From Gammaproteobacteria bacterium (GTDB lineage Bacteria > Pseudomonadota > Gammaproteobacteria > RBG-16-57-12): a DNA stretch of 54,189 bases. This document shows, in pieces, positions 1 to 54,189 of this stretch (position 1 is its first letter; the number at the start of each line of letters is the position of its first letter). The notes below the pieces were generated by a model. It searched no databases, was not told where the DNA came from, and was given only the letters and a program-made list of their open reading frames with translations. The position numbers were made by a program, and so were the translations under genes. Location of the stretch: NCBI GenBank assembly GCA_021647245.1, contig JAKIVC010000023.1, forward strand, positions 1 through 54,189, written 5' to 3'.

Positions 1-1
1 T

Positions 2-700
2 GCAAACTCGCCCCTCTATCGTCGCTACCAGGAGGTGACCAGTGTGCGTAATGCGATCAACCTTCTGGGGGCGAAAAATGTCAAGTTGGTAGTGACACTG
101 GCGGCGATGCGCTCTTTTTCGGATGTGCGGAGTGTGGCCGTTGAAAAACTCTGGGAGCACTCTTTCTCAATTGCTCTGATCAGTAAGCTGATTGGTGCGA
201 AAATCAGCCGCCAGCTAGCGGAAGAGATGGAGTTTACCGGTATTATTCATGATATTAGCTCGATGACCCTGGCAGCCAATTTCCCTGAAGCGTGTGATGG
301 TCAACTCAAGTTGTGTAGTGAGGAGCAAGGGTATGATCAGTTAGAGGAGCAGGCTTTCGAGCTAGATCGCGAGGTGTTGATCGACTGGATAGCCAGCACA
401 CTTCATATGCCTTCGACATCGATGGATGCGATCAAACAGCTGTACGGGATTGCTGAAAAAATAGAGGTGAGTGGTAACGCGGCTGCTAATGATGGCAGCA
501 ATGCCCAGTGTCAGGCATCCATATTGGCACTGGCTCACAATATCGATCAGCAACTACATGAGAATGATTTGGTTGTGGTTTATCAGCACACACAGCAGCA
601 AGTGCCGAAGTTGTTGGAGACGTTGAACCTGAGTGAGTCGCAGTTGACATCCATCATTGATGAGTCCCACGAAAAATTGGGTGAACGGTTTATGCTTTGA
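2..700 (+). CDS. HDOD-domain signalling protein, 5'-truncated by the window edge
   Basis: The frame is open from the first complete codon at base 2, and its first residues (ANSPLYRR, then VRNAINLLG) match the middle of an HDOD domain, so the true start lies upstream. A GTG at 35 could be read as a start but would cut the domain. HDOD proteins are HD-like proteins with a degenerate metal site that usually act in signalling or regulation. The segment LWEHSFSIALISKLIG followed by FTGIIHDIS is the HD-like helix pair: the H of WEHS and HD of IIHD are visible. The rest, to the TGA at 698-700, is helical and has no recognised domain. The next gene, grxD, is 125 bases away and probably separately transcribed. 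Family assignment is fairly sure; function is not. Confidence 0.75.
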   Translation, partial: ANSPLYRRYQEVTSVRNAINLLGAKNVKLVVTLAAMRSFSDVRSVAVEKLWEHSFSIALISKLIGAKISRQLAEEMEFTGIIHDISSMTLAANFPEACDGQLKLCSEEQGYDQLEEQAFELDREVLIDWIASTLHMPSTSMDAIKQLYGIAEKIEVSGNAAANDGSNAQCQASILALAHNIDQQLHENDLVVVYQHTQQQVPKLLETLNLSESQLTSIIDESHEKLGERFML

Positions 701-825
701 GAGTAGGTTGCAGCTCTACTGCTTTGCATAATAGCCGACAAATATGGTAAGGTATGCGTTGATTTTAACTTTAAAATGTAGGACTAGGCGCTTATTCAGT
801 GTCAGAACTTAGAGGGTGTAATTGA

Positions 826-1152
826 ATGACTGGTTTAGAACGTATTGCGAAGCAAGTAGCTGAAACCCCTGTAGTTATCTATATGAAAGGATCACCTCAG
901 CTCCCTTCTTGTGGCTTTTCCAGCCGTGCGTCTCAAGCGTTAGCCGCTTGTGAACAGGCGTTTTCCTATGTGAACATCATCGAAGATATGGAGATCTACG
1001 AGGCGCTACCCAAGTTTGCTGATTGGCCAACTTTTCCGCAGATCTATATCGATGGTGAGCTCATTGGTGGTTGTGATATTACCCTGGAGCTATTTGAGAC
1101 AGGTGAACTGAAAAAAATGATGGAAACTGCTAACGCCAAATCGACCGCTTAA
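826..1152 (+). CDS. grxD: Monothiol glutaredoxin, Grx4/GrxD type
   Basis: This 108-residue protein has the monothiol active site CGFS (in PSCGFSSRA, near residue 29), the preceding YMKGSPQLP lysine strand, the WPTFPQIYIDG cis-proline segment and the GGCDI glutathione-binding turn. These define the Grx4 class, cytosolic proteins that bind a [2Fe-2S] cluster with glutathione and pass it to acceptor proteins, often with BolA. The length matches the family (about 105-115). It starts at ATG 826, preceded by a weak gagggtg Shine-Dalgarno. It converges with ybiT, with a hairpin at 1164-1187 between them. Nothing unusual is seen. Confidence 0.95.
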   Translation: MTGLERIAKQVAETPVVIYMKGSPQLPSCGFSSRASQALAACEQAFSYVNIIEDMEIYEALPKFADWPTFPQIYIDGELIGGCDITLELFETGELKKMMETANAKSTA

Positions 1153-1163
1153 CCTGCATCACA

Positions 1164-1187
1164 GCTTGGGGGTACCACACCCCCAGC
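1164..1187. terminator. GC-rich hairpin between convergent grxD and ybiT
   Basis: The arms gcttgggggt (1164-1173) and acccccagc (1179-1187) pair with one bulged base and a five-base loop. It lies just after the grxD stop and before the ybiT stop on the other strand, where a shared terminator would sit. There is no clear T-run on either side, so it may need Rho or act only as a 3'-end stabiliser. Confidence 0.4.
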
Positions 1188-1223
1188 CTCTCTCCACTTC
1201 TAAGTTAGGGGTACGAGTTGAGC

Positions 1224-2816
1224 TTATACAACACCCTGACTACGCAGGTAGTCGTCATAACTGCCAGAGAAGTCCTTAACCCCATCCGGGGTGATCTCAA
1301 TAATACGGGTTGCAATTGATGAGACAAATTCACGATCGTGGCTTACGAACAGAAGGGTGCCAGGAAAGTTTTCCAGTGCCAGGTTGAGTGATTCAATCGA
1401 CTCCATGTCCAGGTGATTGGTTGGCTCATCCATCAGCAAGACATTGGGCTTTTGCAGGATCAGTTTGCCAAACAGCATTCGTCCCTGCTCTCCACCAGAG
1501 AGCACCTTAATGGATTTGGCCAAATCGTCGCGGCCAAACAACAAACGCCCCAGCGTGCCACGGATCATCTGGTCATCATCTCCCTCTTTACTCCAGCGCC
1601 CCATCCAGTCCGTCAGGTTTTCATCCTCAGCAAAGTCTGCGGCGTGATCCTGTGCAAAATAACCCAGCTGAGCATTTTCTGCCCATTTTATCTTGCCCTT
1701 TTCATGTTCAAGCTCACCCACCAGGCAGCGTAATAGTGTTGTTTTGCCGATACCATTCGGGCCAATGATAGCAATGCGCTCGCCGGCCTCGATCATTAAA
1801 TTCAAATTATTAAACAGCACCTTGCCGTCAAAACTTTTTCCTAACGCGGTGACTTCAACGGCTTGGCGGTGAAGCTTTTTTGCCTGCTCGAAGCGGATAA
1901 ATGGGTTGACACGGCTGGAGGGCTTGATTTCATCCAGCTCAATTTTATCGATCTGCTTGGCGCGAGAGGTAGCCTGTTTCGCTTTTGAGGCATTCGCTGA
2001 AAAACGACTGACAAACTGCTGTAATTCGGCAATTTGCGCCTTCTTTTTGGCGTTATCTGACAGCTGGCGTTCACGGGCTTGTGTTGACGCTAGCATGTAG
2101 TCGTCGTAATTGCCGGGGTATACGCGCAACTCGCCAAAATCCAGATCGGCCATGTGGGTGCAGACGCTGTTTAGGAAGTGGCGATCATGAGAGATGATAA
2201 TCATGGTGCAGTTGCGCTGATTCAACACGCCCTCTAACCAGCGAATGGTATTAATGTCCAGATTATTGGTGGGTTCATCCAAGAGTAAAATTTCCGGGTC
2301 AGAGAAGAGCGCCTGGGCCAGTAGCACCCGTAATTTCCAACCAGGAGCCACTTCACTCATGGAACCGGTATGCAGTTCAATCGGAATACCAACCCCCAAC
2401 AACAACTCACCAGCGCGTGATTCAGCGGTGTAACCATCCATCTCCGCAAACTCCACTTCAAGGTGGGCAACCTTGATACCATCAGCTTCCGACATATCCG
2501 GCAATGAGTAGATGCGATCACGTTCCTTCTTCACTTCCCATAGCTCTTCATGCCCCATAATCACCGTATCGAGCACACTGCACTCCTCATAGGCAAACTG
2601 ATCTTGGCGTAGCTTACCCAGGCGCTCATCGGGCCCTTTAGAGACATTGCCCTCGGAAGGTTCCAGGTCGCCGCCCAATATTTTCATGAGTGTCGATTTA
2701 CCGCAGCCATTAGCGCCGATCAGGCCATAACGATTACCCTCACCAAACTTGACGGAGATATCTTCAAAAAGAGGTTTGGCACCAAACTGCATGGTGATAT
2801 TGGCGGTGGTGAGCAT
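1224..2816 (-). CDS. ybiT: ABC-F family ATPase YbiT
   Basis: The protein has 530 residues, with two ATP-binding cassettes and no membrane segment, the ABC-F layout. Walker A motifs are GANGCGKST (near residue 38) and GPNGIGKTT (near 354). Walker B segments read [12 protein letters not shown] and [12 protein letters not shown], and the second signature is LSGGEQGRM. The linker between the cassettes is rich in lysine and alanine, as in ribosome-acting ABC-F proteins. The sequence follows E. coli YbiT almost throughout ([39 protein letters not shown]). ABC-F proteins bind the ribosomal E site and relieve stalled translation; the exact role of YbiT is less settled. It is a single-gene unit on the minus strand. 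Confidence 0.95.
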
Positions 2817-2947
2817 AGCGTGTTCCTGAGTGTCTAAATATTGAACAGATAAAAGGGCGCTATTGTAGCGTATGTGGCAGATAAAAGGGGGCTGACCGAT
2901 AGAGATTTTTTCAGGGGAGTTTCAAGTGCTTGTAAAAGTAGTAGGCT

Positions 2948-3292
2948 TCAGCGTTTCAGCCCCAAATAGTGTGCTATTTCATTAATATCAGGGCGACCCT
3001 CTTCATGGCCGAAAAAACAGATATTTTCCCGTAAGCCATCGGCGTTTATCCGGCCCACAATAAATTCGGCTTGGTGCTGTTTAGCCAGAGAGTAGAGGAA
3101 GTTAAGCGGTGCTTTCAAAGAGATTTTCTTGCCGGTCTCCAGGTTTAATCCCACCGACATATCATCACCACTTGGCGCGATCAGCGAAAGATGCTGGCAT
3201 GCCATTTCGGTTAACCAGTTTGCAATCAATTCTGCCATGGGCTCCGCAATTTTGGCTAACTCATCGTGCTCCGCCAGAATATATATTTTCAC
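2948..3292 (-). CDS. Hypothetical protein coupled to cvfB
   Basis: I do not recognise this 114-residue protein. It starts MKIYILAEHDELAKI and ends in a DINEIAHYLGLKR tail. It is mixed alpha/beta with no signal peptide or membrane helix. Its start ATG overlaps the cvfB stop (ATGA at 3289-3292), so it is very likely translated with cvfB from one mRNA, after rbgA. It carries single Cys, His and Glu residues but no known catalytic pattern. The coupling and normal codon use argue that it is a real gene. A role in RNA or ribosome biology would be a guess from context only. Confidence 0.7.
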   Translation of the reverse strand: MKIYILAEHDELAKIAEPMAELIANWLTEMACQHLSLIAPSGDDMSVGLNLETGKKISLKAPLNFLYSLAKQHQAEFIVGRINADGLRENICFFGHEEGRPDINEIAHYLGLKR

Positions 3293-4131
3293 TCGGCCTC
3301 ACCCTTCACCAAGCGAATACCATTGGCCTCAATAACAATCAGATTTTTTTTGTAGAGATGGCCAATGGCGCGTTTAAAGCTTTTTTTGCTTTCACCCAGT
3401 ACTTGCTTGATCTCACTAGCAGAGCTTTTATCGTGCAGGGGTAAAAAGCCACCCTCTTTGTGTAAGGTGGCAACAATACGTTCGGCCAGATCAGCTATTT
3501 TATCGCTACCGGTTCTGCTTAGGGTCACATCCAGCTTGCCATCATCCCGCACCCGCTTAATGTAACCCCGCATCCGTTTACCGTAACGCAGCTCCTGAAA
3601 AACATCCTCAAAGTGCACCAAGCCCCAGTAGCTATCATTCACAATGACCTTATGTCCTAGGTCACTGCTCTCCGCGATCAACAGGTTCACCTCATCACCC
3701 TCCATCAAGCGACAGCGCCACTTATCGAGAAATCGATCATACTTGGAGCTGGCAACAAGTCGCCCCTCGCCATCTTGCTTTAGATAGACAATATAGGACT
3801 TCCCCTTCTCCATTGGGCGACGCTGCTCGGGCTTGGGTACCAGCAGATCTTTATCCAGCCCCCAGTCGAGGAAGGCACCCACACGGTTAACATCAATTAC
3901 TTTTAGGTAGGCGCAGCGCCCTAGCGTTGCTCTGGGGCGCTGGGTAGTGGCAATAATTTTATCTTCTGAATCGAAGTAGAGAAATACCGCCAGTTCATCG
4001 CCCACAGAACTCCCGCTCGGTACAAACTTATTAGGCAGTAAAATTTCACCCCACTCTCCCCCTTCTAGATAGAGACCAAACGGCACCTCTTTTACCACCC
4101 GAAGGGTATTAAACTGGCCAACTTCAATCAT
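3289..4131 (-). CDS. CvfB/YitL-type S1-domain RNA-binding protein
   Basis: From ATG 4131 the protein is 280 residues long, usual for the CvfB family. It shows the family's tandem S1-like beta-barrels: MIEVGQFNTLRVVKEVPFGLYL, then the GAFLDWGLDKDLLVP segment and GYIKRVRDDGKLDVTLS. A C-terminal winged-helix-like region (SASEIKQVLGESKKSFKRAIGHLYK) follows. CvfB proteins bind RNA and modulate virulence or growth in Gram-positive species; the proteobacterial role is unclear. The ATG at 4131 is preferred over the TTG at 4152 because it has a gagggtg ribosome site nine bases upstream. It overlaps the end of rbgA by 8 bases and the next gene by 4, indicating a translationally coupled three-gene operon. 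Confidence 0.88.
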   Translation of the reverse strand: MIEVGQFNTLRVVKEVPFGLYLEGGEWGEILLPNKFVPSGSSVGDELAVFLYFDSEDKIIATTQRPRATLGRCAYLKVIDVNRVGAFLDWGLDKDLLVPKPEQRRPMEKGKSYIVYLKQDGEGRLVASSKYDRFLDKWRCRLMEGDEVNLLIAESSDLGHKVIVNDSYWGLVHFEDVFQELRYGKRMRGYIKRVRDDGKLDVTLSRTGSDKIADLAERIVATLHKEGGFLPLHDKSSASEIKQVLGESKKSFKRAIGHLYKKNLIVIEANGIRLVKGEAE

Positions 4132-4987
4132 GGGATTGTTCACCCTCTTCAATCATTGCGGGGCTCTCTAGGCTTACACGCCCGAGCGCACCGCTTCGGT
4201 AATCATTCAATAGCACCTCGGAAGCCTTGTGCATATCAACCCGGCCGCCGGGCCGTAATCCTCCCCGTTTGCGGCCAATCTCCTCCAGCAGTGCCAGATC
4301 ACTCTCCGGTAACTGCTTGAGTTTATAGCGTGTGAGCATCACCTCGGGGTAGGCCTTTAAAAAATAGTTTGCGGCATACAGCGCCACATCTTCAAACTCA
4401 ATGGCGGTGTTCTTTACCGCACCTGACACCGCAAGCCGGTAACCAAAGTCGGCACTTCCCATGCGTGGCCAGAGAATACCGGGCGTATCCGAGAGTACAA
4501 TGCCACCCTCTAGATAGATCTTCTGTTGTTGTTTTGTGACGGCAGGCTCATCTCCCACCTTTGCCACACTGCGGCCTGCCAGTGCATTAATCAGTGTCGA
4601 TTTGCCCACATTGGGCACTCCCATAATCATTGCCCTAATCGGTTTCAGGAACTCATCATTGCGATGAGGAAGTAGCTTGCGGGCAAGCTCTAATATTTTG
4701 CCGCGCACATGGGCGCGGTGTGTGCAGCTCAAAGCCACTGCTTTTACGCCATGCTCTTGTTCGTAGTAGTCGAGCCAGAGCGGGGTGATCTTGGGGTCTG
4801 CCAGATCATTTTTATTGAGAATTTTGATGCAAGGGCGATCTTCGCGCAGCTCCGTCACCGTGGGGTTTTCACTACTGAAAGGGATTCTGGCATCCATCAC
4901 TTCAATTACCAGGTCGACACTGGGCATCACCTTTTTCATCTCTTTGCGAGCCTTGTTCATATGCCCAGGATACCAATTAACCGCCAT
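4124..4987 (-). CDS. ylqF: Ribosome biogenesis GTPase YlqF/RbgA
   Basis: The protein begins MAVNWYPGHMNKARKEM, the conserved YlqF start, so the ATG at 4987 is chosen over the GTG at 4990. The G motifs are circularly permuted, which marks this family: G4 (NKND, near residue 60) precedes G1 (GVPNVGKSTLINAL, near 124) and G3 (DTPGILWP). RbgA assists late assembly of the large ribosomal subunit in the cytosol. Length (287) is normal. It is the first gene of the minus-strand set rbgA-cvfB-114-aa protein. Upstream, at 5038-5064, is a minus-strand hairpin followed by five Ts that could be a leader terminator. Confidence 0.93.
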   Translation of the reverse strand: MAVNWYPGHMNKARKEMKKVMPSVDLVIEVMDARIPFSSENPTVTELREDRPCIKILNKNDLADPKITPLWLDYYEQEHGVKAVALSCTHRAHVRGKILELARKLLPHRNDEFLKPIRAMIMGVPNVGKSTLINALAGRSVAKVGDEPAVTKQQQKIYLEGGIVLSDTPGILWPRMGSADFGYRLAVSGAVKNTAIEFEDVALYAANYFLKAYPEVMLTRYKLKQLPESDLALLEEIGRKRGGLRPGGRVDMHKASEVLLNDYRSGALGRVSLESPAMIEEGEQSHD

Positions 4988-5318
4988 CACTCACTCTCAA
5001 CATAGATCTTAAAGCAACCATTTTACCTCATTCCCATAAAAACTGGCGGATCAATCACCCGCCAACCTCTGCGTTGGCCGAAAATAACTCAAGAGGGTCT
5101 TGGAATAAAGCGGTGCACCTTGGGGTGGCTGTGGGTTTTATTAATCTCTCTTCTCGTTTCTGACAAGCTTCTGAGCATCGGCTGACAAGTCACTACTCTC
5201 TACTTCTTCAGGTTCAATTAAGTATTGGGAAATACTATTGGTGTGCTTCGAGGAGGCCACGAATAAGTCATGTTTATAGCCTCCATAGCAGTCTCTTTAG
5301 AGGCACCCTTTAAATTTG
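4988..5318. other. Divergent intergenic region between ylqF and a glycosyltransferase
   Basis: No gene is seen in this roughly 330-base gap. It contains two hairpins. One pairs tggcgg (5044-5049) with ccgcca (5059-5064), and on the minus strand it is followed by five Ts (5042 back to 5038). The other pairs agtatt (5221-5226) with aatact (5231-5236). Promoters for both flanking genes should lie here, but I could not point to convincing boxes. Confidence 0.5.
5038..5064 (-). terminator. Minus-strand hairpin with T-run upstream of ylqF
   Basis: Read on the minus strand, tggcgg and ccgcca pair around a nine-base loop and are followed by gttttta. It resembles an intrinsic terminator, but no minus-strand gene precedes it within the gap. 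It could therefore be an attenuator in the ylqF leader or a leftover. The stem is only six pairs. Confidence 0.35.
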
Positions 5319-6362
5319 ATGGCAGTGTCAGTGATGCGAATTACTCAAATTATGTTATCCAAAGGGTGGGGTGGTGCGGAGCGCATTTTTATTGATCTGG
5401 TGAAGGGGTTGGCTGAGCAGGGTATTCAGGTTCAGGTGATTATGGATAGGCGCTTCCAGCAAAAAAAACGGCTGGAAGGTATCGATAACATCCACCCCTC
5501 TTTTATCCGCCCTCTCTCCCATATAGACTTCATTGCAGCGGCCAACCTGTGCAAGAAAATGCAGCGATTTTCGCCGGACGTTGTGCATTGTCACCTCTCC
5601 CGGGGGGCGCTGATGGGTGGGCGCGCAGCAGCCAAGTTGTCACTGCCTGCGGTGGTTACTACACACAACAATATCAAATTAAAATATTGCCGAAACATCA
5701 ACTATTTTATTGTGCTGACTGAAGCGCAGCGTGACTACTTAAAGGGTCAGGGGGTGAGCGGTGAGGCTATCGTTAAAATACCCAACTTCTCTAATTTTCA
5801 ACCGACTGCTGAAATAAAAAAGAGCACGAACCCAATTTTTGTAGCTTATGGGCGGATGGTACCCAAAAAAGGTTTCATAGATCTGATCCACGCTTTTCAT
5901 CTGATCGCCGAGAAGCAACCGGATGCGAAATTGCTGATTGGCGGTGAGGGGGTAGGGAGAAATGAGTTGCAAAATTGGCTACTGGAGCTTGGCTTGCAGC
6001 ACCAGGTTAGTTTTGTGGGTTGGGTAGAGGATGTGAAGCAGCACCTTGATCGGGGGGCGGTTTTTGTACTGCCATCCCGCGATGAACCTTTTGGAATCGT
6101 TTTACTGGAAGTGATGGCTTGTGCGGTGCCGATCGTTACTACAAAAACCACAGGTGCATGTGAGATTCTATCCGATGAAACAGCCTTCTTTGCTGATGTG
6201 GGGGATCCCGTATCTTTAAGTGATGCAATGGCGCTGGCATTGCAGTCTCCAGAGCGTTGGCAGAAAGCAGAAGCCGCACTGGCCCTGTTTAACCGACATT
6301 ATCGCAAGGGGAATGTGATTCCCACCACCATTGAGTATTATCAAAATATTCTGGCTGGGTGA
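5319..6362 (+). CDS. Family 4 (GT-B) glycosyltransferase
   Basis: This 347-residue cytosolic glycosyltransferase has the N-terminal acceptor domain opening QIMLSKGWGGAERIFIDL and the C-terminal nucleotide-sugar domain with VAYGRMVPKKGFIDLI, LLIGGEGVGRNEL, and the E-x7-E pair in DEPFGIVLLEVMA. These are the GT4 retaining-enzyme features. The GGAE start is typical of LPS- and capsule-type enzymes. The ATG at 5319 is used; a TTG at 5316 and an ATG at 5334 are possible, and none has a clear Shine-Dalgarno. It stands alone, divergent from ylqF and well before the transporter gene, so its substrate cannot be inferred from neighbours. Confidence 0.88.
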   Translation: MAVSVMRITQIMLSKGWGGAERIFIDLVKGLAEQGIQVQVIMDRRFQQKKRLEGIDNIHPSFIRPLSHIDFIAAANLCKKMQRFSPDVVHCHLSRGALMGGRAAAKLSLPAVVTTHNNIKLKYCRNINYFIVLTEAQRDYLKGQGVSGEAIVKIPNFSNFQPTAEIKKSTNPIFVAYGRMVPKKGFIDLIHAFHLIAEKQPDAKLLIGGEGVGRNELQNWLLELGLQHQVSFVGWVEDVKQHLDRGAVFVLPSRDEPFGIVLLEVMACAVPIVTTKTTGACEILSDETAFFADVGDPVSLSDAMALALQSPERWQKAEAALALFNRHYRKGNVIPTTIEYYQNILAG

Positions 6363-6382
6363 TTTTTGTTGTTGGTCTGTGG

Positions 6383-6419
6383 TTGCACTATAAGATTGCA
6401 CCTTGCACTGTTCTTGTGC
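6383..6419 (+). promoter_or_regulatory. NtrC-like enhancer site upstream of the transporter
   Basis: GCAC (6405-6408), seven bases, then GTGC (6416-6419) reproduces the core of the NtrC consensus TGCACCAnnnTGGTGCA. The inner bases fit poorly, so this is a core match only. TTGCAC occurs three times in this stretch (6383, 6396, 6403). The site lies about 100 bases upstream of a sigma-54-like promoter at 6501, the usual enhancer distance. Confidence 0.4.
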
Positions 6420-6500
6420 GGGTAGTTTTTTCATTCAGGCAGATTATCTTCTTTGCATTAAAAAACACCTAATAATCAGTTGGTTAATATTATTGCGTTG

Positions 6501-6517
6501 TTGGCCTAAAACCTGCT
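6501..6517 (+). promoter_or_regulatory. Sigma-54-like (-24/-12) promoter of the formate/nitrite transporter
   Basis: TTGGC (6501-6505) and CTGCT (6513-6517) place GG and GC exactly ten bases apart (6503-6504 and 6515-6516). This fits YTGGCAC-N5-TTGCW with the first -12 T replaced by C. Transcription would begin near 6527, leaving a leader of about 70 bases. Together with the NtrC-like site upstream it suggests nitrogen-responsive expression. Confidence 0.45.
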
Positions 6518-6596
6518 TTGCCTCAACGGTATAGATTGGTTAAGTCCCAATAACAACAGTAATTTTAATAATATTTATGGGGTAAAGGGGAGTGTT

Positions 6597-7412
6597 ATGT
6601 CGTATTTAGAGCCGTCAGAGTTCGTTACAAAAATGGTGGATGCGGGGGAGTCCAAAGTTTATATGTCGGTCAAGGATACGGTTATTCGTGCCTACATGGC
6701 GGGGGCTGTGCTTGGGCTTGCGGCGATGTTTGCGATTACTGTTATTGTTCAAACCGGCTCGCTGCTACTGGGGTCAATACTCTTTCCGGTGGGCTTTATC
6801 ATGTTGTATTTGATGAAGTTTGACTTGTTAACGGGGGTTTTTACCCTAGTGCCCCTTGCCTGGCTTGATAAGCGGCCCGGTGTGACCATTGGACAGGTGC
6901 TGCGCAACTGGGGCTGGGTATTTTTGGGGAACCTGGGGGGAGCGCTGACGGTTGCCGTCATCATGTCTTTTGTTTTGACCTACGGTTACAATATCGACGG
7001 AGGTGCCGTTGCTGATAAAGTGGGGCATATCGGTGAGTCTCGAACGCTGGGCTATAAAGAGCATGGTGTTGAGGGATGGCTGACCATCTTTATGCGTGGC
7101 ATGTTGTGTAACTGGATGGTCTCTATGGGGGTTGTGGGGGCGATGATCTCTACCTCTGCTACCGGTAAAATCGCGGCCATGTGGATGCCGATTATGTTGT
7201 TCTTCTATATGGGTTTTGAGCACTCAATCGTAAATATGTTTTTGTTCCCGTTCTCAATGATTATGGGCGGCGATTTTACCGTCTCCGATTACCTTCTCTG
7301 GAATGAGCTACCTACCGTACTGGGCAATTTGGTCGGTGGCTTGGTGTTTGTGGCACTACCACTCTATTACACCCATGTTAGAACCAGCCCTGATCGAAAA
7401 ATTAGCAAGTAA
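6597..7412 (+). CDS. Formate/nitrite transporter (FNT) family channel
   Basis: The 271-residue protein is an integral inner-membrane channel of the FocA/NirC family with six hydrophobic segments and the FNT length. The pore-region pattern LMKFDLLTGVFTL, the second half-repeat LCNWMVSMGVV and the EHSIVNMFLFP loop, with the conserved histidine, match FNT channels. Such channels pass formate, nitrite or hydrosulfide. The substrate cannot be read directly; nitrite is favoured by the sigma-54/NtrC-like signals upstream and by the downstream phosphatase-kinase, a gene type often found beside nitrate/nitrite assimilation genes. ATG 6597 follows a strong purine-rich site (ggggtaaagggg). Confidence 0.9.
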   Translation: MSYLEPSEFVTKMVDAGESKVYMSVKDTVIRAYMAGAVLGLAAMFAITVIVQTGSLLLGSILFPVGFIMLYLMKFDLLTGVFTLVPLAWLDKRPGVTIGQVLRNWGWVFLGNLGGALTVAVIMSFVLTYGYNIDGGAVADKVGHIGESRTLGYKEHGVEGWLTIFMRGMLCNWMVSMGVVGAMISTSATGKIAAMWMPIMLFFYMGFEHSIVNMFLFPFSMIMGGDFTVSDYLLWNELPTVLGNLVGGLVFVALPLYYTHVRTSPDRKISK

Positions 7413-7531
7413 ATCATAAATATTTCGTAACTATGCAGCGTGTTTATGCTCTTCCTCGACGTGAGGTGAGTGATGAATGCGCTGATTAGTTACAATATTT
7501 TCTGCTTTTAAGGGCAATGAAAAACTGTATA

Positions 7532-7602
7532 ACCGGCCGGTAATTTTGTTGTAAATCAATTTTACGACCGGTCTCCTCTTGTTTTATTGCTTACGGCCGG
7601 TA
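7532..7602 (+). promoter_or_regulatory. Three phased CCGGT-containing palindromic motifs before the phosphatase-kinase gene
   Basis: The perfect palindrome accggccggt (7532-7541) is followed by gaccggtc (7566-7573) and acggccggt (7593-7601). Their CCGGT cores start at 7537, 7568 and 7597, so they are 31 and 29 bases apart, close to three helical turns each. The array sits just upstream of the ATG at 7623, where operator sites would be placed. The cognate protein is unknown. Confidence 0.4.
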
Positions 7603-7622
7603 TGGCGATGGGTTAGCTTACG

Positions 7623-9344
7623 ATGTTGAATCAGTTAAAAGTCTCTATTGGCCAAGGGTCGGATAAGGGGCGCAAGGAGGTTAATCAGGATTTCCATGGT
7701 GCCTGCGTACCAAAAGAGCCGCTGTTAACCTCAAAGGGTATCGCGATTGCTCTGGCCGATGGTATCAGCAGCAGTGAAGTGAGCCAGCACGCCAGTGAAG
7801 TTGCCATTAAAAGTTTTTTGGAAGACTACTTTTGCACGCCAGAATCCTGGACGGTTAAAACGTCTGTACAGCGGGTATTGAAGGCGGCCAACTCCTGGCT
7901 TTACCTGCAAACCCGCAACAGTCCCTACCGCTATTTGCCCGATAAGGGTTATGTCTGTACCTTCACTGCGTTGGTGATACGCTCTAATACTGCGCACGTT
8001 TTTCATGTGGGGGATACCCGTGTTTACCGCCTGCTCAAAAACAGTCTCGAACAGATCACCGAAGATCACCGGCTTTGGGTTTCAAAGGATAAAAGTTATC
8101 TGAAACGTGCGTTGGGTATGGGAGATGAACTTGAGTTGGATTATCAATCCTTTATCTTGGAAGTAGGGGACCTCTATGTGTTGGCAACCGATGGTGTTTA
8201 TGAGTATGCCGCCGATGATTTTATTATTGAGACAATCCGCTCTCACGGTACTGACTTAGACAAAGCGGCTTCGCTGATTATTAAAGAGGCTTTTCAACAG
8301 GGGAGTACAGATAACCTCAGTGTTCAAATTGTCAGAATCGACAAGCTTCCCAGTCAAGATGTTGGAGAGGCCTATAAGCAACTGACCAAACTACCCTTTC
8401 CTCCCGAGCTTAAAGCGAGGATGGTGTTTGATGGTTATGAGATGATCCGTGAGCTGCGAATTAGTCACCGTAGTCATATCTATCTGGCGGTTGATGTGGA
8501 GAGCAGAGAGCAGGTTGTTTTGAAAATTCCCTCGGTCGATCTTCGCAATAACCCTGAGTATCTGGAGCGCTTTCTAATGGAGGAGTGGGTTGCTCGTCGC
8601 ATCAATAATGCCCACGTACTAAAACCTTGCTTGCAAACCCGCAAGAGAAATTATCTCTATATTGTTACTGAATTTATCAAAGGACAGACGCTGAAACAGT
8701 GGATGACCGACAATCCTCAGCCTGATATTGAGGAGGTGCGCACCCTTGTGGAGCAAATTGCCATCGGGTTGCGGGCTTTTCATCGTCAGGAGATGTTTCA
8801 TCAGGACCTGAGGCCCGATAATATTATGATTGATGAGGTGGGGACAGCAAAAATTATCGATTTTGGCTCTGTTCGGGTGGCCGGCCTGGTAGGTGTTACG
8901 AACAGTATTGAGCAGCAGGAGGTGTTGGGCACAGCACTGTATAGCGCACCAGAGTGTTTTCTTGGCGAAGTGAGTACCGAGCGTTCGGATATGTTTTCAC
9001 TCGGGGTGATCTGCTATCAGATGCTATCTGGAAAGCTGCCCTATGGGACGCATGTGGCCAAGTCGCGCACCAAAGCCGCACAGCGAAGGTTGAAATACCA
9101 AGGTGTGCTGGATGATGAGCGTGAAATACCTGTCTGGGTTGATGAGGCGATCAAAAAATCGATTCATCCGGATCCCGCTAAGCGATACGACACAATATCA
9201 GAATTTATCTATGACCTGCGTCGTCCCAATAAAAGCTTTATCAACAGAACGAAACCGCCACTGCTAGAGCGTAACCCAGTGCTTTTTTGGCAATCTGTCT
9301 CATTGATATTTGCCATTATAATTATCGCACTGCTACTCAGATAG
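7623..9344 (+). CDS. Bifunctional PP2C phosphatase / Ser-Thr protein kinase, membrane-anchored
   Basis: The 573-residue protein joins two opposing activities. Residues 1-240 are a PP2C phosphatase with the metal-binding aspartates in VNQDFHG, ALADGIS, ATDGVYEY and STDNLSV, plus HVGDTRVYRL. Residues about 265-530 are a Hanks-type kinase with lysine VVLKIPS (near 300), catalytic loop HQDLRPDN (near 393-400), DFG in IIDFGSV and APE in SAPECF. The glycine-rich loop is not recognisable (ELRISHRSHIYLAVD). A hydrophobic segment at about 552-571 ends the protein and should tether it to the inner membrane with both domains in the cytosol. Genes of this build often sit beside nitrate or nitrite transport genes; here it follows an FNT channel by 210 bases. 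Confidence 0.9.
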   Translation: MLNQLKVSIGQGSDKGRKEVNQDFHGACVPKEPLLTSKGIAIALADGISSSEVSQHASEVAIKSFLEDYFCTPESWTVKTSVQRVLKAANSWLYLQTRNSPYRYLPDKGYVCTFTALVIRSNTAHVFHVGDTRVYRLLKNSLEQITEDHRLWVSKDKSYLKRALGMGDELELDYQSFILEVGDLYVLATDGVYEYAADDFIIETIRSHGTDLDKAASLIIKEAFQQGSTDNLSVQIVRIDKLPSQDVGEAYKQLTKLPFPPELKARMVFDGYEMIRELRISHRSHIYLAVDVESREQVVLKIPSVDLRNNPEYLERFLMEEWVARRINNAHVLKPCLQTRKRNYLYIVTEFIKGQTLKQWMTDNPQPDIEEVRTLVEQIAIGLRAFHRQEMFHQDLRPDNIMIDEVGTAKIIDFGSVRVAGLVGVTNSIEQQEVLGTALYSAPECFLGEVSTERSDMFSLGVICYQMLSGKLPYGTHVAKSRTKAAQRRLKYQGVLDDEREIPVWVDEAIKKSIHPDPAKRYDTISEFIYDLRRPNKSFINRTKPPLLERNPVLFWQSVSLIFAIIIIALLLR

Positions 9345-9428
9345 AGGCGCGGGATAAATGAGATGGTTTTGGTCAGCGTAACGCAGTCATGAGCTGTTCA
9401 GATGCTTTCTCGGCGAGTTAACCCCAAC

Positions 9429-10349
9429 TTAAGCGCTACTACAAACCCGGTTTCGACCACTGTTTTTGGCCTTGTAGAGTGCGTCGTCGGCTCTTAGGAA
9501 CAAGCTGTCATCGCGGTCCTGACTAGTGAGATAGGAGGCGCCAATGCTGATGGTCATGGTTAAGGTCTCTCCGTGGCAGATGCATTTGGTCTGTTCTACG
9601 GTTTGGCGCATACGCTCCGCTACCAGCATTGCACCTTCGGGGCTGGTGTTTGGCAGCAGCATTACAAACTCTTCACCGCCATAGCGGAAGGCGTAATCAG
9701 TGGTGCGGGCAGTACTTATCATGACGTCAGCAAACGCCTTTATTAGACAGTCACCCGCTTTGTGCCCGTGGTTATCGTTAATGCGCTTGAAGTGGTCAAT
9801 GTCGAGTACTAACATCGCCAGCGGATTGCCGTAGCGCAGGGCCAGCTTGCTTTCATGGGCAATGTGTTCATCCATGCTGCGGCGATTGTCCAGGCCTGTT
9901 AGGGGATCTTTGCTTGCGGCTTTGGTCGCTTTTTGGAATTGCAGGCAGTTACGCAGCGGGTAGAGCAATAGTGCGATCAGTTTTTCAAACAGCTCCAGAT
10001 CATCTTCGCTAAAGTGTTGGCGGCGGCTGATGCAAATTTCACCCAGGGTCTCTGTTTCTAGGGTGAGTCGGTAACTACAGCTGTGGCGGCCACGTTCGCC
10101 AATAGTAATATCCTCTTTGCTCTCGGCGCTGGTGTAGGTGATGCCGGCAAAAGGGAGTACTTTTTCTGTCTGTTCGGCAAATATATTTAATACCACGGGC
10201 AGCTCAAGTGATGTCTGCAGCAGGCCGGTGAATTGCGAGGCCTGATCACTAAACGCTTCAATACGGGCACGGTTCACAACGACATTTTTTTTGTGTTGCC
10301 TGGTGATGCCGGTCAATGTGTCAGCGACAAAGGGGATGGCTGTAGACAT
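9429..10349 (-). CDS. Diguanylate cyclase (GGDEF domain)
   Basis: The 306-residue protein has a C-terminal GGDEF domain (about residues 150-304) starting SKDPLTGLDNRRSMDEH and carrying the active-site variant GGEEF in FRYGGEEFVMLLP. An inhibitory I-site RxxD (RTTD) lies five residues before it, so the enzyme should make c-di-GMP and be product-inhibited. The N-terminal 140 residues look GAF-like (FAGITYTSAESKED, IGERGRHSCSYRL) with no membrane helix, so it is probably a cytosolic sensor of unknown ligand. An ATG at 10349 follows a CGGAG site. It is a single-gene unit. Confidence 0.93.
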   Translation of the reverse strand: MSTAIPFVADTLTGITRQHKKNVVVNRARIEAFSDQASQFTGLLQTSLELPVVLNIFAEQTEKVLPFAGITYTSAESKEDITIGERGRHSCSYRLTLETETLGEICISRRQHFSEDDLELFEKLIALLLYPLRNCLQFQKATKAASKDPLTGLDNRRSMDEHIAHESKLALRYGNPLAMLVLDIDHFKRINDNHGHKAGDCLIKAFADVMISTARTTDYAFRYGGEEFVMLLPNTSPEGAMLVAERMRQTVEQTKCICHGETLTMTISIGASYLTSQDRDDSLFLRADDALYKAKNSGRNRVCSSA

Positions 10350-10516
10350 TTTGACAATCTCCGGAAAATTGATCTTACTGGGGATTATGCGAAAAACATG
10401 CCGTTTTTATTTTATTGTAATTATTCGTTTAATAAACAAGCTACTAGCTATTGTTGCTGGTATTCGTGTAGCGGCAATAGAGTGGCCGCTCACGGTTTTC
10501 AAGCACGCTATGCGGC

Positions 10517-10543
10517 ATTTTTGACGCTAACAACGTCAAAAAT
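10517..10543. terminator. Perfect hairpin at the end of yciK
   Basis: Ten-base arms atttttgacg (10517-10526) and cgtcaaaaat (10534-10543) pair perfectly around a seven-base loop and touch the yciK stop codon on the minus strand. The A/T ends of the arms give T-runs in either direction, so it may act as a bidirectional terminator. The short GC core makes this moderately sure. Confidence 0.5.
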
Positions 10544-11298
10544 CAGGAGCGGGCGGTAAATGCTACACCATTGACACCTTTGCTGTCGGGGCCGATCAGG
10601 TAGAGGTAGTCATCCATAATCTCTGTGGGTTGACGTAGCGCTTCATTGCTTTCGCCGGGGTAGGCATTTTTCCGAAAGCGGGTAAGCAGGGCACCTGGGT
10701 CAATGTTGTTAACCCGAATGTTGGTATTCTCTTCAAGCTCATCTGCCAGTATCTGGGTGAGTGACTCAATACCAAATTTACTGATGCTGTATCCTCCCCA
10801 GTATGCGCGTGCCTTGCGGCCAACGCTGTCTGAGGTGAAAAGGATGCTGGCATCGGGTGATTTTTTTAATATGTTTAAGCAGGCTTGTGTCAAAAAAACC
10901 GGTGCTGTGAGGTTGACTTGCATCACCTTATTCCATTCGACAGCGGAGTAGTGCTCGATAGGGGTTAGCGAACCCAGTGTAGCCGCGTTGTGCAGAATAC
11001 CATCCAGCTGACCAAACTCCTGTTCGATTTTCCCCGCCAAGGTTTGGAAGTCTTGCCGGGTGGCTGTCTCCAAGTTGCAGGGGATGATGGCGGGCTTGGG
11101 TGCTCCTGATGCCTCTATTCGGTCGTAGATTTGCTCAAGTGCGCGCTGTTTTCGTCCCAGTAGTATAATGGTTGCCCCATGGTTGGCGAAGGTCTCGGCG
11201 GCCGTTGCACCGATGCCCGATGTGGCACCAGTCACTAAAATAACCCGCTCAGCCAAACAACCGGCCTCTGCTCGATACGCTTGTGGAATTGTCTGCAT
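10543..11298 (-). CDS. yciK: Short-chain dehydrogenase, YciK family
   Basis: The 251-residue Rossmann-fold enzyme has the SDR cofactor motif TGATSGIG (near residues 24-31), the NAAT/HNAA strand, the catalytic serine in LFTSDS and the YSISK Tyr-x3-Lys pair. LHNAATLGSLTPI and MDDYLYLIGPDSKGVNG match the E. coli YciK pattern. The RK following ILLG in the first half suggests NADP(H) preference. The physiological substrate of YciK is not settled. It lies 52 bases after the HpnD-like gene on the minus strand, probably the same operon, and ends at a perfect hairpin. Confidence 0.9.
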   Translation of the reverse strand: MQTIPQAYRAEAGCLAERVILVTGATSGIGATAAETFANHGATIILLGRKQRALEQIYDRIEASGAPKPAIIPCNLETATRQDFQTLAGKIEQEFGQLDGILHNAATLGSLTPIEHYSAVEWNKVMQVNLTAPVFLTQACLNILKKSPDASILFTSDSVGRKARAYWGGYSISKFGIESLTQILADELEENTNIRVNNIDPGALLTRFRKNAYPGESNEALRQPTEIMDDYLYLIGPDSKGVNGVAFTARS

Positions 11299-11350
11299 GA
11301 TAATTGTCTTTATATGAATGGATTATCAACGGCTTGGTGTGCCGCACTGT

Positions 11351-12214
11351 TTATGCTGCTTTAAAGCTTTTTTTGCGTCGTTTTTCACTGCGTGCTGTTT
11401 TCCACGCGAGCCACAGTTTGCGTAGCGGGGTGAGCTTGATGCGGTGCTTGAGTACGTTGTAGTTATCTTTTTCAATTTCAGCGAGTGTGGCCTGGTAGAT
11501 AGCCGCCATAATAATGCCGCTGCGTTGTTTGAAACGGTCTGGCTCTGGGAGTAGTTCAAAAGCTTTTTGATAGTACTCATGGGCGCGTTGCGCCTGGAAC
11601 CGTATGAGTTGGGTGACCGCCTCTGTCTGTTGTCCACTCAGAATATCCTGTTCGCTGACACCAAATTCAGCCAACTCATCGCTGGGAAGGTAGATGCGAC
11701 CGAGCATGGCATCTTCACGCACATCACGCACAATATTGGTGAGCTGGAAAGCGAGCCCGAGGTTGAGGGCGTAATCGAGGGTTTGGCGATCTTCGAAGCC
11801 AAATATTTCAGCGGCCATGAGGCCGACCACTGAGGCAACACGGTAGCAGTAGAGTTGGAGCTCTTTAAAGCTGCGGTAGCGTACCTGATTGAGATCCATC
11901 TCCATACCGTCGATGATCTCAAGGAAATGCTCCAGTGGCAGGTTGAACTTACTTACACTCTGTTTAAGCGCCTGCGCAACAGGTTGAGTAGGCTCACCAT
12001 CAAAAATCTTGCCGATTTCATCACGCCACCATTGCAATTTAATGCGTGCAAGGCCTGGGTCGCTGCACTCATCCACAACATCATCTACCTCACGGCAGAA
12101 GGCATAAAGGGCGACAATAGCCTGACGCTGCTCAGCAGGCAGGAACATAAAGCTATAGTAGAAACTTGAGCCGCTGGAGGCCGCTTTATCCTGGCAATAT
12201 TGGTCTGGGGTCAT
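11351..12214 (-). CDS. hpnD: HpnD-like presqualene/phytoene synthase family protein
   Basis: The 287-residue protein has both aspartate-rich motifs of head-to-head prenyl synthases, DDVVDE (near residue 48) and NIVRDVREDAMLGRIYLP, which bind Mg2+ and the two farnesyl diphosphates. The length and the QWWRDEIGKIFDG and LPLEHFLEIIDGMEMDL segments fit HpnD, which makes presqualene diphosphate for squalene and hopanoids. HpnC, HpnE and a hopene cyclase are absent from this window, so the pathway cannot be confirmed and a phytoene synthase role stays possible. The ATG at 12214 is preferred over a TTG at 12220. It probably leads an operon with yciK. Confidence 0.8.
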   Translation of the reverse strand: MTPDQYCQDKAASSGSSFYYSFMFLPAEQRQAIVALYAFCREVDDVVDECSDPGLARIKLQWWRDEIGKIFDGEPTQPVAQALKQSVSKFNLPLEHFLEIIDGMEMDLNQVRYRSFKELQLYCYRVASVVGLMAAEIFGFEDRQTLDYALNLGLAFQLTNIVRDVREDAMLGRIYLPSDELAEFGVSEQDILSGQQTEAVTQLIRFQAQRAHEYYQKAFELLPEPDRFKQRSGIIMAAIYQATLAEIEKDNYNVLKHRIKLTPLRKLWLAWKTARSEKRRKKSFKAA

Positions 12215-12396
12215 GGTCAATCTGTGAGCTTGTGGGGATTGAATATCATTGTACCTGAGCTGACTACGCTATTAAAGGTGCTGATGGTGCAAAGTGCTCG
12301 ATTTGGTTTTATCTCCAATCTCAAGGCTTGTCATCGTGGCTATTGTGGTTATGCTAAAGATATTCAAATGAAAGTGGCTGTGGATGGCATCATATT

Positions 12397-12576
12397 ATGA
12401 ATAAATTGGTTTTAGGTTTTGTTGTAGGTGTAGTGGTTGGGTTTGCGTTGGCACTGTTTCTCACTAAAGAGGAGATGCCGTTGTACACCGACCCGGATAT
12501 GATGGAGGAGGCGCGCCAGTTTTTGGACGGTTCGACCCAGTCGATACAGGAGGGGCGGAAAAACTTACTCCCTTGA
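12397..12576 (+). CDS. Small single-span membrane protein (59 aa)
   Basis: ATG 12397 to TGA 12574-12576 encodes 59 residues beginning MNKLVLGFVVGVVVGFALAL, one membrane helix (about 4-22). A short acidic cytosolic or periplasmic tail of about 37 residues follows (TKEEMPLYTDPDMMEEARQF). It resembles the YtxH-like small membrane proteins in layout only. No strong ribosome site is visible, but the clean hydrophobic-then-charged design argues for a real gene. It precedes ugd by about 100 bases on the same strand. Function unknown. Confidence 0.5.
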   Translation: MNKLVLGFVVGVVVGFALALFLTKEEMPLYTDPDMMEEARQFLDGSTQSIQEGRKNLLP

Positions 12577-12680
12577 TCTCATCCAGATTGGGTAGGTAAT
12601 CTACAGATGTCACGCGCTGGCGCTTGCTGGTGAGGAAACGGGTATGGTCTAATGCTCGCTTGTAAAGTTGGAAATGAGCT

Positions 12681-13847
12681 ATGAAAATTGCGGTTGCAGG
12701 TACGGGATACGTTGGTTTGTCGAATGCCATGTTATTGGCACAACACCATGAAGTGGTGGCATTGGATATTATCCAAGAGAAAATTGAGCTGCTCAACACA
12801 GGGAAATCACCCATTCAAGATAGTGAAATTGAGCACTTTCTCGCAAAAAAAGAGTTGAACTTCACAGCGACGATGGATAAAAAGGCCGCTTATGTTGGCG
12901 CGGACTTTGTGATTATCGCCACACCGACCGATTATGATCCTGAAACCAACTATTTTAATACCGAATCGGTTGAGTCGGTTATTCATGATGTAATCGCAAT
13001 TAACCCGCATGCGGTGATGATTCTGAAATCGACCGTTCCTGTTGGATATACCGCTAAAATTAAAAATAAAATGGCGTGTGACAATATTATCTTTTCACCT
13101 GAGTTTTTACGGGAAGGCAAAGCACTCCACGATAATCTGTATCCATCACGTATTATTATTGGTGAATGTTCTGCGCGAGCGGAAAAATTTTCTGAACTGC
13201 TGCTTGAGGGTGCGAACAAAGAGAATATCGATGTGCTGTTTATTGATTCGACAGAAGCAGAGGCTATTAAGCTGTTTTCCAACACCTACCTGGCCATGCG
13301 TGTTGCTTTTTTCAATGAGTTGGACAGTTATGCCCAGATACATGGTCTCAACAGCCGCCAAATTATAGAGGGTGTGGGTCTGGATCCGCGTATTGGTAGC
13401 CACTATAACAATCCATCATTCGGCTACGGTGGTTACTGCTTGCCAAAAGATACCAAGCAGCTGCTGGCCAATTACCGGGAAGTGCCCAATAGCCTTATTC
13501 GTGCAATAGTTGATGCCAACAGCACCCGTAAGGATTTTATTGCCGACTCAATCATAAAGCGTAACCCCAGCGTCGTGGGGATCTATCGACTGATTATGAA
13601 GAGCGGCTCTGATAATTTTCGCGCCTCATCCATTCAAGGGATTATGAAGCGTATCAAGGCGAAGGGGATTGATGTTGTGATTTTTGAACCGGTGCTTGAG
13701 GTGCCCGAGTTTTTCAACTCAAGGGTGGTGACGGATCTGGATGAGTTTAAACAGATCTCGGATGTGATTGTGGCAAACCGACTATCAGATGAGATTAAGG
13801 ATGTCTTGGATAAAATATATACACGTGATCTTTTTTGTAGTGACTGA
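12681..13847 (+). CDS. ugd: UDP-glucose 6-dehydrogenase
   Basis: The 388-residue enzyme has the N-terminal NAD motif [11 protein letters not shown] (residues 6-16), the STVPVGYT turn, the helix [17 protein letters not shown] and the catalytic cysteine in [14 protein letters not shown] (near residue 256). It oxidises UDP-glucose twice to UDP-glucuronate, a precursor of acidic polysaccharides. Length and sequence follow the short enterobacterial Ugd type. ATG 12681 is preceded by ggaaatgagct. It sits ahead of a membrane GT-C/TPR gene and the export genes at 17-22 kb. A second, different nucleotide-sugar dehydrogenase lies at 26778, so the two probably serve different sugars. Confidence 0.93.
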
Positions 13848-13893
13848 AAAATAGCCAACCCAGCAATAAAAGTCGAGTTAACCAGAGTTACTA

Positions 13894-15711
13894 ATGTATA
13901 AAAAAGTAGTTAGATCACCCGGTTTTGTTTTTAGTGTGCTTTCGCTGTTGTTATTGCTGCTGATCGCCGTGACATACCAGCAAAACAGCAACAATACATT
14001 CCATTTTGATGATCGTTACAGCATTCTCGAACACGCCCCTATCCATGTGACGCAATTTTCGTTTGATAACCTATGGGATGCGGGTGTCAATGCCTACCAC
14101 TCGCCACGCCCCTTGCCCAGTGTGACGTTTGCAGTCGATTGGTGGCGCGGTGGAGGTAGCGCAGCCGCTTTTTTACAAACCAACCTGCTGATTCATTCGA
14201 TTAACGCACTGCTGGTGATGGGGTTGTTTGTGCTGCTGTTGCAGCGTTATTTTAATCGTTCATCAATACCGATCATGTTAGCTGCTTTTTCAGCAGCTGC
14301 GCTGTGGGCTCTTCACCCGATACAAGTGCAAGGGGTGAGCTATATTGTGCAGCGCATGACCTCGCTGGCAACACTGTTTACGCTACTCTCTGTGGTGAGT
14401 TACCTTTTGGCGCGCTCATCAAAGCACACCCTGACTAAAATCAGTGGCTTTGCAATTTGCTTGATCTCACTGCTGGCCGGAATGATGAGCAAAGAGCTGG
14501 CCTGGATAACACCGCTGTTGATATTACTGGCCGAGTATTGTGTGGTTCGCAATCGCGCCACAACTCTTTTTTATAATCGATTTGACCGTACTGTCTTGAT
14601 ATTGCCTATAGCCAGCGGGATGATACTGGCACTATTGGCCATTGCTGATGTGGGTGCCCTAGGTCGCTATTTTCATAGCTTTTATGCAATCCGTGATTTC
14701 ACCATGGAGGAGCGCTTGCTTACTCAGCCACGGGTTATCTTTTTCTATCTCTCTCAGGTTTTCTGGCCACTACCCGATCGTTTTTCACTGGAGCATGACT
14801 TTGTGCTCTCTCGATCTCTCTTCAATCCGGTCTCAACGCTGGTGGCACTGCTGGCGATAGTGGCTTGGTGTATGACGGCCATTTATCTTTGGTCGCGTCG
14901 GGGGCTGCGTATTATCGCCTTTTTGATGCTCTGGTTGCCGGTAACGCTCTCGGTGGAGAGTAGCTTTATCGGACTTGAAATGGTGTTCGAACACCGGATG
15001 TACCTGCCATTGGTGGGTTTGAGCGGGTTGTTTGCAGTGGGGCTGGCTTACCTGTTGCAACGTTACCATAAAATGGCTTGGCCACTGCTTGCAGTGACCA
15101 CGCTGCTAATTGCCGGTTTGGCAACGGCGACATTCCAACGTATCCCCGAGTGGCAGACAACGGAGGCGCTGTTGATCAACTCGACCCAGCACGCACCAAA
15201 CAGCGCCCGTAGCTGGTCAAATCTTGGCCGTTATTACATCGACCAAGGGCATTATGATGATGCTATACCCAATATTGAACATGCGCTAAAACTGGAGCCT
15301 GATAACGCCTCTGTCCTTGAGGCGATGGGAACCATTTTTCTCTTTGAAGGGAGGCTTGTGGAAGCCCGCAGCTACCTCATAATGGCTTATCGTACCCAAA
15401 AAACCGGACATTCATGGCTAAATAATATGGCATGGCTGCATCTTGAAGAGGTCGCCAAAGGGGTGAGGCCAGACAACTTTTTGGATAAGGCACTGGACTT
15501 CACCTATCAGGCGAGAAGGTTGGCCCCCTTTAAGGCTGAGTATGTCCGCATGAGTGCCATTATTCAGGAGAGAATGGGGCGTTGTGCGGATGCGTATCAA
15601 AGCTGGCAATACTATTTACAGTTTACTCTCCCGGAAACGGAACGGATAAATGCGGAGGCGCATCTTGCTCGTCGCTATCTTGTGGCAGGTAATCGCTGCC
15701 AGCTACGCTGA
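13894..15711 (+). CDS. GT-C-like polytopic membrane protein with C-terminal TPR repeats
   Basis: The 605-residue protein has an N-terminal membrane helix, then a periplasmic loop with FHFDDRYSI, which places the Asp-Asp pair where GT-C glycosyltransferases carry their catalytic acid. Some ten further hydrophobic helices follow, with LHPIQVQGVSYIVQRM, a hallmark of bacterial TPR-membrane proteins related to TMTC O-mannosyltransferases. Residues about 430-600 hold TPR-like helices (SWSNLGRYYIDQGHYDDAI, VLEAMGTIFLFEGRLVEA). A polyprenyl-sugar-dependent glycosyltransferase acting in the periplasm is the family expectation; the acceptor is unknown. It follows ugd by 46 bases, probably in one operon. 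Confidence 0.75.
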   Translation: MYKKVVRSPGFVFSVLSLLLLLLIAVTYQQNSNNTFHFDDRYSILEHAPIHVTQFSFDNLWDAGVNAYHSPRPLPSVTFAVDWWRGGGSAAAFLQTNLLIHSINALLVMGLFVLLLQRYFNRSSIPIMLAAFSAAALWALHPIQVQGVSYIVQRMTSLATLFTLLSVVSYLLARSSKHTLTKISGFAICLISLLAGMMSKELAWITPLLILLAEYCVVRNRATTLFYNRFDRTVLILPIASGMILALLAIADVGALGRYFHSFYAIRDFTMEERLLTQPRVIFFYLSQVFWPLPDRFSLEHDFVLSRSLFNPVSTLVALLAIVAWCMTAIYLWSRRGLRIIAFLMLWLPVTLSVESSFIGLEMVFEHRMYLPLVGLSGLFAVGLAYLLQRYHKMAWPLLAVTTLLIAGLATATFQRIPEWQTTEALLINSTQHAPNSARSWSNLGRYYIDQGHYDDAIPNIEHALKLEPDNASVLEAMGTIFLFEGRLVEARSYLIMAYRTQKTGHSWLNNMAWLHLEEVAKGVRPDNFLDKALDFTYQARRLAPFKAEYVRMSAIIQERMGRCADAYQSWQYYLQFTLPETERINAEAHLARRYLVAGNRCQLR

Positions 15712-16353
15712 CCGGTCTGTTGGGAGTGATAAGTTTGATAAAAGAGCTTGAGCAGTCGCCAGTAATTTTTTGCGCTGAAATAGCAACTGAAATCGGTTGC
15801 CGCCACATTGCCGCCATAAAATAACCGCACGCATACCGGCGAGTAACAGGGCGCGCACTTTGTTTGCATTGGCTGGATTGTTCAGGTGGCCCTGCTCACC
15901 ATCAATCATTATTTTTGGCGGGATGTTGCTGATGGTATCGGAATAGAGCCCGCCTAAATTTGCAATTACATTCTCATGGGTTGATGAAAAGTGCTCAGCT
16001 TGGGTGATGACGTTTTCGATCCCTTGGCCAAGATGCTGCTGCAACTTGGGGTGCTTACTTAGTTTGCGCTCAAGGTGTATCAGGCTAAGCGCGTAGCGGG
16101 TGATCTCCACATCTTGCGGGTTTTTGGTTGATGTCTGCTGGGTGAGGGCCTTCAACCCATGGGCAACTCCTTCGATTCCACCATAGATTTCAGCACTATT
16201 TGTAGCATCAGTAACCAATATACTTTCGATTGAACGCCGAAAAGGCTCACTTTCGACTTGCCCACTTCGTGCCGCTTGCTGTACGAGTGCGGTGGCTTGA
16301 TAAAGTGCTGCCAGCGCAATAACACGCTCTTCAATTGTATGCTGACTCATCAT
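15703..16353 (-). CDS. hflD: High-frequency lysogenization protein HflD homologue
   Basis: The 216-residue all-helical protein matches HflD/YcfC: ERVIALAALYQATALVQQAAR, SIESILVTDATNSAEIYGG, YALSLIHLERKLSK and KVRALLLAGMRAVILWRQCGG. In E. coli HflD sits at the inner membrane and binds lambda CII; its wider role is unclear. It normally follows mnmA and precedes purB, neither of which is here, so the gene has been separated from its usual partner. It overlaps the 3' end of the GT-C/TPR gene by nine bases on the other strand. Two adjacent ATGs (16353, 16350) follow an agagaga ribosome site. Confidence 0.9.
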   Translation of the reverse strand: MMSQHTIEERVIALAALYQATALVQQAARSGQVESEPFRRSIESILVTDATNSAEIYGGIEGVAHGLKALTQQTSTKNPQDVEITRYALSLIHLERKLSKHPKLQQHLGQGIENVITQAEHFSSTHENVIANLGGLYSDTISNIPPKIMIDGEQGHLNNPANANKVRALLLAGMRAVILWRQCGGNRFQLLFQRKKLLATAQALLSNLSLPTDRSA

Positions 16354-16622
16354 TCTCTCTTAGGTGGGTGGTTGTTCAGTTTTTTTGTTGTAGGTCAGTG
16401 GTCGCCCTATTATATAGTGATCTTTAGAATAAATGAGAGTGATTTCCACCTCCGTAAAAAATGACAGGTGCAGGGGGTTACAGTAGTGCTTGACGTTAGC
16501 TGTGGATGTCGCTACCTTTTCAGTGCACTGAATTAACTCGGGTGTTTTATCAAATTGTGCGCAAGGTATGAATTATTCGGGTTAGTCGTGTGCAGACAAG
16601 GAAATACTATGGAGGGTATATT

Positions 16623-16892
16623 ATGTCGCGAATTAAGATGGTTTTATTGTTGCTATGGTTGTGTTTGCCAGTTGTTTTGATGGCGGATGTGGTGGTGGAT
16701 ATTAACAGCGCAGATCACTCGACGATCGCCAAGCATGTGAAGGGCGTGGGTGATAAAAAAGCGTTGGATATTGTACGTTACCGTGAAAAGAATGGCCTTT
16801 TTTCGTCAGTTGATGAACTGGTCAAGGTTAAAGGCATTGGGCGCAAGACCGTTGAGGCCAATCGCAAAATTTTAACCGCCACGCAACAGTAG
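16623..16892 (+). CDS. ComEA-like helix-hairpin-helix protein, exported
   Basis: The 89-residue protein has a signal peptide (MSRIKMVLLLLWLCLPVVLMA) and two helix-hairpin-helix units: INSADHSTIAKHVKGVGDKKALDIVRYR and VDELVKVKGIGRKTVEANR, each with the GxG turn. Periplasmic ComEA proteins bind incoming DNA during natural transformation. In Gammaproteobacteria many short ComEA-like proteins have not been tested, so DNA binding is family-based. ATG 16623 follows a clear ggagg at 16611; the longer reading from 16590 lacks this and would bury the signal peptide. An intrinsic terminator follows. Confidence 0.85.
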   Translation: MSRIKMVLLLLWLCLPVVLMADVVVDINSADHSTIAKHVKGVGDKKALDIVRYREKNGLFSSVDELVKVKGIGRKTVEANRKILTATQQ

Positions 16893-16914
16893 GGATCAGT
16901 ACACTGACTTTTAT

Positions 16915-16947
16915 AACCGGGCCCTATTCTCTGGTCCCGGTTTTTTT
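16915..16947 (+). terminator. Intrinsic terminator after the ComEA-like gene
   Basis: aaccggg (16915-16921) pairs with cccggtt (16936-16942). After one mismatch, two further C-G pairs extend the stem, and it runs into seven Ts (16941-16947). It sits 23 bases after the stop at 16892 and before the next gene's ATG at 16959, so the ComEA-like gene is likely monocistronic. Confidence 0.8.
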
Positions 16948-16958
16948 ATTGGTTCAAA

Positions 16959-18506
16959 ATGACATTTTATAAAAACAACCTGTTGGCGCTGATGTTGGCG
17001 CTCACCATAATGCCAGCGGTAAGCTTTGCTGATCAGTTAACGCCCCTCGTGGGTGAGTATCGCTTTACATATGAGAATGTACTTCTGCCAGGAAAGGAGT
17101 CCATGGGGCTTTTGGGCGGCAGCTATCTGCGTCGGCAGGGGCCATGGTACGGTGGCTTGGGAACATACAGCGCGGTCAGTGGGCAGCGGGGTGGTTTTTA
17201 TACCATTGGTCTTGAGTTTGGCCGAACTTTCCCTTTAAGCACCTCATGGCAACTCAATGTCGGTGGATTTGTGGGTGGTGGTGGTGGTGGCTCTGCGCCA
17301 CAAGGGGGCGGTTTGATGTTGCGAGAGTCACTCGCCGTTGAGTACCTATCAGGCCATAACACCTACTCTTTGGGTGTGAGTGGTGTACAGTTCCCAAATG
17401 GTGACATCAGTAGCGAACAGTTGACATTGGGTTATCGTCGACGCTTTGACTCGCTCTTCTCGCCTGTAGATTATGATGTGGCAAATCTGGATGATGATCT
17501 GCTCTCTTTATTGAATGTGGGTAAAAATGTTGGCCTTGAACGCTATCAGTTTTTAGCCCAGTTTAAACAGTACTACCCCACTTCAGGCTCCCGAATGACC
17601 ACAGGGCGAACCCACCCGGATGCCATGCGGCTGCTGGGTGCCAAGATACGCTATTTTCCTGTGGACTCATTTTATACCGGCTTGGCAACCTACGGTGCTA
17701 ATGGTGGTGAAGTTGATGGGTTTGCCCAGCTCGGGTTGATTGCAGGTGTGGCGTGGCCACTTACATCGGTTATAACCGGTAATGTTGAGCTGCAAGCAGG
17801 ATCTGCGGGAGGTGGCCGGGTGGAGACCGGAGGGGGCTTTATTGTTGCCACCGAGCTGGGTTTAAGCCTGTCGTTGAGTGACGCATTCACCCTTGGGCTT
17901 GAGGCGGGCTATATTATCGCACCCGGTGGTGATTTTTCAGCTACCAGTTATACGCTATCTGCGGGCTATCAATATGATTCACTCGGTATTTCAACGCTAT
18001 CCAGACCGCTGCTAACCGACCTTGGTTTGACGCGTCGTGATTGGCGCGTGCGCATGTTGCATCAAAGTTACCTTCCAGTAACCGGGAGTGTGATGCGAAA
18101 GCCAGGCTCAGGTGTCGCGAATAACGTGCGAGTGGATCTGGTGGGTATGGCGGTGGATCTGTTTGTAACACCGAACCTCTACCTCTCTGGACAAGCCATC
18201 GGTGCCTATGCCGGAGGGGCTGGCGGATATGCTGCGGGGATGTTTGCTTTAGGGTATCGACAGCCCATTACAAACGCGCTATTTTTTGGGGGGGAAGTGG
18301 GTGTGGGCTCGGCGGGTGGTGGTGGTTTAGCGGTTGGCGATGGTCTGGTGGGGCATTACTATTTAACCGCCGAGTATGAAATCAATAAACAAATTGCACT
18401 GGAAGCGGTGGCAGGGCGCTTTGAAGCACTGGAAGGGTCGTTGAGTGCTCATCTGATTCAGCTGTCACTCATCTATCGATTTTCTGCGATTGCCTCTGCA
18501 CAGTAA
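16959..18506 (+). CDS. Exported protein with three tandem beta-barrel-like repeats
   Basis: I do not recognise a named family for this 515-residue protein. A signal peptide (residues 1-24, cut after VSFA) is followed by three copies of a unit of about 140 residues (31-165, 194-341, 361-509). Each unit has an aromatic/basic start, a glycine-aromatic strand block, a Gly-rich loop (GGGGGGSAPQGGG, AGSAGGGRVETGGG, GSAGGGGLAVGDG) and a closing amphipathic strand ending in LGYRRRF, AGYQYDS or LIYRFSA. Alternating hydrophobic residues and an aromatic near-C-terminal end suggest an outer-membrane beta-barrel. It sits just upstream of the SLBB export gene, so a part in polysaccharide export or surface attachment is plausible but unproven. 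Confidence 0.75.
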   Translation: MTFYKNNLLALMLALTIMPAVSFADQLTPLVGEYRFTYENVLLPGKESMGLLGGSYLRRQGPWYGGLGTYSAVSGQRGGFYTIGLEFGRTFPLSTSWQLNVGGFVGGGGGGSAPQGGGLMLRESLAVEYLSGHNTYSLGVSGVQFPNGDISSEQLTLGYRRRFDSLFSPVDYDVANLDDDLLSLLNVGKNVGLERYQFLAQFKQYYPTSGSRMTTGRTHPDAMRLLGAKIRYFPVDSFYTGLATYGANGGEVDGFAQLGLIAGVAWPLTSVITGNVELQAGSAGGGRVETGGGFIVATELGLSLSLSDAFTLGLEAGYIIAPGGDFSATSYTLSAGYQYDSLGISTLSRPLLTDLGLTRRDWRVRMLHQSYLPVTGSVMRKPGSGVANNVRVDLVGMAVDLFVTPNLYLSGQAIGAYAGGAGGYAAGMFALGYRQPITNALFFGGEVGVGSAGGGGLAVGDGLVGHYYLTAEYEINKQIALEAVAGRFEALEGSLSAHLIQLSLIYRFSAIASAQ

Positions 18507-18575
18507 CACTTTTCTGCTTATATATTGGCTTTATACTGTGTTAATCTTCTGAGCCATTTCTAATAGCAGATAATC

Positions 18576-18637
18576 AGGAGGCTGTTGACGTTGAGTGACG
18601 TTCTTTCGAGACGATCACCTCAGCTCGGCTGCCTCCT
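18576..18637. mobile_element. Deleted copy of the aggaggctgt palindromic element
   Basis: This 62-base stretch begins aggaggctgt and ends gcctcct, with 7-base perfect inverted ends. Its right part (about 18611-18638) matches 24 of 28 bases of the right end of the larger element at 50011-50173. It therefore looks like an internally deleted relative. It lies between the three-repeat protein and the SLBB export gene, and may also alter transcription into the latter. Confidence 0.6.
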
Positions 18638-18670
18638 AGAGAAATATCTAGTCTGGAGATTTTTAGGTTA

Positions 18671-21484
18671 ATGTTTAAAAAGTTATTTATTCTATTGATT
18701 TTGTCTACTGTGGCCAGTTCGTTGGCAGTCGCGGTACCCACGCCGCAACAAATTCAGCTGTTTCAATCCTTAAGTGGAGAGGAGCAAGAGCGGCTGTTGG
18801 AGCAGTACGGTGTGAGTGGCGATGTTTCGCCTCCTACCCAGCGCGGTAACTGGCAAGACCAAGTCAATACTCCGCAGGTCATACCACCCATCGTTGAAGA
18901 GACCGTTGAAGAGAGAGAGCAGCATCAGCAAAAGCAGGAGAAAATAAGTAATATTTTTATTGAACCGCCTGCGGCTGAAAATAAGACTCCCCATTTTGGG
19001 TATGATGTTTTTAGGGGGAGTCCGAGCGCTTTCGCACCTGCGGCAGATATCCCGGTACCGAGTGATTATATAATTGGCCCCGGTGATGAAATATATATAC
19101 AGATTTTTGGTAAAGAAAATGCTGATTATAGCCTGATAGTTTCGCGAGATGGCTCGCTAAATTTCCCCCGTGTTGGCGTTATCAGTGTTGCTGGCTTGAG
19201 TTTTGATGAGGTTAAAAAACAGTTAACTCAACGCATTAAAAAGCAGTTTATTGGTGTTCAATCACACATTTCCATGGGTACGCTGCGCTCGATCCGTATT
19301 TTTGTGATGGGTAATGTAAAACACGCCGGCTCTTATACAGTGAGTGCGTTATCTACTTTAACCAATGCGCTATTCAATAGTGGCGGCGTCACCCCTTTGG
19401 GTTCGCTACGGCGGATCGAGTTAAAGCGTCGTGGCGAGGTGATCTCCGAGTTTGATCTGTATGACTTACTCATGAGGGGCGATACCCGTGCCGACCGGAG
19501 GTTGCAGCCAGGGGATGTGATTTTTGTTCCTCCGATAGGTGATGTGGTAAAAATTGAGGGAGCCGTTATCCGTCCGGCTATTTATGAGCTTAAGGGCAGA
19601 CAAACCATTGCCGATGTCTTGGCCTTTGCCGGTGGCATGCTACCGACAGCCTATCCACAAGCATCGCGTATTATTCGTATTGATGAGGCCAACGAACGTC
19701 GCCTGCTCGATATTGATTTGAGCAATAAAAAAGCGACTCATCAGCAAATTTTAGCGGGTGACTCGATTACCGTTAGCTCGGTGCTGGATAAGATTGAAAA
19801 TACCGTATTATTGAGGGGTCATGTCGAGCGTCCGGCTCGATATCAGTGGTTTGAGGGGATGCGTGTGTCGGATTTAATCCCCTCGATTGATGACCTGAAG
19901 CCCCAGGCAGACCTTCAGTATGCTTTGATCCGTCGTGAAACAGGGTCTGAACGTCATATTATGATTCTGCATGTCTCGCTTGGTGATATTTTAAGATCAC
20001 CGAACAGTGAAAAAAATATCGAGATTTTTGAGCGCGACATGCTGATGGTGTTTGGCCTGTATGGCAAACGTAACGAAATGCTTAAACCGTTGGTCGAGCA
20101 GCTCAGGAATCAGGGCCGCCCGGATGCACCAGAGAAAATCGTCACACTCTTAGGTAATGTGCGTCATTCGGGGGTTTATCCTTTAACCGAAGGGATGCAC
20201 CTCTCCGATCTTGTTAAGGCCACGGTTGATGTGTTGCCGGAGACAGATCTCTCCTATGTGCTGGTTCAGAGCGAAATGGGCGCCGCCAGAAAGCTGAAAT
20301 TGAAGAGCTATGATCTGACTGAAAATGGAGATGTTACGGTTGACCCGCTACTTGAGGCGCGGGATACCGCCTATTTCTTTAATCAGGCAGAGTCGCGTCA
20401 GGATCAGCTCAGTGGTTTGCTCTCTAGGTTGGCGCAGCAAGCTGACTTTAATGAGCCACGCCAGGTTGTCACTATCACCGGGCCGGTTAAAAATCCGGGG
20501 CAATATCCGCTAGAAGAGGGGATGTATTTAAGTGATCTTGTTCGAGCGGCGGGTTATCTTAAAGAGTCAGCCTATTCATTAGAAGCGGAGTTAAGTCGAT
20601 ATATCATTAAGGATTCCAGCACTCGGGAGATTGAGCATCGGGTTGTGAATCTGACTCAAATTCTGGCAGGGGATAGATCCTTTGATCAACTATTGGAGCC
20701 TTATGATTCGCTGACGATTAAACAGCTACCCAACTGGCGAGATGGAAAAAGTGTTGAACTCAAAGGCGAGGTGAGATTTCCGGGTACTTATGCTTTTCTG
20801 GAAGGTGAAACACTTGCCGATGTGATGGCTCGTGCCGGAGGTGTTACTGAGCAGGCTTACCCCCAGGCTGCGATTTTTTTACGTGAAGAGTTGCGAATCA
20901 AGGAGCAGCGAAATCTGGATGATATGCGTATGCGCCTAGAGAGGGAGATTGCTGCGATCAACCTTGAAAAAGCGAGTATGACCGGTGCCGCTTCGCAGGG
21001 TGCGGTTATTGTTGGCAACGATTTGGCCTCAAGGTTAGAGTCAACTAAAGCTCTCGGACGTTTGGTCATCGACCTTGAAGCGGTGCTCTCTGGCGATGAG
21101 CGTAGAGATATTGTCCTTAAATCGGGTGATCGCCTGATTGTCCCGAGCAAAACCCAAGAGGTTTCAATCCTGGGTGAAGTTTTTCATCCCACGTCACATT
21201 TATATGACGGTAGCCTCTCTGTTGCTGAATATATCAATCAAAGTGGTGGCCTGACGCAGCGGGCTGATGATGCCAGGGTGTATGTGGTAAGGGCCAATGG
21301 TGCTGTTGTTACCTCAGGGCTTGGTTGGTTTAAGTCTGGCATCAAATTAAAACCGGGGGATACCATCATAGTACCGCTGGATGTGGATTATCTGAGCACC
21401 CTGCGCCTCTGGACTAATGTGAGTCAAATTGTTTATCAGTTGGGTATTGCGGTTGCCAGCTGGAATGCGGTTGGGTTGCTCTAG
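18671..21484 (+). CDS. Polysaccharide export protein with multiple SLBB domains
   Basis: The 937-residue protein has a signal peptide (1-21), a charged, glutamine-rich linker (25-95), a Poly_export (Wza-type) domain (about 128-205, SDYIIGPGDEIYIQIFG) and then seven SLBB-like units, each opening with a strand-turn such as VMGNVKHAGSY, VKIEGAVIRPAIY, VLLRGHVERPARY, VTLLGNVRHSGVY, VTITGPVKNPGQY, VELKGEVRFPGTY and VSILGEVFHPT. Wza-type proteins have about two, so this is unusually long. It should form an outer-membrane/periplasmic export channel. No lipobox cysteine is seen, unlike Wza. The C-terminus is hydrophobic. The Wzz-like gene starts two bases after its stop, so the two are coupled. Confidence 0.88.
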   Translation: MFKKLFILLILSTVASSLAVAVPTPQQIQLFQSLSGEEQERLLEQYGVSGDVSPPTQRGNWQDQVNTPQVIPPIVEETVEEREQHQQKQEKISNIFIEPPAAENKTPHFGYDVFRGSPSAFAPAADIPVPSDYIIGPGDEIYIQIFGKENADYSLIVSRDGSLNFPRVGVISVAGLSFDEVKKQLTQRIKKQFIGVQSHISMGTLRSIRIFVMGNVKHAGSYTVSALSTLTNALFNSGGVTPLGSLRRIELKRRGEVISEFDLYDLLMRGDTRADRRLQPGDVIFVPPIGDVVKIEGAVIRPAIYELKGRQTIADVLAFAGGMLPTAYPQASRIIRIDEANERRLLDIDLSNKKATHQQILAGDSITVSSVLDKIENTVLLRGHVERPARYQWFEGMRVSDLIPSIDDLKPQADLQYALIRRETGSERHIMILHVSLGDILRSPNSEKNIEIFERDMLMVFGLYGKRNEMLKPLVEQLRNQGRPDAPEKIVTLLGNVRHSGVYPLTEGMHLSDLVKATVDVLPETDLSYVLVQSEMGAARKLKLKSYDLTENGDVTVDPLLEARDTAYFFNQAESRQDQLSGLLSRLAQQADFNEPRQVVTITGPVKNPGQYPLEEGMYLSDLVRAAGYLKESAYSLEAELSRYIIKDSSTREIEHRVVNLTQILAGDRSFDQLLEPYDSLTIKQLPNWRDGKSVELKGEVRFPGTYAFLEGETLADVMARAGGVTEQAYPQAAIFLREELRIKEQRNLDDMRMRLEREIAAINLEKASMTGAASQGAVIVGNDLASRLESTKALGRLVIDLEAVLSGDERRDIVLKSGDRLIVPSKTQEVSILGEVFHPTSHLYDGSLSVAEYINQSGGLTQRADDARVYVVRANGAVVTSGLGWFKSGIKLKPGDTIIVPLDVDYLSTLRLWTNVSQIVYQLGIAVASWNAVGLL

Positions 21485-21486
21485 TT

Positions 21487-22425
21487 ATGACTAAAAAAGC
21501 ATTTAAAGCGGATAGCCAGTGTGGTGAGCCATGTCTAGTGCCTCAAGGATACTATTCTGAGGCCGAAGATGAGATCGACCTTTTGGAATACTGGGATCTA
21601 TTGTGGAGTAATCGATGGCTGATTGTACTCATTACAACTTCATTTACAACGCTCGCCATTGTGATTGCACTCCTGACGACACCCATCTATAAAGCGGAAG
21701 TTCTGTTAGCACCTGCCGGGGCGGAGGAGGGTGGCGGAATCTCTTTAGGCGGCTTGGGAGGGCTGGCCTCTTTGGTCGGTGTTTCAGGCTCCCTTGGTGG
21801 TGGCGCTGAGGAGGGACTTGCGGTGTTGAAGTCACGTCTGTTTCTGAATGATTTTTTTGTTAAGGAGTCGTTGCTGCCAGTACTGTTTGCAGAGCAGTGG
21901 CAGGAGAGTGAGCCTGAGTTACGACCCACGCTATGGGATGCCTATGCGCTCTTTACCAAACAAGTGCTTTCAACGAGCACCAGCAAAGAAAACGGTATGA
22001 TCCAACTGTCAATCAGCTGGAAAGATCCTGTTATAGCGGCTAGCTGGGCAAATAAACTGGTGGTGGTATTAAATGAGCACATGCGACGCCATGCAATTGA
22101 GGAGGCGACTCAAAGCATTGACTACCTGAATCAGCAGATCAGCCAAACCAGTGTCTTGGAGATGCAACAGATGCTCTATGGCCTGATTGAAGATGAAACA
22201 AAAAAAACCATGCTGGCCAATGTGCGGGTTGAATATGCTTTTAAAGTGATTGACCCTGCGGTTGTCCCCGAGAAAAAAATAAAACCAAAACGGGCACTGA
22301 TCGTTATTTTAGGGATGGTTCTTGGTCTCTTCTTTGCGGTGTTTTTTGTGTTTTTTCGTACGTTTATTCGCAAGGCTAAACAGGAGCGTTCATCCAAATC
22401 GGAGAGCACTTCGTTACAAAATTAA
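21487..22425 (+). CDS. Wzz-family chain-length/export co-polymerase
   Basis: The 312-residue protein has the Wzz layout: a membrane helix at about 43-62 (SNRWLIVLITTSFTTLAIVI), a large periplasmic domain with YKAEVLLAPA and a glycine-rich stretch, coiled-coil-like helices (ATQSIDYLNQQISQTSV), the proline-rich VIDPAVVPEKKIKPKR segment and a second helix (ALIVILGMVLGLFFAVFFVFF). Wzz proteins set polymer length or, in export systems, link polymerase and channel. No fused tyrosine-kinase domain follows, so regulation by an attached Wzc kinase is absent. It begins two bases after the SLBB gene and ends 34 bases before metK. Confidence 0.87.
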   Translation: MTKKAFKADSQCGEPCLVPQGYYSEAEDEIDLLEYWDLLWSNRWLIVLITTSFTTLAIVIALLTTPIYKAEVLLAPAGAEEGGGISLGGLGGLASLVGVSGSLGGGAEEGLAVLKSRLFLNDFFVKESLLPVLFAEQWQESEPELRPTLWDAYALFTKQVLSTSTSKENGMIQLSISWKDPVIAASWANKLVVVLNEHMRRHAIEEATQSIDYLNQQISQTSVLEMQQMLYGLIEDETKKTMLANVRVEYAFKVIDPAVVPEKKIKPKRALIVILGMVLGLFFAVFFVFFRTFIRKAKQERSSKSESTSLQN

Positions 22426-22459
22426 TATGAGATAGAGATCTTTAATAGAGGTATTAACA

Positions 22460-23620
22460 ATGGCAAAACAGCACCTTTTTACTTCTGAATCGGTCTCTGA
22501 AGGGCACCCGGACAAGGTTGCAGATCAAATTTCAGATGCGATTCTCGATGCGATTCTTGAGCAGGATCACCTGGCGCGTGTCGCCTGTGAGACACTGGTT
22601 AACACTGGAATGGTCATCATCTCCGGTGAAATTACCACCTCTGCCTGGGTCGATATGCAGGACGTGATACGCAAAACAATCAAAGGGATCGGTTATAACA
22701 GCTCCGATATGGGGTTCGATTACGAATCTTGTGCGGTACTGACCTCCATCGATAAGCAGTCTGTTGATATTGCAATGGGCGTTGATGAAGGTGAAAACAA
22801 GGATATGGGCGCGGGTGATCAGGGGATGATGTTTGGTTACGCCAGTAATGAAACGGATGTATTGATGCCTGCACCGATCACCTACGCTCATCGGCTGGTT
22901 AAACGCCAGGCGGAGCTGCGCAAAAATGGCACTCTGCCGTGGTTGCGTCCAGATGCTAAAAGCCAGGTCACTTTTCGCTATGAAGATGGCAAGCCGGTGG
23001 GGATTGAAGCGGTGGTGCTCTCGACCCAACATACACCGGATATTGCCCATGAAACGCTCAAAGAGGCGGTGATGGATGAGATCATTTTACCGACACTTCC
23101 AGAGGCATGGATAGATAGCCAGACCCGTTTTTATATCAACCCAACGGGTCGTTTTGTGATTGGCGGCCCAGTGGGTGATTGTGGCTTGACCGGGCGAAAA
23201 ATTATTGTTGATACCTACGGTGGCATGGCACGCCATGGTGGCGGCTGTTTCTCTGGTAAAGACCCCAGCAAGGTAGACCGATCGGCTGCTTATGCTGGGC
23301 GTTATGTGGCAAAAAACCTGGTGGCAGCCGGAGTAGCCGATCGTTGTGAAATTCAAATTTCTTATGCCATCGGCGTTGCCGAGCCAACCTCTATCAGTAT
23401 TGATACCTTTGGAACCGGCCAGCTTGAAGAGTCACGGATTATTGAGCTGGTTCGTGAGCACTTCGACCTGCGCCCCCGTGGCATTATCGAAATGCTGGAT
23501 CTACTTAAACCCCGTTACGCATCCACGGCCGCTTATGGACATTTTGGCCGTGAAGAGCCCCTGTTTACCTGGGAAAAAACCGATAAAGCAGATGCATTAC
23601 GAGATGCGGCTGGTTTATAA
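22460..23620 (+). CDS. metK: S-adenosylmethionine synthetase
   Basis: The 386-residue enzyme makes SAM from methionine and ATP in the cytosol as a tetramer. It carries the [16 protein letters not shown] start, the ATP motif [12 protein letters not shown] (near residue 115), the P-loop-like [18 protein letters not shown] and the C-terminal [17 protein letters not shown]. Length matches the family. ATG 22460 follows agaggtattaac. It is followed by a SAH riboswitch, ahcY and metF, so the three genes form a methyl-cycle cluster. There is no room for a SAM riboswitch in the 34-base gap upstream. Confidence 0.97.
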
Positions 23621-23637
23621 ATTGATTTTTAATCATG

Positions 23638-23711
23638 CCGATTACTGAGAAGCGCTGCAACAGGTTAATCCTGCCAGGCTCGGTAGTTGGCGTTAAACTT
23701 TTAACGGCGCT
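23638..23711 (+). ncRNA. S-adenosylhomocysteine (SAH) riboswitch before ahcY
   Basis: The leader carries the conserved SAH core gagaagcgctgcaac ... ccaggctcgg. P1 pairs 23638-23649 with 23679-23690 (12 pairs, three of them G-U). P2 pairs cagg (23661-23664) with cctg (23670-23673). A hairpin pairs gttaaa with tttaac (23692-23705), and agcgct (23651-23656) can pair with ggcgct (23706-23711) as the pseudoknot. Known SAH riboswitches raise ahcY expression when SAH accumulates. The ahcY ribosome site cggag follows at 23721. Confidence 0.92.
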
Positions 23712-23731
23712 GTGTTTATTCGGAGAAAAAA

Positions 23732-25138
23732 ATGACTGAATTTACGGATTACAAAGTTGCTGATATTTCACTGGCCGATTGGGGTCATAAAGAGATCAAA
23801 ATAGCTGAAACCGAAATGCCAGGCTTGATGGCGCTGCGTCGAAAGTTTGGTGAAAGTAAACCCCTCCAGGGTGCCCGCATTATGGGTAGCCTACACATGA
23901 CTATTCAGACAGCTGTCTTAATCGAAACATTGGTGGTGCTGGGTGCTGAGGTGCGCTGGGTTTCATGTAATATCTTCTCTACCCAGGATCATGCGGCGGC
24001 GGCAATTGCTGCGCAAAAAATCCCTGTTTTTGCTTGGAAGGGTGAAACACTCGAAGAGTATTGGTGGTGTACTGAACAGGCATTCAACTGGCCTAATGGT
24101 GAAACCGCCAACATGATTCTTGATGATGGGGGTGATGCAACGCTTCTGGTTCACAAAGGCGTTGAGTTTGAAAATGCCGGAGCGGTCCCCGATGCGAGTG
24201 CTGATGATAATGATGAGTACACATGTATTCTTGAGGTGTTGAGGCGCACCATTGCTAAAGATCCACAATATTGGCATAAACAGGCGAAAAATATCCGAGG
24301 CGTAACTGAAGAGACCACCACCGGCGTGCACCGCCTTTATGAGATGGTTGAGAGCGGTGAGCTGCTGTTTCCGGCGATGAATGTGAACGACTCTGTTACC
24401 AAATCAAAATTTGACAACCTATACGGCTGTCGTGAGTCACTGGTTGATGGCATTAAGCGTGCTACCGATGTGATGATTGCTGGTAAAGTTGCCTTGGTCT
24501 GTGGTTATGGTGATGTGGGCAAGGGGTGTGCACAATCACTGCGTGGTCTTGGCGCGACTGTCTGGGTGACCGAGGTTGACCCTATCTGCGCTCTGCAGGC
24601 GGCGATGGAAGGGTATCGTGTGGTTACTCTGGATGATGTCGCACCATCGGTTGATATCTTTGTAACGACTACGGGCAACAAAGATATTATCTGCCACGAC
24701 CATATGGTGGCCATGAAAAATCAGGCGATTGTCTGTAATATTGGTCACTTTGATAATGAAATCGATATTGCAGGTGTTAAAAAATACCAGTGGGAAAATA
24801 TCAAACCACAGGTAGACCATATTATTTTTCCCGATGGCAAACGAATTATCATGCTGGCTGAAGGTCGTTTGGTTAATCTGGGTTGTGCTACTGGTCATCC
24901 AAGCTTTGTGATGTCCAACTCGTTTACCAATCAAGTATTGGCGCAGATTGAGTTTTTTGTCACACCAGAAAAGTATGCAGTGGGTGTGCATATTCTGCCT
25001 AAATTCCTTGATGAGGAGGTGGCGCGCCTGCACTTGGAGAGAATCGGTGCCAAGTTAACCGTGCTGAGCCAGGATCAGGCAGACTATATTGGTGTGCCCG
25101 TTGAGGGGCCCTATAAGCCCGATCACTATCGTTACTAA
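23732..25138 (+). CDS. ahcY: Adenosylhomocysteinase
   Basis: The 468-residue enzyme reversibly hydrolyses S-adenosylhomocysteine to adenosine and homocysteine, using a bound NAD. It shows the substrate-domain patterns [14 protein letters not shown] and [18 protein letters not shown], the NAD motif [19 protein letters not shown] (near residue 255), the [10 protein letters not shown] and [12 protein letters not shown] segments and the C-terminal KPDHYRY end. The 468-residue length is the bacterial form with an insert. Its leader holds the SAH riboswitch. It closes the methyl cycle with metK (upstream) and metF, which starts 60 bases later. Confidence 0.98.
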
Positions 25139-25198
25139 TATCATCGCCGGGCTGAATTGTCAGCTCGGTAATCGTGACTATGGCTTGAGGCACCCCCA

Positions 25199-26050
25199 AT
25201 GCAGACCCAAAAAAAATACCCACAAAATATCAGTTGCGAGTTTTTTCCACCTAAAACAGCGCAAGGAAAAGAGAAGCTGGGCAATACCATAAAAGCGCTG
25301 AAACAGTTAAATCCCAGCTACATATCTGTCACCTTTGGCGCAGGCGGTAGCACCCAGGAGGGGACGCTGGAGACGGTTTTGCGTGTTAAAAGTGAAGGTA
25401 TCGATGCGGCCCCTCACCTCTCATGTATTGGCTCAAACAGAGATAATATTCGATCTATTCTTGAGCAATACAAATCAAACGGTATCCGCCGAATTGTCAC
25501 ACTCCGGGGTGATATGCCCTCGGGTATGCGTGAGGGTGGCGCGTTTCGCTATGCAAATGAGTTGGTCGAATTTATTCGCAGTGAATACGGTGATTACTTT
25601 TATTTGGAAGTGGCCGCCTACCCTGAGTTTCACCCTCAGGCAGAGAGTGCACAACATGATCTGCTCAACTTTAAACGTAAAGTTGAAGCCGGTGCCGATG
25701 CGGCAATCACTCAGTACTTTTACAATATTGATGCGTATCTGCGTTTCATAGATGATTGTGAGAAAATGGGACTTGATATACCGATTACACCCGGTATCAT
25801 GCCGATCACTAATTACACACAGTTGGCACGTTTTTCGGATGGTTGTGGTACCGAGATCCCGCGCTGGTTGCGTCAGCGCCTGGCAGGGTTTGGTGATGAT
25901 CTTGACGGGTTGAAGAGATACGGATTAGAGGTAACCAGTGAATTATGTCATTCTTTGCTTAAGCAGGGCGCGCCTGGACTACACTTCTACACCATGAATC
26001 AATCAGTATCAACGCTGGCGATTTGCAAGAATCTTGGAATAAATATTTAG
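25199..26050 (+). CDS. metF: 5,10-methylenetetrahydrofolate reductase
   Basis: The 283-residue flavoprotein reduces methylenetetrahydrofolate to methyltetrahydrofolate, feeding methionine synthesis. Family motifs include SCEFFPPKT (N-terminus), YISVTFGAGGSTQEGTL, LRGDMPSG, FYLEVAAYPEFHPQAES and TPGIMPITNYTQ, with GAPGLHFYTMNQS near the end. It is a little shorter than E. coli MetF (296). It follows ahcY and completes metK-ahcY-metF. A possible hairpin (aatgagc 26058-26064 with gctcatt 26087-26093) follows the stop but has no T-run. Confidence 0.96.
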   Translation: MQTQKKYPQNISCEFFPPKTAQGKEKLGNTIKALKQLNPSYISVTFGAGGSTQEGTLETVLRVKSEGIDAAPHLSCIGSNRDNIRSILEQYKSNGIRRIVTLRGDMPSGMREGGAFRYANELVEFIRSEYGDYFYLEVAAYPEFHPQAESAQHDLLNFKRKVEAGADAAITQYFYNIDAYLRFIDDCEKMGLDIPITPGIMPITNYTQLARFSDGCGTEIPRWLRQRLAGFGDDLDGLKRYGLEVTSELCHSLLKQGAPGLHFYTMNQSVSTLAICKNLGINI

Positions 26051-26121
26051 GCGGGCCAATGAGCGGGTCGGATTGAATATAGACTGGCTCATTAGCTCGT
26101 ATATCATCAATTTAAGATAAT

Positions 26122-26745
26122 ATGGATACTATTATAATGGAACAAAAAAGCAGTAATGTTGTCTGGCACAACGCCACCGTTACACGTGAGTTGCGTGAAA
26201 AACAGAATGGCCACAAAAGTGCGATTTTATGGTTTACCGGACTCTCCGGCTCTGGAAAGTCAACCCTGGCGCACGCGGTAGAAGAGCGCCTTCATAAGTT
26301 GGATTGTCGCACTTTCGTGCTGGATGGTGATAATGTTCGCCACGGCTTATGCTCTGATCTCGGTTTTAGTGATGAAGACCGTACCGAAAATATACGTCGT
26401 ATTGGTGAAGTGGCCAAGCTGTTTACCGAATCGGGTGTTATCACACTGACCGCTTTTATCTCCCCTTTTATTGCCGACCGCGAGCAGGTGAGGAACCGTG
26501 TTCCCCACGGTGATTTTATCGAGGTTTACTGTGAGTCATCATTGGAGGTCTGTGAAGGGCGAGATGTTAAAGGGCTCTATAAAAAAGCACGTTCGGGCGA
26601 AATTCCTGAGTTTACCGGAATCAACTCCCCCTACGAAGCCCCCATAAACCCTGAAATTATTGCTAAAACAGGGGAAAAATCATTGGATGAATGTGCCGAT
26701 GATGTGATTTCAGTCTTGAAGGAACGTGGTATTATTACCGCATAA
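26122..26745 (+). CDS. cysC: Adenylylsulfate kinase
   Basis: The 207-residue kinase phosphorylates APS to PAPS. It has the P-loop [11 protein letters not shown] (near residue 42), the DGDNVRHGL motif, [16 protein letters not shown] and the FISPF lid. ATG 26122 is used, but the ATG at 26137 ([11 protein letters not shown]) is equally possible. No cysN or cysD is adjacent, so it is a stand-alone kinase at the head of the polysaccharide locus. PAPS is the donor for sulfotransferases, and two sulfotransferase genes lie at 41.9-43.9 kb, so its location is probably functional. Confidence 0.95.
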
Positions 26746-26777
26746 ATTGATTTTAATCGTCACAGAAGGATATTTAC

Positions 26778-28061
26778 GTGAGTAAGAAAGTTTGTGTTGT
26801 TGGTCTGGGCTATGTCGGTTTGCCATTAGCCCTCGCTTTTGGCCGTGTGATGCCAACCCTCGGTTATGAGATTTCTGATGAAAAAGTTCAAGCCTATAAA
26901 GATGGCTTTGACCCTACCAATGAGATGTCACCCGAAGCATTTAAGACAGCCACTCAGATCACCTACAGTACTGATTCTGCTACGATTAAACAGGCTGACT
27001 TTGTTGTGGTTGCGGTGCCGACTCCTATTGATGCAGCCAAACAACCTGACCTGACACCGGTTATAAAATCGAGTGAAGTGGTCGCAAAAAACCTAAAGCA
27101 GGGTGCCATTGTCATCTATGAGTCGACGGTTTACCCCGGTGTGACAGAGGAGATCTGCGTCCCCCTTCTTGAGCAGGGCTCTGGCTTGAAATGTGGTGTG
27201 GATTTCTTTGTGGGCTACTCCCCGGAGCGTATTAACCCGGGCGATAAAGTAAATACACTTGAACGCATCGTCAAAGTGGTTGCCGGCCAGGATGAAAATA
27301 CATTGCAACAGGTTGCCTGGCTGTACGAACAGGTTATTGAGGCCGGTGTCCACCGTGCCACCACTATCAAAGTAGCTGAAGCCGCCAAGGTGATCGAGAA
27401 TACTCAGCGAGACCTGAACATCGCACTAATGAATGAGCTCTCGATTATTTTCGAAAAGCTGGGTATCGATACCGTTGATGTATTGGAGGCCGCGGGCACC
27501 AAGTGGAACTTCTTACCCTTCCGCCCTGGCCTTGTTGGTGGGCATTGCATTGGTGTTGATCCCTATTATCTGACCCATAAAGCCTCCATGCTGGGTTATC
27601 ACCCTGAAGTGATTCTTGCCGGTCGTCGTATTAACGATGGCATGGGTAAATATGTTGCTGAACAGACGGTTAAAAAACTGATTATGCAGGGTCGTCCCAT
27701 CAAAGATGCCACCGTATTGGTCATGGGGTTGACTTTTAAGGAGAACTGCCCTGATCTGCGTAACTCCAGAGTGATCGATGTGATAGAAGAGCTGCGCAAT
27801 TACGGAATCAAGGTGTTGGTATGGGATCCGGTTGCAGAGCCCATTGAAGCAAAGCATGAATATGGCATAGAGCTGGTGGATATTAATACCATTGATCATG
27901 TTGAAGCGGTGGTAGCGGCAGTATCTCATGATGAAATAGTCCGCTATGATCTGAATGAATTAGTGATAAAAACAGGGAAAAACGCCCCCTTTATGGATGT
28001 GAAATCAGTCTTTGATCGACAAGCACTTGTCGATGCCGGCTTTGATTTCTGGCGTCTGTAA
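26778..28061 (+). CDS. tviB: Nucleotide-sugar dehydrogenase, TviB/WbpO type
   Basis: The 427-residue enzyme has the NAD motif GLGYVGLPLALAFG (residues 9-22), the ESTVYPGVTEEICVP turn, SPERINPGD, AKVIENTQRDLNIALMNE and the catalytic cysteine in VGGHCIGVDPYYL (near residue 260). This is the UDP-HexNAc dehydrogenase branch (TviB, WbpO), which oxidises UDP-GlcNAc or UDP-GalNAc to the uronate. GTG 26778 is preceded by agaagga. The epimerase-like gene next door starts 22 bases later, the tviB-tviC arrangement. Exact substrate is inferred from family only. Confidence 0.88.
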   Translation: MSKKVCVVGLGYVGLPLALAFGRVMPTLGYEISDEKVQAYKDGFDPTNEMSPEAFKTATQITYSTDSATIKQADFVVVAVPTPIDAAKQPDLTPVIKSSEVVAKNLKQGAIVIYESTVYPGVTEEICVPLLEQGSGLKCGVDFFVGYSPERINPGDKVNTLERIVKVVAGQDENTLQQVAWLYEQVIEAGVHRATTIKVAEAAKVIENTQRDLNIALMNELSIIFEKLGIDTVDVLEAAGTKWNFLPFRPGLVGGHCIGVDPYYLTHKASMLGYHPEVILAGRRINDGMGKYVAEQTVKKLIMQGRPIKDATVLVMGLTFKENCPDLRNSRVIDVIEELRNYGIKVLVWDPVAEPIEAKHEYGIELVDINTIDHVEAVVAAVSHDEIVRYDLNELVIKTGKNAPFMDVKSVFDRQALVDAGFDFWRL

Positions 28062-28083
28062 TAACGCATAATTAGGAAAAAAA

Positions 28084-29097
28084 ATGCCACAGAAAATATT
28101 GGTAACCGGTGCGGCGGGTTTTATCGGCTCAACGCTCTCTAAGCGCCTGCTTGCACGAGGTGATCAAGTCGTTGGGCTGGATAATCTCAATGATTATTAT
28201 GAGGTACAGCTTAAACTGGATCGATTGGCCAAGTTAAAAGATCAGCCCGGTTTTGAGTTCGTCAAAATAAACCTGGAAGACCGTGATGAGATGGCCGCAC
28301 TTTTTAAAGAGCAGAAGTTTGATAAAGTGGTCAATCTTGCCGCACAGGCTGGGGTTCGCTACTCACTCATTAATCCTCACGCTTATATCGAGAGCAATAT
28401 TGTCGGTTTTACCAATGTTCTTGAAGGGTGTCGTCATAATGAAGTAAAGCACCTGGTCTATGCATCCTCCTCATCCGTATACGGTGCCAATACCAAAATG
28501 CCATTTTCGATTCATCACAATGTTGATCATCCGGTGTCGCTTTACGCTGCCAGCAAAAAAGCCAATGAACTAATGGCACATACCTATTCTCATCTCTATG
28601 ATATGCCCACGACCGGCTTGCGCTTCTTTACCGTTTATGGCCCGTGGGGTCGTCCCGATATGGCGCTGTTTCTGTTTACCAAAGCGATTCTTGAAGATCG
28701 CCCCATTGATGTCTTTAACCACGGCAAAATGAGACGTGATTTCACCTACGTTGATGATATTGTCGAAGGGGTTATCAGGGTTCTCGATAATACCGCCAAG
28801 CCTAACCCGGAGTGGACGGGGGATGCGCCCGACAGTGGTACCAGCTACGCGCCCTTCCGTATCTATAATATCGGTAATAACAGCCCCGTTGAGCTTCTCG
28901 ATTACATTGGTGCCATCGAAAAGGCCTTAGGTAAAAAGGCTGAGAAAAATATGCTGCCATTGCAACCAGGTGATGTACCCGCTACCTATGCTGATGTTGA
29001 CGACCTGGTAAATGATGTGGGGTTCAAGCCTGCCATGCCAGTCGAAAAGGGCGTTCAAAACTTTGTTGATTGGTATCGTGAATATTACAACGTGTAA
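28084..29097 (+). CDS. UDP-glucuronate 4-epimerase-like NAD-dependent epimerase
   Basis: This 337-residue extended SDR has [15 protein letters not shown] at the N-terminus, YASSSSVYG with the catalytic serine region, [19 protein letters not shown] with the Tyr-x3-Lys pair, and [18 protein letters not shown]. The [13 protein letters not shown] and [17 protein letters not shown] segments are typical of UDP-glucuronate 4-epimerases, which make UDP-galacturonate. Given its position after the TviB-like gene, activity on UDP-HexNAcA is possible. ugd at 12681 could supply its UDP-glucuronate. Confidence 0.88.
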
Positions 29098-29156
29098 GGT
29101 TTTGATATTAAATCCAAAAATATCAGTAGTATTTTGTATTTAAAGGGAAGTGTTGT

Positions 29157-30029
29157 ATGAAAGGTATTATCTTGGCCGGTGGCAGCGGTACACGGCTGCA
29201 TCCCTTAACATTAGCCGTTAGTAAGCAGTTAATGCCGGTTTATGACAAGCCGATGATCTATTACCCGCTTTCCACACTAATGCTGGCGGGTATTCGTGAA
29301 ATCTTGCTGATTTCAACACCCCGTGACTTGCCGATGTTTCAGCATGTATTGAAAGATGGCTCACAATGGGGTCTTTCGATCTCCTATGCGGAGCAGCCTA
29401 GCCCTGACGGGCTGGCACAGGCTTATCAAATTGGCAAAGATTTTGTGGCAGGTGAACCCTCGGCTCTGATCTTGGGAGACAACATCTTTTATGGCGATGG
29501 TTTGTCGAATCAGTTGCGCCATGCGGCCGCTAGAGCGAGTGGCGCTTCCGTCTTCGCCTATCACGTCAACGACCCAGAGCGTTATGGCGTGGTTGATTTT
29601 GATGAAGAAGGCAAAGCGCTCTCCATTGAAGAGAAACCCGAGCAGCCAAAATCAAACTATGCGGTAACCGGCCTCTATTTCTATGACGAACAAGTGATTG
29701 ATATAGCCGCTGATCTCAAGCCCTCCGCACGGGGTGAGTTAGAGATAACCGATGTCAATAAAGTTTACCTTGAGATGAATGCACTGCATGTTCAACGCAT
29801 GGGACGTGGTACTGCTTGGCTCGATACCGGCACCCATGACTCGCTGCTAGAGGCCGCTCAATTCGTTGAAGTGCTGGAGAAACGCCAGGGGCTGAAAATT
29901 GCCTGCCTGGAGGAGATTGCTTGGCAAAAAAAGTATATTTCAGATGAAGACTTGTTGAAGTTAGCCACTCCTTTGAAAAAAAATGGTTATGGGCAGTATC
30001 TGCTGAAACTGTTAAAGGGTAAGGCGTGA
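29157..30029 (+). CDS. rmlA: Glucose-1-phosphate thymidylyltransferase
   Basis: The 290-residue nucleotidyltransferase begins [18 protein letters not shown], the signature pyrophosphorylase loop, and has [50 protein letters not shown] and [10 protein letters not shown]. It makes dTDP-glucose, the shared precursor for rhamnose and 3-amino-6-deoxyhexoses. ATG 29157 follows aaagggaag. It overlaps rmlC by one base at the stop (TGATG), showing coupled translation in the rmlA-C-D set. Confidence 0.97.
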
Positions 30030-30583
30030 TGAAAATAAATAAAACTAATCTAAACGGCGTGTTGCATATAGAGCCGAAGGTATTTGGTGACACACGTGGT
30101 TTTTTCCTGGAAACCTATCATAAAGAGCGTTACATGGCCGCTGGTTTTCCAGATGTGGATTTTGTGCAAGATAATCACTCCCGCTCAAGCAAGGGTGTGC
30201 TGCGTGGGTTACATTTTCAGGTTAACCATCCCCAGGGGAAGCTGGTTCAGGTAAGCTCTGGTTCGGTGTTTGATGTGGCCGTAGATATTCGTATCGGGTC
30301 ACCCACATTTGGCCAGTGGTATGGTTGTATCCTAAGTGAAGAGAATCACCATCAGCTCTGGATACCTCCGCAATTTGCCCACGGCTTTTGTGTGCTCTCT
30401 GAGCGTGCTGACTTTTTGTATAAATGTACCGACTATTACCGCCCTGACGATGAGAGTGGGCTGCTGTGGAGTGACCCAAAAGTGGCTATCGAGTGGCCCC
30501 TAAAAGAGCCGCTGTTATCAGAGAAGGATCGGGCACTTCCCATGCTCTGTGAGATCGACACTTCACTGCTACCGAATTATTGA
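30029..30583 (+). CDS. rmlC: dTDP-4-dehydrorhamnose 3,5-epimerase
   Basis: The 184-residue cupin-fold epimerase has HIEPKVFGDTRGFFLETYH, DNHSRSSKGVLRGLHFQ (with the active-site His), LVQVSSGSVFDVAVDIR and IPPQFAHGFCVLSE. It converts dTDP-4-keto-6-deoxyglucose to the L-rhamno epimer. The ATG at 30029 overlaps the rmlA stop by one base and is preferred over a GTG at 30026. It is followed directly by rmlD. Confidence 0.97.
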   Translation: MKINKTNLNGVLHIEPKVFGDTRGFFLETYHKERYMAAGFPDVDFVQDNHSRSSKGVLRGLHFQVNHPQGKLVQVSSGSVFDVAVDIRIGSPTFGQWYGCILSEENHHQLWIPPQFAHGFCVLSERADFLYKCTDYYRPDDESGLLWSDPKVAIEWPLKEPLLSEKDRALPMLCEIDTSLLPNY

Positions 30584-30584
30584 A

Positions 30585-31481
30585 ATGAAAGTTTTAATTA
30601 CAGGGTCTCAGGGGCAGGTTGGCCGCGAGTTAATGGCATTAGCGGCAAGCCACGGCTGTGAAGCGGTCGGCTTTGAGCGCAATACGCTGGATATTACAGA
30701 TCAAGTCGCCGTACAAAAAACAGTCGCGCAACAACAACCCGATGCGGTTATTAATGCCGCAGCCTATACGGCGGTAGATAAAGCAGAATCAGATGCCGAG
30801 GCTGCACTGGCAGTTAATGCAACCGCCGTTGGCTATTTGGCGCAAGCATGTGCCGATTTAAAGATCCCCTTGGTTCATATCTCAACAGATTATGTCTTTG
30901 ATGGCAGCAAGCAGGGAGCCTACTTCGAAGGTGACGCACTCTCTCCCCTTGGTGTTTATGGTGAGACAAAACTGGCCGGTGAAGAGGCTGTGAAAACGAT
31001 GTGTAGTGCCTACTATATCTTACGCACCAGCTGGGTATTCTCCCCGCACGGCAGTAATTTCGTCAAAACAATGTTACGCCTGGCTGCAGAACGAGAAACA
31101 TTGGGTGTGGTAGCCGACCAGCATGGCAAACCAACCTCCGCTCAAGAGATAGCTAAAACAGTTTATAGAATGTTAATGAGCAATAAGCGAGCATGGGGAA
31201 CCTACCATATTGCACAGCCCAATGTGACCACATGGTTTGATTTTGCAGAGGCTATCTTTTTAGAAGCAAAAAATCAGCACATGGCGCTTAAAATCAGCAC
31301 GCTGAACGCTATTGCCAGCAAAGATTACTCAACACCAGCCAAACGCCCCGTAAACTCTGAGCTAAACTGTACAAAGTTGGAAGAAACGTTTGAAATAAAG
31401 CTACAGCCTTGGGCAGAGTCTCTGACCGAGGTGATTAACACGCTTGCGGAAGCGTCGGCTGCTCGCAGCCGAAAGCTGTAA
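30585..31481 (+). CDS. rmlD: dTDP-4-dehydrorhamnose reductase
   Basis: The 298-residue SDR reduces dTDP-4-keto-L-rhamnose to dTDP-L-rhamnose. It starts MKVLITGSQGQVGRELM at 30585, one base after the rmlC stop, and contains VINAAAYTAVDKAE, HISTDYVFDGSKQG, YGETKLAGE (Tyr-x3-Lys) and ILRTSWVFSPHGSNFVKTML. The C-terminal ten residues (ASAARSRKL) are encoded by two tight hairpins at 31441-31472, so the 3' end may have been changed by insertion of the following toxin-antitoxin pair. Confidence 0.95.
   Translation: MKVLITGSQGQVGRELMALAASHGCEAVGFERNTLDITDQVAVQKTVAQQQPDAVINAAAYTAVDKAESDAEAALAVNATAVGYLAQACADLKIPLVHISTDYVFDGSKQGAYFEGDALSPLGVYGETKLAGEEAVKTMCSAYYILRTSWVFSPHGSNFVKTMLRLAAERETLGVVADQHGKPTSAQEIAKTVYRMLMSNKRAWGTYHIAQPNVTTWFDFAEAIFLEAKNQHMALKISTLNAIASKDYSTPAKRPVNSELNCTKLEETFEIKLQPWAESLTEVINTLAEASAARSRKL
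31441..31472. repeat. Two back-to-back perfect hairpins at the rmlD 3' end
   Basis: cgctt-gcgg-aagcg (31441-31454) is followed without a gap by tcggctg-ctcg-cagccga (31455-31472). Both stems are perfect and both loops are four bases. They lie at the junction of rmlD with the MNT/HEPN pair and encode the last residues of RmlD. Confidence 0.6.
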
Positions 31482-31482
31482 A

Positions 31483-31776
31483 ATGCGACTCACTCAAAGT
31501 CAGGTATTAGCCATTAAGAGTATTATTCAACACTCATTAGGTTCAGCCAGTGAGGTGTGGCTCTTTGGGTCGAGAGTTAATGATTCGGCTCGTGGTGGTG
31601 ATATTGACCTTTATGTGGAGACTGACCAGCCGTGCGGATTACAAAAAAAATTACGACTAATAACAAAAATCCAACGGGCTATTGGTTTGAGAAAGATTGA
31701 TTTAATCGTAAAAACAAAAGGCTGTGAACATAAGTCTATCCACGATACCGCAAAGTCGGAAGGGGTGCATTTGTGA
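31483..31776 (+). CDS. MNT-type nucleotidyltransferase antitoxin (MntA-like)
   Basis: The 97-residue protein carries the minimal nucleotidyltransferase motif: GSR in WLFGSRVNDS, then GGDIDLYVE with the two metal-binding aspartates, the GSx10DxD pattern, and a third acidic strand (KIDLIVKT). MntA-type antitoxins neutralise the partner HEPN toxin by adding AMP to its tyrosine. The ATG at 31483 directly follows the rmlD stop; the reading from 31444 would overlap rmlD. The next gene's GTG overlaps its stop (GTGA at 31773-31776). The pair sits inside the rml operon, an unusual place. Confidence 0.85.
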   Translation: MRLTQSQVLAIKSIIQHSLGSASEVWLFGSRVNDSARGGDIDLYVETDQPCGLQKKLRLITKIQRAIGLRKIDLIVKTKGCEHKSIHDTAKSEGVHL

Positions 31777-32231
31777 TTTCTGAAACATTTCAGACATTAG
31801 CATTGCATATAAGTCGCGCCAATAGAGCCCATGAAGAGGTGGTCAGCTTTTCAAATACTTTAAGTGCAGAGTCATTGGATGATTTTGATAAGGTGAAGGT
31901 GATTGATAGTTTCATCTTCAGGTTTATTAAAATACAAGACTTAATGGGCAACAAACTATTTAGAGAGCTTCTTGATGCTTTAGGTGAGTATCAGCCCTCG
32001 ATGAGTATGCTTGATGTTTTGGATCGACTGGAAAAACTAGAGCTATTAAGCAGCGCCGAGCAGTGGATGGATTATAGAAATTTAAGGAATGTATTAACAC
32101 ATGAATATCCTGACAACAGGGAAGAACTGCTTGAGGGCATTCACACCGCCTTAAATGTGTTTGCTGATATAAAGAGCCTCAATGAAACACTTTTTCAGTA
32201 TGCAAAAAAAAAGGGGTTGTTAGATCCGTGA
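31773..32231 (+). CDS. HEPN-domain toxin (HepT-like)
   Basis: The 152-residue helical protein has the HEPN RNase signature RX4HXY in RNVLTHEYPD (near residues 110-117), where the Tyr is the residue that MntA-type partners modify. The helical segments DKVKVIDSFIFRFIKIQDLM and AEQWMDYRNLRNVL fit the HEPN four-helix bundle. HepT toxins cut RNA; here the R, H and Y are all present, so activity is expected. It is longer than many HepT proteins (about 110-145). GTG 31773 overlaps the antitoxin stop by four bases. The pair separates rmlD from rmlB. Confidence 0.85.
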   Translation: MISETFQTLALHISRANRAHEEVVSFSNTLSAESLDDFDKVKVIDSFIFRFIKIQDLMGNKLFRELLDALGEYQPSMSMLDVLDRLEKLELLSSAEQWMDYRNLRNVLTHEYPDNREELLEGIHTALNVFADIKSLNETLFQYAKKKGLLDP

Positions 32232-32310
32232 TTCAGTCCAATTAAACTAGAAAAACCGCCTCTTTTTCACTGCTGATCCGTAACAAAAATTCTTTAAAAG
32301 AAGATTTAAA

Positions 32311-33351
32311 ATGACCACCTCAAACACTCCTAACTCATCATCTAACGCCTACACACCTAAAACTATTTTAGTAACGGGTGGCGCAGGTTTTATTGGCTGT
32401 AACTATGTCCGTTACATGCTGGCAACGGATGATCAAGTCAAAATAGTCAACCTTGACATGCTCACCTATGCCGGCTCTTTGGATAACCTAAAGGATTTAC
32501 CGGACGAATCCCGTCACTTTTTTGTAGAAGGCGATATTTGTGATCGAGAGCTGATCGATAAGCTTTTACGTGAACACGATATCGATACTATTGTCCACTT
32601 TGCCGCAGAGTCTCACGTTGATAACTCAATATCGGGCCCCGAAATATTTGTAAAAACCAATGTAATGGGCACCTTCACATTACTGGAATCGGCGCGCCAA
32701 TACTGGCAAGGCGAAAAAGGTAGGAATCAAATGCAGTGCCACTTTCACCATATTTCAACCGATGAAGTGTATGGCACATTAGAAGCTAATGACCCCGCCT
32801 TTAGCGAAACCACACCCTATGCGCCTAACTCACCCTACTCTGCATCAAAAGCAGGATCAGACCACTTGGTGCGTGCCTATTTTCATACCTACGGCCTACC
32901 CGTAACCACCACCAACTGCTCAAACAACTATGGCTCTTACCAACACAGTGAAAAATTTATTCCAACAGTGATTCGCAAATGCTTAGAGCAAGAAGCAATT
33001 CCTGTTTATGGTGATGGCTCTAATATTAGGGACTGGCTGTATGTAACCGACCACTGCTCAGGCATTGATGCAGTTGTACGTGGTGGTGAGCTGGGTGAGG
33101 TTTATAACATTGGCGGCATTAATGAGTGGGCAAATATTGATATATGCAAACTGATTTGCCAACTCATGGACGAACATAAACCTGAGAACGCACCGCACAC
33201 TGATTTAATTACATTTGTACAAGACAGGGCAGGCCATGATTGGCGCTATGCGATTGATGCGGCAAAGATGAGTGATGATTTAGATTGGAGGCCTGTTGAA
33301 ACATTTGAGACAGGCATCCGTAAAACGGTAGCTTGGTATTTGGAGGCATGA
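32311..33351 (+). CDS. rmlB: dTDP-glucose 4,6-dehydratase
   Basis: The 346-residue SDR makes dTDP-4-keto-6-deoxyglucose. It has [15 protein letters not shown] (near residue 24), [24 protein letters not shown] (with the Asp-Glu catalytic pair after Thr), [20 protein letters not shown] and [17 protein letters not shown]. An extra 16-residue polar N-terminal tail ([15 protein letters not shown]) precedes the fold. Its product feeds both RmlC/D (rhamnose) and the downstream amino-sugar enzymes. It is separated from rmlA-C-D by the toxin-antitoxin pair. Confidence 0.97.
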
Positions 33352-33352
33352 A

Positions 33353-34264
33353 GTGATTCATCGATTAGCAGATGTGCAAAGCGATAAAATTGGAGAAGGA
33401 ACGAACATATGGCAGTTTTGTGTAATTTTGTCAGGTGCAAAAATAGGGCGGGACTGTAATATTTGCGCACAAGTATTCATTGAAAATAATGTTGTGGTTG
33501 GTGATTCTGTAACGATTAAAAATGGTGTTCAGCTTTGGGATGGAATTACAATTGAAAATAATGTGTTCATTGGGCCAAATGTAACCTTTACCAATGATTT
33601 ACACCCTCGTTCCAAAGTATACCCTGATAGTTTTTTACAAACAGTTGTTAAAGAAGGTGCTTCAATCGGAGCCAACGCAACAATTCTTCCAGGGGTGATA
33701 ATAAATAAAAATGCAATGGTTGGTGCGGGATCAGTTGTAACCAAAGATGTACCGCCTCATGCTATTGTTGTTGGAAATCCCGCTAACATTGCTGGTTATG
33801 TAAATAGTGATAAAGGTTCTAGCTCAGAACAGTGCTCTACGGTTAAAACAAGCATGAAAAGTATTGCGGGAGCTATTTTACATGACATTCCAGTAGTTAA
33901 TGATTTACGTGGAAGTTTGTCTTTTGCTGAATCTCCTCAGCACTTGCCTTTTGTTCCTAAGCGATATTTTACAGTTTTTGATGTTCCTGGAAAAGAGGTC
34001 AGGGGCGAACATGCACATCGTACAATTCACCAGTTTCTTATTTGTGTGAAAGGTAGCTGCTCAGTTGTTGTGGATAATGGGTACGGTCGCTCAGAAGTAT
34101 TGCTTGATAAGCCCAGCAAAGGCTTACATATACCTCCTATGCTTTGGGGTATTCAATATCAATACTCATCAGATGCTGTTTTGTTGGTGTTAGCTTCTGA
34201 TATTTATGATGCGGATGAGTATATACGTGACTATGACGAATTTCTAGGTATGGTGAAAAAATGA
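33353..34264 (+). CDS. Bifunctional N-acetyltransferase / dTDP-keto-sugar isomerase (FdtC-FdtA type fusion)
   Basis: The 303-residue protein has two domains. Residues 1-150 are a left-handed beta-helix of hexapeptide repeats ([43 protein letters not shown]) ending in [13 protein letters not shown], an acetyltransferase of the FdtC/QdtC type. Residues about 170-303 are a cupin of the WxcM/FdtA type ([43 protein letters not shown]), the 3,4-keto-isomerase. Together with the aminotransferase that follows they would make dTDP-Fuc3NAc or dTDP-Qui3NAc. GTG 33353 is the start; it is translated two bases after rmlB. Confidence 0.85.
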
Positions 34265-35364
34265 AAGTTCCATTTTTAGATTTAAAAGAAATAAATGCAC
34301 AGTACAAAGATGAAATGGTGGAAGCCTTTGAGCGGGTATTAGATAGTGGCTGGTATATACAAGGCTCAGAGGTAAAATATTTTGAGCAAGAGTTTGCTGA
34401 TTATTGTGGGGTGGAGCACTGCATTGGTGTTGGCAACGGCTTGGATGCGCTGATCCTTATTTTCAGGGCATATATGGAAATGGGCAAACTGCAAAAAGGC
34501 GATGAGGTTGTTGTGCCCGCCAATACTTATATTGCTTCGATTCTTGCGATTACAGAAAATCGTTTGAAGCCTGTATTGGTTGAACCTGACTTAAATACAT
34601 ATAACTTTGCCCCAGAATTGGTTGAGCAGGCGATTACCTCTAAAACAAAAGCAATCTTGGCAGTGCACTTATATGGTCAACTGGCAGATATGCCCGCACT
34701 AAAAAATATTGCAGATAAACATGGTCTGCTGTTGATTGAAGATTCTGCACAAGCACATGGCGCAAGTTTGAGTGGGGTTAAAGCTGGTGCGTGGGGTGAT
34801 GCTTCAGGCTTTAGTTTTTATCCAGGTAAAAATTTGGGCGCATTGGGTGATGCCGGAGCAGTGACTACAAAACATGACGACCTTGCTCAAGCAATTCGTG
34901 CTTTAGGTAATTATGGCAGTTATAAAAAATATGAAAATTTATATCAAGGTATCAATAGTCGACTGGATGAGCTGCAAGCAGCTCTGTTACGGGTGAAATT
35001 GCGTGGCTTAGATGAAGAAATAAAAAAGCGCCGTGAAGTTGCATATACATATTTAGAGGGTATCAAACATACAGATATTACTTTGCCGCACATAACACAA
35101 AAAGAAGCGCATGTGTGGCACTTGTTCGTGGTGCGCTGTGAAAATAGAGAAGCCTTACAGGTATATTTAAAGCGAAGGGGTGTGCAAACTTTAATTCACT
35201 ATCCGACAGCTCCACATCATCAGCAGGCTTATGCCGAATGGAGGAGTAAGTCACTCCCAATTACTGAAAGAGTTCACCAAGAGGTATTGAGTTTGCCAGT
35301 GAGTCCTGTGCTGTCTTTGGATGATGTAAAAAAAGTAGCATTGTTGGTCAATGACTTTAGTTAA
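34261..35364 (+). CDS. DegT/DnrJ/EryC1 sugar aminotransferase (FdtB/QdtB-like)
   Basis: The 367-residue PLP enzyme has [31 protein letters not shown], the PLP lysine in [18 protein letters not shown] (near residue 186) and [20 protein letters not shown]. It would transfer an amino group to C3 of the dTDP-6-deoxy-hexos-3-ulose made by the upstream isomerase. The ATG overlaps the previous stop by four bases, and the flippase gene overlaps its own end. Which epimer is made (Fuc3N or Qui3N) cannot be read from this protein alone. Confidence 0.93.
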
Positions 35365-36598
35365 AACATCTATTCTTAGTTTTATAGCCACAGTGATAAA
35401 GCTGCTAGCTGCATTGGTCATTAATAAGGCGGTTGCCGTGTATATTGGGCCAGCTGGTTTGGCACTTATAGGTCAATTTCAAAATTTCACCCAAGTTGTG
35501 ATGACTTTTGCACAAGGCGCAATCAATGCTGGTGTAACTAAGTATACAGCTGAGTATGCAAAAGATGAGGGAAGCAGCCTCTCCATTTTATTTAGTACAG
35601 CAAGTAAAATATGTTTGACTGCCTCCGCGTTGGTTGGGGCGGGCATAGTGCTTCTTTCCAATTATACGTCAATATATTTTTTAAAGTCAGGTGATCATAG
35701 TTATATATTTGTGATTTTTGGTTTCACCATAATTTTGTTTGTTTTGAACAGTCTCCTCCTGTCTATTTTGAATGGGTTAAAAGAAATCAAAACTTGGGTA
35801 TCAATAAATATTATTCAAAGTATTTATAGCCTTATTTTTACAACATCTTTAATTTTTTGGCTTGGTTTGGATGGCGCTCTAATTGCCTTGGTTACCAATC
35901 AATCGGTGGTGTTTTTTATCGTATTATGGATGCTGAGAAAGCACCAAGTTATTAAAGTTAGTAACTTCAAAGGGGATTTTAATAAACCTGAAGCAAAAAA
36001 GTTAATGGCTTTTGCTGCGATGGCACTTACTACAGCCCTTACGATACCTATTTCTCATTTGATAATAAGAAACTATATCGGTGAAAATATTGGTTGGGAT
36101 GAGGCAGGCTATTGGCAGGCAATTTGGTATATATCTATGATGTACCTAATGGTGGTAACAACTACCTTGAGTATTTATTTTTTACCAAAGTTTTCAGAAC
36201 TGACTGATAAAAAAGAACTTAGAAAAGAGTTGGTTTCGGGATATATCATTATATTACCTATAGTAATATGTATGTCCCTAGGTATTTTATTTTTTAAGGA
36301 TGAAATTATTAACATATTGTTTTCTTCCGCATTTTTACCAATGAAAGATCTGTTTCTGTTTCAGTTGATTGGCGATGTTATCAAGATCGCGGCTTGGTTA
36401 GTCGCGACTTTAATGGCAGCGAAAGCAATGGCTAAAATGTACATTGTTACAGAGCTGATATTCTCTTTGTCGTTTGTTTTCATCGCAATTTTTATGTTAG
36501 ATACCTACGGTCTAGTTGGGATAACATACGCTTTTTCTATAAATTACTTCCTTTATTTAATAGTGGTTATTTTACTTACAAGAAAAGTGTGGGTATAG
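35351..36598 (+). CDS. wzx: Wzx-type O-antigen/capsule repeat-unit flippase
   Basis: The 415-residue protein is an integral membrane transporter with about twelve hydrophobic segments and the polysaccharide-translocase opening [39 protein letters not shown]. The QFQNFTQ and GVTKYTAEY segments are typical of Wzx of the WzxE group. It would move lipid-linked repeat units across the inner membrane. The start overlaps the aminotransferase end by 14 bases, and the next gene overlaps its end by 10 bases. AT-rich, like its neighbours. Confidence 0.9.
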
Positions 36599-37665
36599 AA
36601 TTGAATATTCTGTTACTGGGTGAATATAGTGGAATGTACCGTGAGCTAAAGAAAGGCTTTCTTCAACTTGGGCATGGTGTTACCCATATTTCAGGGGGAG
36701 ATGGCTGGAAGGCGATTACATCAGATACAGATTTAAGCTTTGGCTTGAAGGGAAGGGCTGGGTTTTATGCAACTTCAATTCGAGGGCCATTTTATTTAAA
36801 GGCTCTAGACTTAGACTCTTTTGATATCATATTTGCTTGTCATGCTATGGTGTTTTCACCTCTTGTCCCGTCCTTTCTATTTGACTTCTTTTTTTCTAGA
36901 TATAAGGGGAGGTTTTTTCTTAGTGTGGCAGGAAATGACTTTTACACATACCAAGCAACAAAAGATAAGCTTAACTATACATGGTTTGAAGGAGATATTC
37001 TGGATCAAGAGGGGGATCCAAACTACTTGAGACCTAAGAGAATAAAGCTAAATGAAAAGGTCTGTAGTGCGGCTAAAGGTTTTGTGCCTGTTATGTATGA
37101 ATACTCTTTAGGCTACCAAGATAAGGGAAAGCCTTTGCGGATTATTCCTTTGCCGTTTGATGTTAAAGAAATAGGGAGCCCTTCTAACACTGTTGGTAAT
37201 AAAGTTGTTTTTTTTCATGGTATTAGCCGACCGGGATTTAAAGGTTCTAATATAATTACAGAGGCAATGAATAAACTGCAGAAAAGGTATCCTAATGATG
37301 TTGAAGTCACCACCCCTACTAAGCTCAAGTACTCTAAATATGTTGAAGAATTAAAAATAGCTAATGTAATAATAGACCAAGCAAACTCCTATTCTTATGG
37401 GATGAATGCAATTATTGGACTTTCGTATGGGAAACAGGTTTTGAGTGGTTCAGAGCCTGAAGCAATCAAGGCATTGGGCGTAGAAAATTGTCCCGTTATT
37501 AATATAAAGCCTAACTCCAATGATATTTTCAAGCAGCTTCAGTTATGCTTGGAGAAGAGGGACAGCTTTGAAGAATCTGGAGTAAGTGCTAGAGAATACG
37601 TTGAACGAGTACATGACTGCAAAACAGTAGCGGAGCAATATTTAGACTTCGCTATGTTGAAATAA
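36589..37665 (+). CDS. Glycosyltransferase-like protein (GT4-like, divergent)
   Basis: The 358-residue protein begins with a Rossmann-type opening (NILLLGEYSGMYRELKKGFLQLGHGVTHIS). A second domain follows with VVFFHGISRPGFKGSNIITEAM and NVIIDQANSYSYGMNAIIGLSYGKQVLSG. The two-domain plan and loop positions suggest a GT-B glycosyltransferase, but the usual E-x7-E pair is not present, so catalysis or donor binding may differ. GTG 36589 is taken as the start; a TTG at 36601 is also possible. It is in an AT-rich operon between the flippase and the polymerase. Confidence 0.7.
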   Translation: MGIELNILLLGEYSGMYRELKKGFLQLGHGVTHISGGDGWKAITSDTDLSFGLKGRAGFYATSIRGPFYLKALDLDSFDIIFACHAMVFSPLVPSFLFDFFFSRYKGRFFLSVAGNDFYTYQATKDKLNYTWFEGDILDQEGDPNYLRPKRIKLNEKVCSAAKGFVPVMYEYSLGYQDKGKPLRIIPLPFDVKEIGSPSNTVGNKVVFFHGISRPGFKGSNIITEAMNKLQKRYPNDVEVTTPTKLKYSKYVEELKIANVIIDQANSYSYGMNAIIGLSYGKQVLSGSEPEAIKALGVENCPVINIKPNSNDIFKQLQLCLEKRDSFEESGVSAREYVERVHDCKTVAEQYLDFAMLK

Positions 37666-37671
37666 AAAAGT

Positions 37672-38985
37672 ATGAAGGTACTATTGTTTTTGGTGGTGTA
37701 CCTACCACTCCAAGAGTTTATTCTTAAATGGCTCCCTGTGGGTGATATTGGTTACTCACTTTTAAGGCAGGCTCCTGACTTATTGGTCTTTGGGCTGATG
37801 GGTTTGTTAATGCTAGAGAGGCTTTTATTAGTTAGACCAATATCCATTATAGGCGGGAGGGTGGATTTTTATTTGCTCTTATTCATTTTTTTGGCATTTG
37901 CAACTTTGTTATTGAACCCTGGGGCTGATGTTTTCTTAGGCGTAGCAAATATTAAAGCGCTGTTACGATATGTGTTACTAATTTATATAATTTTATTATT
38001 AAACCCTAATGAGGGACAGATAGATAAGCTTGTACGGTGGTTTTGGCTTGCTATCACAATACAGCTATTTGTAGGTTTGTTTCAGTTAGTTGGTGGCATT
38101 TCTGCAAGAGATTTTTTATCGGCAAGGAGTGCATCGGAAGGTCTAGGGGGAATTGTTAAGGATTTTACAGGCAATCGTTTTGAGGACAGAAACGATCTCA
38201 TGGGTACAATGGGTGACACAATAAGTTACGCATACTTTCTAATGATTGGTTTTGTCTTTTGGATATTGAAAAAGCCTCGTAAAGTAAGGGAGATCTGGTT
38301 TGTCGGCTCAATTTTTATTGCATTAATATATTTATCTGGATCCAAGTCAGTATTTGTGACTTCGATAATGGTGCTAATGGGCTATTTAGTTTGGCAATAT
38401 GGTTATAAGAGGCTCCTGGTTTGGTGTGTGGTTGTGCTACCTCTACTGATGGTGTTTGCGTGGGCCACTATTTCTGTTGACAGGGTTGTAGAGGCTCAGG
38501 CTAATACCTCTCAACTTATGGAAGGGATGATGAACTCCCGTTTGGGAATTATTGTATATATTTTACCAGAATTGTTTTTATCCGGGCACAACATTATTGG
38601 TTTTAGCCCTGATAAGTATGTTTTCACAGAATTTGTTACCATAAATTTTCCAATGGTACCCGCTATCCTTATAGCCGTTCTTCCTTATGTGATTGAAGAT
38701 GTTTACTGGGTGGCAATGTATGTCTATTACGGGTTGTTTGGCTTTGTGTGTTGGTTGTTGTTTCTTTTTCATGTGTATAAACGGGTGAAGTGCTCTATAA
38801 ATTTGTTAAGGTATAAAGGCAATTATATTGCTATGGTCGCCGTGACATTGCTTCTTACTTCCATTCCTTTAAATCTTTTAAATCAAGCATTTGAAGCTAG
38901 AACATTTTCTTTTTATTTGTGGCTCTTTTGTGGGATAGCATTGGTGCAAAGAAGGCGAGCGATTAAGGAGCGAGTTGAATCATGA
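37672..38985 (+). CDS. wzy: Wzy-type O-antigen/capsule polymerase
   Basis: The 437-residue protein has about eleven hydrophobic segments with a large periplasmic loop near residues 265-330. The layout and the segment LIYLSGSKSVFVTSIMVLMGYLVW resemble Wzy polymerases and the WaaL ligase family. Its place between glycosyltransferase-like genes and next to wzx favours polymerase, but WaaL cannot be excluded because these families are hard to separate by eye. ATG 37672 is used. An IS200/IS605 relic begins about 75 bases after its stop. Confidence 0.75.
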   Translation: MKVLLFLVVYLPLQEFILKWLPVGDIGYSLLRQAPDLLVFGLMGLLMLERLLLVRPISIIGGRVDFYLLLFIFLAFATLLLNPGADVFLGVANIKALLRYVLLIYIILLLNPNEGQIDKLVRWFWLAITIQLFVGLFQLVGGISARDFLSARSASEGLGGIVKDFTGNRFEDRNDLMGTMGDTISYAYFLMIGFVFWILKKPRKVREIWFVGSIFIALIYLSGSKSVFVTSIMVLMGYLVWQYGYKRLLVWCVVVLPLLMVFAWATISVDRVVEAQANTSQLMEGMMNSRLGIIVYILPELFLSGHNIIGFSPDKYVFTEFVTINFPMVPAILIAVLPYVIEDVYWVAMYVYYGLFGFVCWLLFLFHVYKRVKCSINLLRYKGNYIAMVAVTLLLTSIPLNLLNQAFEARTFSFYLWLFCGIALVQRRRAIKERVES

Positions 38986-39071
38986 AGAGCTACTGTCGAG
39001 TGTGGTGCCCCACCAAAAAAATCAAGCGGTGGCCTAGTTTGGTATTTTTTAGCTTAATTCCATCTTTAAAG

Positions 39072-39640
39072 TCCCCGATAGGGGATCCGTAAATCCCCCG
39101 CCTTCGGGCGGCTGGGGTGCGGTGGTATGCTTAACTTAAGAGATGCAGAATGATAAGTATGGTAGCCATGCGGTTTGGGATTGTAAGTGCCACATAGTGT
39201 GGGTGACGAAATATCGTTACTCAATACTAGGCGGAGACGTGAGTATTCGGTGTCGAGAGCTACTTCGAGAAATGGCTCGTAGCAAGGAGATGATGATCTA
39301 TGCAGGCTCGATCAACCGAGACTATATGCTAATCGGTATCCCCGAACCTATCAGTATCCAAAGTAGTGCAGTTTCTGAAAGGTAAAAGTTCGCATAAATT
39401 ATTGTCGGAGTATCTTGCTCTCAAAAAAAGATACTGGGATCAGCATCTTTGGGCTAGAGGCTATTGGGTTGCTTCGAGCGGGAATGTGACAGATGAAGTT
39501 TGGCAGGAGTATATAAAAAATCAGAAGCAAAATTAGCTGGACGATGGTTTTAGCGTGCTGTAAGTCGCCTTAAGGCGAAATGATCGGCATTCAGCCGTAA
39601 CTCGAAGCCATCGGCTTTTAGCCAGTGGAGTATTCACATT
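39072..39640 (+). mobile_element. Decayed IS200/IS605-type insertion sequence
   Basis: A broken tnpA is flanked by subterminal hairpins. On the left are tcccc-gata-gggga (39072-39085) and ccgcc-ttcg-ggcgg (39098-39111). On the right are tcgccttaaggcga (39565-39578) and the gaagccatcggcttt stem-loop (39604-39618). IS200-type elements have such end hairpins and no terminal inverted repeats. Exact ends are uncertain. It lies in the gap between the polymerase and the next glycosyltransferase. Confidence 0.7.
39143..39536 (+). pseudogene. tnpA: IS200/IS605 TnpA transposase, frameshifted
   Basis: The first reading frame (39143 to about 39345) gives HAVWDCKCHIVWVTKYRYSIL, the N-terminal half of an IS200 TnpA. 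After a shift near 39345 a different frame gives VVQFLKGKSSHKLLSEYLAL and then WARGYWVASSGNVTDEVWQEY, ending at TAG 39534-39536. The HUH nuclease motif is also damaged: NRDYMLIGIP stands where NRDHVHMLIGIP is expected, a loss of two codons' worth of sequence. It should be inactive. Confidence 0.85.
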
Positions 39641-39729
39641 TCGCCCTATTAATAACCTTTTACATGTGCGTGTAAACGACGCTATCGTTTCTGTGAATAA
39701 AGGCCGACTTTGAGAGTTATAACTTAATC

Positions 39730-40947
39730 ATGAAAGTATTATTAGCACATAATAATTATACGATCACAGGTGGCGCTGAAGTATTCTACCGTGGGGTTGG
39801 GCGTGTATTAGAAAAAAATGGGCATGAGGTCGCTTATTTCTCATGCCAAGAAGGTGGTTTGGACACGCAGTGGGCTGATTACTTTCCCAAAAGTGTGGAT
39901 TATCAATCGGGTGGTTTTGCGCAGAAGATACAAGCTTTCCCTGCTATGGTTTATTCAAAAAAATCCAAGCAAGCAATGGCAAGGCTGATTGAAGATTTTA
40001 AACCGGATATTATTCATGCCTTTGCTATTTATGTGAAGCTTACCCCTTCTATTTTGGATGCGGCGAGGGAAGCGGGTATTCCTGTGGTGATGAGTTGCAA
40101 TGACTATAAGCATATTTGCCCAAGTTATAAGCTTTATCATCGTGGAAAGATTTGTGAAGAGTGCAAAGGCGGTAAATTTTATCGTGCAGTGGTTAACCGG
40201 TGCGCCCATGATTCGATGGTTTACAGTGTAGCAAGCGGCATTGAAGCATATGTGCATAATTATTTGAATATTTACCGCAAAAATATACATACATTCCTAT
40301 TTTCAAGCGAGTTTATGGCACACAAAACAGAAGAGTTTTGGGGTAAAGATACTTTTCGTTGGCGTAAGCTACGCAACCCCTTTGATAGTACAAAATATCA
40401 AGCAACTTACACCCCTAAAGGTTCGGTGTTATTTTTCGGACGTATTATTGATGAGAAAGGTGTGGATATATTGGTGCAAGCGGCGGCTCAATTGCCACAG
40501 GTTTCTTTTCGCTTGGTTGGGGATGGGCCTGATTTGAGTAGCTTGAAAGAAATGGCAGAAAATTTGGGTGTGAAAAATATTGTGTTTACGGGAGCGAAGT
40601 GGGGGGAGGAGATGGATGAAGAGCTAAAGCAATGTGCTTTTGTTGTGGTTCCATCCATTTGGCACGAAAATTTTCCTTATGTGATTAATCAATCTTTTGC
40701 ATTTGGTAAGCCTGTGGTTGGCTCCAATCGGGGGGGGATTACCGAGTTGGTCGCACATGGCGAACGAGGTTTAATATATAAGGCGACGGACTCGGCAGCC
40801 TTGGCACAAACAGTTCGTGAGTTGTGGAATGATTCTCAGCGTATTAAAACGATGGGTCAACGGGCTAAAGAGTTCTCTGATCGTGAGTTTAACGACCAGA
40901 GCCTATATCAAACGCTTCATGGAATATATACTGAAGTACTATCATGA
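39730..40947 (+). CDS. Family 4 glycosyltransferase
   Basis: The 405-residue GT-B enzyme opens NYTITGGAEVFYRGVGRVL and has the C-terminal donor domain with LFFGRIIDEKGVDILVQAA, LVGDGPDLSSLKEMA and PSIWHENFPYVINQSFAFGKPVVGSNRGG. A cysteine-rich insert (CNDYKHICPSYK, KICEECKGGKFYR) in the N-terminal half is shared by one GT4 subgroup. The acceptor and donor are unknown. It overlaps the following epimerase gene by four bases and starts after the IS200 relic, which may leave it dependent on read-through or its own promoter. Confidence 0.9.
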   Translation: MKVLLAHNNYTITGGAEVFYRGVGRVLEKNGHEVAYFSCQEGGLDTQWADYFPKSVDYQSGGFAQKIQAFPAMVYSKKSKQAMARLIEDFKPDIIHAFAIYVKLTPSILDAAREAGIPVVMSCNDYKHICPSYKLYHRGKICEECKGGKFYRAVVNRCAHDSMVYSVASGIEAYVHNYLNIYRKNIHTFLFSSEFMAHKTEEFWGKDTFRWRKLRNPFDSTKYQATYTPKGSVLFFGRIIDEKGVDILVQAAAQLPQVSFRLVGDGPDLSSLKEMAENLGVKNIVFTGAKWGEEMDEELKQCAFVVVPSIWHENFPYVINQSFAFGKPVVGSNRGGITELVAHGERGLIYKATDSAALAQTVRELWNDSQRIKTMGQRAKEFSDREFNDQSLYQTLHGIYTEVLS

Positions 40948-41861
40948 AAGCTCTAGTTCTTGGTGGAAATGGTTTTATTGGCTCGCATATTGTGGATCAT
41001 CTGCTGGCTCAAGGTCACTCAGTGAGGGTGTTTGATCGTGGTGTGGAGAAGTTTAGAGCCCCGTTGACTCAAGTTGATTATCGTTTGTCTCCCTTTGATG
41101 ATGTGCCCGCATTGGCAGAAGCACTGGAAGGCATTGATGTGGTCTATCACCTGATCAGCACTACGGTACCAAGTACTTCAAATAAAGACCCTGTTTATGA
41201 TACTGAATCTAATCTGGTTGGAACAATTAAATTACTAAATCTAGTACGTGACTCTAGTGTCTCGCGTATTGTCTATTTATCTTCTGGTGGAACGGTCTAC
41301 GGCATTCCTGAGCACTCACCCATTTCAGAGTCTCATCCTTTACGACCCATATGCTCCTATGGTGTGGTGAAGGTTGCAGTCGAAAATTATTTGCAGATGT
41401 ATCACCACTTATATGGTATTGAGTATGCTGTACTTAGGGTTTCTAATCCGTATGGTGAACGGCAAGGGCATGCGGGTGTGCAAGGAGTGATAGGCACATT
41501 TATGGCTAAAGTTGTGGCTGGTGAAAGCATTGAAGTTTGGGGGGATGGCAGCGTGGTGCGTGATTTTATCTATATAAAGGATTTGGCAAAGCTATGTGAG
41601 AAGGTTGGCCACTCGCATGCTATTGGTGTGTTTAATGCGGGCAGTGGTCAAGGGTGTTCTATTCAGGAGATAGTGGCAACGCTTTCAACTGTAACCGAGC
41701 AAAATATTCAGCCCAAATATAGCTTAGGACGTTCCTATGATGTACCCAAAGTGGTATTGAATATTGCTAAAGCAAAAGGAGAGTTTGAATGGAATCCCGA
41801 GATAAGTTTGCTAGATGGCATGGCAAAAACGTGGGGATGGGTGAGGGCTCAAGTAAAGTGA
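40944..41861 (+). CDS. NAD-dependent epimerase/dehydratase (extended SDR)
   Basis: The 305-residue protein has LGGNGFIGSHIVDHLL, VVYHLISTTVP, YLSSGGTVYG, YGVVKVAVENYLQMYHHLYG (Tyr-x3-Lys) and LRVSNPYGERQG, then WGDGSVVRDFIYIKDLA. These are features of nucleotide-sugar 4-epimerases of the GalE type. The sugar is not known. ATG 40944 overlaps the previous stop by four bases (ATGA). Its own stop overlaps the sulfotransferase start by one base. Confidence 0.85.
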   Translation: MKALVLGGNGFIGSHIVDHLLAQGHSVRVFDRGVEKFRAPLTQVDYRLSPFDDVPALAEALEGIDVVYHLISTTVPSTSNKDPVYDTESNLVGTIKLLNLVRDSSVSRIVYLSSGGTVYGIPEHSPISESHPLRPICSYGVVKVAVENYLQMYHHLYGIEYAVLRVSNPYGERQGHAGVQGVIGTFMAKVVAGESIEVWGDGSVVRDFIYIKDLAKLCEKVGHSHAIGVFNAGSGQGCSIQEIVATLSTVTEQNIQPKYSLGRSYDVPKVVLNIAKAKGEFEWNPEISLLDGMAKTWGWVRAQVK

Positions 41862-42898
41862 TGGGCAATGATAAAATAATTTTTATTGTCGGTAGTAGTC
41901 GTAGTGGAACAACAATGCTAGGCCGTGTCTTTGGGAAGAGTAGTCAAGTACATACATTTGGTGAGTTACACTTTTTTGAGCAGATGATCAATGATCGGAT
42001 AGTTAGCCAGCGTAATTGTTGGGATGATATAAAACTTGTAAGCATGTTGGAGCGGCTAATAACCTCTGCGAGAGACGGCCTTTTTTCTCCTGTAAGTAGG
42101 GGGCGCTACAGTAATGATGCAAAAATAATTTTAAGCTTATGCACCGAGAAGGACCCTGTATCAGTTTATGAGCGTTTTTTGAGGGAGGAAACAAAGAAAA
42201 ATGGAAAATGTATTCCATGTGAGCAAACGCCACGCTATCTGTATGCTTCGGAAACTATATTTTCATCTTTTCCAGAAGCATATATTATCAATCTAGTAAG
42301 AGACCCAAGAGATGTTTTGCTTTCACAAAAAAATAAGTGGCGCAGACGTTTTTTGGGGGCAAAAAACATCCCTATTCGTGAGGCATTTCGTGCATGGGTG
42401 AATTATCATCCATATACAATTTCAAAGCTGTGGGTCTCTTCTGTGCAAACAGCTCAAAGCCTTGAAAAGCACCCACGTTTTTTTTCGCTTCAGTTTGAGA
42501 GTTTACTAAACAATCCTGAAGGTGAAATTAGAAGGTTGTGCGATTTTGTTGGTTTGGCCTATGAGCCGAATATGCTAGAAGTACCACAAGTTGGTTCTTC
42601 GGCAGGTGCAGATGACCATAGTAAAATAGGCATTGATCACTCAAAAGCCTCTGGATGGTCAAAAGGGGGCTTATCAAAGGTGGAGCTATACCTTTGTCAG
42701 CGTGTTACAGCGCAAGAGATGAAGCGTTTGGGTTATAAGGTTAGTCCAGTTTCTGTAGCTGTTTGGCTTAGATGGTTAAACATGGTGACTTTTATATTAA
42801 AAATATCTATGGCGTTATTGTTCAACCTAAAGAGAAGCAAGAGCATGATAGGGTCTATACGCCGCCGATTGATAAAGCCCAACGAGAAAATGTCGTAA
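41861..42898 (+). CDS. PAPS-dependent sulfotransferase
   Basis: The 345-residue protein has the 5'-phosphosulfate loop FIVGSSRSGTTMLGRVF near the N-terminus and the 3'-phosphate-binding segment YIINLVRDPRDVLLSQKNKW. It also has the conserved FESLLNNPEGEIRRLCDFVGL. It should transfer sulfate from PAPS to a sugar or lipid acceptor, probably on the lipid-linked repeat unit or polymer. The ATG at 41861 overlaps the epimerase stop (TGATG) and is preferred over the upstream in-frame ATG at 41789. A second sulfotransferase gene overlaps its end. Confidence 0.88.
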   Translation: MGNDKIIFIVGSSRSGTTMLGRVFGKSSQVHTFGELHFFEQMINDRIVSQRNCWDDIKLVSMLERLITSARDGLFSPVSRGRYSNDAKIILSLCTEKDPVSVYERFLREETKKNGKCIPCEQTPRYLYASETIFSSFPEAYIINLVRDPRDVLLSQKNKWRRRFLGAKNIPIREAFRAWVNYHPYTISKLWVSSVQTAQSLEKHPRFFSLQFESLLNNPEGEIRRLCDFVGLAYEPNMLEVPQVGSSAGADDHSKIGIDHSKASGWSKGGLSKVELYLCQRVTAQEMKRLGYKVSPVSVAVWLRWLNMVTFILKISMALLFNLKRSKSMIGSIRRRLIKPNEKMS

Positions 42899-43896
42899 TG
42901 GTTGCACAAGTTGATGCTCGTTACATAAAAAAACGCCCCACAAAACTCTATTCTAGACTTGTAAGCTACCTGCTTTTTGAAGGCAGACCACTAACCACCA
43001 GAGGCCAGTGGATTAATCCTTTGCTATCTGCCAGCTTCTCGCTTTACAAGCGTCTTCCACAGTTAAAAACAGCGGATAATCCGGTATTTATTTTAGGTAC
43101 AGGACGAAGTGGCACCACCATTCTAGGTATCGTGTTGTCTATGCATAAAGATGTCGGATTTTTGAATGAACCTAAAGCACTTTGGCATGCGATTCACCCG
43201 AATGAAGATTTGATTGGCAGCTATAGTAGGAAGAGTGCCTCATATTACCTTAATGCTTCTGATGTAGATGAGCTGATGAAGAGAAATGCACATCGCTTGT
43301 TTGGTGCGTATTTGACCGCAACTTTTTCTAAACGTGTGGTGGATAAATACCCAGAGTTGATTTTTCGTGTACCGTTTGTAAAATCATTGTTTCCGGATGC
43401 AAAGTTTTTATTTTTGGTCAGGAATGGTTGGGATACATGTCACTCGATAGAAGGGTGGTCTGCTAGGCTGGGGAAACAAAAAAATGGGGAAATTCATGAC
43501 TGGTGGGGTGTGAATAATCGCAAGTGGAATCTTCTTTTGGAGCAGGTTGTTTCTCAGCATGAGGATTTGGTGTCGTATGTAGGTGATATGAAGCAATGGA
43601 CGAACCATGTTGATATGGCCGCTGTCGAGTGGATTGTGACAATGAGAGAGGGTTTGCAGCTAGAGAGGCGTTACCCAGGCCATGTGTTACGCGTGAAGTA
43701 TGAAGAGTTATGTGTATCTGCCCAGTCTGAGTTGAAAAAAATTATTGATTTTTGTCAACTGCGCCAGGATGAAGTGTTTAGTCAGTATGCACAGCAAACA
43801 TTGCACCTAACTCCCCCTAAATCGCCATTTCCTTTGGCTGAGAATATTCAAGAACCTTTTACGCAAACCATGCGACAACTTGGATATGCGTCATGA
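42898..43896 (+). CDS. Second PAPS-dependent sulfotransferase
   Basis: From the ATG at 42898 (overlapping the previous TAA, in TAATG) the protein is 332 residues. The longer reading from 42772 would overlap the previous gene by 127 bases and is unlikely. The PAPS loop is FILGTGRSGTTILGIVLS and the 3'-phosphate segment is FLFLVRNGWDTCHSIEGW. The C-terminal VKYEELCVSAQSELKKIIDFCQL matches sulfotransferase folds. It differs clearly from its neighbour, so the two probably modify different positions or acceptors. PAPS would come from cysC at 26122. Confidence 0.86.
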   Translation: MVAQVDARYIKKRPTKLYSRLVSYLLFEGRPLTTRGQWINPLLSASFSLYKRLPQLKTADNPVFILGTGRSGTTILGIVLSMHKDVGFLNEPKALWHAIHPNEDLIGSYSRKSASYYLNASDVDELMKRNAHRLFGAYLTATFSKRVVDKYPELIFRVPFVKSLFPDAKFLFLVRNGWDTCHSIEGWSARLGKQKNGEIHDWWGVNNRKWNLLLEQVVSQHEDLVSYVGDMKQWTNHVDMAAVEWIVTMREGLQLERRYPGHVLRVKYEELCVSAQSELKKIIDFCQLRQDEVFSQYAQQTLHLTPPKSPFPLAENIQEPFTQTMRQLGYAS

Positions 43897-44000
43897 AAAA
43901 AGTGGTTTGTATGTATGGCTCTTCTGTTTACATCACCTTTGTGTGCTTAAAATTTGGGACTACTAAAACCTCTGGGCAAATATTTTGAAGGATTTTCCAG

Positions 44001-45083
44001 GTGCAGAGTAAAAAAATAGCCATTATTGGCACTGTCGGCGTGCCTGCCAGTTATGGCGGGTTTGAGACTCTGGTGGAAAATTTGCTACGTTTTCATGATG
44101 CCAATGACTTGCCGTGCGATGTGACGGTGTATTGCAGCAGCAAAAGTTATCCTGAAAAGAAGAGATCTTTTTTATCAGCAAAACTCAAATATATTCCACT
44201 CAACGCCAATGGCGCACAAAGTATTATTTATGATTGGATCTCGCTGCTGCTGGCAATGTGGCGTGCTGATGTGATTCTTTTGCTGGGTGTCTCAGGTGCA
44301 ACCATGCTGCCTTTGGTTCGCTTGTTTTCCTCTGCCAAAATCATAACCAATATTGATGGTATCGAGTGGCGCAGACAGAAATGGAAAGGGTTGGCGAAAT
44401 GGTTTCTGCGCCTATCCGAAAAGATGGCCGTGCGTTTTTCTCATGAAGTGATTGCAGATAATGGTGCAATTGCTGATTATGTGAAAGCGACTTATGGTAT
44501 TGATAGCCACGTTATTGCTTACGGTGGCGACCACGTTATGAACGCCGAATTGAAGAGTGTTACTGAGTATGATCTGCCAGTGAAATATGCATTTTCAGTG
44601 TGTCGTATTGAACCTGAAAATAATATTGAGATGATGGTTGATGCCTTCTCGAAGCTGAAAAATCACTCCCTAGTCGTGGTGGGTAACTGGGGTAACAGTG
44701 AATACGGACGGAGTATTCATGAGCGATTTTCAACCTGTGATAATTTATACTTATTAGACCCGATTTATGATTTAGGAAAGCTTCGAACACTGCGCTCCCA
44801 AGCTTCTATTTATGTGCATGGCCACTCTGCAGGAGGAACCAATCCTTCACTTGTTGAAGCGATGCATTTTGGTATTCCGATAGTGGCTTTTGATTGTGAT
44901 TTTAACCGAAGCACTACCGATGATTGTGCGATTTTCTTTAATAGCATTGAAAGTCTGATGGATAAGGTGGTTAATGTTGATGATAGATTGGCGCAAAAAA
45001 TAGCATCTGAAATGCGTGAGCTAGCTCAGAATCGCTACACTTGGGAAACTGTCGCTGAACAGTATTTTTCTTTATTAAATTGA
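44001..45083 (+). CDS. DUF1972-type glycosyltransferase, possible rhamnosyltransferase
   Basis: The 360-residue GT4-type enzyme has the DUF1972 N-terminus IAIIGTVGVPASYGGFETLVENLL and the donor domain with FSVCRIEPENNIEMMVDAF and HSAGGTNPSLVEAMHFGIPIVAFD. DUF1972 transferases include beta-1,4-rhamnosyltransferases such as WchF/Cps2T, and the rml genes upstream supply dTDP-rhamnose, so a rhamnosyl transfer is likely. GTG 44001 is the start; it follows a gap of about 100 bases and lacks a strong ribosome site. It is the last gene of the polysaccharide locus. Confidence 0.85.
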   Translation: MQSKKIAIIGTVGVPASYGGFETLVENLLRFHDANDLPCDVTVYCSSKSYPEKKRSFLSAKLKYIPLNANGAQSIIYDWISLLLAMWRADVILLLGVSGATMLPLVRLFSSAKIITNIDGIEWRRQKWKGLAKWFLRLSEKMAVRFSHEVIADNGAIADYVKATYGIDSHVIAYGGDHVMNAELKSVTEYDLPVKYAFSVCRIEPENNIEMMVDAFSKLKNHSLVVVGNWGNSEYGRSIHERFSTCDNLYLLDPIYDLGKLRTLRSQASIYVHGHSAGGTNPSLVEAMHFGIPIVAFDCDFNRSTTDDCAIFFNSIESLMDKVVNVDDRLAQKIASEMRELAQNRYTWETVAEQYFSLLN

Positions 45084-45093
45084 GGTGCTTCGT

Positions 45094-45155
45094 ATGAGGA
45101 AAAAGCAAAACCTAAGGCGTATAGCACAAAACTTAAAGAAGAAGCTGTAACGCTG
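45094..45155 (+). pseudogene. Possible IS3-type OrfA fragment before uvrC
   Basis: A short stretch translates as KPKAYSTKLKEEAVTL, the style of IS3-family OrfA N-termini (K-x-Y-S-x-K-x-K-E-E-A-V-x-L), preceded in another frame by MRKK. It is only about 60 bases and ends abruptly where uvrC begins. It may be a remnant of an insertion at the edge of the polysaccharide locus. Chance resemblance is possible. Confidence 0.3.
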
Positions 45156-45181
45156 GACAAACATCGATGCGGCAAAATCAC

Positions 45182-47020
45182 ATGGCTGATAAGTTTGATG
45201 CCCCCCATTTTCTGAAAAATATCACCAGTAAACCTGGAATTTACCGCATGCTGGATGCTGAGCAGGTGGTGATTTATGTGGGTAAGGCAAAAAATCTCAA
45301 AAAACGTCTCACCAGCTACTTTCGCAAGCGTGTGGACAACCCCAAAACACGGTTATTGGTGACACAAATTGCCAATATTGAAGTGGTCGTCACCCATACC
45401 GAAGGGGAGGCGCTGCTACTCGAAAATAATCTGATTAAAGAGCTCAAACCGCGCTATAACATTTTGCTGCGGGATGATAAGAGCTACCCCTCTATTTTTC
45501 TCTCCACCCATGATGATTTTCCTCGGCTCGGTTATCACCGGGGAGTGAAACGTGCTAAAGGGCGTTACTTTGGTCCTTATCCCAGTGCGGGGTCAGTGCG
45601 TGAGTCTTTAAATTTACTGCAGAAAATATTCCCAGTGCGTCAATGTGAAGATACATTTTATCGCAGCCGTACCCGTCCCTGCCTGCAGTACCAGATTAAA
45701 CGCTGTACCGCGCCGTGTGTGGGTTTCGTAACCAAGGAGGCTTATGCAAAGGATATTAACCATGCGGTGATGTTTCTTGAAGGAAAGAATGAGCAGGTGA
45801 TAAATGATCTGGTGGCCTGTATGGAGGTCGCATCAAACAGCTTGGCATTTGAAAAAGCGGGAGATTACCGTGATCAAATTGCCAATCTTCGCCGTGTGCA
45901 GGAGAAGCAGTATGTGAGTAATGAGGGGGGGGATCTGGATGTGGTCGCCTGTGCAGTGGAAAAGGGTCTCGCCTGTGTGCAGGTATTCTTTATTCGAGGC
46001 GGGCGTAATTTGGGAAATAAGAGTTTTTTCCCAAAACAGACCCAACATGCCACACCATCGGAGGTGCTGGGCGCTTTTTTGCCTCAATACTATCTTGCCG
46101 CTCATCACGCAAAGGGTGGAATACCAAAGCGCATTTTACTCAACCATCCACTGGATGAGATGGGTTGGTTGGCAAAGCTGCTGGGTGAGCAGGCAGGTTA
46201 TGCCGTACAGCTCTCAACCGAGGTGCGCAGTGAGCGCCGTCGCTGGTTAGAGATGGCGACCAATAATGCGCGTGTGGCACTGCGTAGCCAGATTACCAGC
46301 AAGGCTAATATGCGACAGCGCTATGAAGCACTACAAGATGCGCTGCAATTGGATGCCATTCCGCAGCGAATGGAGTGCTTTGATATTAGTCACACCATGG
46401 GGGAGGGAACGGTGGCCTCGTGTGTGGTATTTGACGGGCAGGGGCCTGTTAAGTCTGATTACCGCCGCTTTAATATTAAGGATATTACCGGCGGTGATGA
46501 TTATGCCGCGATGCGCCAAGCACTGTTGCGCCGCTACACTCGGTTAAAGAAGGGTGAAGGTGCAATGCCAGATATTCTCTTTGTTGATGGTGGTAAGGGC
46601 CAGCTGAGTCAGGCAGAAGGGGTGCTCGAAGAGCTGCAAATTAATGGTGTATTGTTGGTTGGCGTTGCCAAAGGGGTAAGCCGCAAGCCTGGAGAAGAGA
46701 GCCTTTTCTTGTCCGCATCATCCAGCCCCTTTATACTGGCGGCCGATTCACCCGCTTTGCATTTGATTCAACAGATTCGTGATGAGGCTCACCGTTTTGC
46801 CATCACCGGCCACCGTGCTAGACGTGCTAAAATACGTAATGTTTCACCGCTTGAAGGTATTGCGGGGCTGGGGCCAAAACGACGCCAACAGCTTTTAAAG
46901 CACTTTGGTGGTATTCAGGAGATAAAGCGTGTCGGGGTTGAAGATCTGGCTAAGTTGAGTGGTATCAGCACTGAGCTCGCACAACGCATTTATGATCAGT
47001 TTCACCAGGATGATGTATAA
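45182..47020 (+). CDS. uvrC: Excinuclease ABC subunit C
   Basis: The 612-residue nuclease makes both incisions in nucleotide-excision repair. It has the GIY-YIG domain (PGIYRMLDAEQVVIYVGKAKN, about residues 15-95), a UVR segment near 200-235, the RNase H-like 5' incision domain (MECFDISHTMGEGTVASCVVF, DILFVDGGKGQLSQAE) and C-terminal helix-hairpin-helix repeats (IAGLGPKRRQQLLKHFGG). The start MADKFDA at 45182 aligns with other UvrC starts; ATG 45167 would add five residues. It precedes pgsA by three bases, the normal order in Gammaproteobacteria. Confidence 0.96.
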   Translation: MADKFDAPHFLKNITSKPGIYRMLDAEQVVIYVGKAKNLKKRLTSYFRKRVDNPKTRLLVTQIANIEVVVTHTEGEALLLENNLIKELKPRYNILLRDDKSYPSIFLSTHDDFPRLGYHRGVKRAKGRYFGPYPSAGSVRESLNLLQKIFPVRQCEDTFYRSRTRPCLQYQIKRCTAPCVGFVTKEAYAKDINHAVMFLEGKNEQVINDLVACMEVASNSLAFEKAGDYRDQIANLRRVQEKQYVSNEGGDLDVVACAVEKGLACVQVFFIRGGRNLGNKSFFPKQTQHATPSEVLGAFLPQYYLAAHHAKGGIPKRILLNHPLDEMGWLAKLLGEQAGYAVQLSTEVRSERRRWLEMATNNARVALRSQITSKANMRQRYEALQDALQLDAIPQRMECFDISHTMGEGTVASCVVFDGQGPVKSDYRRFNIKDITGGDDYAAMRQALLRRYTRLKKGEGAMPDILFVDGGKGQLSQAEGVLEELQINGVLLVGVAKGVSRKPGEESLFLSASSSPFILAADSPALHLIQQIRDEAHRFAITGHRARRAKIRNVSPLEGIAGLGPKRRQQLLKHFGGIQEIKRVGVEDLAKLSGISTELAQRIYDQFHQDDV

Positions 47021-47023
47021 AAA

Positions 47024-47599
47024 ATGAAAGAGAAAATACCCAATATACTGACCTACGGCAGGATTTTGGCCATTCCGGTGTTGGTTATCTTCTTTTATCT
47101 ACCGGTTGAATGGTCAGCTTTTGCTGCCACCGTGGTTTTTATGGTGGCGGCTGTTACCGATTGGCTGGATGGCTATTTGGCGCGCCGTTGGAATCAAACC
47201 TCGGCATTTGGTGCTTTTCTTGACCCCGTTGCAGATAAGCTGATTGTTGCGGCTGCGCTTATTATTTTGGTGGAACGCAATCCGACCAGTGCCGATAGCA
47301 TCTTTCTGGCACTGCCTACCATTGTTATCATCGGTCGTGAAATTGCCATTTCTGCGTTACGCGAATGGATGGCCGAAATTGGCGAAAGCGCCGCTGTCGC
47401 AGTCTCGATGATTGGCAAAGTGAAAACAGCCGTACAGATGATCGCCATCACACTGTTGCTTTATCAGGCGCCGATTGTGGGCGTTTCAGCGGCGGATGCA
47501 GGGCTGGTGCTGCTCTATGTTTCAGCTATATTGACTTTCTATTCAATGGTTATCTACTTGAAAGCTGCGTGGCCAATTCTTAACAAGCACGACTCATAA
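47024..47599 (+). CDS. pgsA: CDP-diacylglycerol-glycerol-3-phosphate 3-phosphatidyltransferase
   Basis: The 191-residue inner-membrane enzyme makes phosphatidylglycerol phosphate. It has the CDP-alcohol phosphotransferase motif DGYLARRWNQTSAFGAFLDPVADK (DGx2ARx8Gx3Dx3D) and five or six hydrophobic segments. ATG 47024 is three bases after the uvrC stop. Length is normal. It is followed closely by recD. Confidence 0.95.
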   Translation: MKEKIPNILTYGRILAIPVLVIFFYLPVEWSAFAATVVFMVAAVTDWLDGYLARRWNQTSAFGAFLDPVADKLIVAAALIILVERNPTSADSIFLALPTIVIIGREIAISALREWMAEIGESAAVAVSMIGKVKTAVQMIAITLLLYQAPIVGVSAADAGLVLLYVSAILTFYSMVIYLKAAWPILNKHDS

Positions 47600-47604
47600 G
47601 GGCG

Positions 47605-49467
47605 ATGGCGACAGCAATGCAGGAACCGCACAGCATCCTGAGCCACCTTAAACAGTGCGCCAACCTGAAGTTGATTAGTGACCTGGATTATCAATTCGCC
47701 CGTTTTATTGCCGAAAAATCCCCCGATGTCAGCACAAAAGTGCTGCTGGCCGCCGCCTTACTGAGCAACCAAACCGGGCAGGGGCATCTCTGTATTGAGC
47801 TAAAAAAATTTGCTGGACAGCCGCTGTTTGGCAGTGACCGGCATCCCGAAACAGAAACACTATTAGCCCCTAAGCGTTCGGTATGGCGCAGTGCACTCCG
47901 GGGGTGCAAGCAGGTTGCTCTCCCAGGCGATCATGGGTTGATGGTGCTTGATGCCGCAGACCGGCTCTACCTCGCAAAATATTGGCACTTCGAAGCCGCT
48001 ACTGCGGCTGCGTTAAACCAACATGCCTCTCAAGTGGTTGAGGCAAACTTGTCACTTCTTAAGGCAGGCTTGCAACGACTTTTTCCGGATAGCCCAGCGT
48101 CGATTGATTGGCAGAAAATCGCGGCGGCCATTGCGGTGCTTAAACCGTTTTCAGTGATCACAGGAGGGCCTGGTACCGGCAAAACCACCACCGTGGTTAA
48201 ACTGCTGGCACTCCTGGTTGAGCAGCAAGAGGCAACCCCGCCACGTATTGCACTGGCCGCACCCACAGGAAAGGCCGCCGCTCGACTCAGTGAGTCTATC
48301 CGGGAAAAGAAGAGCCAACTACTCTGTTCAGATACCGTGCGTGAGGCGATCACCGACGAGGCGACTACCTTGCACCGCCTGCTGGGTGTCATACCGGGCA
48401 AGGTGAGCTTTCGCCATAACCGTGACAATCCACTGCACCTGGATGTGCTGGTGATCGATGAAGCGTCAATGATCGATCTACCCATGATGTCGCGCTTATT
48501 GGATGCACTTCCCCTGCACTGCCGGTTGATTCTGTTGGGTGATAAAGATCAACTGGCCTCGGTAGAGGCGGGTAGCGTGTTGGGTGATATTTGCGCGGCT
48601 GGGCTGCGTGACGGCTACTCTGTCGCAATATGTGAGCAGTTGCAGGCGCTGACCGGAAACCATCTTGTAGCGCTTAAAGAGCTTGACTCACCCTTGAATG
48701 ACGCCATTGTCTGGTTACGAAAAAGTTATCGCTTTGATGGTGCAGGTGGTATCGGAATGTTAGCGATGGCGGTAAACGCCGGAAAAGCAAAAAAAGCACT
48801 TGCCAGCTTTGATGACCTGTTTAACGATAATATCAAGTTGGAGAGTGTCACAGCCGAGCAGCTGCCACACCGGCTTGCTCAGCAGGGGGTTGCGTATTAC
48901 CGTCACTACCTTCATTGCGATAATCCTGCGGATGCACTTCAGGCTTTTAACCGCTTCCGTATTCTGTGTGCTCTGCGTGAAGGGGTGTTTGGGGTTCAGC
49001 AACTCAATCAACGGCTGGAAAAGGCGCTTAACCAGCAGCGTTTAATCGATAATCGTCAGCGCTTTTATGCCGGTCGACCGGTAATGATTACCCGCAATGA
49101 TGCTGCGCTAAAGCTCTATAATGGAGATATTGGCTTGATTTGGCCAGACAGTGACAATGGAGGCAGGTTGCGTGCCTTCTTCATGATGGCTGATGGTTCA
49201 CTGCGTAAAATTTTACCCAACCGTCTGCCGCAGCATGAAACAACGTATGTGATGACGGTACATAAGAGCCAGGGCTCCGAATTTGAGCAGATCATTTTGC
49301 TACTGCCCGATGAAGCGCTGCCGGTTATCACCCGAGAGCTACTCTATACCGGCATTACCCGTGCTAAAAAAAGGGTGGAGATCTGGTCGCACCCCTCAAT
49401 ATTTGAACGGGCCATTAATCGCCCGACTGCACGAGCCAGTGGATTGACAGAGGCGCTGAGATATTGA
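47605..49467 (+). CDS. recD: Exodeoxyribonuclease V alpha subunit (RecD)
   Basis: The 620-residue helicase has the Walker A loop GGPGTGKTTTVVKLLALL (near residue 188), the VLVIDEASMIDLPMMSRLL Walker B region, LILLGDKDQLASVEAG and the C-terminal VMTVHKSQGSEFEQIILLLP. RecD is the fast 5'-3' motor of the RecBCD recombination nuclease. The length is close to that of E. coli RecD (608). The usual partners recC and recB are not within this window, and the gene is placed after pgsA, which is not its common position. Its stop overlaps the next gene's ATG. Confidence 0.93.
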   Translation: MATAMQEPHSILSHLKQCANLKLISDLDYQFARFIAEKSPDVSTKVLLAAALLSNQTGQGHLCIELKKFAGQPLFGSDRHPETETLLAPKRSVWRSALRGCKQVALPGDHGLMVLDAADRLYLAKYWHFEAATAAALNQHASQVVEANLSLLKAGLQRLFPDSPASIDWQKIAAAIAVLKPFSVITGGPGTGKTTTVVKLLALLVEQQEATPPRIALAAPTGKAAARLSESIREKKSQLLCSDTVREAITDEATTLHRLLGVIPGKVSFRHNRDNPLHLDVLVIDEASMIDLPMMSRLLDALPLHCRLILLGDKDQLASVEAGSVLGDICAAGLRDGYSVAICEQLQALTGNHLVALKELDSPLNDAIVWLRKSYRFDGAGGIGMLAMAVNAGKAKKALASFDDLFNDNIKLESVTAEQLPHRLAQQGVAYYRHYLHCDNPADALQAFNRFRILCALREGVFGVQQLNQRLEKALNQQRLIDNRQRFYAGRPVMITRNDAALKLYNGDIGLIWPDSDNGGRLRAFFMMADGSLRKILPNRLPQHETTYVMTVHKSQGSEFEQIILLLPDEALPVITRELLYTGITRAKKRVEIWSHPSIFERAINRPTARASGLTEALRY

Positions 49468-49775
49468 TGGACAAAGAGTTTTTGATCTTTATGGTGCTGG
49501 TTGGGCTGGCTGTTTGGTTTTGGCTCGACTCCATGCGTGCTCATGAAGCTGCCGTGAAATATTGCAAAAAAGCGTGTGAAAAAGAGGGCTGGAACTATCT
49601 GGATCAAGCGGTGGTATTGAAAAAAATTTGGCCGCGACGCAATCTCCGCGGGCGAATTCAGCTGCGCCGTGAATATGCTTTTGACTACAGCACCGGTGGC
49701 GGTGACCGCCAAGAGGGGCTGGTTGTCATGCTCGGGCCAACGGTACAACAGCTCACCATGTTGAGTCGTGACTAG
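49467..49775 (+). CDS. DUF3301-type small membrane-anchored protein
   Basis: The 102-residue protein has one N-terminal hydrophobic segment (FLIFMVLVGLAVWFWLDSM) and a basic tail with AVKYCKKACEKEGWNYLDQAVVLKKIW and REYAFDYSTGGGDRQEG, matching the uncharacterised DUF3301 family common in Gammaproteobacteria. ATG 49467 overlaps the recD stop (TGATG), so translation is coupled. Its TAG stop is also the first three bases of a 28-base inverted repeat starting at 49772/49773, so the element inserted precisely at the gene end, perhaps replacing the original stop. Confidence 0.85.
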   Translation: MDKEFLIFMVLVGLAVWFWLDSMRAHEAAVKYCKKACEKEGWNYLDQAVVLKKIWPRRNLRGRIQLRREYAFDYSTGGGDRQEGLVVMLGPTVQQLTMLSRD

Positions 49776-50201
49776 TACATCAACCCTCTTATATTGCCTG
49801 GTCAGTTGATCTGTCAGTACCCATGATAAGGCGCGCTTCGCAGGGAATGGTTATTCCCTTTACAAGAAACGCAACGCCGCCATGGGTACTGACAGACCCA
49901 CCTTGCGGGCGTTTCTGTGGCACTCCGCCTCGGCGTTATAGCGCTTGTCAAGGAAATAACCATTACCCGCGAGCTATGCCTTGATGCGAAATGCCACAGA
50001 ATCGCTGACTAGGAGGCTGTCGGACTTAGGGTGAATCTACTGCGGAAAAGCCATTCAGGCCCATTTCTTCGATCATTTTCGTTGAATATGCTCAATATTC
50101 GCCTCAAACGATCAAAAAAATGGACTCAAAATGGCTTTCCCTCGCTACGATCACCTAAGCCCGACAGCCTCCTAGGCAATATAAGAGGGTTGATGTACTA
50201 G
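49772..50201. mobile_element. Composite non-coding element with 28-base perfect inverted ends
   Basis: The ends ctagtacatcaaccctctta (49772 onward, 28 bases to 49799) and its exact reverse complement (50174-50201) bound 430 bases without a gene. Inside are further perfect or near-perfect inverted repeats: 49810-49825 with 49881-49896 (16 bases), 49913-49922 with 49992-50001 (10 bases), and 50011-50030 with 50154-50173 (19 of 20). In addition 49841-49878 and 49931-49968 are related in opposite orientation. This looks like nested MITE-like elements. TA at the ends suggests a TA target. Confidence 0.75.
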
Positions 50202-50328
50202 GGTTGTTCCACGGGAAATATTCCCTGTTTTACCCGGGTTCGTAAAATAGAGGGGATAAAGAGGTACTTTGAGTGTGTGATTCATTGTAATCTATTGAAT
50301 TATTGGATAACTACACAAGATTTTTTAC
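49776..50328. other. Long gene-free interval before surE
   Basis: No gene is seen in these 553 bases. The first 426 are the composite inverted-repeat element. The remaining 127 before the surE GTG hold only small hairpins (gggaaatattccc near 50214 and ttttac-ccgggttc-gtaaaa near 50230) and an AT-rich stretch that could contain the surE promoter; I see no convincing boxes. Confidence 0.5.
50011..50173. mobile_element. Inner palindromic MITE-like element (aggaggctgtcgg family)
   Basis: The ends aggaggctgtcggacttagg (50011-50030) and cctaagcccgacagcctcct (50154-50173) are inverted with one mismatch, and the flanking ct/ag extends the pairing. The interior is also palindromic (gaaaagccatt with aatggctttcc; gaatat-gctca-atattc at the centre). 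A deleted relative lies at 18576-18637. It has no coding capacity. Confidence 0.75.
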
Positions 50329-51087
50329 GTGAAAATATTATTGAGTAATGATGACGGGTACCTTGCCCCGGGGATTAGAGCGCTGGCGCAATCATTGGCT
50401 GAAATCGCACAGGTGTGCGTGGTGGCACCTGACCGCGATCGGAGTGGTGCGAGTAATTCGTTGACACTGGACCGGCCGTTGCGGGTGACAGAGGTGGATA
50501 GTAACTGCTTTTGTGTTGATGGCACCCCCACTGATTGTGTTCATTTAGCGGTTACCGGGTTGCTTGATTATGAGCCGGATATTGTGCTCTCGGGTGTCAA
50601 TGCCGGTGCCAATATGGGGGATGATACACTCTATTCCGGCACCGTTGCGGCGGCGATGGAGGGGCGTTTTCTAGGCTTGCCTGCCATAGCGGTCTCGCTG
50701 GTGGGGAAGTACCCATACCAGCACTTTTCGACTGCTTGTCAAGTGGTGGTGAAACTGTTGAAACAGCTCGAATTGACCGATTTGCCCGCCAATACCATTT
50801 TAAATATTAATGTGCCAGACCTGCCCATGGATCAACTGGCAGGGGTTAAGGTGACACGTTTAGGCCAGCGCCACCGTGCCGAACCGGTGGTTAAGTCGGA
50901 GGATCCTCGTGGCCGTGCTATCTACTGGGTTGGCCCTGCCGGGCCTGAACAGGATGCTGGGCCGGGAACCGATTTTGATGCGTTGAAAAACGGCTATGTG
51001 TCATTAACGCCGCTGCATGTGGATCTTACTCAGCACGGTGTACTGGATGAGCTGCGCTCGCGGGTGGGAAGTTTGGCGTGGTCATGA
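50329..51087 (+). CDS. surE: 5'/3'-nucleotidase SurE
   Basis: The 252-residue enzyme opens [22 protein letters not shown] with the metal-binding aspartate pair (NDD), then [18 protein letters not shown], and [30 protein letters not shown]. SurE dephosphorylates nucleotides, part of the stationary-phase survival set. GTG 50329 fits the family start ([10 protein letters not shown]). It begins the classical surE-pcm-yqaA-nlpD-rpoS cluster and overlaps pcm by four bases. Confidence 0.97.
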
Positions 51088-51743
51088 ATCACTCACATCA
51101 GGGTATCGGCATGACCTCGCAACGTACCCGCGACCGCTTAGTTCGGCGCATTATGGAGGGTGGCGTTAAGGATCATCGGGTGTTGGAGGTGATTCGTCAG
51201 ATGCCGCGCCATATTTTTGTTGATGAAGCACTGGCCAGCCGTGCTTATGAAGATACCGCGCTTCCCATCGGTTATGGTCAAACGATCTCCCAGCCCTATG
51301 TCGTGGCGCGAATGACCGAGCTGCTGTTGCAGGGCAGTGAGATGAAGAGGGTACTGGAGGTGGGAACCGGTTGCGGCTATCAGGCGGCGGTGCTCTCCCA
51401 ACTGGTCGAACAGGTTTACAGCGTGGAACGTATTCAGCCGTTGGTGGAGATGGCACAGCGCCATCTGCGTAAATTGGCCATTCGTAATGTGCGGGTGAGC
51501 CACAGTGATGGTGCATGGGGGCTGGAGAGTCGAGCGCCGTTCGATGGTATTTTGGTGGCGGCTGCGCCGGAACAGGTGCCAGAATCACTTAAAAAGCAGC
51601 TGGCAGTGGGTGGTCGTCTGGTGATTCCGGTGGGGCCACCGGGGCGGCAAGATCTGCTGCTGATTACGCACACTGAAGAGGGATTTCAGCAACAGGTGCT
51701 GGATTATGTGAGTTTTGTTCCATTAGTAGGCGGGGTTAGTTAA
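51084..51743 (+). CDS. pcm: Protein-L-isoaspartate O-methyltransferase
   Basis: The 219-residue methyltransferase repairs isoaspartyl damage using SAM. It has [31 protein letters not shown], the SAM motif [18 protein letters not shown] (near residue 87) and [17 protein letters not shown]. The ATG at 51084 (overlapping the surE stop by four bases) is chosen over the GTG at 51078; an internal ATG at 51111 would also give a typical start. SurE and Pcm are paired in the standard cluster. Confidence 0.96.
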
Positions 51744-52319
51744 GTGTTTTCAAGATTGTATAGTATGGCGATGAAGTGGGCAGAGCATCGTCATGCCAGC
51801 TGGGGGCTGGCGGGGCTGAGTTTTGCCGAGTCCTCTTTTTTTCCGATTCCACCGGATGTGATGCTGGCACCGATGGCGCTGGCACGTCGCCAGCGGGCGT
51901 GGTGGTTTGCACTGATTACCACGGTGGCTTCGGTAGCCGGTGGTGTGCTGGGCTATGTGATTGGAATGTTCTCTTTTGAGATGATTGAGGCGTGGTTGCA
52001 GGGCAATCAACGCTACTGGGACGGCTATCTGCTAGCACAGCAGTGGTTTGATGAATACGGTATCTGGGCTGTTCTGATTGCGGGATTTTCACCGATTCCT
52101 TACAAGGTTTTTACGATCAGTGCCGGTGTGATTGCGATGCCGCTTTTGCCCTTTATTCTCGCTTCATTGGTGGGGCGGGGAGCGCGTTTTTTTCTGGTGG
52201 CAGGTTTGATTGTGTGGGGTGGTGAGCGAATGGAGTCGGCAATAAGAAAAAATATTGATCGCATTGGCTGGGGGTTGGTTGCGCTGTTGGTGGTTGCCTA
52301 CCTGATATTCGGTCGGTAG
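51744..52319 (+). CDS. yqaA: YqaA family inner-membrane protein
   Basis: The 191-residue protein has four or five hydrophobic segments and the DedA/VTT-like signature GLAGLSFAESSFFPIPPDVMLAPMALARRQ, then FSPIPYKVFTISAGVIAMPLLPFI, with the conserved proline-rich re-entrant loops. DedA-like proteins are thought to move lipids across membranes; YqaA function is not established. GTG 51744 directly follows the pcm TAA. It is the usual third gene of this cluster. Confidence 0.93.
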   Translation: MFSRLYSMAMKWAEHRHASWGLAGLSFAESSFFPIPPDVMLAPMALARRQRAWWFALITTVASVAGGVLGYVIGMFSFEMIEAWLQGNQRYWDGYLLAQQWFDEYGIWAVLIAGFSPIPYKVFTISAGVIAMPLLPFILASLVGRGARFFLVAGLIVWGGERMESAIRKNIDRIGWGLVALLVVAYLIFGR

Positions 52320-52324
52320 GCTGA

Positions 52325-53053
52325 GTGGTGCCTCTTTATCGCTTGATGAAAAAGTGGCTTGTAATGGCTGCTTTGCTGCTGGTGCTGTCGGGCTGTGGCG
52401 GCCACGTCTACCATGTGGTAGAGCCGGGTGAAACACTCTATTCGGTGGGCTGGTTGTATGGGCACGATTACCGTGAGCTGGCGAAATGGAATGGTATTCC
52501 GCCACCTTATGGTGTGAACGTAGGGCAGCGTTTGCGAGTAATTCCTGGGGATATTGTGGTGTTTCAGCCATCGCTAAAGGCTGCCGCCTCAAAGCCGTTG
52601 CCAGCGGTTAAAGAGTCCGTGACGGCGCGGGCGTTAACCCCTCAAGTTTCTTCTAAATCTTCCGCCGATAACAGGGATATCACATGGCAGTGGCCCACGC
52701 AGGGCAAGGTGTTGCACTATTTTTCCTATTCAGCACTGAATAAGGGGATCAATATCACGGGCAAGCGGGGGCAGCCCGTGTTTGCGGCGGCCTCAGGTAA
52801 GGTTGTGTATAGTGGTACCGGGATGGTGGGGATGGGTAACTTGATTATTATCAATCACTCCACTCAATACCTGAGTGCTTACGCACATAATGATGAAAAC
52901 CGGGTCAAAGAGGGGCAGCAGGTGAAGCGGGGTGAGTTAATTGCCTCTATGGGGCGGAGCGGTGGTGCTCGCCAGGTGATGTTGCATTTTGAGATAAGGC
53001 GTGAAGGGAAACCGGTTGATCCTATGAAATTTTTGCCGAGAAAAAATAGATAG
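52325..53053 (+). CDS. nlpD: NlpD-like lipoprotein with LysM and M23 peptidase-like domains
   Basis: The 242-residue protein has a lipoprotein signal with lipobox LVLSGC (Cys near residue 24), a LysM domain ([28 protein letters not shown]) and a C-terminal LytM/M23 domain (about 120-240). The latter shows [29 protein letters not shown] and a [21 protein letters not shown] end. The usual M23 zinc residues H and D look partly replaced ([11 protein letters not shown] where the HxxxD site is expected), so it is probably an amidase activator, as NlpD is known to be for AmiC, not an active peptidase. GTG 52325 or ATG 52346 may be the start. Confidence 0.93.
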
Positions 53054-53067
53054 CAGGTGTAGAGAGT

Positions 53068-54024
53068 ATGGTGTCAGGTCGGGATAAAAAAAATAACAAT
53101 AACAAAAATCTGGATAAAAAGTCAGAGGTTATTGATAGTACAACTACGGGTGAGGTCACTTTTGAAAAAGGAGAGGTATCGGATGGTGACATGGATGCCA
53201 CACGCCTCTATTTAAATGAAATTGGTTTCTCCCCACTGTTGACGGCTCAGGAGGAGGTTCATTTTTCACGCTGGGCACAGCGAGGTGATCAAAACTGCCG
53301 CAAACGGATGATTGAGAGTAATCTTCGCTTGGTGGTCAAGATCGCACGGCGCTATTTGAACCGGGGCTTGGCTCTGCTTGATTTGATTGAGGAGGGAAAC
53401 CTGGGGCTGATCAAAGCAGTTGAGAAGTTTGACCCAGAGCGGGGGTTTCGCTTTTCAACCTACGCCACATGGTGGATTCGCCAGACCATTGAGCGGGCAA
53501 TTATGAATCAGACCCGTACCATTCGCCTGCCGATTCATGTCGTGAAAGAGATCAATGTTTATCTGCGTGCCGGGCGCCACCTGTCGCAAACACTCGATCA
53601 CGAACCCAGCGCTGAAGAGATTGCCGAGATGCTCGATAAGCCGGTAGAAGAGATTCAGCGTATGATCAGCCTGAATGAGCGGGTAACTTCAGTGGATGTG
53701 CCGATGGGGCGTGATACTGACCGTTCTATTATTGATGGCATTGCAGACGATCACGGCAATGAGCCGGATGTAAGCCTGCAACATGAAGATGTGCGTAACA
53801 GTATCGAGCACTGGTTAGGTTTGTTGAGTGAGAAACAGCGCGAGGTGTTGTCACGCCGCTTTGGCCTTAATGGCTACGATGTGTTTACCCTTGAAGAGGT
53901 GGGTGTTGAGCTGGGTGTTACCCGTGAGCGAGTGCGCCAAATTCAGTTGGAGGCGCTGAAGCGACTGCGCCAGATTATGTCTCGCGAGGGCTTCTCAATG
54001 GATGCGCTGCTGGATAGTAATTAG
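53068..54024 (+). CDS. rpoS: RNA polymerase sigma factor RpoS
   Basis: The 318-residue sigma-38 has the lysine/asparagine-rich N-terminus, [16 protein letters not shown] (region 1.2), the core-binding [41 protein letters not shown] and [16 protein letters not shown] (region 2), and the helix-turn-helix [20 protein letters not shown] of region 4. It directs stationary-phase and stress transcription. ATG 53068 follows 14 bases after nlpD. Its stop TAG (54022-54024) is also the first three bases of a 44-base inverted-repeat element, so the element lies at the end of this gene too. Confidence 0.98.
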
Positions 54025-54065
54025 TACATCAACTGACCCGGTAACATAAGATGGTTGATGTACTA
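54022..54065. mobile_element. Short inverted-repeat element on the rpoS stop codon
   Basis: tagtacatcaac (54022-54033) and gttgatgtacta (54054-54065) are perfect 12-base inverted ends around 20 bases. They match the ends of the large element at 49772-50201. The right arm, with ataaga and ggttgatgtacta, is clearly related to its counterpart. It may fold into a hairpin at the rpoS 3' end and act as a terminator. Confidence 0.7.
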
Positions 54066-54140
54066 GTACTCTTTCAATGTGATATTGCCTAGTGTTAAAA
54101 TTCCTTCTCATGGTTGGTCAATATCTTGTTGAGGGTGCTC

Positions 54141-54189
54141 ATGAAAAAGAAATACATCATTCGGTTATCAGAAGAAGAACGCCAGAATT
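54141..54189 (+). CDS. IS630-type transposase, start only (cut by window edge)
   Basis: ATG 54141 opens MKKKYIIRLSEEERQN before the window ends. This beginning (K-K-Y-I-x-R-L-x-x-E-E-R) matches the N-terminus of IS630-family transposases (MKKKYIVRLTEEER style), which move DNA into TA targets. Upstream, 54064-54090 could be its left end. Only 16 residues are visible, so the call rests on that pattern and on the neighbouring TA-flanked inverted repeats. Confidence 0.55.
   Translation, partial: MKKKYIIRLSEEERQN

Follow-up and report, generated by a model that had tools for sequence, protein, structure and literature searches.

Bacterial MITEs are short, non-coding sequences with inverted ends that occur in many copies, are moved in trans with a short target duplication, and are occasionally nested (PMC10969869). 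REPINs are composed of hairpins of 20-40 nt with a GTAG (or variant) tetranucleotide at the foot, and the associated RAYT gene is flanked by hairpins (PMC3116915, PMC3733652). In Coxiella, the insertion sequence IS1111 has inserted into the GTAG palindrome of one QMITE (PMC5896051; PMC10969869 for IS1111 insertions). Here, we analyze a locus in a 54,189-nucleotide stretch of gammaproteobacterial DNA, the whole of which we refer to as the window, that resembles each of these systems in part. The likely explanation, in our view, is a non-autonomous transposable element of ~267 bp including its CTAG ends (element A) into which a younger MITE of 159 bp (element B) has inserted (Table 1).

Element A resembles bacterial MITEs in being dispersed and non-coding, with inverted ends, a target duplication and an empty site. 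Distinctions from MITEs are the presence of two internal paralogous hairpins, a core and a 3-nt spacing that are kept across genera, and terminal repeats that are not conserved. Moreover, no insertion sequence (IS) sharing its ends was found near the loci we fetched, and A has no terminal sequence in common with an IS1182-family IS of the same genome. Like REPINs, A has a pair of inverted hairpins with a tetranucleotide at either outer end, and it is dispersed in intergenic DNA. However, its hairpins are about 105 nt long, it possesses an outer stem, the tetranucleotide is CTAG rather than GTAG (CTA/TAG flanks dominate in 68 elements), and an empty site containing one tetranucleotide exists. 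Unlike in REP-RAYT systems, no RAYT gene was found in cis, as assessed at the Y1_Tnp loci of this genome and by co-occurrence only in other genomes. Element B is MITE-like, with an 18-bp terminal inverted repeat (TIR), no ORF, a dispersed distribution, a target duplication and two exact empty sites. By description, the arrangement is reminiscent of Coxiella QMITEs, since in both cases a gammaproteobacterial MITE serves as the insertion site for other mobile DNA; here, however, a MITE lies in the CTAG of another MITE, whereas in Coxiella an IS lies in a GTAG palindrome.

A sequence-only reading of the window had described positions 49772-50201 as a perfect 28-base outer inverted repeat enclosing further inverted pairs and an oppositely oriented internal duplicate, with no reading frame, and had explained these as MITE-like elements inserted into one another. 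The description is accurate. The outer repeat (49772-49799/50174-50201) is 100% complementary over 28 bp and encloses four inner pairs: 49805-49825/49881-49901 (21 nt, 90%), 49898-49931/49983-50016 (34 nt, 74%), 50006-50030/50154-50178 (25 nt, 92%) and 50030-50055/50130-50155 (26 nt, 73%). The duplicate (49838-49879/49931-49972) matches at 76% ungapped and aligns well once small gaps are allowed. No ORF of at least 80 aa is present within the 430 nt, and folding, which that reading had suggested as a check, yields -207.2 kcal/mol versus -117.0 +/- 4.9 for 100 dinucleotide shuffles (z = -18.5), far beyond chance. The explanation holds in part: the DNA is mobile and MITE-like, but we find exactly one nesting event, B in A, and the other inner pairs and the inverted duplicate represent the two paralogous hairpins of A (H1 and H2) rather than additional MITEs. 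For the outer part, the outcome that had been named as refuting it, a single complex element or structural RNA, holds, as the same hairpin pair with 3-nt spacing and covarying stems recurs in many genera and thus marks the inner repeats as one conserved element.

Table 1. Features of the nested locus and its neighbors, in window coordinates
Feature	Position	Strand	Evidence
Left CTAG of A (target copy)	49772..49775	.	CTAG flanks most A copies; TAG = DUF3301 stop
Left outer arm of A (TACATCAACCCTCTTATATTGCC...)	49776..49798	+	Perfect complement of right arm
Hairpin H1 of A, conserved core	49799..49903	+	Covariance model R1 match, 100.5 bits, E 1.4e-20
Gap between H1 and H2 model matches, 3 nt	49904..49906	.	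Same in nearly all relatives
Hairpin H2 of A, H1 paralogue, inverted	49907..50011	-	R1 match, 107.5 bits, E 2.8e-22; H1 alignment
Left CTAG copy from B insertion into A	50009..50012	.	Single CTAG or CCAG there in uninterrupted A copies
Element B, 159-bp MITE nested in A	50013..50171	+	30 same-length loci; TIR GAGGCTGTCGG(A/G)CTTAGG
Right CTAG copy from B insertion	50172..50175	.	Comparison with other B loci and uninterrupted A
Right outer arm of A	50176..50197	-	Complement of left arm
Right CTAG of A	50198..50201	.	Outer repeat; CTAG flanks of A copies
DUF3301 gene, C terminus shortened by element	49464..49775	+	PF11743, E 1.8e-27; comparison with G002
surE	50329..51087	+	PF01975 and NF001489
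Mini-derivative of A, 46 bp, outer arms only, CTAG/CTAA ends	54021..54066	-	Overlaps rpoS stop codon

Searching the 430 bp by BLAST in the genome that carries it, in which contigs C63 and C64 read as N, resolved two repeat families with different distributions. Positions ~238-404, which correspond to B, recur dozens of times on their own at other CTAG sites, and the outer element also occurs without B; the genome-wide search proposed in the sequence-only reading therefore separates the two components. About 50 copies of B are present in this genome and its terminal repeat has 104 matches, with the 159-bp length identical in 30 separate loci, most of them bearing CTAG on both sides. When the two flanks of a copy were joined with one tetranucleotide and searched in congener genomes, two B copies were found to have exact empty sites in the congener G002, each a gap-free alignment to the joined flanks and single tetranucleotide. 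At the locus studied here, B has CTAG at both ends, whereas uninterrupted copies of A have one CTAG or CCAG at this point. At the level of sequence comparison, this difference demonstrates that B inserted into a CTAG of A and duplicated it. CTAG is scarce in the window (65 found versus about 207 expected from base composition), and a rough hand count places ~6 of the ~50 B copies at A sites, where ~1 would be expected. We suggest that A brings rare CTAG sites and B uses them, which would make the locus a clean case of MITE-in-MITE nesting. The arms of A are interrupted at the same internal CTAG in two other places, by B at a contig end (C52:13279, L025) and by a short GAGG remnant (C36:16251, L034).

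The same genome carries a CTAG-flanked IS of 1586 bp with ends CAGCCTGTCGGACTTA / GCAAGCCCGACAGGCTG, whose transposase matches NF033551 (NCBIfam IS1182) at 375 bits against a cut-off of 270. The IS and B agree over part of their ends, CTGTCGG(A/G)CTT, and both duplicate CTAG, but they differ in their first bases: B, which has no gene, starts GAGGCTG, and the IS starts CAGCCTG. We infer that an IS1182-family transposase would move B in trans. Several contig ends (C3, C22, C57 and others), candidates for the termini of a multi-copy IS bounded like B, proved to be B itself cut by assembly, and C24:52456, a candidate autonomous relative of B, carries no transposase ORF. In seven loci (L007, L015, L016, L018, L020, L023 and L028), one end of B runs on into further shared sequence (TTAATACATATCAG / CTGATATGTATTAA) that has a palindrome of its own (TTATTCCAGAAGTC...), indicating that B is also fused to a third repeat family. 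An additional B copy, L026, sits at a CTAG corresponding to a stop codon in the G001 orthologue.

Including its CTAG ends, A is built in the order CTAG, outer stem, H1, 3 nt, inverted H2, outer stem, CTAG. About 20 dispersed, non-coding matches with inverted ends are found in this genome, CTAG being present at the ends of most copies, and the left outer arm occurs at 20 further sites with no more than three mismatches. One uninterrupted copy without B (G000:C22:21351-21616, 266 bp) corresponds to positions 1-242 of the 430 bp plus its last 28 bases. The long-form copy on C22 has an exact empty site in G002, aligned without gaps and with a single tetranucleotide, such that comparison with relatives, as the earlier reading had advised, yields empty sites for A as well as for B. 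At another A copy, the orthologous site in G002 holds a mini-derivative consisting of the outer arms only. About ten copies in this genome are of a 150-bp form with CTAG ends that contains H2 only (A-short). Because two-hairpin copies predominate across genera, A-short most likely arose through loss of H1, a deletion that may have run between the short repeats ATCAACCCT. In G124, five copies at different places are identical or carry a single difference across 215 bp; A moved recently in G124, and the flanks beyond the element suggest a TA duplication. Since CTAG is a palindrome, duplication of TA and of CTAG look the same; the left and right tetranucleotides differ in some copies. Judged by the copies and sites compared, A and B are separate mobile units that both enter CTAG, with TA or CTAG duplicated.

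The reach of A extends well beyond this genome. At E <= 1e-4, a covariance model of the hairpin (R1) has matches in 106 of the 369 gammaproteobacterial genomes searched, representing 83 of 272 genera; the E-values are rough because the model was calibrated briefly. The set samples this one class evenly. A scan of 85,000 species with the core pattern, the only genome scan to cover other classes, returned 66 loci, all in gammaproteobacterial lineages, in which the model finds 115 hairpins. The consensus core is CAAGGCgcg...cGcaGG.AaTGG....tcCctt..CaAG....g.AACgC. Named hosts include Sedimenticola, Wenzhouxiangella, Marinicella, Lysobacterales, Thiotrichales, Chromatiaceae, Ectothiorhodospiraceae, Granulosicoccaceae and tubeworm endosymbionts. 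Of 37 close inverted hairpin pairs at the fetched named loci, 34 are separated by a gap of 3 nt. The layout of A is repeated, over 261-268 bp, in relatives from G001, G002 and the distant G018, and the 268-bp double hairpin of G018 has arms wholly different from the local ones. Within a genome the outer inverted repeats are near perfect, whereas between genera it is the internal core, and not the terminal sequence, that is conserved. An exact-pattern scan of genome contigs with the local outer arm gave no match, the arms being lineage-specific.

Across 18 sequences from four genomes, 94% of the cells in the alignment are paired and 26 of 30 pairs show two-sided change. The covariation score is 0.82, against 0.27 for shuffled and at most 0.17 for slid alignments, and no shuffle reached it. 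A further 66 loci gave two-sided change in 29 of 30 pairs and a score of 0.81 versus 0.20, although this alignment was fitted to the model and leans towards it. These patterns show stems that have been rewritten by compensatory change around a core that was kept, and A emerges from the sequence record as one design conserved across many gammaproteobacterial genera. Palindrome correction during replication could, however, keep stems paired without any function. We had considered H1 as a separate MITE with a GATC duplication, a candidate that was dropped once the double hairpin proved conserved.

Searches for a described counterpart of A were negative. Rfam 15 contains no gathering-score match for the element, with chance-level matches only below that score; a plasmid collection and E. 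coli genomes contain no match to A, and viral contigs none to its core. In open-access papers we found no description of A, ISfinder lying outside the scope of this search. Across these collections and papers, no known transposase or published family accounts for A. Taken together, the data are best explained if A is a non-autonomous mobile element, widespread in the class, whose folded structure is maintained.

As to how A is recognized, we tentatively favor the possibility that it represents an undescribed gammaproteobacterial class of mobile element recognized by structure. An enzyme acting in trans would read the two-hairpin fold and core rather than a fixed terminal sequence, leaving all stems, the terminal repeats included, free to change as long as they remain paired. 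This is suggested by the outer arms, which differ almost completely between genera while the core and the fold stay. The hairpins would be recognized as single-stranded DNA or as a cruciform. If this is right, a mobile element present in over a quarter of the sampled gammaproteobacterial genomes has no description in the sources searched, and it is the fold, not the terminal sequence, on which selection has acted in its evolution. It would also become testable which enzyme moves A, and whether systems other than IS200/IS605 and integrons recognize the structure of DNA hairpins during transposition.

A somewhat less probable, and in our view unlikely, reading is that A is an ordinary MITE of a DDE-type transposase (of the IS630, IS5 or IS1182 kind), with a TA/CTAG duplication, terminal repeats that diverge between genera, and hairpins that are passive. 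The duplication, the near-perfect outer repeats within a genome and a size typical of MITEs are all consistent with this. Recognition through terminal repeats, however, predicts the reverse of the conservation observed, in which the core is shared between genera and the termini are not. Moreover, beside A we found no parental IS that shares its ends: of the 25 Pfam families that the 120 ORFs within about 900 bp of the hairpins match most often, none is a transposase. IS1182 genes occur in 13% of hairpin-positive and 13% of hairpin-negative genomes; they are no commoner with the hairpins, so the enzyme proposed for B is unlikely to serve A generally, and we rejected IS1182 as its mobilizer.

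We regard as more doubtful still the idea of A as a giant REPIN-like element, mobilized by a RAYT/TIRYT-type Y1 (HUH) tyrosine transposase through cleavage at the CTAG beside the hairpins. In its favor, the paired hairpins and terminal tetranucleotides are reminiscent of REPINs (PMC3116915, PMC3733652), 10 Y1_Tnp matches at E <= 1e-8 are present in this genome, and at the same threshold Y1_Tnp is found in 79 of 106 hairpin-positive genomes (75%) versus 129 of 263 others (49%; Fisher p = 9e-6), a test that ignores phylogeny and overall mobile-element load. However, the gene is absent at that threshold from 27 hairpin-positive genomes, including G070, which has several copies of identical score; the ends are CTAG and not GTAG; and no hairpin lies within about 1.5 kb of the Y1_Tnp genes of this genome, which led us to reject these as mobilizers of A. 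Separately, Y1_Tnp (RAYT-like) matches at 39173-39524 of the window fall in two frames with a stop between them, apparently a decayed transposase gene.

Deep covariation, a conserved core and a strong RNA fold could also point to a structured RNA gene or cis-regulator carried on mobile DNA, its fold selected as RNA. This we judge quite improbable, given that A has no fixed neighbor (across the 120 flanking ORFs, 123 Pfam families are matched, each at most twice), no Rfam match, copies in either orientation to genes, and empty sites that reveal insertion. Lastly, the nesting of three or more MITEs, as the earlier reading held, would accommodate the real B-in-A insertion, the inverted ends of H1 and the existence of A-short without H1, but is scarcely credible when H1 and H2 with their 3-nt gap constitute the ancestral design across many genera and the double-hairpin form recurs with unrelated arms in G018.

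The locus lies between the DUF3301 gene and surE, as had been noted, but does not leave the former intact: the TAG of the left CTAG is its stop codon, and the product is seven residues shorter than the G002 orthologue, which reads past this point. The usual upstream neighbor of surE is smr, which adjoins it in G001, G003 and other genomes of the class; in this genome, smr is located on another contig (G000:C38:11201-12006) beside a gene for a SEC-C protein, and what follows DUF3301 in G002 corresponds to the window from position 5192 onward. By these comparisons, the element lies at a rearrangement junction (49772-50243) that splits the common smr-surE neighborhood. Recombination between two A copies would explain the junction, as would insertion at a break, either of which would have joined the DUF3301 and surE loci; against recombination, no A copy is present at the reciprocal junction by smr. 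From about 50243 on, the surE-proximal DNA is 88% conserved in G002, and rpoS starts 2.9 kb downstream. With this DNA conserved in the congener, a strong effect on the rpoS block is not implied. The TTAG end of the mini-derivative listed in Table 1 forms the rpoS stop codon, much as the DUF3301 gene ends in the CTAG of the element at 49775. Elsewhere in the window, positions 23641-23719 match the SAH riboswitch at 52.2 bits versus a gathering score of 37.
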